Source: an uncultured Holophagaceae bacterium
GTDB lineage: Bacteria > Acidobacteriota > Holophagae > Holophagales > Holophagaceae
Direction of reading: 5' to 3'
NCBI GenBank assembly: GCA_903839205.1
Contig: CAIMBM010000165.1
Span: 1 to 38,085 of the forward strand
DNA: 38,085 nt
The position numbers and the translations under genes are program-made. Position 1 is the first letter of the stretch. The number at the start of each line of letters is the position of its first letter. The notes below the pieces were generated by a model. The model did no database searches. It saw only the letters and a list, made by a program, of their open reading frames with translations, and was not told where the DNA came from. Positions 1 through 38,085 of the stretch are shown one piece after another.

Positions 1-639
1 GGCCTCGATGGCGGCAATGGCCTCCGCCTCGGCGGCCTCGGTCTTCGCGAGGTCCATGGGGAAGGTCAGCTTGGGGTTCGGCACGCGGGGCCAGGGGAAC
101 TTGGGGAAGTACTGGTGCTTGCGAGGATCCGCCGTGTTCGTGAGGCTCAGGGTGTAGCCGGAGCGGCCGTGGAAGGCCTCGCGGAAGTGGATCACCTGGG
201 AGCCCTTCTCGCCCTTGCCCGCGGCCAGGTTCTTCCGCACCTTCCAGTCGAAGGCCGCCTTGAGGGCATTCTCCACCGCCAGGGCGCCGCCATCGATCCA
301 GAACAGGTGGGGCAGACCGGCGGGCGCCACGTGGGTGCCGAAGGCCTCCACCCACTCGGCCAGGGCCGTGGTGTAGATGTCCGAGTTGGCGGGCTTGTGG
401 ACGGCGATCTCACCCAGGCGCCGCACGAAAGGGGCCTCCCGCAGGCGGGGGTGATTGTGCCCCAGGGGAGCCGTGGCGAAAAAAGTGTAGAAATCCAGAT
501 ACTTGCGGCCATCCCGGGCGTCCACGATCCAGGACCCATGGGACTTCTCCAGATCCATCACCAGGTGGAAGCCGTCCACCAGCATGTGGCGGCCGAGGGT
601 GTCGAAAACAGCATTCGGATCGATGCACGGGCTGGCCAT
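1..639 (-). CDS. lat: L-lysine 6-aminotransferase, N-terminal part (3' end off window)
   Basis: Class III PLP-dependent aminotransferase of the lysine epsilon-aminotransferase type, which moves the epsilon-amino group of lysine to 2-oxoglutarate and gives the semialdehyde that cyclises to piperideine-6-carboxylate. The 213 visible residues carry the family blocks DARDGRKYLDFYTFFATAP, LGHNHPRL, IDGGALAVENALKAAFDWK and FHGRSGYTLSLTNT; the last two bind the cofactor phosphate and substrate in this fold. The Schiff-base lysine lies in the missing C-terminal half. The ATG at 639 is preceded by GAGG at suitable spacing. A TACACT -10-like element sits on the minus strand at 667-662. The gene is divergent from moaE with 54 bp between starts. 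The lysine-specific assignment comes from the strong N-terminal blocks; 4-aminobutyrate or other omega-aminotransferases are less likely. Confidence 0.85.
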   Translation of the reverse strand, partial: MASPCIDPNAVFDTLGRHMLVDGFHLVMDLEKSHGSWIVDARDGRKYLDFYTFFATAPLGHNHPRLREAPFVRRLGEIAVHKPANSDIYTTALAEWVEAFGTHVAPAGLPHLFWIDGGALAVENALKAAFDWKVRKNLAAGKGEKGSQVIHFREAFHGRSGYTLSLTNTADPRKHQYFPKFPWPRVPNPKLTFPMDLAKTEAAEAEAIAAIEA

Positions 640-693
640 GGCGGACCTCGGAAAACGGTTCAGTGTATGGTTGGCATTGCATCGGAGACCCGC

Positions 694-1128
694 ATGATTC
701 CCTGGATAGCGGTTCAGGAAGCGCCTTTGGACGCGATGGCTTTACGAAGTGTCATGGAGGACTCGCATGCCGGTGCCCTCGTCCTCTTCGAGGGCCGGGC
801 CCGGGATCACCACGAAGGCCGGCCCGTGCTGGAACTGGCCTACGAGGCCTACGTGCCCATGGCCGAGAAGGAACTGGGCCTCCTGCGGGAGAAGGCCATC
901 GAGCGCTATGGGCTCACCCGCTGCGCTGTCCATCACCGGCTCGGCGTGGTGCCCCTCACCGAAGCGGCCGTCCTCGTCGCCACCAGCAGCGTTCATCGTG
1001 CCGAAAGTTTCCAGGCCGCCGCCTGGATCATGGACGAGATCAAGCAGCGGGTGCCGATCTGGAAGCGGGAGCGCTACAGGGACGGCTCGGAGAGCTGGGT
1101 GGAGTGCACACACCGCTTCCAGATGTGA
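694..1128 (+). CDS. moaE: Molybdopterin synthase catalytic (large) subunit MoaE
   Basis: MoaE forms a heterotetramer with thiocarboxylated MoaD and inserts two sulfurs into precursor Z (cPMP) to make molybdopterin in the cytoplasm. The 144-residue length matches the family. Visible signatures are LVLFEGRARDHHEGRPV near the N-terminus, YEAYVPMAEKEL, the HHRLG block around residue 80, and the catalytic pair K117 and K124 in EIKQRVPIWKRE, seven residues apart like K119/K126 of E. coli. The chosen ATG has GGAG seven bases upstream; longer upstream reading in this frame is antisense to the aminotransferase. No moaA, moaC, moaD or moeB lies nearby, so the rest of the pathway must be elsewhere. It is convergent with the kelch lipoprotein, 24 bp away. 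Confidence 0.93.
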   Translation: MIPWIAVQEAPLDAMALRSVMEDSHAGALVLFEGRARDHHEGRPVLELAYEAYVPMAEKELGLLREKAIERYGLTRCAVHHRLGVVPLTEAAVLVATSSVHRAESFQAAAWIMDEIKQRVPIWKRERYRDGSESWVECTHRFQM

Positions 1129-1152
1129 GCGCAGGCCCTTCTGGAACGGACC

Positions 1153-3270
1153 CTAGGGGTTCAGGGGATCGAAGAGGCTGGCCCCCTCGAGGTTCACGAC
1201 CAGCACCTTCCCGTTGGATAGGGTCGTGGCGGTCAGGCCACCCTGGTTGGGGATGCCCAGGCCGGACACGGTCGCCACATTCCCGGTGACTGTGTTCAGC
1301 ACCTCGGTGTCTCCAATCCCGATGAGGGCCACCTGGCCACTGGCCAGGAGCGCCGCCACTGGGTTGGACATGGCTGTCTGCAGGGAGCCCGAAGGCGTAA
1401 AGGCCCTGGTCGAAAGCGTGAAGATCTCCGTCGAGGCGACCCAGGTGCTGGCGGGGCCGACGCCGCCCCCGACCAGGACATTCCCGTTCGCGAGACCCAC
1501 CGCCGCACACTGCCCTCGCCCCGTGCCAAGGGAACTTGCGGCGGGACCAAAGGGTGTGGCAGCGCCGGGCGTATAGATTTCCACGTTGGGGATGCCATAA
1601 AAAAGCAGTGTTCCGTTCACCACCTGGTAGGCGGTACCCCCGAACAGAAGCACAGTTCCGTCCTGTAGGGGGGTGGCCTGGTGCTGCTGACGGGGTACCG
1701 ACATGGGTTGGGCAAGGAGCGTGAACGTTTGGGCGACGGGATCGTAGATTTCGGCGGTGGCGCTCACATCCGCAAAATTGACACTCTGGCCCGCCAGACC
1801 TCCGGCGATGAGCACCGTCCCGTCGGGGAGGCGGGTGGAGGTGTGATTCCGGCGGGGAGAACTCATGCTGGGCAGGGCCGTGAATTGTCCGGTCGCGGGA
1901 TCCCAGAGCTCAGCACTGGCGCTGGCAGGCTGCGGGGTGTTGGCCAGGTCGTTGCTCCAGATGGTGTTTCCGCCCGTGATGAGAACCGTCCCGTCCTGGA
2001 GGAGGGTCGCGGCATGACCCGTCCTGGGCTGGACCATGACGCCCACGGGGGAGAAGCTGCCCGTGGCGGGGTTATAGCGTTCGGCCACATTCAGGGCAGG
2101 GATGGGCACACCCAGGGCCTCGTCAGCCGGAATCCCGCCCACGATCAGCACGGTGCCATCCTTCAGGAGGGTGGCCGTGTGGTACTTGCGGGGGGTACCG
2201 ATGGTGCCCGTGGCACTGAAACTCCCGTGGGCTCGGAGGGTCACCAGGGTGGTGGCCTGGACCTGGTTGCCTTCGGGATCGGTGACGGTCAGGGTGAAGG
2301 TGGTGGTGCTGGCGGGGGAGACGGCATAGGATTGGCCGCTCTGCACCGGGATCGCACCGGGTGTAATGACGCCAGTCCCGCCCGCGAACACGGGCGCAAG
2401 CAGGGTCGAGCCTCCGGGGAACAGGGCGGCCGGCGAAGCGCTGAAGGAGGTGATCGCCAGTGGGGTCCGGACGGTCACCGTCAGGGCCTGCGTGACAACC
2501 TGGTTCAAGGATCCACTGACCGTCAGGGTGTAGGTGGTGGTGCCTGCCGGGGTCACGGTATAGCTCGTACCGCTGGTCACGGCCAGGTTCCCGGGGCTGA
2601 TCACGCCTGTCCCATCACTGAACGTCGGGGTCAGATCCACGGATCCCCCCAGGACGATGGAGGCGGTCGACACGAGGAAGCTCTGGATGACGGGGGCGAC
2701 AGGCACGTTTACCGTGGCGGTGGCCGAGACGGCCGTGCCAGCGGCGTTCGTCACGGTCAGGGTATAGACCGTCGTCTGGGTGGGATGGACGGTCACCGCC
2801 TGGCCATTAGCCACGGGGCCCACGCCCTGGTCGACGCTCGCAGTCCCGCCGCTGAAGGCCCCCTGGAGGACAGCGGCGCCTCCGGTGCTGACCAGGTTCG
2901 GCATCACCGTGAACTGGTCGATCACCGGCGCCGCGATGACCTGCACGGCCACCGTGGCACTCTTGATGGTGTTTTCCACACTGGTGGCCACCAGATGGAA
3001 GGTGCCGGGAGTGGAGGGGGCGGTGTACAGCCCCGAGGTCAGCACCGTGCCTCCCGTGGCCCCTTCCTGAACCGTCCAGGACACTCCCAGGCCACTGCCC
3101 CCGCTGACCGTGGCCACGAAGAGCCGGCTCCCCCCCACGGTGACCTGTGCGCTCGATGGGGCAATGGAGACCGAGACCGTGTCGTGGGGGTTGTCCGCGC
3201 CGCCCCGCCCGCAACCGATCAGGAAGCCCAGCAGCATCAAGAAGGCCAGGGAGGGCTTGGTGAGGCGCAT
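1153..3270 (-). CDS. Kelch-repeat lipoprotein with Ig-like repeats
   Basis: A 705-residue exported protein. It starts with a basic tip, a hydrophobic run and a lipobox ending FLIGC, so Cys20 would be lipidated. A first Ig-like domain (about 30-112) is followed by three tandem beta-sandwich repeats (about 114-190, 193-268, 271-346) sharing GGS, GTGVI.PG and TTTYTLTV blocks. Residues 355-705 hold about six kelch/galactose-oxidase-type blades with the recurring R..HTATLL.DGTVLI.GG motif. No copper-ligand set of galactose oxidase is evident, so an enzymatic role is not supported; binding or adhesion at the outer membrane or outside the cell is an inference. Start chosen at the ATG before the signal peptide, with TGGAG upstream; earlier in-frame starts would bury the signal. 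Confidence refers to the domain description. Confidence 0.82.
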   Translation of the reverse strand: MRLTKPSLAFLMLLGFLIGCGRGGADNPHDTVSVSIAPSSAQVTVGGSRLFVATVSGGSGLGVSWTVQEGATGGTVLTSGLYTAPSTPGTFHLVATSVENTIKSATVAVQVIAAPVIDQFTVMPNLVSTGGAAVLQGAFSGGTASVDQGVGPVANGQAVTVHPTQTTVYTLTVTNAAGTAVSATATVNVPVAPVIQSFLVSTASIVLGGSVDLTPTFSDGTGVISPGNLAVTSGTSYTVTPAGTTTYTLTVSGSLNQVVTQALTVTVRTPLAITSFSASPAALFPGGSTLLAPVFAGGTGVITPGAIPVQSGQSYAVSPASTTTFTLTVTDPEGNQVQATTLVTLRAHGSFSATGTIGTPRKYHTATLLKDGTVLIVGGIPADEALGVPIPALNVAERYNPATGSFSPVGVMVQPRTGHAATLLQDGTVLITGGNTIWSNDLANTPQPASASAELWDPATGQFTALPSMSSPRRNHTSTRLPDGTVLIAGGLAGQSVNFADVSATAEIYDPVAQTFTLLAQPMSVPRQQHQATPLQDGTVLLFGGTAYQVVNGTLLFYGIPNVEIYTPGAATPFGPAASSLGTGRGQCAAVGLANGNVLVGGGVGPASTWVASTEIFTLSTRAFTPSGSLQTAMSNPVAALLASGQVALIGIGDTEVLNTVTGNVATVSGLGIPNQGGLTATTLSNGKVLVVNLEGASLFDPLNP
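2233..2931 (-). repeat. Three tandem Ig-like domain repeats inside the kelch lipoprotein gene
   Basis: Three roughly 76-codon units encode residues 114-346 of the lipoprotein. Each runs from a PVI.SF or similar strand through GGS, an F.GGT or F.DGT turn and the TTTYTLTV strand. They are diverged at DNA level, so this is a protein-level repeat and not a recent exact duplication. Confidence 0.6.
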
Positions 3271-3412
3271 GGGGGATGGGCTCCAGGGTGGTGAGCCCCT
3301 TATCGCCCCCCGCCCGTCAGGGCTCAAGTTTTCGCCGCCGGCTGGGCCGGTCTCGCAGGCGAAGAACGAGGGGGGCGAGCCGTCTGGGGTTCTGGAAGGT
3401 CCGGGGCTCGAC

Positions 3413-3440
3413 TTGTTTTTCGTTAAAATTTCGCTATGCT
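3413..3440 (+). promoter_or_regulatory. Candidate promoter of imuB-dnaE2 with an 11-bp-spaced direct repeat
   Basis: TTGTTT (3413-3418), 16 bp, TATGCT (3435-3440) resembles a sigma-70 promoter. The pentamer TTTCG occurs twice between and around the boxes (3418-3422 and 3429-3433), 11 bp apart, on the same helix face, which could be a repressor operator. The first ATG of the frame (3436) lies inside the -10 box, so it cannot be the start on a transcript from this promoter. An SOS link is inferred only from the genes downstream. Confidence 0.5.
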
Positions 3441-3462
3441 TGGATCCCCCCTGGAGGCTCCG

Positions 3463-4593
3463 GTGTTGGCGATGTGGGTTCCCGAATTGCCGTTCCAATT
3501 GGCCTGCGGTCGGGACGGGGGCCTGCGGGACCGGCCCCTGGCCTTCCTGAATCCCGAGACCCCCCGGTCTCCCAGCCTCTGGTTCGTGAACCGCCGGGGC
3601 CGGGCCGAGGGACTGGGGCCGGGCCTAGCCCTGGACCAGGCCCTGCGGGCCGCCCCGGGCCTGCGGGTGCTGGACCCTTCGCCCCAGGTCTGGTGGGAGG
3701 CCCAGGGCTGTCTCGGGGACTTCCTCCAGCACTGGACGCCCCAGGGCCAGCTGGGGCGTCTGGGGGAGGCCTTGGTGGAGCTCCAGGGCACCCAAGCACT
3801 CTTTGGGCCCCTGGCGGACACCGCCGAACGCATGCGCCGGGAGCTGGGTGAACAGTTCGGCTGGGCGAGCCACGGGGGCCTGTCCCTGAGCGCCACCGCG
3901 GCCCAGATCGCCGCCCACAGCGAGCACAGCCTGGAGCAGGTGGTGGAGGGCGCCGAGGCCACCTTCCTTGCGCCCCAGCTCCTGCGCCGCCTGCCGGACC
4001 TGGCCCCGCGCCTGCGGGAGCGCCTCCACCGCCTGGGCCTGCGCTCCTTCGGTGACCTCCAGCCCGTGCCCCTGCCCGTGCTGGCGGAACTGACGAATCC
4101 CAAGGCAGCTCCCGACCTGCGGGCCAAGGTAAGGGGCGAGGACCGGCCCAAGCTGCCCCTGCTCACGGAGCGCCCCGGCCATGCCCGCCACGGCTGGCGC
4201 CTCCAGCCCCCCCGCCTGCCCGAGGAGGTGGCCCTGGCCGCCCGCTGCCTGGACTGGCTCTGGTCCGATCCCCGCCATCCGCGGCGCCTGGTGCTGCGCT
4301 GGTGGGACGTGGACGGCGAACCCCACACCTGGCGCGCCCCGCCGGAGGATCTCGCGGCCCCGCCCCTGGCCCTGGCCCGGCGCCTCCAGCAGGCCTTCCT
4401 GACAGGTGCCACCCGGCGCCTCCTCGTGCGGGAGGTGGAGTTGCGCCTGGCCTGGGGCCTGGGCCGGGAGCGGGGCCTCTTCCAGGATCCGATCCAGGCG
4501 CGCCTGGACCGCCTCGAACCCACCCTCGCCCGCCTCCGCCGCCGCTTCCCGGATCAGGCCATCCTGCCCGGGTGGGTGGGACAGGGGGCGTGA
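3463..4593 (+). CDS. imuB: ImuB-like Y-family DNA polymerase homologue
   Basis: A protein of about 376 residues related to ImuB, the catalytically inactive Y-family member that bridges the beta clamp and the error-prone polymerase DnaE2/ImuC. Seen: N-terminal MWVPELPFQLA strand, LGEALVELQGTQALFGP where active Y-family enzymes have the palm acidic residues, a helix-hairpin-helix-like RERLHRLGLRSFGDLQ, and the C-terminal GLF...LARLRRRFPDQAI pattern that in the family surrounds the clamp-binding tail. It is shorter than usual ImuB (about 450-550). Start: GTG at 3463 lies 5 nt after GGAGG; the ATG at 3472 is also possible, while the ATG at 3436 is inside the -10 box and has no ribosome site. The stop is 4 nt before the dnaE2 ATG, so translation is probably coupled. 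No imuA precedes it. Confidence 0.75.
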   Translation: MLAMWVPELPFQLACGRDGGLRDRPLAFLNPETPRSPSLWFVNRRGRAEGLGPGLALDQALRAAPGLRVLDPSPQVWWEAQGCLGDFLQHWTPQGQLGRLGEALVELQGTQALFGPLADTAERMRRELGEQFGWASHGGLSLSATAAQIAAHSEHSLEQVVEGAEATFLAPQLLRRLPDLAPRLRERLHRLGLRSFGDLQPVPLPVLAELTNPKAAPDLRAKVRGEDRPKLPLLTERPGHARHGWRLQPPRLPEEVALAARCLDWLWSDPRHPRRLVLRWWDVDGEPHTWRAPPEDLAAPPLALARRLQQAFLTGATRRLLVREVELRLAWGLGRERGLFQDPIQARLDRLEPTLARLRRRFPDQAILPGWVGQGA

Positions 4594-4597
4594 CCCC

Positions 4598-7534
4598 ATG
4601 TTCGCCCTCGGCGTCTCCGATTTCAGTGTGGGTGAAGGCGTCTACCCGGCGGCCCAGCTGCTGCGGGTGGCCCAGGCCCTGGGCTACCGCGACCTGGTCT
4701 GCTGGGACCGGGGCCTGGCGGGCTACCCGAAGCTGCGGGACACCCTGGCGTGGATCCACAAGTCCCGGGAGCTCGAAGGCCTGCCGCCGGATCCCCAGTG
4801 GACGGATTTCCGCCTGCACCTGGGCTGCCGCTTCACCTGGCGGGGCCACGGCTACGGGGCGCTGCCCTGCAGCGACGGAGGTTACGCCGCCCTCAACCGC
4901 CTGCTCACGGCCCAGGCCCATGAGGGCGTGGCGCCCCCCATCCCGGGCCTCGGGGAGGTCGAGCCGCCGCAGGGTTGCGTGCTGCTGGCCGAGGACCTCG
5001 CCGGCCTGGACGCCCTGCTGCGGGAAGGCCTCTACGGGGCCCTGCTGGCCCATCCTTGCGGCGCCCAGGAGGCCCGGAAGGCCCTGGCCGCGGGGCTGGA
5101 GGTGGTGGCGCCCCAGGTGCTGCGCTTCCGCACGCCCGAGGGCCTGGAGATGCACCGGCTCAAGCGGGCCATCACCCGGCAGGCCACGCTGGTCCGCACC
5201 GGGGCCCTGTGGGATGCCGCCGAGGCGGCAGTATCACGCCGGGACTGGGAAGCCCGCTTCCCCTCCTGTGATCCCGCCGTGGCGAAGGCCACGGAGGCCG
5301 TGCTGGAGCGCATCTCGGGCTGGCAGCTCCATTGGGGCCAGTGGGAGGTGGCGCGGCCTTTCGGTCAGGAAGGGAACGGCCAGGATGACGCCGACCTCGA
5401 CGTCCTCCTGCGCCAGCGGGTACGGGCGGGCGTGGAGGATCGGTTCCCCGTGGTCCGCGGCGACATCCTGGCCCGCATGGAGCAGGAGCTGGACCTCATC
5501 GCCTTCAAGGGCTTCGCCCGCTACTTCCTCCTGGTGCAGGACATCGTGCAGGTTCTGCAGCACGAGGGCCTGCCCACCCGCATCTGCGGCCGGGGCAGCG
5601 GCGCGGCCTCCCTGGTGAGCTACGCCCTGCACCTCAGCAACGTGGATCCCGTGGCCACGAACCTGATGTTCGAGCGCTTCCTCACGAAGGAACGCAAGGA
5701 TCCGCCGGACATGGACATCGACTTCGCCTGGGACGAGCGGGACCGCGTCATCCAGGCCGTGTTCGAGCGCTACGGCCGGGCCCGGGTGGCCATGGTGTCC
5801 AACCACGCCTACTTCAAGGCCAAGGGCGCCCTGCGGGCCGTGGCCCAGGCCCACGGGCGGCCCGACAGCGAACTGAAGCAGCTGGCCCGCTACGTGCGCG
5901 GCTGGGAAGGGGGCCTGGAGCGCGCCTCGGCGAACCCCGCCTGGGACGTCATCCTGCGCCAGGCCCGGGCCCTGAGGGGCCACTTCCACCAGTTCTCCGT
6001 GCACCCCGGCGGCACCATCGTCACGCCAGGGCCCCTGTGGGAGCACGCGGCCTTCCAGCCGGCGCCCGCCAAGGAGAACGTCTCCATCACCACCTGGGAC
6101 AAGGACGGGGTGGAGAACTACGGCCTGGTGAAGATCGACCTCCTGGGCAACCGCAGCCTCGCCGTCATCCGCGATGCCTACGAGGTGCTGGGGAGTCGTG
6201 TGCCCAAGGATCCCGGCACCCACTCGCGCAACGACCCCGCCACCCAGGACCTGCTGAAGCGCGGCGACAGCATCGGCGTCTTCTACGTGGAGAGCCCCGC
6301 CACGCGCCAGCTCCAGCAGCGGGTGGGGAAGGGCGATTTCGAGACCCTGGTGATCCACAGCAGCCTCATCCGTCCCGCCGCCTACCGCTGGGTGGACCGC
6401 TACGTGAAGCGCTCGCGCGGCGAGGAGGCCTGGGAGCCCAGCGATCCGGTCTTCAGCCAGCTGCTGTCCGAAAGCTTCGGCGTGCTGGTCTACCAGGAGG
6501 ATGTCCTCAAGGTCTGCGTGGCGCTGGCGGGCTGGAGCCACTTCGAGGCCGACCAGCTGCGCAAGCTGCTGGGCAAGCCCGACTGCGAGGCCAAGCTGCC
6601 CTGCTTCGAAGTCCGCTTCCGGCGCGGTTGCGAAGCCCAGGGCGTGCGTCCGGCCACCGTGGACGAGGCCTGGGACATGATCCGCACCTTCACGGGCTAC
6701 TCTTTCTGCAAGCCGCACTCGGCCAGCTACGCCCAGGTCAGCTTCGAGAGCGCCTGGATCAAGACCCACCACCCGGCCGTGTTCTTCGCGTCGGTCATCA
6801 CCAACCAGGGCGGCTACTACCCCGCCATCGCCTACCTGGGCGACGCGCGGCGCCACCGCCTGGTGGTGCGGGGACCTGACGCCAACCGGTCCCTCTGGCC
6901 CTTCACCGCCGAGGGAGAGCAGGGCCTGCGGGTGGGCCTCATGCAGGTGCACGGGGCCCAGGAACCGGATGTGCGCCAATTGCTGGAGGAACGGGAACGG
7001 CACGGTCCCTTCGAAACGCTCGACGATCTGCTGGGCCGCGTGAAGCTCTCCGTCACCACGGCGGAGGCCCTTTGCGCCGCCGGGGCCTTCGACCTCTGGG
7101 CCCCAGACGGCGACCGCACGCGCCTGATGTGGGCCCGGCTCGGCGGCGTGCCCCGGGGGGTGCGGCCCCGTCCCACGGATCTCTTCGACCGCGCCGATCT
7201 GGAGATGGAGACCATGGGGCTGACCCTGGACCTGCACCCCGCGGCCCTGGCCCGGGTGCGGAAGGGCGGGGGCCCCGACCGCGCCGCGGAGGTCGCAAGA
7301 CCCAACCGCCAATTGCGCTTCTGGGCCCTGGTGGTGGCCGACAAGGACGTGGCCACGGAGCAGGGCGAGCGCATGCAGTTCATCACCTTCGAGGACGAGA
7401 CCGGCCTCTGCGAGGCCGTGGCCTTCCCGGACGCCCTCCGCCGCCGCCAGCGGCCCTTCCGTGTGGGCGATGTGGTGCCCGTCCGGGGCCGCTCCACCCA
7501 GCAGGATGGGTTGGCCGTGCTGGAGGTGGGCTGA
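4598..7534 (+). CDS. dnaE2: Error-prone DNA polymerase III alpha-type subunit DnaE2/ImuC
   Basis: C-family polymerase of 978 residues acting in translesion synthesis with ImuB. The palm is clear: ICGRGSGAASLVSYAL, VDPVATNLMFERFLT and PPDMDIDFAWDERDRV (around residue 370) carry the paired catalytic aspartates; KIDLLGN, GVFYVESPATRQLQQR, IHSSLIRPAA and FCKPHSASYAQVSFESAWIK follow in family order. A C-terminal OB fold (about 905-978) ends the protein. The N-terminal PHP domain is reduced: where relatives have HxH and DH metal motifs this protein reads GVSDFSVGEG and CWDRGLAGY, so PHP metal binding and exonuclease activity are probably lost. It is slightly shorter than typical DnaE2 (about 1050). 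An A/G-rich CAGGGGG site precedes the ATG. Confidence 0.9.
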   Translation: MFALGVSDFSVGEGVYPAAQLLRVAQALGYRDLVCWDRGLAGYPKLRDTLAWIHKSRELEGLPPDPQWTDFRLHLGCRFTWRGHGYGALPCSDGGYAALNRLLTAQAHEGVAPPIPGLGEVEPPQGCVLLAEDLAGLDALLREGLYGALLAHPCGAQEARKALAAGLEVVAPQVLRFRTPEGLEMHRLKRAITRQATLVRTGALWDAAEAAVSRRDWEARFPSCDPAVAKATEAVLERISGWQLHWGQWEVARPFGQEGNGQDDADLDVLLRQRVRAGVEDRFPVVRGDILARMEQELDLIAFKGFARYFLLVQDIVQVLQHEGLPTRICGRGSGAASLVSYALHLSNVDPVATNLMFERFLTKERKDPPDMDIDFAWDERDRVIQAVFERYGRARVAMVSNHAYFKAKGALRAVAQAHGRPDSELKQLARYVRGWEGGLERASANPAWDVILRQARALRGHFHQFSVHPGGTIVTPGPLWEHAAFQPAPAKENVSITTWDKDGVENYGLVKIDLLGNRSLAVIRDAYEVLGSRVPKDPGTHSRNDPATQDLLKRGDSIGVFYVESPATRQLQQRVGKGDFETLVIHSSLIRPAAYRWVDRYVKRSRGEEAWEPSDPVFSQLLSESFGVLVYQEDVLKVCVALAGWSHFEADQLRKLLGKPDCEAKLPCFEVRFRRGCEAQGVRPATVDEAWDMIRTFTGYSFCKPHSASYAQVSFESAWIKTHHPAVFFASVITNQGGYYPAIAYLGDARRHRLVVRGPDANRSLWPFTAEGEQGLRVGLMQVHGAQEPDVRQLLEERERHGPFETLDDLLGRVKLSVTTAEALCAAGAFDLWAPDGDRTRLMWARLGGVPRGVRPRPTDLFDRADLEMETMGLTLDLHPAALARVRKGGGPDRAAEVARPNRQLRFWALVVADKDVATEQGERMQFITFEDETGLCEAVAFPDALRRRQRPFRVGDVVPVRGRSTQQDGLAVLEVG

Positions 7535-7558
7535 GGATCGGCCTTCCCTCACGGAAAG

Positions 7559-8065
7559 CTAGGCCGGCCTGGATTCCAGATGGGTGAGGTAGAGCCGGAG
7601 ATCGAATTCCAGCTGGAAGTAGTCCGGTTCCATATGGGTGCAGAGCTGGTAGAAGGCCTTGTTATGCACCGTTTCCTTCAGGTGGGCCAGCTCGTGCACC
7701 AGGATCATCCTCAGGAAGGCGGCGGGGGCCTCGCGGAACACCAAAGCCACGCGGATTTCCCGGCTGGCCTTGAGCCTGCGGCCCTGCACCCGCGACACCG
7801 CCGTGAGGGTGCCCAGGGCCTGGCTCAGCAGCTGAAGCTTGCTGTCGTATCTCACCTTGTTCAAGGGGGCCGTGTTCTTCAGGAAGCGGTCCTTCAGCGC
7901 CACGGCGGCCAGGAATAGGGCTTTGTCGTTGCGCACCTCGTGGGCTTCCCCGTAGCGGCTCGCGAGGTAGGGCCCCAGCTGGTCCTGGGCCAGCAGCTCG
8001 CGCACCCGGGCCAGCACGGCCGGGCTGTAGCCCTCCAGATAGGGCAGGGGTGGGGCGGAACTCAT
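7559..8065 (-). CDS. YgjP-like (SprT/M48-type) metallopeptidase domain protein
   Basis: A 168-residue soluble protein with the zinc-peptidase motif HELAHLKE and, downstream, HNKAFYQLCTHMEPDY, the arrangement of YgjP/DUF45 (WLM-like) proteins: two helix histidines and glutamate, then a third histidine about 10 residues on. The N-terminal part (AVLARVRELLAQDQL) is helical. The family is predicted to be cytoplasmic zinc proteases; substrates are not established. Its ATG overlaps the stop of the cvfB-like gene by 4 nt (ATGA), so the two are translationally coupled. Convergent with dnaE2, 24 bp away. Confidence 0.8.
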   Translation of the reverse strand: MSSAPPLPYLEGYSPAVLARVRELLAQDQLGPYLASRYGEAHEVRNDKALFLAAVALKDRFLKNTAPLNKVRYDSKLQLLSQALGTLTAVSRVQGRRLKASREIRVALVFREAPAAFLRMILVHELAHLKETVHNKAFYQLCTHMEPDYFQLEFDLRLYLTHLESRPA

Positions 8066-8907
8066 GGGGCGTTCAGCATCCGGATGCCCCCCGCCTCGAG
8101 GGTGATCCGCCGCTGCTTGTAGAGGGCTCCGAGGGTCTGCTTGAAGACCTTCTTGCTGATGCCGAACAGGGCGTAGATCCGATCGGGGGCGCTCTTGTCG
8201 GTCACGGCCAGGAAGCCCCCGTGGCGCTTCAGGGTATCGAGCAGGCCCTGGGCCACGGCATCGACCTTGGCGTAGCCCGGCGCGCTGAGCGACAGGCTCA
8301 GCTTGAGGTCGGCGCGCGGGGCCTTCACCCAGCCCTCCCGGGTCTCGCCCCGGCTGACGGGGCTGAACAGGTCGCTGGCGTGGACCATGCCCCAGTAGCG
8401 GTGGTTGACGATGACGCGGACCCCCAGATCTGTGCGATCCCCGATGACCAGGGAGACCTTGTCCCCCTCCCGGAACCCCTCGGCCGCGTCCACCAGGAAG
8501 TCGCTCAGGCGGGTGGAGGCGGCCATGTGGCCCGCCTCGTCCGAGAAGAGGAACACCAACACCCTGTTCCCGGGCTTCACCAGGCGGCGCTGCTCGTGCC
8601 GCACTTCCTTCCAGGGCATGAACAGGTCCTGGGGGAGGCCCCAGTGCAGGTAGGCCCCGGCGGGATTCACGGACACCACCTTCAGGAAGGCCACCTCGCC
8701 CCCCAGGGCCAAGGGTCGGCGCAGGCTGGCCACGAGGCGCCCCTCGTCCTCCCGATAGGCGAAGACCACCAGGACCTGGCCGGGTTCCAGGCCCTCGGGG
8801 ACTTGGGGCAGCAGGACCGGCCCCTCGGGGCCCCCGTCCAGGAAGGCCCCATCCGGTCCCAGGCGAAGGACCTTCAGGTCGTTCAAGGTGCCGAGGGTGG
8901 TCGTCAT
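8062..8907 (-). CDS. cvfB: CvfB/YitL-like S1 RNA-binding protein
   Basis: A 281-residue protein of the CvfB (YitL) family, with repeated S1-like beta barrels and a C-terminal winged helix. Blocks seen: LRLGPDGAFLDGG near the N-terminus, VVSVNPAGAYLHWGLPQDLFMPWKE in the second S1-like unit, GNRVLVFLFSDEAGHMAASTRL, and VNHRYWGMVHASDLF in the third. The final residues (ALFGISKKVFKQTLGALYKQRRITL) match the winged-helix tail that contacts RNA in this family. It is usually linked to post-transcriptional control. Start set at MTTTLGTLNDL, 19 nt after the hutD stop; upstream in-frame sequence overlaps hutD. Part of a likely VOC-hutD-cvfB-ygjP unit. Confidence 0.85.
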   Translation of the reverse strand: MTTTLGTLNDLKVLRLGPDGAFLDGGPEGPVLLPQVPEGLEPGQVLVVFAYREDEGRLVASLRRPLALGGEVAFLKVVSVNPAGAYLHWGLPQDLFMPWKEVRHEQRRLVKPGNRVLVFLFSDEAGHMAASTRLSDFLVDAAEGFREGDKVSLVIGDRTDLGVRVIVNHRYWGMVHASDLFSPVSRGETREGWVKAPRADLKLSLSLSAPGYAKVDAVAQGLLDTLKRHGGFLAVTDKSAPDRIYALFGISKKVFKQTLGALYKQRRITLEAGGIRMLNAP

Positions 8908-8926
8908 GGAATCCACTTGAAGAGGG

Positions 8927-9523
8927 TCATAGGGGTCGGATGGACACGAGCACCAGGGGGGTGGTCCCCTGGGCCGCGCGCAGGCTGAGCTTGGCACCGG
9001 CCTTCTCGGGCTGCCCGGGGTTCCCGAACCAGAGGGATTCCCGGTGTTCGAGCTGAAGGCCCAGGGGGTCCACCCGGACCGCTCCCCAGGGCGCGAAGAG
9101 AAGGGTGGTGGGGGCCAGATCGATGGAAGTGGCCTCCTTGCCCAGGTTGAGCCATTCGAGGGTGGCCTGGACCCGGCGGGGGTCGTGGATGAGCCCGAAA
9201 TCCAAGCAGGGTCCCTGGATCAGCGCGGCGTCCACGGCGTCATCGCCGCTAAAGCTCACCAACTGGCCCGGATGTTTCAGCCGCTGGCGGCCCTTGCCCT
9301 CGATGCTCAGCAGCAGCCCCGCGCCCTCCAGCAGCAGCAGTGAGCGCGCCTGGCCCGGGAAGCGCGAGAAGGGTCCCGACACTTCTACACGCGCCGAACT
9401 CACGCGCCACAGGAAGGGTTCCGCAAGGCCCGCGCCCGCGGGCGCGATGGCGATCTCGGTGGTGCTGCCGCCCCCGTCCTTCCAGGGCATGAGGCGGTAA
9501 TCGGCGGGGCGGAGGTGCAGCAT
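8927..9523 (-). CDS. hutD: HutD/Ves family protein
   Basis: A 198-residue bicupin of the HutD family, recognised by MPWKDGGGSTTEIAI at the N-terminus, FLWRVSSARVEVSGPFSRFPG, the GAGLLLSIEGKG turn and DFGLIHDPRRV. HutD relatives often sit with histidine utilisation genes and are thought to limit that pathway; Ves in E. coli belongs to the same fold. No hut genes are present here, so the histidine connection is only by family. The ribosome site is weak (GAGAAG). Lies 53 bp downstream of the VOC gene and 19 bp upstream of the cvfB-like gene on the same strand. Confidence 0.82.
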   Translation of the reverse strand: MLHLRPADYRLMPWKDGGGSTTEIAIAPAGAGLAEPFLWRVSSARVEVSGPFSRFPGQARSLLLLEGAGLLLSIEGKGRQRLKHPGQLVSFSGDDAVDAALIQGPCLDFGLIHDPRRVQATLEWLNLGKEATSIDLAPTTLLFAPWGAVRVDPLGLQLEHRESLWFGNPGQPEKAGAKLSLRAAQGTTPLVLVSIRPL

Positions 9524-9576
9524 GGAGCAAGCTTCTCACGGCGCGGCGGAGTCGCGGCGCCCCTCGGCAGGCGCGG

Positions 9577-9963
9577 TCAAGAACCCGCGCCTGGGACCTC
9601 GCTCATGAGGGCCAGATGGTTCCCGTCCGGGTCTGAGAACTCGGCCAACCACAGCTCGTATGCTGGGGTGCGATGGATGAGGTGCGGTTCCGCCTGGAAG
9701 CGCACGCCCCGGGCTTTGAGCGAGGCGTAGACCCCCTGGATGTCCCCGACCTTGAAGTAGACGGCGGAGCCCCGCTGGGCGGCCTGTCCAGGGGGCAACA
9801 CACCCACCAGCAGGCGGACCGCCCCGCAGTGGAAGAAGGCCATCTGCGGGGGTGCGGAAAAGATGTGGGGCAGGCCCAGGATGTCCCGGTAGAAAGCCAC
9901 ACCCCGATCGAAGTCGTCGACCGGGATCATCACCTGCCCGATGGTCGCGTCCGAGAGGTTCAT
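9577..9963 (-). CDS. VOC (glyoxalase/bleomycin-resistance fold) protein
   Basis: A 128-residue single-chain VOC protein with paired beta-alpha-beta-beta-beta modules: IGQVMIPVDDFDRGVAFYRDILGLP opens the first, SAVYFKVGDIQGVYASLKARGV opens the second, and LAEFSDPDGNHLALM closes it. Candidate metal ligands are the histidine in AFFHCG and the glutamate in LAEFSDPDGN. The substrate cannot be told from sequence; lactoylglutathione lyase itself is not supported. GGAG lies 7 nt upstream of the ATG, and a TTGGCT/TATGCT promoter precedes it, so it probably heads the minus-strand unit. Confidence 0.8.
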   Translation of the reverse strand: MNLSDATIGQVMIPVDDFDRGVAFYRDILGLPHIFSAPPQMAFFHCGAVRLLVGVLPPGQAAQRGSAVYFKVGDIQGVYASLKARGVRFQAEPHLIHRTPAYELWLAEFSDPDGNHLALMSEVPGAGS

Positions 9964-10276
9964 GGGTCACTCCTGGCCTGGGAGGGTTAGAGCATAAAGA
10001 ACTTAAACGAAGGAAGCCAACCCCCATCTCCTGGCCCGAGGTACTGTGCGGGGTCGAGGAAGTGTGAACCAGTCAAAGGGCGGGAGGTAGGCAGGGCCCA
10101 AATTGAATGAACACCAGGGCGCATTGGCCAGGCTGAAGGAGCCCCCGAGTGCCCAGCCCTCCTGCCGCCCCGATTCCCTTTGCCCTGTCCGCCCCGCCGG
10201 TCAGAATGGGGCTGTCCTTCCCCAGACCCCAGCACGAATTCGCCAAACCAGCCGGAATTCACGAGGAGGAGCCTCC
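9964..10276. other. Intergenic region between the VOC gene and the crotonase gene
   Basis: 313 bp between divergent starts. The left end is A/T-rich and holds the VOC promoter. I see no gene, hairpin terminator or RNA in the rest. Two GAATTC hexamers (10236-10241 and 10255-10260) flank a 13-bp spacer just upstream of the crotonase ribosome site; a regulator-binding role is possible but unsupported. An in-frame upstream ATG at 10103 would add about 58 low-complexity residues and has no ribosome site. Confidence 0.5.
9991..10020 (-). promoter_or_regulatory. Candidate promoter of the VOC-hutD-cvfB-ygjP unit
   Basis: On the minus strand TTGGCT (10020-10015), an 18-bp spacer and TATGCT (9996-9991) precede the VOC ATG by about 28 nt. 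The -35 box is identical to the one before the DUF1292 gene at 20271. Confidence 0.5.
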
Positions 10277-11077
10277 ATGAGCGCCGAACCGCAGACCGAG
10301 GTCGGGCCCCGCCTGTTGCGCAGCGATGCAGGGGGCGTGGCGACGCTGACGCTGAACCGGCCTGGCCAGTTCAATTCGCTTTCCACGGAGCTGCTTGCGG
10401 ACCTGCAGGCTGCGCTGGACGGCCTCGCGAAGGACCCGGCCGTCCGGGTCGTGGTGATCGCCGGGGCCGGCAAGGCCTTCTGCGCAGGGCATGACCTCAA
10501 GCAGATGCGGGCCAACCATGGCAAGGCCTACATGCAGGAGCTCTTCGCGCAGTGTGGCCAGGTCATGCTGACCATCGTCCGGATGCCCCAGCCCGTGATC
10601 GCGCGCATCCACGGGATCGCCGCGGCGGCCGGCTGCCAGCTGGTCGCAACCTGCGATCTGGCCGTGGCCGCCGATGTCGCACGGTTCGCGGTGTCCGGCA
10701 TCAACGTCGGTCTCTTCTGCGTCACGCCGTCGGTGGCGCTGGCGCGCAACATGGGGCGCAAGCAGGCCATGGAAATGCTGCTCACCGGCGACTTCATCGA
10801 TGCGGCCGAGGCCCAGCGGCGCGGGCTGGTGAACCGAGTGGTCCCGCTGGACCAGCTCGATGCCGAGGTGAAGCAACTCACCGACTCGATCTGCGGCAAA
10901 TCGGCCGCGGCAGTCTCCATGGGCAAGCAGGCCTTCTACCGACAGCTGGAGCTGGGCCTCGAGGGCGCCTACGAGCTTGCTGTCGAAACCATGGCCTGCA
11001 ACATGATGTGTGCCGATGCTGGCGAAGGCATCGACGCCTTCATGCAGAAGCGCAAGCCGGAATGGAAGGGGCGCTGA
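10277..11077 (+). CDS. ECHDC3-type enoyl-CoA hydratase/isomerase family protein, catalytic glutamates absent
   Basis: A 266-residue crotonase-fold protein. FCAGHDLKQM and IHGIAAAAGCQLVATCDLAVA form the CoA site and oxyanion loop; INVGLFCVTPSVALARNM and a C-terminal FMQKRKPEW follow. These blocks match the animal ECHDC3 subfamily closely. The two acid/base glutamates of enoyl-CoA hydratase (E119 and E139 in FadB, 20 apart) are replaced by Q121 and G141, so ordinary hydration is unlikely; thioester binding or another CoA reaction is possible. A strong AGGAGGAG ribosome site fixes the ATG. It stands alone on the plus strand and converges with the activase fusion 18 bp away, sharing a small hairpin. 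Confidence 0.88.
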   Translation: MSAEPQTEVGPRLLRSDAGGVATLTLNRPGQFNSLSTELLADLQAALDGLAKDPAVRVVVIAGAGKAFCAGHDLKQMRANHGKAYMQELFAQCGQVMLTIVRMPQPVIARIHGIAAAAGCQLVATCDLAVAADVARFAVSGINVGLFCVTPSVALARNMGRKQAMEMLLTGDFIDAAEAQRRGLVNRVVPLDQLDAEVKQLTDSICGKSAAAVSMGKQAFYRQLELGLEGAYELAVETMACNMMCADAGEGIDAFMQKRKPEWKGR

Positions 11078-11085
11078 AGCCCCTT
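11066..11085. terminator. Short hairpin between convergent genes
   Basis: AAGGGGC (11066-11072) pairs with GCCCCTT (11079-11085) around a 6-nt loop that includes the crotonase stop codon. Only a short TTT follows on the plus strand. It could serve as a weak terminator for either gene. Confidence 0.45.
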
Positions 11086-11095
11086 TAACGGCACC

Positions 11096-14000
11096 TCATC
11101 CGGGGCCGTTCCCGGCGGGAACCGCCACCTCATCCTGCATCCGTGGCAGGGCCCGGTGGCGCGGGAACTTCAGGTAGGGAATGACGACATCGTTCCTGGA
11201 GGCGTCGGTCCCATCGTAGGTCACGGACACCATCGGCACACCCGTGATGCGCTCGATCTGGGGGCCCAGGGCCTCGGTGACAAGGCCTGGACAGCAGAAG
11301 GCCGGGCTCGTGTGGACGAAGAGGGCCAGGTCGGGATGGGCCTCGAGCACATGGAAGATGTTCAACAGGTTGTCCATGGTTTCGCCGGTGTGGTAGGGGC
11401 TGACGTTGAACTTCTTCAGGATCGCCTCCGCGTCGAGACCCGGCCCGCTCTCCCGCGGGGGGCCCAGCAGCCGGCCGAACTCTTCGGTGTACTTCTTCTC
11501 CATCAGCTGAATGGTCGTCAGGAGCGAACCAGAGGCCAGGACTCTGAGGTACTTCCCCTCGCGCATCCACTTGCGGAAGTACAGGCCGGCGACGGTCTTG
11601 ATGTACTCGTTGTAGGGAGTGGTGATCACTTCGCCGCCGTTCGCTTCGATGGTGTGCACGAGGTTCTGGTTCAGAGTCTCATTGTCGCGGGCGTACAGGT
11701 CGCCGAAGATGGCGACCTTCGGCCGAGGCCTGTCCTTCCTGGGGACCTCTGCGAACCTGTCCACCACGCGCCTGACGACGTCGATCTTGGGAAGGTCGTG
11801 TAGGAAGGCGTACTCGAACAGGATCAGGCCCTCCTCCATGACCCGGTCCGTCATTCCTGGCACCCCTTCATAGGGCCTGACCCTGCATGCCAGCCGCCGC
11901 AGCATGCCACCGAACATGTGGCAGAAATAGCTGTTGAGCGCGGCCCGGAGGGAGATGTCGATGAGCGTGAGGTCACCGGAGTAGACCCGGGCCTTTTCGA
12001 ACCCGCCCCCGTAGCTGGCCACGGCGCTCTGGATCGCCTGGGGGTACATCCCGATGTGGCACGCGACGGTCGAACCCGGGATCCAGAGCAGGGTCCTTTC
12101 CGGGTCCAGGTCCCAGCGGTGAACGTGGTCGACAAAGGTCTGCGCGATGATGTTCAGGGGGATGCACTGGCCCCCATTGCGAGTCAAGGACCGCGTGACG
12201 GTATCGCCATCTTCGCGCATGAGCCTCACATCGATGCCCGCATTGGCGAGGTTGGCGACGAGCAGTTGGCAGGTCAGGCGGTCCCAGGAGGGGAACAGGA
12301 GTACCTTGCCCTCCAGGTCCCTCGCCAGTGGGGACACCACAGGCTGCGTGAGCGGGGCGATCTCAGGGGCGGCTTCGGCGGTCCCCCGGTGATTGCGGAA
12401 GGCGCGCACCGCCGCCTCGATGCGGGTCTCGTAGCCCACCGCGGATTCATGGTCATCCAGTTGCAGCACGAGATAGGGCTTGTGGTGCCCCTCGCAGATC
12501 CGCTTGAAGTAGTCGAGGATGCAGGAATCGGGGGCGCACTTGAAGGAGGTGACGAAGACCGGGTACAGCCCGGGCGTCCCGGCCACCACCTGGGCGGCTT
12601 CCAGGACCTTCGCGGCGTAGTGCCAGTGCAGTGCCTTCAGGAGGTCGGCGATGGGCTCGACGTCCTTCTCGTCGTAGGTGAGCATGTCCTGGAAGAAGGT
12701 CTTCACGCCGAGGGCCGCGAATATGTCCGGGATCCCCTTGTTCATGGCCGGGGAGAGCACGACATAGGGCCGGCCGATCAGCACCACGACCGGGTCTTCG
12801 ATACCCGCAGTCTCTTTGGCGAAGACCCTCTTCAGGTCACCCCGCCAGGCGGCATGCACTTCAACGGCCTTGCCATAGGCTGCGGAGACCTCCGAGAAGC
12901 CCAGTTCCTCTCCGAGAACCGGTTTCAGGGCCAACAGCAGGTTGAGCCGAGTCTGCAGCGTCGTGAGGCCTTGGGCGATCACGGGCATCAGGCATTTCTT
13001 CCGGAGTTCGCCGTTGCCCAGGCCCGCGATGAGGGTCACGGCGTACTGGGAGTAGTAGCAGTACTGGCGGCGCAGGTCTCCCTGCCGCTCGGTAGATTCG
13101 AGGTTCAGGGGCACGAACAGGTGGTCGGCCCTCCGGCCCAGTTCCTCGGCCTGGGCATGCAGGACGGCCATGGGGGCGCAGAACTCGGCCCGCTCAGCCT
13201 TCTTGCCAGCTGCGATGAGTTCCTTGCGCCCGGGAACGGTCAGAGTCGGAACCCCGAGTTCGGCAAAGAAGGTCTGCCAGAGGTCCGCGTCCTCGAAGAA
13301 CTGCAGGCCAGACAGGAGCCCCATGGTGAAGTGCCTGCGCTCAGCGGCGATGTCCGTGGGACGCAGGACCCTCCTTCGAGCCTTCAGGAGGTCGAAGCCG
13401 GAGGTGTTCTTGGAGACATAGTGGTCCACGCCATAGTCCCGGCCGCAGAGGAACCCGTAGGCCGCCTTGTCGCCGGCGACCTCCGCCACCAGGATCCGGC
13501 AGGCGTTCGCGCACAGGTCACAGGTCTCCTGGGTGAGGGGGATGTCGGTCCGGAAGAGCCCGAGCCCCTTGAACTTCGAATCCGCCGGTGGCGCCTCGGC
13601 GAGCATCAGCGCCACCCCCAGGGCCCCGGTCAGGTGGCAGTACCGGGACACCCGGATGGGCCTGCCGAGTTTCTGGGCGAAGGCCGCGACCAGGGCCCGG
13701 TTCTTGGCGGTGGCGCCCTGGAAGCAGAGGTGCTGGCCGATGCTCCCCTCCTGGGCTACCTTCCGCAGGTAGTTCTCCCGCACCGCATGCAGGACCGCCG
13801 CCAGCGTCTCGGGCACGCTGTAGCCGCTGGCGATCAGGTGGTTGATGTCCCGTTGCATGAAGACCGTGCAGCGGTCGCTGGAACTGGGAGAGCGCACGGA
13901 GCCCACCTTCCCTGCAATGTCGGCGAGGGGCGTGTGCAGCCTTCGGGCCTGTTCCTCGATGAAGGTGCCGGTGCCTGCGGCGCAGACGGTGTTCATGACC

Positions 14001-15382
14001 GCGGAAGTCACCATGCCGTCCTTGAGGGTCGTGAACTTCGCGTCCTGGCCGCCGATCTCGATGATGGTGTCGACCTCCGGATCCAGCTCATAGGCGGCCC
14101 GGGCGTGGGCTGTGATCTCGTCGATCACCAGATCCGCACCGATGATGGCGGCGATGAACTTGCGACCGGCCCCCGTCGTACCCACGCCGGTGAAGGCAAG
14201 GTCCAGCGCGAGTCTGTCCCCCCAGTCCTGGATGGCCTCGAAAAGGGCCTGGGTTGCGATGAGTGGCCGGCCGGTGGTGCGCGTGTAGAAACCGGCCACC
14301 ACTTCGCGGGACTCGTCCAGCAGCACCGCTTTTGTGCTGGTGGAGCCGATATCGAGTCCAAGGGACATCCTGTGCTTCGTCCCCAGGGGAACCGGGCGGT
14401 AGATGTCCACTTCGACCGGCACGGCCTCCCGGACCACGCGGGGTTCGAACAGGAGTCGCTCCACACCCCGGAAATCCGGATAGTCCGAAAGGTCGAGGTC
14501 GAGCGGACCATGGGCGTAGGCCCGTCCGTCATGGTTCTCCAGGAGGAGTTCCTCGGGCCTCTCGAGGTCAAGGGGCTCCGGGGCAGACGTGGCCTCATCG
14601 CCGGCGTCCCGGACCTGGGCCTGGAGGAGCAGGGCGGCGCCTTGGGCACCGTAGAGGTGCGCCCAGGGATCCACCACCAGGTCGCTGCCGATCAGGGCCT
14701 TCAGGTGTCGCACCACCGCGGCGTTCTGGGCCACGCCCCCGGTGAGCACGATGGGCGTGCGCACTGCGGCGCCGGAGAACAGCGCATCGACCACCGTGGT
14801 CGCCAGCCCCAGGCAGAGCCCGTCGCAGATGGACTCCCGGGAAAAGCCCTGCTGCTGGGCGTGGGTCACGTCCGTCTTGGCGAACACGGCACAGCGCGAG
14901 GCGATCTTGGGAGGCGGCCGGTCCGAGCGCTCCGCGGCCGCGCCGAGCGCCGCGCTGCCCGGAAGGCCCAGGTTCTCGGCCTGTTCATCCAGGAAACTCC
15001 CGGTGCCCGCGGCGCAGGAGCTGTTCCCGTGGGCATCTCGGTATTCGTGGTTCCCGTCGAAGGTAATGAGCCCGAAGCGCTCGCCGCCGATGTTGAGGAT
15101 GGCGCCCAGGTCCGGATGCAGATGCTTGGCGGCGGCCATGAGGGCCAGGCGGTCATCGAAGCGGCTGCTCAACCGGAAGCGTGGTGGCGTGGACGTTGTG
15201 GTGGCCACCCACCCGATCCTGGGTACCTCCACGGTTGCCAGCATGCCGAGGACGCCTTCGGCGATGTTGCCGAAGTGGGGACCATAGCCGCGGTTGAGGA
15301 TCTGGCCGTCCCGATCCATGAGCACCATGGAGATCGAGACTGACCCGACATCGAGGGCGAGGATCAGCTTTCCCCTGGGCAT
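11096..15382 (-). CDS. Fused 2-hydroxyacyl-CoA dehydratase activase (two BcrAD/BadFG domains) and dehydratase-like protein
   Basis: A 1428-residue protein. Two ASKHA ATPase domains of the BadF/BadG/HgdC type lie at about 5-260 (ALDVGSVSISMVLMDRDG) and 338-595 (LGLDIGSTSTKAVLLDE). Each keeps the two cysteines that in HgdC hold a shared [4Fe-4S] cluster: C123/C164 (SCAAGTGSF, SRCAVF) and C467/C505 (VCAAGTGTF, DRCTVF). A DUF2229-like region begins near 610 with CDLCANAC, and the C-terminal part (about 1000-1400) resembles the HgdB/FldBC-type dehydratase fold. Family members couple ATP hydrolysis to one-electron reduction of a partner for radical acyl-CoA dehydration or benzoyl-CoA reduction; the substrate here is unknown. 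It is monocistronic, divergent from the NlpC gene, and its ribosome site is weak. Confidence 0.88.
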   Translation of the reverse strand: MPRGKLILALDVGSVSISMVLMDRDGQILNRGYGPHFGNIAEGVLGMLATVEVPRIGWVATTTSTPPRFRLSSRFDDRLALMAAAKHLHPDLGAILNIGGERFGLITFDGNHEYRDAHGNSSCAAGTGSFLDEQAENLGLPGSAALGAAAERSDRPPPKIASRCAVFAKTDVTHAQQQGFSRESICDGLCLGLATTVVDALFSGAAVRTPIVLTGGVAQNAAVVRHLKALIGSDLVVDPWAHLYGAQGAALLLQAQVRDAGDEATSAPEPLDLERPEELLLENHDGRAYAHGPLDLDLSDYPDFRGVERLLFEPRVVREAVPVEVDIYRPVPLGTKHRMSLGLDIGSTSTKAVLLDESREVVAGFYTRTTGRPLIATQALFEAIQDWGDRLALDLAFTGVGTTGAGRKFIAAIIGADLVIDEITAHARAAYELDPEVDTIIEIGGQDAKFTTLKDGMVTSAVMNTVCAAGTGTFIEEQARRLHTPLADIAGKVGSVRSPSSSDRCTVFMQRDINHLIASGYSVPETLAAVLHAVRENYLRKVAQEGSIGQHLCFQGATAKNRALVAAFAQKLGRPIRVSRYCHLTGALGVALMLAEAPPADSKFKGLGLFRTDIPLTQETCDLCANACRILVAEVAGDKAAYGFLCGRDYGVDHYVSKNTSGFDLLKARRRVLRPTDIAAERRHFTMGLLSGLQFFEDADLWQTFFAELGVPTLTVPGRKELIAAGKKAERAEFCAPMAVLHAQAEELGRRADHLFVPLNLESTERQGDLRRQYCYYSQYAVTLIAGLGNGELRKKCLMPVIAQGLTTLQTRLNLLLALKPVLGEELGFSEVSAAYGKAVEVHAAWRGDLKRVFAKETAGIEDPVVVLIGRPYVVLSPAMNKGIPDIFAALGVKTFFQDMLTYDEKDVEPIADLLKALHWHYAAKVLEAAQVVAGTPGLYPVFVTSFKCAPDSCILDYFKRICEGHHKPYLVLQLDDHESAVGYETRIEAAVRAFRNHRGTAEAAPEIAPLTQPVVSPLARDLEGKVLLFPSWDRLTCQLLVANLANAGIDVRLMREDGDTVTRSLTRNGGQCIPLNIIAQTFVDHVHRWDLDPERTLLWIPGSTVACHIGMYPQAIQSAVASYGGGFEKARVYSGDLTLIDISLRAALNSYFCHMFGGMLRRLACRVRPYEGVPGMTDRVMEEGLILFEYAFLHDLPKIDVVRRVVDRFAEVPRKDRPRPKVAIFGDLYARDNETLNQNLVHTIEANGGEVITTPYNEYIKTVAGLYFRKWMREGKYLRVLASGSLLTTIQLMEKKYTEEFGRLLGPPRESGPGLDAEAILKKFNVSPYHTGETMDNLLNIFHVLEAHPDLALFVHTSPAFCCPGLVTEALGPQIERITGVPMVSVTYDGTDASRNDVVIPYLKFPRHRALPRMQDEVAVPAGNGPG

Positions 15383-15518
15383 GAGCGCGACCCATAACGA
15401 TGACTAACAGGTCAAAAATAGGTTCCCTCCGCCGGATCGCTCGCCTTTTCCGCGCGATCGCGGAGAAAACGGCCACCCCCTTCCCAACATTGATCCTGCC
15501 AATACGGGGCTCGCACAC

Positions 15519-15551
15519 TAGGATCTCTGCATGAATCCTGGAAGACCATGA
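15519..15551 (+). promoter_or_regulatory. -10 element and six-codon leader ORF overlapping the NlpC gene start
   Basis: TAGGAT (15519-15524) is followed after exactly 6 nt by an ATG at 15531 that opens the mini-ORF MNPGRP. Its TGA (15549-15551) overlaps the ATG of the NlpC gene at 15548 in an ATGA junction. GGAAG inside the mini-ORF sits at ribosome-site distance from the main start. The arrangement fits a leaderless leader peptide coupled to the lipoprotein; no -35 box at normal spacing is seen (TTGATC is 23 bp away). Confidence 0.35.
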
Positions 15552-16330
15552 CCCGGCGCCGGAGGTTGGTTCCCTCCCTGGCGGCAGTGCTGCTGCTGGC
15601 AGGGGCCTGCACCCGCACCCCGCACCCGGTGCCGGAACCTCAGGCTCTGAAGCCCTCGCGGGCCAATGCCCTTCCGCGCCTGGGCTATACGCTGCAGGCG
15701 GGGGCTTTTTCGAAGGCGGAGAATGCCGCCCGGGTGTCCGTATCCCTCCAGGCCCATGGGCTGGAGGCAACCTACTACGCCTCGGGGGACGGCTTCTACC
15801 GGGTGCGCTTCGGTGATTTCGCCACGAAGGAAAAGGCTCGCGAGCGCGGGGAGGCCCTGAAAGGGGCGGGCCTCATCGAAGCCTTCTGGGTCGTGGCGCC
15901 GGATGGGACCGCACCGGGGGCCTCGGGGCGGTCCCGTCCCCATCCCTCGGAGGAACGGGGGCTTCGGGCCAGCCTGGTGGATACTGCCAAGGGCTACCTG
16001 GGCGTTCCGTACCTCTTTGGAGGCACGACGGAGCGGGGGTTCGATTGCAGTGGACTCACGGGGGCGGTCTACCGGCTGAACGGGTTGCGGTTGCCCCGCT
16101 CTTCCCGGGACCAGTTCGAGGCGGGCAGTCCCGTGGGTCTGGACGGGGCCCGGGCCGGGGACCTGCTCTTCTTCTCCGCCAGAGGAGGAGGCCCGGTGAC
16201 TCACGTCGGACTATACCTAGGGCAGGGGAGGTTCATCCACGCCCCCCGCTCCGGGCAACGCATCCGCCAAGATGACCTGTCGGATCCCTATTACAAGGCT
16301 ACCTTCGTGGGTGTGCGGTGCTACCTCTGA
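15548..16330 (+). CDS. SPOR and NlpC/P60 domain lipoprotein (peptidoglycan endopeptidase)
   Basis: A 260-residue cell-wall enzyme. Residues 1-21 form a lipoprotein signal (RRRR, hydrophobic run, LAGAC with lipidated Cys21). A SPOR-like repeat (about 44-116, GYTLQAGAFSKAENA and GFYRVRFGDFATKEKA) should bind denuded glycan strands at the septum. An NlpC/P60 domain (about 140-260) has the Cys167-His219-His231 triad in FDCSGLT, THVGLYLG and FIHAP. The family cleaves gamma-D-Glu-meso-DAP or related peptide bonds. Anchoring to the outer membrane is expected because no aspartate follows the lipidated cysteine. Divergent from the activase gene (165 bp between starts). Confidence 0.9.
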   Translation: MTRRRRLVPSLAAVLLLAGACTRTPHPVPEPQALKPSRANALPRLGYTLQAGAFSKAENAARVSVSLQAHGLEATYYASGDGFYRVRFGDFATKEKARERGEALKGAGLIEAFWVVAPDGTAPGASGRSRPHPSEERGLRASLVDTAKGYLGVPYLFGGTTERGFDCSGLTGAVYRLNGLRLPRSSRDQFEAGSPVGLDGARAGDLLFFSARGGGPVTHVGLYLGQGRFIHAPRSGQRIRQDDLSDPYYKATFVGVRCYL

Positions 16331-16365
16331 GCCTGGCTTTAGGGCTTTCCAGGGTGGTTTGAGAA

Positions 16366-16394
16366 TTGACGAAGCATGAATTGAGACTCATATT
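16366..16394 (+). promoter_or_regulatory. Candidate sigma-70 promoter of the AurF-like gene
   Basis: TTGACG (16366-16371), 17-bp spacer, CATATT (16389-16394). This is one of the better housekeeping-type matches in the window; the start codon is about 47 nt downstream. Confidence 0.5.
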
Positions 16395-16441
16395 CGGGTT
16401 CCGATTCCAGGCCCTGGGATTACCGGTGCGGAGGTGATGGC

Positions 16442-17416
16442 ATGGCCACCTATTCCTATGGCGGATGCATCGAGCAGGCCTACAAGGTCAACTGGAAGAT
16501 CAAGGATGTTCTGGGGAAGGTGGACTTTGATCTGAATCGCCCCTGGCTTCCCGCGGACCTCTCGGGCAGCGGTGACATCTTCTGCCTGAATCCCGAGGAG
16601 AAGCAGAAACTGACCCATGTGGAGATGGGGGCCTACGTCCACCTGGTCGGTTTCCTGGAGACCTTCATCGCCCCCTTGATGGTGGATCTGGCTCTGGATT
16701 CTGATGGGTCGGACAGCCAGGCCTTTGAGGCCCTGGCCAACTTCGCCTCGGAAGAAGTCAAGCACATGCACCTCTTTCGCGAGGTCGGCCGACGCATCGA
16801 TGCAAGGCTCGGGTTCCCCTTACAGAGGGCTGATGGACAGAACGAGGTTGCGCAGGCTGTACTGAGCAGGAGCAAGGGCGCCGTGCTACTGCTGACGGCG
16901 GCCATCGAATGGTTCACCCAGCAGCACTACGTCAGCTCCATGAACCCGTCCGACGGATTGGATCCCCTGACCCGGGAAGTCTTCCGCTGCCACTGGATGG
17001 AGGAGGCACAACATGCGCGGCTGGACCACCTAGAGGGGCTACGGCTCTTTAAGGACATGACGGTCCTGGAGCGGGGGGAGGCCGTTGAAGATTTCGTCTG
17101 GCTGCTGGCCACCCTGGACGGTCTCCTCGAGCGGCAGTCTCTGCTCGACGGGTTGAATCTGGAGAGGCACCTGGGGCGAACCTTTACGGATCGGGAGCGC
17201 ACCGAGATCCTGGACAGCCTGTTGAAGGCCAAGCGCCATTGCTTCATCGAAAGCGGCCTCTCCCACCCGAATTTCCTGGAGCTCTACCTATCGGTGACGA
17301 CGGCGTCCCAACAGGCAAGGGTCCTGGGGGCCGTCAGGCTGCTGTTGCAGAGGCAGCCTTTCCATTGGACCCCCCCGACGGAGCCCTCCCCCCGAGGCCG
17401 AGAGCATTATTTGTAG
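16442..17416 (+). CDS. AurF-like diiron (ferritin-like) protein
   Basis: A 324-residue all-helical protein with carboxylate-bridged diiron ligands: E73 in FLETFIAP, E105xxH108 in SEEVKH, E156 in AAIEWF, and H184xxxE188xxH191 in HWMEEAQH. The HxxxExxH spacing is the same as H223/E227/H230 of the p-aminobenzoate N-oxygenase AurF, which carries an extra histidine ligand compared with ordinary ferritin-like sites. AurF relatives oxidise amines or other small molecules with O2; the substrate here is unknown and no biosynthetic cluster surrounds it. A good GGAGGTGA ribosome site lies before the ATG. Preceded by a TTGACG/CATATT promoter and followed by the cold-shock gene with 145 bp between. Confidence 0.75.
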
Positions 17417-17430
17417 ATTTCATCGATTTT

Positions 17431-17461
17431 TTGAATTCCGGGAGCAGAAAGATCCTACACT
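17431..17461 (+). promoter_or_regulatory. Possible promoter and leader of the cold-shock gene
   Basis: TTGAAT (17431-17436) and TACACT (17456-17461) are 19 bp apart, slightly wide. If used, the transcript has a leader of about 95 nt before the ATG. Long leaders are typical of csp mRNAs, but I see no defined thermosensor fold. Confidence 0.35.
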
Positions 17462-17561
17462 GGCAGTTGCCCGTCTGTTGTACGGGCAGAAAAAAGCGCT
17501 GCTGCCTCGCCTGGAAGGGACATCGCATTCATATCCAGGACGAAGAAAGCAGGAAGTCATC

Positions 17562-17765
17562 ATGGCTCAAGGCACAGTCAAGTGGTTCAACGCCGAAAAG
17601 GGTTTCGGATTCATCACCCCCGATGAGGGCGGTGCCGATCTTTTCGTTCATCATTCCGCGATCGAGACCACGGGTTTCCGGACCCTGGACGAGAATCAGC
17701 GCGTCAGCTTCAACGTGGGACAGGGCCAGAAGGGCCCCCAGGCGACCAACGTCACCAAGATCTGA
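17562..17765 (+). CDS. csp: Cold-shock protein, CspA family
   Basis: A 67-residue single cold-shock domain. RNP-1 (KGFGFITP) and RNP-2 (DLFVHHSAI) are intact, and the protein opens with the usual [14 protein letters not shown] strand. It binds single-stranded RNA or DNA and acts as an RNA chaperone. AGGA lies 8 nt before the ATG. It is followed by a strong intrinsic terminator, so it is probably transcribed alone. Confidence 0.97.
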
Positions 17766-17782
17766 CCTACCGTTCAACCTAG

Positions 17783-17815
17783 AACTGGCCTCCTTCGGGA
17801 GGCCAGTTTGTTTTT
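17783..17815 (+). terminator. Rho-independent terminator of the cold-shock gene
   Basis: An 11-bp perfect stem, AACTGGCCTCC with GGAGGCCAGTT, closed by a TTCG tetraloop, followed by a T-rich tract (TGTTTTT). The tract runs directly into the candidate sigma-54 promoter of flgF. Confidence 0.95.
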
Positions 17816-17830
17816 GGCATCCCTTTGGCG
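17815..17830 (+). promoter_or_regulatory. Candidate sigma-54 promoter of flgFGA
   Basis: TGGCA at 17815-17819 and TGGC at 17826-17829 place the invariant GG (-24) and GC (-12) exactly 10 nt apart, as in the RpoN consensus TGGCAC-N5-TTGC. Sigma-54 control of rod and hook genes is known in many flagellated bacteria. The flgF start is about 44 nt downstream. Confidence 0.45.
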
Positions 17831-17873
17831 GTAATCCCCCTGTCCCAGCCGCTGGCTGGGCGAGAGGTGCCCA

Positions 17874-18617
17874 ATGGATCCTGGATACTATGTCGCCGCC
17901 GGCAGCCTGAAGGCTCGATCCTTCGAGCTGGATGTGGTGGCGAACAACCTGGCGAACGCCTCCACCGTGGGCTACAAGCCCGACCAGCCCTTCTTCGCCG
18001 TGTTCAACAAGGCCGCAGGCAGCGGCCGGCAGCTTCCCCTGAGCGGCTACCTGAACGATGGCGTGGTGTTCGCTGAGACCGGGGTGGTGACCGAGCAGGG
18101 TTCTCTGAAGGCCACGGGCCGGTCCCTGGATGTGGCCATCCAGGGCAATGCCTTCCTGTCCGTCCAGACCGCCGCCGGGACCCGGGTCACCCGGGACGGC
18201 CGGCTCCAACTGGGACTGAACGGACAGCTGGAGGCCATGGATGGCAGCCCGGTACTCGGCAAAAATGGCCAGCCCATCACCGTGGACCCCAAGAACGGGA
18301 ACATCGCCATCTCGGCCGATGGCACGGTCCAGCAGGCAAATCAGACCCTCGGCCAGCTGGACCTGAAGGCCTTCGAGAAGCCCGGTGCCCTGAAGCGCAT
18401 GGGCGCCCTGCGGTTCGATAGCACGGGGGCGAACGAGGCCCCGATCAATGCCACCGTCGCCCAGGGCCACCTGGAGGAGAGTTCGGTGGATTCGGCCTCG
18501 ACCATGATCGAGATGATCCGCCTGAACCGGCTCTACGAAATGAGCATGAAGGTGGCCTCAACGCTCACCAACGATCTCGATGAGCGGTCCATCACGACCG
18601 TGGCGGGAACCAGCTGA
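17874..18617 (+). CDS. flgF: Flagellar basal-body proximal rod protein FlgF
   Basis: A 247-residue rod protein. The N-terminal signature LDVVANNLANASTVGYKPD (flg_bb_rod), the central VAIQGNAFLSVQT strand and the C-terminal MIEMIRLNRLYEMSMKV helix are the three conserved parts of FlgE/F/G proteins. Compared with FlgG it lacks QRAYE in the C-terminal helix and has the order expected upstream of flgG, which supports FlgF. It is exported by the flagellar type III system and polymerises in the periplasmic rod. GAGAGGTG is the ribosome site. First gene of flgF-flgG-flgA, with 62 bp to flgG. Confidence 0.92.
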   Translation: MDPGYYVAAGSLKARSFELDVVANNLANASTVGYKPDQPFFAVFNKAAGSGRQLPLSGYLNDGVVFAETGVVTEQGSLKATGRSLDVAIQGNAFLSVQTAAGTRVTRDGRLQLGLNGQLEAMDGSPVLGKNGQPITVDPKNGNIAISADGTVQQANQTLGQLDLKAFEKPGALKRMGALRFDSTGANEAPINATVAQGHLEESSVDSASTMIEMIRLNRLYEMSMKVASTLTNDLDERSITTVAGTS

Positions 18618-18679
18618 CCGGCCGGCTCCGTCCTGGGTAATCGGCTCCTAGTTTTCAGTGAATTCATCCGGAGGTTTTT

Positions 18680-19471
18680 ATGATGCGAGCATTGTGGTCA
18701 GCGGCTGCGGGCATGAATGTCCAGCAGATGAACATGGACACCATCTCCAACAACCTGGCGAACGTGAACACCACGGGCTACAAGTCGGCCCGGGCGCAGT
18801 TCCAGGACCTGCTCTACCAGACCGTCAACCTGGCGGGAACGAGCTCCAGCAGCACGACCACCATTCCCTCGGGCATCCAGATTGGCCACGGCGCCCGCCT
18901 GCAGAGCCTCCAGCACCAGTACAGCACGGGCAACCTGAACCAGACTGGCAACCAGTTCGACATGGCCATCCAGGGCGACGGCTTCTTCAAGGTCACCCAG
19001 GCGGACGGCACTCTGGCCTATACCCGGGATGGCAGCTTCACGCCGGACCAGAATGGCGCCCTGGTCAGTGCCACGGGGGCCCTGCTGGATCCGCAGATCA
19101 CCATTCCCCAGGACACCCTAAGTGTGACCATCGCCCAGGACGGCACCGTGAGCGTCACCCAGTCGGGACAGACTCAGCCCACCACGGTGGGACAGATCAC
19201 CCTCTCCCACTTCGTCAATCCCACGGGCCTGAATCAGTTGGGCAACAACCTGCTGCAGCCCACCCTGGCCAGTGGCGACGCCATCGATGGGGTGCCCGGG
19301 ACCAACGGTCTGGGCACCATCGCCCAGGGTTCCCTCGAAGTCTCCAACGTGGATGTGGCCACCGAAATGGTGAACATGATCATCGGCCAGCGGGCCTACG
19401 AGGCCAACTCCAAGACCATCCAGACCGTGGACACCATGCTCAGCCTCGTGAACAACCTCAAGCGGTCGTGA
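18680..19471 (+). CDS. flgG: Flagellar basal-body distal rod protein FlgG
   Basis: A 263-residue distal rod subunit, the usual length. It begins ALWSAAAGMNVQQMNMDTI and SNNLANVNTTGYK, has the FDMAIQGDGFFKV beta-domain start near residue 95, and ends with the C-terminal helix VNMIIGQRAYEANSKTIQT. FlgG builds the straight distal rod through the P and L rings. GGAGG lies 7 nt before the ATG, with an alternative ATG one codon later. The stop is 1 nt before the flgA start. Serine/threonine-rich residues 53-66 are a local variation. Confidence 0.97.
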   Translation: MMRALWSAAAGMNVQQMNMDTISNNLANVNTTGYKSARAQFQDLLYQTVNLAGTSSSSTTTIPSGIQIGHGARLQSLQHQYSTGNLNQTGNQFDMAIQGDGFFKVTQADGTLAYTRDGSFTPDQNGALVSATGALLDPQITIPQDTLSVTIAQDGTVSVTQSGQTQPTTVGQITLSHFVNPTGLNQLGNNLLQPTLASGDAIDGVPGTNGLGTIAQGSLEVSNVDVATEMVNMIIGQRAYEANSKTIQTVDTMLSLVNNLKRS

Positions 19472-19472
19472 C

Positions 19473-20249
19473 ATGCGAGCCCTCGCCCTGCTCCTCGTTC
19501 CTGCGGCCCTCGTGGCCCAGGCCCCGGCCGCTTCGGCTGTACGCCCGCCCGCCGCTCCTCCGGCAGACCTGGCCGGAGAAGAGAAGACCGGCGGGGAGCG
19601 CCTCATCGAGGCGGCCCAGACCCCGGGCTTTGCTGCCGAGCGCATGGCCGATGTCGCCCTGGCCTTCGCCAATTCGGAGGCGTCGAAACTCGGTGGCGAA
19701 TACGCGATCAAGCTGGCCCAGCCGCCGAGGGTGCCCCGGACCCTCCCCGGCATCCTCAGCTTTGAGGCCTCCCACCTGAGCAAGATGGAGCCCCTGGGGC
19801 GCTTCTTCGTGGTGCTGACCATCAAGGTGAATGGCGAGAGCGTGGGCATGACCCGGGTGGACCTGGACGGCAGCTGGGTCGGCACGGTGCTCCGCGCCAG
19901 GGGTGGCCTGGTCCGCCAGACGGTGCTGACGGCGGACAAGGTGGAACCCAGTCCCTTCACGGGGGTGCCTCCGCCGGGTTTTCTCACGTCCATCCCCGAA
20001 GGCCAGCGGCTCATGCGCGCGGTGGCTTCGGGAAAGATACTGACCCGTGGCGACTTGGAGGCCATCCCCCTGGTGCAGCCGGGGGACAAGGTCCGCCTGA
20101 CCATGACCCGCGAGGCCCTGACCATCAGCCTCGACACCACCGCCCTCAGTCGGGCGGGGCTGGGGGACAGGATAAGGCTGGAGACCCCGGGTGGCAGGAA
20201 GCCGCTCACGGCCATCGTGACGGGAGCCGGCGAGGCCCGCCTGCTCTAG
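19473..20249 (+). CDS. flgA: Flagellar P-ring assembly chaperone FlgA
   Basis: A 258-residue periplasmic protein with a cleavable signal (LALLLVPAALVAQAPAASA). A divergent middle region is followed by the SAF/chaperone domain (about 165-258) with RLMRAVASGKILTRGDLEAI, VQPGDKV and the closing GDRIRLETPGGRKPLTAIVTG, all typical of FlgA. It assists FlgI polymerisation into the P ring. It follows flgG by 1 nt, so it is translationally coupled. The usual next genes flgH and flgI are not downstream; the operon ends here and a separate promoter follows. Confidence 0.9.
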   Translation: MRALALLLVPAALVAQAPAASAVRPPAAPPADLAGEEKTGGERLIEAAQTPGFAAERMADVALAFANSEASKLGGEYAIKLAQPPRVPRTLPGILSFEASHLSKMEPLGRFFVVLTIKVNGESVGMTRVDLDGSWVGTVLRARGGLVRQTVLTADKVEPSPFTGVPPPGFLTSIPEGQRLMRAVASGKILTRGDLEAIPLVQPGDKVRLTMTREALTISLDTTALSRAGLGDRIRLETPGGRKPLTAIVTGAGEARLL

Positions 20250-20270
20250 GCGAACCGCGGCAATCTTCCC

Positions 20271-20299
20271 TTGGCTAGGCAGGGATTCGGACGTATTCT
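20271..20299 (+). promoter_or_regulatory. Candidate promoter of the DUF1292 gene
   Basis: TTGGCT (20271-20276), 17-bp spacer, TATTCT (20294-20299), about 24 nt before the ATG at 20324. Starts right after the flgA stop. Confidence 0.55.
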
Positions 20300-20323
20300 G
20301 AACCCTTGCGCAAGGAGAAGCCC

Positions 20324-20671
20324 ATGGCTCACGAAGGTCACGAACACGGACCGGACTGCAACCACGATCACGATGATTCCTTCGAGATCGAAGTCGTCGA
20401 ACTCGAAGATGAAAATGGCGAGAAGGAAGAGTTTGCCATCCTGGAGGAGCTTGAGTTTGAAGGCCGCAGCTTCGCCATCCTGGCGCCCCTGGCGGAATTG
20501 CAGGCCCAGGAGGAGGGCACGGCGGACCCCGAGGAGGGCCTGAGCCTCGAGATTTTCGAAGTGAAGGACGAGATGTTCACTCCCCTCGAGGACGAGGAAC
20601 TGGCCGAACGGCTCATGAAGCACCTGGACGAGCAGGAAGCCAAGCTCAAGGCTGAGGAAGAGAAGGACTGA
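20324..20671 (+). CDS. DUF1292 family acidic protein with His-rich N-terminus
   Basis: A 115-residue, very acidic protein. The core (about 20-100) has the DUF1292 pattern: EIEVVELEDENGEKEEFAI, a short strand pair ending in FAILAPL, an acidic linker, LEIFEVKDE, and a closing acidic helix. The first 18 residues (HEGHEHGPDCNHDHDD) form a histidine/cysteine-rich patch that could bind metal; this is an addition not typical of the family. Function of DUF1292 is unknown. AAGGAG lies 4 nt before the ATG. It has its own promoter and a strong downstream hairpin, so it is probably monocistronic. Confidence 0.8.
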   Translation: MAHEGHEHGPDCNHDHDDSFEIEVVELEDENGEKEEFAILEELEFEGRSFAILAPLAELQAQEEGTADPEEGLSLEIFEVKDEMFTPLEDEELAERLMKHLDEQEAKLKAEEEKD

Positions 20672-20689
20672 CCCTTCCTCCCCGAGCCC

Positions 20690-20720
20690 CACGAAGGCCC
20701 CCGGCTCGGGGGCCTTCGTG
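20690..20720. terminator. Long GC hairpin without U-tract after the DUF1292 gene
   Basis: A 14-bp perfect stem (20690-20703 with 20707-20720) and a GCT triloop. No T-run follows, so it is not a canonical intrinsic terminator; it may end transcription with Rho or protect the 3' end. Confidence 0.6.
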
Positions 20721-20737
20721 CGTAGGGGCAATGTCGG

Positions 20738-20743
20738 TACTCT
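20738..20743 (+). promoter_or_regulatory. -10 element placed for a leaderless transcript (aconitase-family gene)
   Basis: TACTCT lies exactly 6 nt before the ATG at 20750, so initiation would fall on the start codon. The -35 region (TTCGTG at 20715, 17-bp spacing) is poor and overlaps the preceding hairpin. No clear ribosome site is present. Confidence 0.4.
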
Positions 20744-20749
20744 GGACGG

Positions 20750-22747
20750 ATGTTGTCCGACCCTGTCCGCTTCGAAGGCCGAGTGCTTTTCCTTACGGAG
20801 GATCCGGCCCGGATCCTCCGCCAGCTGGACGGAGAAGACCTGGACTCTTCCGACACCGGTCCCCTGCGGGATCAGATCAGCACGGATGAGATCACGCCCG
20901 CCCAAATCTGCTACTACTTTGATGAAAAGCTGGGCGACTTCCCCTACCTCGGGTTGAAGTGCGGCGAGGCCTTCCCGGTCCAGGAAGGTGCGGTCCGACG
21001 GGGCGGATTTTCCGTCAGCGTGGCAGGCCGGCGCCGCGGCAAGGGCAGCAGCCGGGAGGCCAGCCCCTACGCGGAGCAGACTGCGGGCATCCGCCTGGTG
21101 GTGGCTGAAAGCTTCGAGCGCATCTACCGGCAGAACGCCCAGAACCTGGGGCTGCTCACGAGCACCGACTTCGGCCTGATCCCCCGGATCCGGCGGGGCG
21201 AGGCCATTCCCCTGGCCGAATTCACGGCAGGCCTGGATCCGATCACCGGCGAGATCGTGCGCCGCGGCGGGCTCTTCGCCTACAACGCCGCTCGGCTCCG
21301 CGGCGACACGGCACCGCCGCGGCCGCCCCACCGGCCGCGGCCCATGACCTATGCAGAAAAGCTGCTGGCACGCCATGCGGTCGTCGATGCGGCGGCGGGG
21401 CAGGTGGGACTGCCGGCGGTGCGCCCCGGCGACGGGCTCTTCGTGCAGGCAGACTGGCGCTTCAGCCACGAGTACGTGACACCCATGGCCGCGAGCTTCC
21501 TGGAGAAGGCCCTGGGACCTGACGTGCAGCTCCGCGACCCTGCCTCCATCCTGGCCTTCCGGGATCACCTCACCTTCCTCCACCACAGCATGCAGGCCGG
21601 ACACCGGGCCATGGGCCTGCTGGCGGTGGCCGAGGCCCTGAAACCGGCCCAGGAAGCCTTCTGCCGGAAACACGGGATCCGGCTCCACGGCGAGTTGTCC
21701 GATGGCAGCGGCAGCGAGGGCATCTGCCATGCGCTCATGACTGAACGCTACGCCCTGCCGGGCCAGGTGGTGGTGGGCACGGACTCCCACACGAGCCATG
21801 CGGGGGCCCTGGGCTGTCTGGCCTTCGGCGTGGGCACCACGGACATCGCCTGTGCCTGGGTCACGGGCGACGTGCGCGTGACCGTGCCACCCACGCTGCG
21901 GGTGCTGCTGCGGGGACGGCTGCGGGTGGGCGTGTCCGCCAAGGATCTCGTCCTGCACTTGCTGGCCCGGCCCCTCATCCGCGAGGGCGGCGCCATCGGC
22001 CATGTCATTGAGTACATGGGTGAGGGCCTGCGGGACCTCGACACGGACGAACGCGCCACCCTCACGAACATGGCGGCGGAGATCGGGGGCTTCACGGGGC
22101 TCATCGCCCCGGACGAGGAGACGGTCCGGTTCGTGAAGGAACGCCGGCATGCGGATCTGGTCCTGGAGTCCTGGATGCGCGGGGATGAGGGCGCGGACTA
22201 CGCGCACACCCTGGAGGTGGACTGCGGGGCCCTCGGGCCCATGCTGGCCCGCCCGGGCGACCCCGGCAACGGCATGGCGCTGGCGGACCTGGGTCGGATC
22301 GTTCCCATCCACATCGCCTACCTGGGCAGCTGCACCGGCGGCAAGCGGGAGGACCTGCGCCGGGCCTTCGAGGTGGTGCAAGGGGCGGTTCGGGAGGGCC
22401 GGAGCGTCCCGGCGGGGGTGCAGTTCTTCGTGCAGTGTGGCAGCGAGGACGTGCGCCGCCATGCGGTGGAACAGGGCTGGCTGGCGGCCTTCGAGGCCGT
22501 GGGTGCGGTGGTGCTGGGCAGCTCCTGCGGGGCCTGCATCAACGCGGGTCCGGGGGTCTCCACCCACCCGGACCAGGTGACCATCAGTGCCATCAACCGG
22601 AACTTCCCGGGCCGCAGCGGCCCGGGCCAGATGTGGCTGGCCAGTCCCGCCACGGTCGCAGCCAGCGCCCTGGCCGGGCGCATCGCCGGGGCGGCAGAAA
22701 TTCCTGTTAATACAGGCGCGAATTCCCGGACAGGCCCGCTAAGGTGA
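20750..22747 (+). CDS. Fused small+large 3-isopropylmalate dehydratase-like aconitase family protein
   Basis: A 665-residue single chain with the swivel (LeuD-like) domain first and the catalytic (LeuC-like) domain second. Residues 1-185: DQISTDEITPAQ near the start and KGSSREASPYAEQTAGIR (substrate-binding GSSRE at 99-103) are small-subunit motifs. Residues 199-650: ELSDGSGSEGICHALM, VVVGTDSHTSHAGALG, AYLGSCTGGKREDLR (C528) and GSSCGACINAGPGVS (C593, C596) supply the [4Fe-4S] cysteine triad. In LeuC/LeuD these are separate proteins; swivel-first order recalls AcnB. The likely reaction is a hydro-lyase isomerisation such as isopropylmalate or homoaconitate; which one cannot be decided. No other leucine gene is adjacent. 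Confidence 0.87.
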   Translation: MLSDPVRFEGRVLFLTEDPARILRQLDGEDLDSSDTGPLRDQISTDEITPAQICYYFDEKLGDFPYLGLKCGEAFPVQEGAVRRGGFSVSVAGRRRGKGSSREASPYAEQTAGIRLVVAESFERIYRQNAQNLGLLTSTDFGLIPRIRRGEAIPLAEFTAGLDPITGEIVRRGGLFAYNAARLRGDTAPPRPPHRPRPMTYAEKLLARHAVVDAAAGQVGLPAVRPGDGLFVQADWRFSHEYVTPMAASFLEKALGPDVQLRDPASILAFRDHLTFLHHSMQAGHRAMGLLAVAEALKPAQEAFCRKHGIRLHGELSDGSGSEGICHALMTERYALPGQVVVGTDSHTSHAGALGCLAFGVGTTDIACAWVTGDVRVTVPPTLRVLLRGRLRVGVSAKDLVLHLLARPLIREGGAIGHVIEYMGEGLRDLDTDERATLTNMAAEIGGFTGLIAPDEETVRFVKERRHADLVLESWMRGDEGADYAHTLEVDCGALGPMLARPGDPGNGMALADLGRIVPIHIAYLGSCTGGKREDLRRAFEVVQGAVREGRSVPAGVQFFVQCGSEDVRRHAVEQGWLAAFEAVGAVVLGSSCGACINAGPGVSTHPDQVTISAINRNFPGRSGPGQMWLASPATVAASALAGRIAGAAEIPVNTGANSRTGPLR

Positions 22748-22810
22748 CTTGAGCCAGGTCCCTGTTGGACCGCCAGACCTTCATTCTGCTTCCCGGAGAT
22801 GACCCCCTTC

Positions 22811-23680
22811 ATGCGCACCCACAGCCTTGTCTCTCTCTTCCTGTCCGCTGGCTGCCTGTTTGCCGGAGCCCCTGATCCAGGCGGTTCGGGCAAGGCCCCA
22901 CAGCCGGCTGAAAGGGCGTCCATGGATTCGCCCTCCGATCCGGACCGGTTCGGGCACCTGCCCCGGCTGCTGCTGGACGATACCGAGCATGCCGTCACCG
23001 CCCCCGCGCGCTGGGACCGCTCGGACTGGACGACTGCCGGCCTGGGCGCGGCCGCGGTGCTGGGCTCAGGCCTGCTGCTGGACCACTCCATGGCCCAGTT
23101 CATGGCCAGGCACGCCAGCGCCTCCTGGGACCGCGATGCCAAGGCCGTGCAGAACCTGGGCAGCACGCCCAGCGTGGCGATCGCGGTGGGCACCTATGTG
23201 GCCGGTGTCGCCTTCAAGGATCCCGAAGTGCGGGCCACGGGCATCGACACCATGGTGACCATGGGGCTGGCCCAGCTCCTGCTCACCATTCCGCTGAAGG
23301 TGGTGGTGGGCCGGTCCAGGCCTTCCAAGGACCTGGGTACGCACGATTTCCATCCCCTGAATGGGGGAGAGTCCTTCCCCTCAGGCCACACCACCCAGGC
23401 CTTCGCCCTGGCCTCGGTCATCGCCGAACACGCAGATCAGCCCTGGGTATCCTGCGTATCTTACGGACTCGCGGGGCTGGTGGGGGTGGCCCGCATGGAG
23501 CAGCGCCAGCACTTCCTGTCCGACGTGGTGGCAGGTGGGCTCATCGGAACCTTCGTCGGCAAGACCGTGGTCGCCTACAATCAGACCCTGCGCGCCGATG
23601 CCCACTCCAAGCTCTCCGTGTCCGTCGCGCCCACCTTCCAGCCCGGAGGCTACGGGCTCAGCGTGGCCATGAAGTTTTAG
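22811..23680 (+). CDS. PAP2-type phosphatase, exported
   Basis: A 289-residue protein with an N-terminal signal (FLSAGCLFAGA). The three PAP2/acid-phosphatase motifs are intact: KVVVGRSRP, PSGHTTQAFA, and R-x5-H-x3-D in ARMEQRQHFLSD. Hydrophobic segments around 78-92, 124-140 and 150-165 suggest a membrane-linked enzyme, of the kind that dephosphorylates lipid phosphates such as undecaprenyl pyrophosphate. The C-terminus (VSVAPTFQPGGYGLSVAMKF) looks like beta-strand and ends in phenylalanine. ATG at 22811 chosen because GGAG lies 12 nt upstream; the ATG at 22799 overlaps that site. Convergent with dgkA, which also handles lipid phosphate. Confidence 0.85.
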   Translation: MRTHSLVSLFLSAGCLFAGAPDPGGSGKAPQPAERASMDSPSDPDRFGHLPRLLLDDTEHAVTAPARWDRSDWTTAGLGAAAVLGSGLLLDHSMAQFMARHASASWDRDAKAVQNLGSTPSVAIAVGTYVAGVAFKDPEVRATGIDTMVTMGLAQLLLTIPLKVVVGRSRPSKDLGTHDFHPLNGGESFPSGHTTQAFALASVIAEHADQPWVSCVSYGLAGLVGVARMEQRQHFLSDVVAGGLIGTFVGKTVVAYNQTLRADAHSKLSVSVAPTFQPGGYGLSVAMKF

Positions 23681-23717
23681 AGCTCATCACAAAACCCGAC
23701 AAGGCCGCGGGGTCTGG

Positions 23718-24080
23718 TTAGGAGCTCTTGACCAGCGTCGACCAGAGGAAGGCGAGGAAGGTCAATACGGCGCTGAAGCTGAAGATGAGCACGGCCCCGG
23801 CGGCGCAGTCCTTGGACACCTTGATGGCCGGGTGGAGTTCTGGGTGCAGGTGGTCGAGGGCGTGTTCCAGGGCTGTGTTGAAGAGCTCGGCCGCCAGCAC
23901 CAGGCTGCAGTTCAGCAGCAGCAGGGCCCACCAGATGGCTGCGGGCCGCAGGCCGAGGAGCAGGCCCACCACCGCCAGGGCCATCATGCTCTGGAATCGG
24001 AAACTGGCCTCCAGCCTCCAGGCCGTGCGGATCCCCTGCAGGCTGTAGGACAGGCGCTTGGGAAAGGGCTGGTTCTTCAT
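23718..24080 (-). CDS. dgkA: Diacylglycerol/undecaprenol kinase DgkA
   Basis: A small membrane kinase phosphorylating diacylglycerol or undecaprenol at the inner membrane. Visible: the amphipathic start RLSYSLQGIRTAWRLEASFRF, three transmembrane helices (about 30-50, 55-72, 97-117), and the active-site segments AAELFNTALEHALD and HPAIKVSKDCAAGAVLI. From the ATG at 24080 the protein has 120 residues, the family norm, with AAGGAG 4-5 nt upstream. An ATG at 24116 would add 12 residues and leave only 20 bp to the divergent LDT-Mur start, although it too has AGGAGG upstream. Confidence 0.9.
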   Translation of the reverse strand: MKNQPFPKRLSYSLQGIRTAWRLEASFRFQSMMALAVVGLLLGLRPAAIWWALLLLNCSLVLAAELFNTALEHALDHLHPELHPAIKVSKDCAAGAVLIFSFSAVLTFLAFLWSTLVKSS

Positions 24081-24136
24081 GGGCTCCTTGATGAGGATCT
24101 TGATGGGAACATTCATTGTGACACCGGAGCCTCCTG

Positions 24137-26077
24137 ATGCTTGATCCCGTCCTCGCCGCCCGTTACCGCGCCCTGCTCCAGGCGAACCGCGGTCGCATCG
24201 GCGCCCCCGCCCTGGACTCCCGGGAGCGGGTCCTCGTGGTGGACACTGCCCGCCAGCGGCTGGGTCTGCTGGAGGACGGGAGCCTGGTGTTCGAGGCCAG
24301 CGTCTCCACTGCGAAGAACGGCCTGGGTTGCGAGGAGAACTCCCATCGCACCCCCACGGGTTGGCACCGCATTCACGCGTGCATCGGGGCCGGGGCGGAA
24401 CCTGGGACCGTCTTCCGCAGCCGCGTGGCCACGGGGGAGGTGTGGCGAGGCGAGCCGCGGGAGGACGACCTGATCCTCACCCGGGTGCTGACCCTGGATG
24501 GGCTCGAAGATGGCTGGAACCGGGGACCCGGGCGGGATTCCCGGAAACGGTTCATCTACCTTCACGGCACCAACCAGGAGCTGCAGCTCGGTCAGCCCGT
24601 CTCCCATGGTTGTGTGCGCCTCTCCAATGCGGACGTGGCCGCCCTGTTCGAGCGCGTCTCGTCCGGCGATCCCGTGCTCCTCGCCGAAGAGCTGTCCGGC
24701 GATGGCCTGGGCCTCGGGCGGCTTCACTTCGCGGGGGTCGCGGGCAGCGGCATGAGCGCCCTGGCCCAATTCGTGGTGATGAAAGGGGGCCGGGCCAGCG
24801 GCAGCGACCGCAGCTTCGACCGGGGCCAGCGGCCCGGGGCCAGGGCACAGCTGGAAGCCCTGGGCGTGGTGATCCATCCCCAGGATGGCGTAGGTTTGGA
24901 AGGCGACTGCTCGGCCCTCATCGTGTCCACGGCCGTGGAAGAGGAGGTGCCTGATGTGGCGGCGGCCCGGCGCCTGGGCCTGCCGGTGCTGCACCGCTCG
25001 GACCTGCTGGCCCATCTCGTGGCGCGGTACCGCACCCTGGCAGTGACCGGTACCAGCGGCAAGTCCACCACCGTGGCCATGGCTTTCGAAATCCTGCGGG
25101 GCGCGGGGCTGGATCCCTCGGTCATCACGGGCGGGGAGTTGGTGTCCCTGCAGCGGGAGGGGCTCTGGGGCAATGCCTGGGCGGGGGCCTCGGACCTGCT
25201 GGTGGTGGAGGCCGACGAGAGCGACGGCTCTGTCGTTCGCTACCATCCGGCCGTGGGTGTGCTGCTGAACCTGCAGCGGGACCACAGGGAGATGGACGCC
25301 GTGGCCGAGATGTTCCGTGCCTTTCGGGACCAGGTGCGGGAGAGGGCCGTCGTGGGCGAGGTCGGGAACCTGCGTGAATTCGCCCCGGGCGCGGCGGTCT
25401 TCGGAGTTGGCGAGGGGGTGGATCTTCGTGCCGAGAGCCTGGACCTTGGACCGGAGGGGTCCTCTTTCCTGGTGCGGGGCCTGCCCTTCCGGCTTCCGGT
25501 GCCGGGCCAGCACAACGTGGAGAATGCCCTGGCGGCCATGGCCGCCTGCGAAGCCCTCGGTGTGCCCCTGGCTGCCATGGTGGGCCCCCTGGGGGCCTTC
25601 CGGGGCGTGGCGCGGCGCTTCCAGGTGCTGGGCACCCGGGGCGGGGTGACCGTGGTGGATGACTTCGGCCACAACCCGGCCAAGGTGGCGGCCTCCATCC
25701 GCGCAGCGCATCTCCGGGTGCAGGCCGGGGGTGGACGCATCCTGGCGGTTTTCCAGCCCCACGGGTTCGGCCCCCTCCGGTTCCTCCGGGGGGATTTCGT
25801 GGAGGCCTTCGCCGCGGAACTGGCGCCCCGGGACCGCCTCTGGTTCCTGGAGGTCTTCTACGCCGGGGGCACCGCCACTCGGGATATCAGCAGTGGGGAG
25901 GTGGTCCGGGACATCGCCGCCCGGGGCGTGGTCGCCGCGTTCGCGCCCTCGCGGGAGTGGCTGGCCGGTCGCCTGGTGGCCGAAGCGAAGGCGGGCGACC
26001 TGATCCTCGTCATGGGTGCCCGGGATCCCTCCCTTGCTGGTTTCGCGAAGGCGATCCTGGAGGCGCTGCCTTCCTGA
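24137..26077 (+). CDS. L,D-transpeptidase (YkuD) domain fused to a MurC/Mpl-type Mur ligase
   Basis: A 646-residue fusion without signal peptide, so cytoplasmic. Residues about 30-185 are a YkuD domain: RTPTGWHRIH, IYLHGTN (His143) and SHGCVRLSNADV with His157 and nucleophile Cys159. Residues about 195-646 are a Mur ligase: Rossmann start LHFAGVAGSGMSALA, P-loop TGTSGKSTT (304-312), EADESDGS (358-365), NLQRDH, PGQHNVENALAAMAA, VVDDFGHNPAKVAAS and FQPHGFGP. P-loop Ser replaces the usual His (GTHGKT). ADESDGS favours MurC, but Mpl is close and cannot be excluded. YkuD enzymes make L,D-crosslinks or, in some cases, cut the terminal D-Ala of tetrapeptides; coupling to a muropeptide ligase suggests peptidoglycan recycling. 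CCGGAG precedes the ATG. Confidence 0.88.
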   Translation: MLDPVLAARYRALLQANRGRIGAPALDSRERVLVVDTARQRLGLLEDGSLVFEASVSTAKNGLGCEENSHRTPTGWHRIHACIGAGAEPGTVFRSRVATGEVWRGEPREDDLILTRVLTLDGLEDGWNRGPGRDSRKRFIYLHGTNQELQLGQPVSHGCVRLSNADVAALFERVSSGDPVLLAEELSGDGLGLGRLHFAGVAGSGMSALAQFVVMKGGRASGSDRSFDRGQRPGARAQLEALGVVIHPQDGVGLEGDCSALIVSTAVEEEVPDVAAARRLGLPVLHRSDLLAHLVARYRTLAVTGTSGKSTTVAMAFEILRGAGLDPSVITGGELVSLQREGLWGNAWAGASDLLVVEADESDGSVVRYHPAVGVLLNLQRDHREMDAVAEMFRAFRDQVRERAVVGEVGNLREFAPGAAVFGVGEGVDLRAESLDLGPEGSSFLVRGLPFRLPVPGQHNVENALAAMAACEALGVPLAAMVGPLGAFRGVARRFQVLGTRGGVTVVDDFGHNPAKVAASIRAAHLRVQAGGGRILAVFQPHGFGPLRFLRGDFVEAFAAELAPRDRLWFLEVFYAGGTATRDISSGEVVRDIAARGVVAAFAPSREWLAGRLVAEAKAGDLILVMGARDPSLAGFAKAILEALPS

Positions 26078-26097
26078 GGAACTGACCTTGGTTCGGG

Positions 26098-26103
26098 TAC
26101 CCT
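26098..26103 (+). promoter_or_regulatory. -10 element placed for a leaderless mazG transcript
   Basis: TACCCT lies exactly 6 nt before the mazG ATG. No ribosome site of usable spacing and no good -35 box are visible, so read-through from the upstream fusion gene (32 bp away) is the alternative. Confidence 0.35.
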
Positions 26104-26109
26104 CAAGGC

Positions 26110-26901
26110 ATGGAACCCACCACCCTCCGCGCCGTGATGTCCACGCTCCGGAATCCGGAGACAGGCTGTCCCTGGGACCTGAAGCAGGATCACCAGACTC
26201 TGGCCCGCTACCTGCGCGAGGAGGCGGCCGAGGTGCTCGAAGCGCTGGCGGCCCACCATCCAGGCGATGCGACCACGGAGGCCCACCTCTGTGAAGAGCT
26301 GGGCGACCTCTGGCTGCAGGTGGCCTTCCACGCCCAGCTGGCGGCGGACCGCGGGGCCTGGGATCTCCACGAGGTCGAGAGGACGGTCGTGGAAAAGCTG
26401 GTGCGCCGCCATCCCCACGTGTTCGGCGAGGTGGCCGTCGAGGGCGCGGGCGACGTGCTCCGCAACTGGGCGGCCATCAAGCGCGACGAGAAGGGCCTCG
26501 GGCCCGAGCGTGAACCGCGGCTGCTGGAGGGCATTCCGCCCACGCTGTCCCCCATGGACGAGGCCCTGGAGATCGGCCGCCGCTGTGCCAAGGTGGGCTT
26601 CGAATGGCCCGACCTGGAGGGGGTCCTCGACAAGGTGAAGGAGGAGGTGGCCGAACTGCAGGCCGAATCCGATCCGGTCCGCGTGGAGGAAGAGTTCGGG
26701 GACGTGCTGTTCAGCCTCATGCAGTGGGCCCGCAAGAAGGACGTGGATCCGGACGCCGCACTGCGGCGCCAGATGATCCGCTTCAAGAGCCGCTTTGCCG
26801 CCGTCGAGGACGATGCCCGCGCCGCCGGCGGGTGGGCTCACCGTGACCTCGAGCAGATGGAGGCCGCCTGGCAGGCCGCCAAGAAGAAGGGGAGGCCCTG
26901 A
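26110..26901 (+). CDS. mazG: Nucleoside triphosphate pyrophosphohydrolase MazG
   Basis: A 263-residue all-alpha NTP pyrophosphatase that hydrolyses (d)NTPs to monophosphates plus pyrophosphate, a house-cleaning role. Two MazG repeats are present: the N-terminal one has GCPWDLKQDHQTLARYLREEAAEVLEAL and EELGDLWLQVAFHAQ, the ExxE...ExxD magnesium site; the C-terminal one has KVKEEVAELQAE and EEFGDVLFSLMQWARK. Length fits E. coli MazG (263). It ends in TGATG overlapping the start of the next gene by 1 nt. Confidence 0.95.
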   Translation: MEPTTLRAVMSTLRNPETGCPWDLKQDHQTLARYLREEAAEVLEALAAHHPGDATTEAHLCEELGDLWLQVAFHAQLAADRGAWDLHEVERTVVEKLVRRHPHVFGEVAVEGAGDVLRNWAAIKRDEKGLGPEREPRLLEGIPPTLSPMDEALEIGRRCAKVGFEWPDLEGVLDKVKEEVAELQAESDPVRVEEEFGDVLFSLMQWARKKDVDPDAALRRQMIRFKSRFAAVEDDARAAGGWAHRDLEQMEAAWQAAKKKGRP

Positions 26902-27437
26902 TGGATCTCCTGGTGCTGCTTTCGAAGCCGGGGAACCCTCCCGTGGCCTTCCTCTTCTTCTTCGTGCCGGTGGTCTTCCTGGGAAGCACCTGGCTCACGA
27001 ACCACCTGATGGGGATCGATGCCATGTACCGGGACTGGCCCGCCGACCCGAACGATCCCATCGAGCGGAAGCTCGGCTGGCAGCAGGTGGAATTCGGTGC
27101 CTTTCGTGGGCACTGCCCCATGTCCATCCAGTTCGGGCGGCGCTGCCTGCACCTGAAGGAGCCCTTCCCCTTCCAGCCCCTGTTCTGGAAGGGGCCGGCC
27201 TCGATCCCCTGGGCCGAGGTGCTGCTGGAGAAGGCACCCAGGGAGGCCTGGTGGGCCTTCCTCAGCCCGACCCAGTTCCGGCTGGGACGGGGAGGGCGGC
27301 TGATCCGACTTCGGGGCAAGGCCGCCAAAGCGCTCATGGCGCGTGTGTCGGAGGCCCAGGAGCCAGGGGTGCACGGCAATGAGCCGCCCATTCTGAGGCC
27401 GCCTGTGGTGGGTCCCGGGGCCATCCGGCCCAGATAG
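26901..27437 (+). CDS. Hypothetical protein with one N-terminal membrane segment
   Basis: I do not recognise this 178-residue protein. Residues about 15-35 (PVAFLFFFVPVVFLGSTWLT) form one transmembrane helix. The rest is Trp- and Pro-rich and probably faces the cytoplasm, with basic residues GRGGRLIRLRGKAAK near 133-147 and a proline-rich tail. Its start overlaps the mazG stop by 1 nt, so it is co-translated with mazG; this is the best evidence that it is a real gene. A house-cleaning function by association is only a guess. Confidence 0.65.
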   Translation: MDLLVLLSKPGNPPVAFLFFFVPVVFLGSTWLTNHLMGIDAMYRDWPADPNDPIERKLGWQQVEFGAFRGHCPMSIQFGRRCLHLKEPFPFQPLFWKGPASIPWAEVLLEKAPREAWWAFLSPTQFRLGRGGRLIRLRGKAAKALMARVSEAQEPGVHGNEPPILRPPVVGPGAIRPR

Positions 27438-27509
27438 CCACCTGCCCCCGGCCATGGACCGGCCCAGGCCCTCAGCGCGGCATAATGGGTCCACCTGGAC
27501 ATCTGCCCC

Positions 27510-28877
27510 ATGAGCCCTCTGCCGTTCCACCTCGTGACCCTGTCCCACTCCGAGTGGGAGGCCGCCCTGGCCTGCGCCAAGGGCCTCGGGGAGGACGCCC
27601 TTCCGGAACTGCGGCTGGATCTGTTCCCGGGGCTGGATCCGGAAGCCCTGGTGGACGCCCTGAAGCGCCGCTGCCTCGTGACCTGCCGCCGGGCCTCCGA
27701 GGGCGGGCGCTGGCCGGACGAGGACGAGGCGGGGCGCCTGGCGCACCTGACCCGGGCGCTCCGGGGCAGGCCCGCCTGGATGGACCTGGAATGGGACCTG
27801 CCCATCCCCGCCGACATCCAGGCGGCCCGCACCCATGTGCGGCTGCTGCGGTCCATCCACGTGGCACCGGGTGTCTTCGACCTGGAGGCGCGCCTCTCAT
27901 CGCTGCCCGATGGCGAGGCCTTCAAGTGGGTGGGCTGGGCCGGGCGACTGGGCGACAACGGCCGTCTCCGGGGGGCACTGGCCTGGGCTCGGGACCACGG
28001 CACCCGGCTGTCGGCCTTCCTCATGGGCCCCAAGGGCCTCCCCAGCCGGGCCCTCCAGGCGGTCTGGGGCGGGGCTTTCACCTACGCGGCGCCCGACGAC
28101 GGGCCTCCAGCCGCCCCGGGCCAGCTGCCCCTGTCGGTCCTCCGGGCCTGGCGCGCCGCCAAGCTCCACGCAGGCTGCGGCCTCTGCGGGGTCATCGGCG
28201 ACCCGGTCCTGCATTCCCGGGGGCCGGCCTTCCACAATCCGCGCTTCCAGTACGCCCTGAAGGACCTGGTCTACCTGCCCCTGCTTTGCGCGGACGCGGA
28301 GGAGGCCGGGGAGGCCCTGGATGCGCTCGGCGTCCTGGGCCTGAGCATCACGGCACCCCTGAAGCTTTCGCTGCCGGAGGCCCTCGGCCTGGTGGGTCCC
28401 CTCAACACCCTCTGGCGGCGGCGGCCCGGCGAGCCCTGGCAGGGAGCCAACACTGATGCCGAGGCCCTGGAACAGGCCCTCTCGGAGCTGGAACCCGGCC
28501 CCGTCCTCCTGCTGGGGGAGGGCGGCGTGGCCCGCACCAGCCGCGAGGTCCTGGGGGGGGCCGGGCGGGCCGTGCTTCAGGTTTCGCGGCGATCCCCCTC
28601 GACGGCGGAGGCGGTGGCGGCCCTCGGGCCGGTGGGCGTGGTCCAGGCCACGAGCCTCGGCATGTCCGCCCTGGAGCCCGTGCCATTCCCGGACCTGCTG
28701 GAGGCGGCCCGGCCCAGCGCCCGCTGGGCTGTGGAGTGGATCTACAAGGAGGACACGGCCTTCGCGATCTGGGCCCGGAATGCGGGCCTCCGCCTGGTGG
28801 AGGGCCTGGCGCTATTCGACGCCCAAGCCGAAGCCCAGAGCCGGCGTTTCATCGAAGGCTGCGGCGGGGTCGACTGA
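27510..28877 (+). CDS. aroDE: Fused type I 3-dehydroquinate dehydratase and shikimate dehydrogenase
   Basis: A 455-residue bifunctional shikimate-pathway enzyme covering steps three and four. Residues 1-210 are a type I DHQ dehydratase: ELRLD at 33-37, His117 in RSIHV, Schiff-base Lys139 in AFKWVGW, Arg180 in PSR and the closing APGQ. Residues 225-455 are a shikimate dehydrogenase: GVIGDPVLHSRGPAFHN, Lys285 in TAPLK, Asp316 in ANTD, and the NADP loop GEGGVARTSREVL. The shikimate-binding SxS (HSKSP) reads HSRGP here, so one hydroxyl ligand is lost. Both domains are compact versions. A CATAAT -10-like box lies 23 nt upstream; there is no clear ribosome site. Plants use the same fusion order. 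Confidence 0.92.
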   Translation: MSPLPFHLVTLSHSEWEAALACAKGLGEDALPELRLDLFPGLDPEALVDALKRRCLVTCRRASEGGRWPDEDEAGRLAHLTRALRGRPAWMDLEWDLPIPADIQAARTHVRLLRSIHVAPGVFDLEARLSSLPDGEAFKWVGWAGRLGDNGRLRGALAWARDHGTRLSAFLMGPKGLPSRALQAVWGGAFTYAAPDDGPPAAPGQLPLSVLRAWRAAKLHAGCGLCGVIGDPVLHSRGPAFHNPRFQYALKDLVYLPLLCADAEEAGEALDALGVLGLSITAPLKLSLPEALGLVGPLNTLWRRRPGEPWQGANTDAEALEQALSELEPGPVLLLGEGGVARTSREVLGGAGRAVLQVSRRSPSTAEAVAALGPVGVVQATSLGMSALEPVPFPDLLEAARPSARWAVEWIYKEDTAFAIWARNAGLRLVEGLALFDAQAEAQSRRFIEGCGGVD

Positions 28878-28897
28878 GCCTGGATAGCTGCTAGTTT
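28870..28897 (+). promoter_or_regulatory. Candidate promoter for the regulator operon, leaderless spacing
   Basis: TCGACT (28870-28875), 16-bp spacer, TAGTTT (28892-28897), then exactly 6 nt to the ATG at 28904. No ribosome site precedes that ATG, which fits a leaderless transcript. It overlaps the end of aroDE. Confidence 0.4.
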
Positions 28898-28903
28898 CTT
28901 CCC

Positions 28904-30226
28904 ATGGACCTCCTACTGGTCGAGGACAAGGACAGTTTCCGACGGCTGCTGAGCCAGGCGCTGGAAGGAACGGTCTGGAAGGTGAAGGCCGTGGCGGATC
29001 CCCAGGAGGCCCTGGGGGCCATGGAGGCCCAGTCCTTCCACGTGCTGGTCACGGACCTCCGCCTGCCTGGCATGAACGGCCTCGAACTGATCCGCCGGGC
29101 ACGGCGCCTCAACCCCCGCCTGCGAGTGGTGCTGATGTCCGCCTTCGGAGAACCCAGCGATATCGTCGAGGCCATGCGGCTGGGGGCGGACGACTTCCTT
29201 CCCAAGCCCTTCGACCTGGACACGTTCCTGGCCCTCCTCGACCGTCTCCGGGCGCTGGTGGGGGCGCCGCCCCCGGATCCCGCCGAGGCCTGGGTCGCCC
29301 ACAGCCCGGCCATGCAGGCCCTGGAGGCGGCGCTGCGCCAGGCTGCGGCTTCACCTCTGTCCGTCCTGTTCCGCGGCGAACGCGGGTCCGGCCGGGAGCG
29401 CTGTGCCCGTCGCCTCCACGTCCTGCGCCACCCCGCGGCGCCCTACCTGAGCCTGCCGGCGGCCACCCTGGGGCCCGAAGGCCCCGACCCGCGGACCCTC
29501 CAGCTGCTGGAGGGGGGCAGCCTCTTCGTCCCAGGGCTGGAACACCTCTCACAGGCCGCCGTGCTTCCCCTGGCAAGGGCAATGGACAGTGGCGCCGGCC
29601 GCCGTCTCGCCTGGATGGGAAGCGTCGACCCCGAGGGGGTGCTCCCTCCGGTCCTCGCGGAGCGCCTGGGTTCCCTGGAACTGCCGGTGCCTCCCCTGCG
29701 GGAACGACGGGAGGACCTGCTGGCCCTGACCCGCCAGTTGCTGGAGGTGGCCGCCCGGCGGGAGAGCCGTCCCGCGCCCTGGCTGGATCGGGGTGCCGAG
29801 CGGCAGCTGCTGGAACACGCCTGGCCAGGCAATGTGCGGGAGCTGGAAGTGCTCCTCGGCCGGACCCTCCTCTTTTCGGAGGGCCATGCCATCCGGACCT
29901 TTGCGGATCTGGGGTTGGGGCAGGCCGCTCCCCTGTGTCTGCCCTGGCCCGAGGCCGGCAGCCTGGACGGCATGCTCAGGGTTGTGGTGCGGTCCGCCGA
30001 AGCCAAGCTGCTGCGCCAGGCCCTGACCGAGGCCGCCGGGGATCTGCCCCGGGCTGCGGAGGCCCTGGCCCTGACCGTCCGGACCCTGGCTCAGCGCTTG
30101 CGGGACCATGGCATTCCTCTTGAAGATAGAGACTCCACCTCCGCAAGCCCGAAGGGTGAGCGGGAGCGCACCGCGATGGAGCGTGCGGTCGAGGGAGAAA
30201 GCAGGCAGCCGTGGAAGGCCCCATGA
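28904..30226 (+). CDS. NtrC-type response regulator with degenerate AAA+ domain
   Basis: A 440-residue protein. The receiver (1-120) is intact: acidic pocket E7/D9, phosphoacceptor D51 in VTDLRLPGMNG, S79 and K101 in LPKPF. The central domain (about 130-350) has NtrC ancestry (PPLRERREDL, AWPGNVRELEVLL) but is broken as an ATPase: Walker A reads GERGSGRE with Arg164 for lysine, Walker B reads GSLFVPGL without acids, and about 20 residues that normally hold the sigma-54-contacting GAFTGA loop are missing. A Fis-type HTH (about 370-415, AGDLPRAAEALALTVRTLAQRL) remains. It probably binds DNA or partners under phosphorylation control without activating sigma-54. No sensor kinase is adjacent. Its stop overlaps the moxR start (ATGA). 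Confidence 0.88.
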   Translation: MDLLLVEDKDSFRRLLSQALEGTVWKVKAVADPQEALGAMEAQSFHVLVTDLRLPGMNGLELIRRARRLNPRLRVVLMSAFGEPSDIVEAMRLGADDFLPKPFDLDTFLALLDRLRALVGAPPPDPAEAWVAHSPAMQALEAALRQAAASPLSVLFRGERGSGRERCARRLHVLRHPAAPYLSLPAATLGPEGPDPRTLQLLEGGSLFVPGLEHLSQAAVLPLARAMDSGAGRRLAWMGSVDPEGVLPPVLAERLGSLELPVPPLRERREDLLALTRQLLEVAARRESRPAPWLDRGAERQLLEHAWPGNVRELEVLLGRTLLFSEGHAIRTFADLGLGQAAPLCLPWPEAGSLDGMLRVVVRSAEAKLLRQALTEAAGDLPRAAEALALTVRTLAQRLRDHGIPLEDRDSTSASPKGERERTAMERAVEGESRQPWKAP

Positions 30227-31194
30227 CTCAGGTCCCACCCATCCTCGTCCCTCCGACCCGCAGCCTGGAGGGAATCCGCCCGGCTGCCCGGGCCGGGCTC
30301 ACCGCGCTCCAGTCCGTGGTGGTGGGCAAGGAAGCGCAGGTCCGGCGGGCCTTTGCGACCATGCTGGCCGGTGGCCACGTGCTGCTGGAGGATCTCCCGG
30401 GCGTGGGGAAGACCACCCTGGCCAAGGGGCTGTCCCGCATCCTCGGCGGCAGCTTCCAGCGCGTCCAGGGCACCAACGACCTGCTGCCCTCGGACCTGCT
30501 GGGGGTCCACCTCTGGGATGCGAAGGAGGAGGGTTTCCGCTTCCAGCCCGGTCCCGTGTTCTGCCATGTGCTGCTCCTGGATGAGCTGAATCGCATCGGC
30601 CCCAAGACCCAGAGCGCCATGCTCGAAGCCATGGTGGAGGGGCAGGTCACCCTGGACCGAAGCACCCACAAGCTGCCCGAGCCCTTCTTCGTCATCGCCA
30701 CCCAGAACCCGCTGGACCACGCCGGGACGTTCCCCCTGCCCGAGAGCCAGCTGGACCGCTTCTCCTGCACCATCCACCTGGGCTACCCGGACCGGGTGGC
30801 GGAACGGCGCATTCTCACGGGGGAGGCAGGCGCCGAGCGGCTGGACACGCTCTCGCCCGTGTTGGATCTGGAGGGGTGGCGCCAGGCGCGCGAGGCGGTA
30901 CGCCTCGTGAAGGTTTCCGAAGCGGTGCTGGACTATGTCGAACGGATGGTGGAGCGCATCCGCGCCGGCGGGGGGTTCTGCTCGAGCCGCGCGGCCAAGC
31001 ACTGGCTGGCGCTCGCCCAGGCCGAGGCCTGGCTCCAGGACCGGGACTTCGTCACCCCGGACGACCTGCAGGGCACCCTCTCGGACACCATGGCCCACCG
31101 GGGCAGCCTGGATGATCGCCGGCTCAACCGGGGCGAGCGGCGCGAACAGCTGGCCAGGCTGCTGAAGGAACTGCCCGTGGGGTGGGCCGGATGA
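30223..31194 (+). CDS. MoxR family AAA+ ATPase
   Basis: A 323-residue MoxR ATPase: Walker A PGVGKTT at 59-65, the MoxR-specific VQGTNDLLPSDLLG, Walker B VLLLDELNR (Asp120, Glu121), sensor-1 IATQNPLDHAGTFPLPE, and a lid with SSRAAKHWLALAQA. MoxR proteins act as chaperones for metal-cofactor or envelope complexes, usually with VWA and DUF58 partners, which are absent here. GGAAGG lies 4 nt before the ATG; an upstream GTG at 30211 is less likely. It overlaps the regulator stop and the next start by 4 nt each. Confidence 0.92.
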   Translation: MTQVPPILVPPTRSLEGIRPAARAGLTALQSVVVGKEAQVRRAFATMLAGGHVLLEDLPGVGKTTLAKGLSRILGGSFQRVQGTNDLLPSDLLGVHLWDAKEEGFRFQPGPVFCHVLLLDELNRIGPKTQSAMLEAMVEGQVTLDRSTHKLPEPFFVIATQNPLDHAGTFPLPESQLDRFSCTIHLGYPDRVAERRILTGEAGAERLDTLSPVLDLEGWRQAREAVRLVKVSEAVLDYVERMVERIRAGGGFCSSRAAKHWLALAQAEAWLQDRDFVTPDDLQGTLSDTMAHRGSLDDRRLNRGERREQLARLLKELPVGWAG

Positions 31195-32003
31195 CTGAGG
31201 AAGAATCGGTCGGTCAGCTGATCCGGCGGGCCCGCGAGGCCAGGGGACTCCGTTTGGAGGAGCTGGCCAGGGAGCTGAAGCTTCCGCTGCGGCACCTCGA
31301 GGCCATCGAGGGGGACCACTGGGATGCGCTGCCGCCCGGGCGGCCCAGGCCCCTGGCCCGCCAGCTGGCCGCCCGTCTGGACGTGGATCTCGAGTACCAC
31401 ACCGGAGCCTTCCAAATCGTCCCTGGCGTACAGGAACTGGAACCGCCTGATCCCCGGCAGGAACGGCTCGAGCGGGTGGTCATGGGGGTCCTGACGGCCG
31501 TCTCGGTCCTGGTACTGCTCTGGCTGGTCGTGCCAGGCCCCAGCCTGGGCCGCAAGCCGCCGCCAAGCTACCTGGCGGTGCTCACCAGGCCCACCCTGCC
31601 ACCTCCCCCGGCGCCTTCCGCCTCCCCCTATCCGGTCCTTGGCGAGCTCCTGCCCGAGGCCCCCTTGAATGACCAGGGAACCCTGGTCAGCCTTCGGGTC
31701 ATGGACACCTGCGAGGTGAACATTGAACCCCAGACAGATGCCGGAGGGCCGCGCCTGGTGCGGACGCTCCGGGTCTCGGAGCCCTGGCGCCTCCGGGTCA
31801 AGGGGCCCTTCACCCTCCGGCTCGACAATGCCGGGGTGGTCAATGTGGAGGTGGCCGGCCGCCGCATCGTCCACGGCCAGAGTGTCGGGGAGCCGTGGAC
31901 CGGCCAGTTCGATGAGGAAGGGCATTGGCTCAGGCCCGCGCTTCCTGAACTGCCCGAAGGGGCACCGGTGCCCGATGATGACGAGGACGGAACCAAGCCA
32001 TGA
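31191..32003 (+). CDS. RodZ-like HTH membrane protein
   Basis: A 270-residue bitopic protein. Residues about 5-75 form the RodZ-type HTH (VGQLIRRAREARGLRLEELA), which in RodZ binds MreB. A proline-containing linker leads to one transmembrane helix (about 97-117, VVMGVLTAVSVLVLLWLVV), a proline-rich stretch, and a C-terminal periplasmic beta domain like DUF4115 (about 165-245: LVSLRVMDTCEVNIE and PFTLRLDNAGVVNVEVAG). It may help cell shape, but no mreB or penicillin-binding gene is nearby. Start chosen at the ATG in the ATGA overlap with moxR. Confidence 0.8.
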   Translation: MTEEESVGQLIRRAREARGLRLEELARELKLPLRHLEAIEGDHWDALPPGRPRPLARQLAARLDVDLEYHTGAFQIVPGVQELEPPDPRQERLERVVMGVLTAVSVLVLLWLVVPGPSLGRKPPPSYLAVLTRPTLPPPPAPSASPYPVLGELLPEAPLNDQGTLVSLRVMDTCEVNIEPQTDAGGPRLVRTLRVSEPWRLRVKGPFTLRLDNAGVVNVEVAGRRIVHGQSVGEPWTGQFDEEGHWLRPALPELPEGAPVPDDDEDGTKP

Positions 32004-33109
32004 GCATGCACCCCATTGTCGAGCGGTTTCTCCAGGGCGGGCTGCCTGAGCCCATGGTCATGGCCCTGGTGGGGGGCGGCCTCCCCGTGCCCACCCGGGA
32101 CCTGCTGTTCGCCCTGGCCCATGCGGGCCTGAAGGAAACCCCCTACACGAAGCGGGCCCTCGACTTCTTCGCGACCATGCCGGAATCGCTCCTGTCGGGC
32201 GTCCTGGCCGACGCGATCGAGCCGCCGACCCCCCTGGAGCTGGTGCTCTGCCACCGCAAGGAGCCCGCCCTGTTGGAGGCGGTGCTCCTGAATCCGTCCC
32301 TCACCTCTGCCATTGTCGAGGCCTCGGTGCCCAGCCTGCCTGGGGCCGTGCTCGAGATCGTGCTGAACAACCAGGTGCTGTGGATGGAGCGCCCCAGGAT
32401 CCTGGACCTCCTGGAGGAGCATCCGGAGGGGGAATACGTCATCAAGCGGCGCGTCAACGAGTTCCGCTTCGATGTCCTCCGACTGATCCCAGAGGAAGTG
32501 AAGCAGCAACGCCTGGAGATCATCGACGAGGTGGAGGCTGGCCGCCTCGACCGGGCCTGGTCGGAACTCCCTCTCCCCAAGGAGAAGTCGAAGGAGGAGG
32601 CCGAAGCCGAGGACGAGCCCGAGGAGGTGGCGGCCGAGCGCCGGCTGCTGGCGCAGAAACCCCCGGTGGATGACCAGGGTCAGGAGATCAACCTCACCCT
32701 CACCCAGCGGGTGATGAAGCTCACCACCAACCAGAAGATCATGCTCGCCATCAAGGGCGGCAAGGAGGAGCGAACGCTCCTCATCCGCGAGTCCAACCGC
32801 CTCATCCAGGTCAACGTCATCCGGAACGGCCGGATCACCGAAGGCGAAGTGGCCTATATCGCCCAGATGCGCACCGTGAACGAGGAAGTGCTGCGGATCA
32901 TCTCCAACAGCCGCGAGTGGATGAAGAAATACCCCATCACCAAGGCCCTGGTCATGAATCCCCGCACCCCCCTGCCCGTGGCCATGACCCACTTCAAGCG
33001 GCTGTATGAAAGCGACATGAAGCTGCTCATCAAGGACCGCAACGTGGCCGAACTGCTGCGCCGCGAGGCCAAGCGGCTGGTGGAGATGAAGACCCACGGG
33101 AAGGGGTAG
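32000..33109 (+). CDS. Conserved-looking hypothetical protein, two helical domains
   Basis: I do not recognise a named family. The 369-residue soluble protein has an alpha-helical N-terminal half with HEAT-like repeats of about 25-40 residues (HAGLKETPYTKRALDFFATM, PPTPLELVLCHRKEPALLE), an acidic linker (about 193-212), and a C-terminal domain (about 233-366) rich in charged helices (TQRVMKLTTNQKIMLAIKGG, LLIRESNRLIQVNVIRNG, ISNSREWMKKYPITKALVMN). The regular hydrophobic patterning and the ATGA overlap with the RodZ-like gene argue that it is real. It may be a scaffold for the operon's MoxR or RodZ product; that is inference. The internal ATG at 32006 is an alternative start. Confidence 0.75.
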   Translation: MSMHPIVERFLQGGLPEPMVMALVGGGLPVPTRDLLFALAHAGLKETPYTKRALDFFATMPESLLSGVLADAIEPPTPLELVLCHRKEPALLEAVLLNPSLTSAIVEASVPSLPGAVLEIVLNNQVLWMERPRILDLLEEHPEGEYVIKRRVNEFRFDVLRLIPEEVKQQRLEIIDEVEAGRLDRAWSELPLPKEKSKEEAEAEDEPEEVAAERRLLAQKPPVDDQGQEINLTLTQRVMKLTTNQKIMLAIKGGKEERTLLIRESNRLIQVNVIRNGRITEGEVAYIAQMRTVNEEVLRIISNSREWMKKYPITKALVMNPRTPLPVAMTHFKRLYESDMKLLIKDRNVAELLRREAKRLVEMKTHGKG

Positions 33110-33145
33110 CCCCCCTGTGACTGACTGCGCTAAGCTGGAGGTCCC

Positions 33146-33220
33146 GCGGGCGTAGTTCAGTGGTAGAACGTCAGCTTCCCAAGCTGAATGTCGCCAGTTC
33201 AATCCTGGTCGCCCGCTCCA
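33146..33220 (+). tRNA. tRNA-Gly (anticodon CCC)
   Basis: A complete cloverleaf: acceptor GCGGGCG with CGCCCGC, D arm GTTC...GAAC, anticodon stem TCAGC with GCTGA around loop TTCCCAA (anticodon CCC, reading GGG), T arm GCCAG with CTGGT and loop TTCAATC, discriminator U73 typical of glycine, and an encoded CCA. TAAGCT, a -10-like box, lies at 33131-33136; no clear -35. Confidence 0.96.
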
Positions 33221-33228
33221 AAGCGAAC

Positions 33229-33251
33229 AGCCTCCATTCCGGAGGCTTTTT
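33229..33251 (+). terminator. Rho-independent terminator of tRNA-Gly
   Basis: AGCCTCC pairs with GGAGGCT around the loop ATTCC, followed by TTTTT. It lies 9 nt after the CCA. Confidence 0.92.
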
Positions 33252-33335
33252 GCCATGGGGGGCGATTAGCTGTGGTTTCTAAATCCCGGGGGCCTTCGGT
33301 TCGATAGAGGACTCAAGATGCCCAAGGAGGATCCC

Positions 33336-34136
33336 ATGTCCATCCGGACCCAAGTGGCCACGGCCCTCATGCTGGGACTGGTCGCCTGCAGTTCCTCGTC
33401 CACTGACCAGGTCACGGTGCAAAACACGGATCCGGCCTCCCTGAAGGTCTCGCCCGCAGGGGTGGCGACCATCACCTTCACGGACCTCGAGACGATCCGC
33501 CCGGACAGCCTCGCCTCGGGAACCTCCGGCAGCAGCTGCATCACGGTGACGCCCACGGGCCTTTCCAGTTTCAAGTACACCTTCACCGGCTGCAAGTCAG
33601 CCAGCGGCGGCACCATGTCAGGCACCGTGACGATCACGGCCACAGGAACCAGCACCCTTGTCGACACCGCGGTCTATGACCTGGCGGTCGCGGATGCGTC
33701 CGGGACCTGGCACTACTCGGGCACCGAGGTGACCACCATCAACGCCTCGGCCAAGACCGCGGGCATCACCGTCCCAGCCGGCCAGACGTTCGCGGTGGCG
33801 TTCCAGAGCGCCTCCGATGCCAGCAAGAACAAGACCTGGACCTATTCGCCTGATCTCCAGGCGGACTGGTCCAACTCGAGTGCGGTGAAATTCTGGGGGA
33901 GCTATACCTTCCAGCAGACCCAGCCGGCCGGGGGCACACTCACGGCCACCATCGCCCCGACAACCCCGCTGACCTGGACCACTGGCTGCAGCTACCCGAG
34001 TGCGGGTGTCCTGGACCTTTCCCTTCCCCCGGCCAGCGCAGAGATCCGCTTCGACACCTCGATCACGGACGCCAGCGTCCAGCAGGGCTGCGGCGTCGTC
34101 ACGATCAACGGCTACCGGCTCACCCTGGGCCAGTAG
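33336..34136 (+). CDS. Hypothetical lipoprotein
   Basis: A 266-residue secreted lipoprotein I do not recognise beyond its signal: a short basic start, hydrophobic run and LGLVAC lipobox (Cys18), followed by a serine-rich spacer SSSSTDQ. The mature part is Thr/Ser-rich beta-strand sequence with four further cysteines (two near 68 and 90, two near 220-250), which may form disulfides. AAGGAGG 5 nt before the ATG fixes the start; an upstream ATG at 33318 has no such site. It lies between the tRNA terminator and a long hairpin, so it is probably transcribed alone. Confidence 0.78.
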   Translation: MSIRTQVATALMLGLVACSSSSTDQVTVQNTDPASLKVSPAGVATITFTDLETIRPDSLASGTSGSSCITVTPTGLSSFKYTFTGCKSASGGTMSGTVTITATGTSTLVDTAVYDLAVADASGTWHYSGTEVTTINASAKTAGITVPAGQTFAVAFQSASDASKNKTWTYSPDLQADWSNSSAVKFWGSYTFQQTQPAGGTLTATIAPTTPLTWTTGCSYPSAGVLDLSLPPASAEIRFDTSITDASVQQGCGVVTINGYRLTLGQ

Positions 34137-34150
34137 TCCATCCGAATCGA

Positions 34151-34183
34151 ACCAGGGCCCCGGCATGGCTCCGGGGCCCTGGT
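34151..34183. terminator. Long GC hairpin between convergent lipoprotein and outer-membrane protein genes
   Basis: A 13-bp perfect stem (34151-34163 with 34171-34183) and a 7-nt loop, in a 66-bp convergent gap. No T-run on either side, so its termination role is by position; it could act on both strands. Confidence 0.6.
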
Positions 34184-34202
34184 GTCGCCGGTCGGGGCCG
34201 GC

Positions 34203-34982
34203 CTAGAACCGGGCGACGACGCCGAAGCCCGTTCCCTGTCGATTCAGTTGCAGTTCGAGGTCGTCCTTGATGGAGCCATTGGGCACGTTGAATTTTTCCG
34301 AATCCGTGAAGACCCGGACCCCGAGCCAGCGGAGGGGGAAATAGCGGAGGTCCGCGCCGGCATGGTGGTAGGAGGCGCCCTTGTAGGTCAGCAGGTGGAA
34401 GTACCCCTTGGCGACGACCCGTCTGTCGAAGGCGTCGAAGCCCGTGGACAGGCCGATCTGCGGAATGGGCAGGGGCACCTTCTCGGTGACGGGAGGGACA
34501 TAGGCTGTGGTGAGCGGCTCATAGGCTGAGGCCGTCATGTCCAGGTCCCAGACCCGTGCACCGAGATCGATGCCGATCCAGAACTGGGGCCACTTCAGCG
34601 CGCGGATGGTCCAGTTGAAGGTGTAGTCCTTGAGCTTGACGGTCGAGTCCACGATGGCCCCGGCGTGGAAGGTGGCGCCATTGAGCTGCACGTCCCGCTG
34701 GATGTAGTTGTGGCCCTGGTAGTCCTGCTCCTCGGCCGAAACCTCGAGGGCGAAGCGCGGCCCCTGGTACTCCATGCCGAAGCCCACCTTGGTGGAGCTC
34801 TTCTGGATGCCGAAGTCGTTCTGGAGGTCCACGACCAGGGGATTTCCGTTCTGGACCCCCTGGAAATGGCCCTCGAAGGTCGGAGCCACGCTGTGCACGT
34901 CGACCTGGAACGAGCGCACCAGGTCCTCTGCCAGGAGTGGAACGCAGGAAACCAGGCCGATTGCCACCATCCTCTGGAACAT
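34203..34982 (-). CDS. Outer-membrane beta-barrel protein, hypothetical
   Basis: A 259-residue exported protein. The signal (FQRMVAIGLVSCVPLLAED) is probably cleaved after LLA. The mature part alternates polar and aromatic/hydrophobic residues in amphipathic strands (KVGFGMEYQGPRFALEVSAE, YTFNWTIRALKWPQFWIGID, VVAKGYFHLLTYKGASYHHA) and ends GFGVVARF, with the terminal phenylalanine recognised by the BAM machinery. The size fits an 8-12 strand barrel. No transport or adhesion motif is seen. AGGGGGG lies about 8 nt before the ATG. The neighbouring Liv importer is on the same strand but 104 bp upstream, so linkage is uncertain. Confidence 0.78.
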   Translation of the reverse strand: MFQRMVAIGLVSCVPLLAEDLVRSFQVDVHSVAPTFEGHFQGVQNGNPLVVDLQNDFGIQKSSTKVGFGMEYQGPRFALEVSAEEQDYQGHNYIQRDVQLNGATFHAGAIVDSTVKLKDYTFNWTIRALKWPQFWIGIDLGARVWDLDMTASAYEPLTTAYVPPVTEKVPLPIPQIGLSTGFDAFDRRVVAKGYFHLLTYKGASYHHAGADLRYFPLRWLGVRVFTDSEKFNVPNGSIKDDLELQLNRQGTGFGVVARF

Positions 34983-35086
34983 TGGGGACCCCCCTGAAGT
35001 TGCCCTAGGGATCGGCACCGGACCGTTTCGACATGCGTTCTGGCGCGAATTTCGAGCCGGGGCGTCCGAAGCCGGCCCGGGAGGGC

Positions 35087-35803
<717 letters not shown>

Positions 35804-35814
35804 GGATGTCTCCT

Positions 35815-37776
35815 TCAAGCAGGCAGCGGCTCAGCGCCGCCAAGGGAGGGTTCCGAAGGGCCGGCAGGCTGGCCCAGGTAGGCCTCCACCACCTTCGGGT
35901 CGCGCTTGACCTCGTCGGGCGTGCCTTCGGCGATGACCTTGCCGCCGTCCAGCACCGTCACCACATCGCACAGCTCGCTGACGACGTCCATGTGGTGCTC
36001 GATGAGGAGGATGCTGATGCCGCGCCGGTGGACCCGCCGGATGATCTCGATCAGCTGGACCACGTCCGGGTGGGCCAGGCCCGCGGCGGGCTCGTCGAGG
36101 ATGAGCAGGTCGGGCTTCCGGGCCAGGGCGCGGGCGACCTCCAGGAAGCGCTGGGCGCCGTAGGTGAGGTCCTTGGCCTTGGTGAGCGCCTGATCCTTCA
36201 GGCCGATCCGGTCCAGCAGGCAGAGGGCGTCGGCCTGGGCCCGGCGTTCCTCGGGACGGGCCAATCCCAGCAGCACCAGGGGCAGGGGACTGCGGTAGAC
36301 GCCCCTCAGGGCCACCATAACGTTCTCCAGAGCCGTGAGTTCCCCGAAGAGCTGGAGGTTCTGGAAGGTCCGCGCCACGCCGGCCTTCGACACCCGGTAG
36401 AGGCTGCCGGAGGGCAGCACTGCGCCCCGGAGGAGGATGCGGCCGGAACTGGGCGTGTAGAGCCCCGAGATGACGTTCACCACCGTGCTCTTGCCCGAGC
36501 CGTTGGGGCCGATGAGGCCATGGATGGTCCCCGAGCGGATGGTCAAGGAGAGGCCGTCCACGGCCCTTACCCCGCCGAAGTGGCGCTTGAGGTCCTCAAG
36601 GACGAGCAGGGGCGAGCCGTCGGCGGCATGGGGTGGCAGGAGGGTCTCGATGTCCGTGGGCACGGGCAGGGGGGCGTGGGGCACCCGGAAGAGTTTGGCC
36701 AGGAAGATGGAGAGGAAGCCCATCAGGCCTTCGGGCAGGCCCACCACCACGGAGAAGAGCATCAGGGCGAAGATGGCCTTGCGCCAGTTTTCGGTGTTCT
36801 CCACCAGCAGTCCGCCGACCACCAGGATGCCCATGGCCACCACGGGTGCCAGGGCCTGGAAGGGGCGGGTGGTCTTCTTCACGAGACCGCGCAGACCCGC
36901 CCCCAGGGCCAGGGCGAAGCCGAGGCCGGAGAAGATCTGGAACAGGTGGCGGTTCGAAAGCAGGTTGGGCAGGAGGACGATGACCGAGGCCCCCACAAAG
37001 GCCCCCCACAGGCTCTTCCGCCCGCCCAGGACCACGCCCAGCAGCAGGATGATCATCAGGTCGTAGGTGAAGCTCTGGGGCTGGAGGTACTCGAAGTTGA
37101 AGGCGTAGAGCCCGCCCGCCAGGCCACCCAGGCTCGACCCTAGCGCGAAGGCCGCGACCTTGTGCCGGTAGGTGCCCACGCCCATGGCATCCGTGGCGAT
37201 GGGGCTGTCGCGCAGGGCCTCGAAGGCCCGGCCCCACTGCGAGGCCAGGAGATTGCGCATGAGCATCCACACCACGGCCAGCAGGGCCATGCAGAGCCAG
37301 TAGAAGAGGGAAGGCGTCAGTACATGGCCCAGGATCTGCGGGCGGGAGAGGCTCAGGCCCTGGGCCCCGCCGGTGATGCCCTCCAGTTCGTTGAGGGCCG
37401 TGGTGCTGAGGGCGGCGAAGCTGAGGGTGGCCAGGGCGAACTGGGGTCCCTCCAGGCGGAGGGCGGGCAGGGCCAGGAGGCTGCCCAGGACCAGGCCCAC
37501 CCCCATGGCCGCCACCAGGGCCGGGCCCATGCCCAGGCCGAACCGGGTGACGGCGAGGCCTGCGGCATAGGCGCCCAGCCCCAGGAAGGCGACGTGGCCC
37601 AGGTTCACCTGGCCCAGGTAGCCCACGGTGACGTCCAGCCCGATGAGCAGGATGCCGTAGATGGCCAGGAGGGTGAGCAGGCCCAGGGCGTAGGGGTTCA
37701 CGACCAGCAGGGGGATGGTGGCGAGGCAGGCGAAGACGATGAGCTCGGCGCCGCGGAGGAGGAGGATGCGCTTCAT
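35815..37776 (-). CDS. livMG: Fused LivM permease and LivG ATPase
   Basis: A 653-residue fusion. Residues 1-360 are LivM, the permease, with GLDVTVGYLGQVNLGHVAF, the ALRDSPIATDAMGV coupling segment and terminal LFSVVVGLPEGLMGF. Compared with usual LivM there is an insert of about 50 residues (near 278-330, with an extra hydrophobic segment) before the last helix. After a proline-rich linker, residues 388-640 are LivG: Walker A IGPNGSGKST (423-432), GVARTFQNLQLF, signature LTYGAQR, Walker B LLILDEPAAGL and ILLIEHHMD. LivM and LivG are often separate; the fusion fixes their stoichiometry at one each. It starts 1 nt after the livH stop. Confidence 0.92.
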   Translation of the reverse strand: MKRILLLRGAELIVFACLATIPLLVVNPYALGLLTLLAIYGILLIGLDVTVGYLGQVNLGHVAFLGLGAYAAGLAVTRFGLGMGPALVAAMGVGLVLGSLLALPALRLEGPQFALATLSFAALSTTALNELEGITGGAQGLSLSRPQILGHVLTPSLFYWLCMALLAVVWMLMRNLLASQWGRAFEALRDSPIATDAMGVGTYRHKVAAFALGSSLGGLAGGLYAFNFEYLQPQSFTYDLMIILLLGVVLGGRKSLWGAFVGASVIVLLPNLLSNRHLFQIFSGLGFALALGAGLRGLVKKTTRPFQALAPVVAMGILVVGGLLVENTENWRKAIFALMLFSVVVGLPEGLMGFLSIFLAKLFRVPHAPLPVPTDIETLLPPHAADGSPLLVLEDLKRHFGGVRAVDGLSLTIRSGTIHGLIGPNGSGKSTVVNVISGLYTPSSGRILLRGAVLPSGSLYRVSKAGVARTFQNLQLFGELTALENVMVALRGVYRSPLPLVLLGLARPEERRAQADALCLLDRIGLKDQALTKAKDLTYGAQRFLEVARALARKPDLLILDEPAAGLAHPDVVQLIEIIRRVHRRGISILLIEHHMDVVSELCDVVTVLDGGKVIAEGTPDEVKRDPKVVEAYLGQPAGPSEPSLGGAEPLPA

Positions 37777-37777
37777 C

Positions 37778-38085
37778 TCAGACTTTCCTAATCACGGCTT
37801 TGCCGAACACGCCCGTGGGCCGCACGGCCAGGGCGAGGATCAGCAGGACGAGGCCGGGCGCTTCGCGCCAGCCGCTGCCCAGGTAGAAGCTCGACAGGCT
37901 TTCCAGGGCGCCCAGGAACATGCCGATGAGCACCACACCGAAACCCGAATCCAGGCCCGCCACCACGGCCACGGAAAAGGCCTTGAGGATGAGGGCCGAG
38001 GCCATGGTGGGGCCCACGGTGGTGATGGGCGAGACCAGGATGCCCGCCAGGGCGGCCACAGCGCCGGAGAGCCCGTAGGAGAGCA
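37778..38085 (-). CDS. livH: LivH permease, C-terminal part (5' end off window)
   Basis: The last 102 codons of a LivH-type permease of the branched-chain amino acid ABC importer. Visible hydrophobic helices ALAGILVSPITTVGPTMA, AFSVAVVAGLDSGFGVVLIG and APGLVLLILALAVRPTGVFG match the LivH C-terminal region, including the closing RP.GLFG-type motif. The gene continues beyond the right edge, so the start and any upstream binding-protein gene (livJ) are not seen. The stop is separated from livMG by one base. Confidence 0.9.
   Translation of the reverse strand, partial: LSYGLSGAVAALAGILVSPITTVGPTMASALILKAFSVAVVAGLDSGFGVVLIGMFLGALESLSSFYLGSGWREAPGLVLLILALAVRPTGVFGKAVIRKV

What the first reader, a model, noticed from the sequence alone, without database searches (positions are those of the whole stretch)
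24137..26077. Cytoplasmic L,D-transpeptidase domain fused to a MurC/Mpl-type ligase
One 646-residue chain without signal peptide has an intact YkuD active site (His143, His157, Cys159) and a complete-looking Mur ligase (P-loop 304-312, EADESD 358-363, DDFGHNP near 508-515). YkuD enzymes normally act in the periplasm; in the cytoplasm the domain could trim the terminal D-Ala of recycled murein tetrapeptides (L,D-carboxypeptidase activity is known for some YkuD proteins such as Csd6), and the ligase could then reattach tripeptide to UDP-MurNAc as Mpl does. The P-loop also reads GTSGKS where MurC and Mpl have GTHGKT. I know of no characterised protein with this architecture.
Basis: partly seen in the sequence, partly recalled or inferred. 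Interest (0 to 1): 0.85.

Follow-up and report, generated by a model that had tools for sequence, protein, structure and literature searches.

The report
Fused cell-wall peptide recycling enzyme
In a Geothrix-like bacterium and its relatives one protein joins a domain resembling cell-wall-peptide clippers to a ligase that falls outside both known branches of its kind, and it is predicted to trim old wall peptides and reattach them for reuse.

Summary
Window 24137-26077 is one frame of 646 codons: a leaderless YkuD domain (residues 31-181) followed by a complete Mur ligase (195-646). It is no frameshift artefact: 30 of 30 fetched homologues carry both halves in one frame. The ligase half is neither MurC nor Mpl: with 51 relatives it forms a third lineage (support 100/99) that has lost MurC's Arg380. 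In three fetched loci from two other phyla the halves are overlapping neighbour genes. The own genome has a separate orthodox MurC, AmpG, AnmK and a NagZ-sized GH3, but no LdcA and no other YkuD; canonical Mpl is over cut-off in 0 of 12 family genomes tested. Most likely the protein trims murein tetrapeptide and attaches the tripeptide to UDP-MurNAc. Against: no AmpD-type amidase was found, and in 4 of 4 Elusimicrobia-branch genomes tested this lineage is the only MurC-like ligase, so L-Ala ligation is not excluded. No activity has been shown. Ten paper searches found no description of the fusion.

The parts
24137..26077 (+). 646-codon gene, YkuD (ElsL-like) domain fused to Mur ligase, stop codon included
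24227..24679 (+). YkuD domain, residues 31-181; best YkuD-type NCBIfam model is ElsL NF040925, 127 bits (cut-off 270 not reached)
24563..24565 (+). His143 of the YkuD active site (20 of 20 fused rows, 25 of 25 split YkuD rows)
24602..24613 (+). Ser156-His157-Gly158-Cys159, YkuD catalytic motif (20 of 20 fused rows; His157 in 23 of 25 split rows)
24686..24718 (+). short linker, residues 184-194
24719..26074 (+). Mur ligase half, residues 195-646, third lineage beside MurC and Mpl
25049..25069 (+). P-loop GTSGKST (residues 305-311)
25208..25225 (+). EADESD (residues 358-363), MurC-like; the Mpl motif (S/T)AFFDKRSK is absent here
25658..25678 (+). DDFGHNP (residues 508-514); lineage-specific HNP
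25751..25780 (+). FQPHGFGPLR (residues 539-548); the positions of MurC's Arg377 and Arg380 read Gly and Pro
26012..26029 (+). MGARDP (residues 626-631); lineage-specific Arg629 where the MurC and Mpl rows have Gly
23718..24116 (-). divergent neighbour of the prokaryotic diacylglycerol kinase family (DAGK_prokar), its start lying 20 bases before the fusion's ATG; not part of the enzyme
26110..26901 (+). downstream neighbour MazG, found near the fusion in 19 of 32 mostly short loci; not part of the enzyme

Best explanation
This 646-residue protein fuses an ElsL-like YkuD domain to a Mur ligase of a third MurC/Mpl-related lineage, and it is likely a cytoplasmic murein-peptide recycling enzyme that would remove the terminal D-Ala from recycled tetrapeptide and then join the tripeptide to UDP-MurNAc. 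Shown here: one frame, the fused architecture, intact catalytic motifs, third-lineage placement, split neighbour genes in two other phyla, and an own genome in which a separate MurC was found and LdcA and Mpl over cut-off were not. Inferred: anhydro-muropeptides enter through AmpG; the YkuD Cys159/His157 site acts as a carboxypeptidase on L-Ala-gamma-D-Glu-mDAP-D-Ala (free, sugar-linked or UDP-linked); the ligase domain activates the lactoyl carboxylate of UDP-MurNAc with ATP and couples the tripeptide; MurF then adds D-Ala-D-Ala. Joining the steps would keep tetrapeptide, a dead-end donor for D,D-cross-linking, out of the precursor pool. Not shown: any activity, substrate identity, channelling, or which amidase frees the peptide.
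Against: The ElsL cut-off (270 bits) is not reached (127). Mpl membership fails (see membership test). No Amidase_2 (AmpD) protein in the own genome or in 36 of 47 genomes of the genus, so the enzyme that would free the peptide is unknown; other amidase families were not searched. In 4 of 4 Elusimicrobia-branch, 2 of 2 Alphaproteobacteria-labelled and 1 of 2 Kiritimatiellota genomes tested no orthodox MurC over cut-off was found beside the lineage ligase (completeness of these genomes not told), so some members may add L-Ala; the conserved Arg629 could replace Arg380. One lineage ligase, L047, itself passes the MurC cut-off (340.7 of 335.1 bits). Of the loci L042-L076 only L048 and L050 showed a YkuD gene in the fetched flank, which was up to 10 kb and often less; this includes the Holophagaceae locus L066. 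Five of 12 non-Geothrix Holophagaceae gave only MurC-level scores (one of them, G308, has an unexamined YkuD frame of 293 codons). The own genome is 85.5% complete, so its absences are weak alone.
Confidence: 0.62

Rival explanations
1. The ligase half is a second MurC, adding L-Ala (or Gly/Ser) to UDP-MurNAc, and the YkuD half edits tetrapeptide-bearing precursors. The two halves would share a pathway but not consecutive steps.
For: In 4 of 4 Elusimicrobia-branch genomes tested no MurC over cut-off exists beside the lineage ligase, while further lower-scoring Mur ligases (types not assigned) remain. The best NCBIfam hit of the window is murC, 281 bits, and one lineage member (L047, 340.7 bits) passes the MurC cut-off. 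EADESD and the GxGSGM-type loop are MurC-like.
Against: An orthodox MurC at 552 bits is encoded in the same genome, and 12 of 19 other genomes with the lineage have a MurC-model match over cut-off (by tree the 12 MurC loci taken from them fall with MurC). Arg380 is lost in 52 of 52 lineage rows. E. coli Mpl itself scores 273 bits on the murC model, so a best hit to murC does not mean MurC.
Confidence: 0.2
2. The YkuD half is an L,D-transpeptidase that exchanges D-Ala for another D-amino acid or crosslinks in the periplasm, and its tie to the ligase is incidental.
Against: No signal peptide apparent. A UDP-MurNAc/ATP-dependent ligase is cytoplasmic by substrate. The domain scores about four times higher on the ElsL model than on the best L,D-transpeptidase model listed (127 against 31 bits). 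The union is conserved in 33 of 39 family genomes, with split neighbour pairs in two other phyla.
Confidence: 0.07
3. One half is degenerate: the protein works only as a carboxypeptidase or only as a ligase.
For: None direct; the lineage changes P-loop His to Ser and HHP to HNP.
Against: Catalytic Cys/His, the P-loop Lys and the EADESD and DH residues are invariant in 20 of 20 fused rows; both halves model at high confidence.
Confidence: 0.06

Closest known systems
ElsL (LdtK), cytoplasmic YkuD-type L,D-carboxypeptidase of Acinetobacter (PMC8649774; passages read)
   Same: Leaderless YkuD domain with His/Cys active site; nearly full-length match to the ElsL model (8-160 of 164); in recycling ElsL acts before Mpl
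   Different: Score below the ElsL cut-off; here fused to a ligase; the paper lists orthologues mainly in Gamma- and Betaproteobacteria and in Verrucomicrobia
Mpl, murein peptide ligase (PMC3060825; results section read)
   Different: No (S/T)AFFDKRSK motif, no GI(C/G)GTFM loop, no EPRSNT, 127 of 388.7 bits on the Mpl model, separate clade in the tree
MurC, UDP-MurNAc:L-Ala ligase
   Different: Below the MurC cut-off, Arg380 and P-loop His lost, HNP and GARD gained, coexists with an orthodox MurC, separate clade
Csd6 and LdcA L,D-carboxypeptidases
   Different: Csd6 trims wall peptidoglycan for cell shape (start of abstract of PMC4599014 seen in a listing); LdcA is a Peptidase_S66 protein, not a YkuD one (recalled), and none was found in the own genome

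Membership tests
Mpl | (S/T)AFFDKRSK motif after EADE (PMC3060825) | tested here: not met
   window reads EADESDGSVVRY
Mpl | GI(C/G)GTFM UDP-binding loop (PMC3060825) | tested here: not met
   window reads GVAGSGM
Mpl | NCBIfam TIGR01081 cut-off 388.7 bits | tested here: not met
   127.3 bits; E. coli Mpl 914 bits
Mpl | falls inside the Mpl clade | tested here: not met
   Mpl 13 rows 100/100, lineage 52 rows 100/99; same split
Mpl | ligates L-Ala-gamma-D-Glu-mDAP to UDP-MurNAc | not testable with these tools
   needs enzyme assay
MurC | NCBIfam TIGR01082 cut-off 335.1 bits | tested here: not met
   281.4 bits; own MurC 551.9; note that one lineage member, L047, passes with 340.7 bits
MurC | amino-acid-binding Arg380 (HiMurC numbering, PMC3060825) | tested here: not met
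   Pro in the window; Arg in 25 of 25 MurC rows, 0 of 52 lineage rows (placed by motif)
MurC | falls inside the MurC clade | tested here: not met
   MurC 22 rows 96/88, lineage apart
MurC | adds L-Ala to UDP-MurNAc | not testable with these tools
   not excluded; see Elusimicrobia
ElsL | leaderless YkuD domain with catalytic His/Cys | tested here: met
ElsL | NCBIfam NF040925 cut-off 270 bits | tested here: not met
   127.2 bits, but the best of the YkuD-type models listed; LdtB/LdtC controls 31/22 bits
ElsL | cleaves disaccharide-tetrapeptide and not pentapeptide | not testable with these tools
   needs enzyme assay
YkuD superfamily | PF03734 over cut-off and YkuD fold | tested here: met
Mur ligase superfamily | PF01225, PF08245 and PF02875 all over cut-off | tested here: met

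The most novel reading that the evidence does not exclude
A third family of murein-entry ligases, equal in rank to MurC and Mpl, exists in several bacterial phyla. In Holophagaceae and some Eisenbacteria it is welded to its own YkuD editing domain, making a self-proofreading enzyme that trims and ligates recycled wall peptide on one chain. In Elusimicrobia the same family has replaced MurC outright, so those bacteria open wall synthesis with an enzyme built for peptides rather than for free L-alanine.
Probability: 0.25. Interest if true: 0.85.

Novelty: new variant of a known kind. Interest (0 to 1): 0.62.

Why it matters
If true, it fills a recycling step that annotation pipelines now miss: where sources name these proteins, they call them L,D-transpeptidase family protein, UDP-N-acetylmuramate-alanine ligase or hypothetical, none of which fits. 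It gives a Rosetta-stone argument that ElsL-type trimming and peptide ligation are functionally coupled. It also supplies one purifiable protein in which coupling, or editing of toxic tetrapeptide precursors, can be tested directly. The third ligase lineage also raises the question of how bacteria without a recognisable MurC, such as the Elusimicrobia tested, start wall synthesis.

Tried and rejected
Frameshift or assembly join: rejected (30 of 30 genome-search loci in one frame). The fusion in G190, which one search reported in two pieces, is one open frame with an extra stretch between the halves (L185). Orthodox Mpl plus LdcA in the genome: not found. Second YkuD proteins in some relatives: eight that were read (L178-L180, L182-L184, L186, L187) have hydrophobic N-termini by eye and score 3-21 bits on our HMM of the ElsL-like proteins, against 296 for a fusion, so they are not split homologues; the ninth (L181) scored about 0.

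Amidase next to AmpG: none in the six frames of the own genome's 7.7-kb AmpG contig and four frames of a relative that were scanned with Pfam (a third region, L165, was fetched but not scanned). Other amidase families were not searched genome-wide. The accessory cluster of G106 encodes no further Mur ligase or ElsL-like domain by our HMMs. The PDB sequence search found only short matches to solved YkuD-type proteins for the YkuD half (4 sequences); no ElsL structure was among them. In the whole-protein fold search the ligase filled the list, so the YkuD half was folded and searched alone.

The trees took 37 of the 38 lineage loci L039-L076 (L066, with broken frames, was dropped), 4 of the 30 fused G-handle loci, 10 Eisenbacteria-type proteins and the window; and 11 of the 42 MurC loci L077-L118 with 14 further MurC rows. 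The careful tree left out 4 of the 91 rows: MurD and the long-branch rows L080, L099 and L171. The 19-genome tests took 19 of the 38 lineage loci. Ten paper searches for the fusion or the third ligase lineage gave no description of either in listings; passages of PMC8649774, PMC11980594, PMC13046382 and PMC8871954 were read and the results section of PMC3060825.

Full report
WHAT IS THERE. The window's frame 24137-26077 (+) encodes 646 residues: YkuD 31-181 and the three Mur ligase domains 196-629, all over Pfam's cut-offs. NCBIfam gives murC 281 bits (cut-off 335), ElsL 127 (cut-off 270) and mpl 127 (cut-off 389), none over cut-off (25 of 28 matching families were shown). No signal peptide is apparent: only 5 codons precede the ATG in the open frame, and the N-terminus is not hydrophobic. 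AlphaFold2 models the whole chain at pLDDT 94.3, pTM 0.91.

REAL FUSION. In 396 Acidobacteriota-phylum genomes the full-length match occurs in 33 of 39 genomes of the window's family (27 of 27 of its genus, 6 of 12 others; G190 in two aligned pieces of one frame). One more is cut off at a contig end and five gave only MurC-level scores. The other 357 give MurC-level scores or less and, in one, nothing (the listing of individual matches was cut, so these 357 were judged by best E-value and not each checked for YkuD). All 30 fetched loci L007-L036, plus L039 and L040, have both halves in one frame; L066, a third named Holophagaceae locus, has a ligase broken over two frames and no YkuD frame beside it. 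Source names for close relatives are Geothrix, and sources label them L,D-transpeptidase family protein, UDP-N-acetylmuramate-alanine ligase or hypothetical.

SPLIT RELATIVES. Searching the halves apart found stand-alone ligases and stand-alone YkuD proteins at about 55-70% identity (closer hits are mostly cut Geothrix-like pieces), several named Candidatus Eisenbacteria. Of 50 stand-alone YkuD contigs longer than 3 kb, 24 share the exact contig length of a stand-alone ligase contig; over all typed lengths 26 coincide, and shifting them by 1 to 23 bases gives 0-3 coincidences. Same contig is thus inferred, not seen. In three fetched loci it is seen: Krumholzibacteriia L041 and two Fibrobacterota, Chitinispirillum L048 and Fibrobacteres L050, have the YkuD frame immediately upstream on the same strand, its stop codon lying inside the open ligase frame (start codons not determined).

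GENOMIC SETTING. The own genome (85.5% complete) has an orthodox MurC, AmpG, AnmK, one GH3 protein of NagZ size and a single YkuD. It has no LdcA, no Amidase_2 and no Mpl over cut-off. Across the genus LdcA is absent from 36 of 47 genomes, four single-contig ones included. Canonical Mpl is over cut-off in 62 of 149 phylum genomes but in 0 of 12 Holophagaceae; two genomes of a sister family have Mpl-model scores of 324 and 341 bits, below cut-off. Of 19 other genomes carrying the third lineage, 0 have Mpl over cut-off and 12 have a separate MurC-model match over cut-off. Flanking genes of the window are a diacylglycerol-kinase-family gene, a PAP2 gene and MazG, only partly conserved (MazG in 19 and the kinase in 10 of 32 mostly short loci).

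MECHANISM. These facts fit an enzyme that does the ElsL and Mpl steps on one chain: trim recycled tetrapeptide, ligate tripeptide to UDP-MurNAc. Joining them would keep tetrapeptide out of lipid II. The chemistry, the substrate and any coupling are inferred; nothing was assayed.

WHAT DOES NOT FIT. First, the peptide must be freed by an amidase, and no AmpD-type protein was found in the own genome or in 36 of 47 genus genomes; the 11 that have one are exactly the 11 with LdcA, which looks like an accessory scavenging set rather than a partner of the fusion. Second, in 4 of 4 Elusimicrobia-branch genomes (three so named, L042's placed there by the tree), 2 of 2 Alphaproteobacteria-labelled ones and 1 of 2 Kiritimatiellota the lineage ligase is the only strong MurC-like match (completeness not told). 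In five Elusimicrobia-branch loci it sits after genes that read as dapA, asd and dapB (names by eye). There it may add L-Ala, so the lineage may be broader in substrate than Mpl, or the role may have changed in the YkuD-linked branch. Third, the YkuD-linked members are not one branch: L048/L050 and the Holophagaceae/Eisenbacteria/Krumholzibacteriia branch lie in one 27-row group that also holds the Elusimicrobia and L049, where no YkuD was seen nearby. The Bacteroidota, Fibrobacter and other lineage loci likewise showed none in the fetched flank.

NOVELTY. Each step is known; the ligase lineage and its union with an ElsL-like domain were not found described in ten paper searches of the open library. 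I file it as a new variant of a known kind: it would work like ElsL plus Mpl, but it is a member of neither family by the tests run.

Noticed in passing
L042, L044, L046, L051, L069 (Elusimicrobia-branch loci): The third-lineage ligase follows genes that read by eye as dapA, asd and dapB; in 4 of 4 Elusimicrobia-branch genomes tested no MurC over cut-off was found although other Mur ligases are present.
   Followed up: partly
G106:C1 about 926-951 kb (L190, L191) and ten further genomes of the genus: LdcA and Amidase_2 occur in exactly the same 11 of 47 Geothrix-genus genomes; in G106 they lie with a second AmpG-like permease within 25 kb: an apparent accessory muropeptide-scavenging cluster, its LdcA and amidases not found in the own genome.
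   Followed up: partly
window 27510-28877 (+): Another fused enzyme: type I 3-dehydroquinase followed by a shikimate dehydrogenase N-terminal domain.
   Followed up: no
window 23718-24116 (-) and 22799-23680 (+): Diacylglycerol-kinase-family and PAP2-family genes beside the fusion, both of kinds that can act on the wall's lipid carrier (function recalled; families).
   Followed up: no
window 30211-32000 (+): AAA_3-type (MoxR-like, name recalled) ATPase gene overlapping a RodZ-like helix-turn-helix gene.
   Followed up: no
window 11096-15382 (-): 1428-residue protein with a BcrAD/BadFG CoA-dehydratase-activase region and DUF2229.
   Followed up: no
window 16442-17416 (+): AurF-like (p-aminobenzoate N-oxygenase family) protein, 43 bits.
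   Followed up: no
L001 (G000:C272:14194-14781): Mur ligase middle domain inside a 942-codon open frame on the contig that also holds a MurD-like protein (by eye, L004), possibly another Mur ligase fusion.
   Followed up: no
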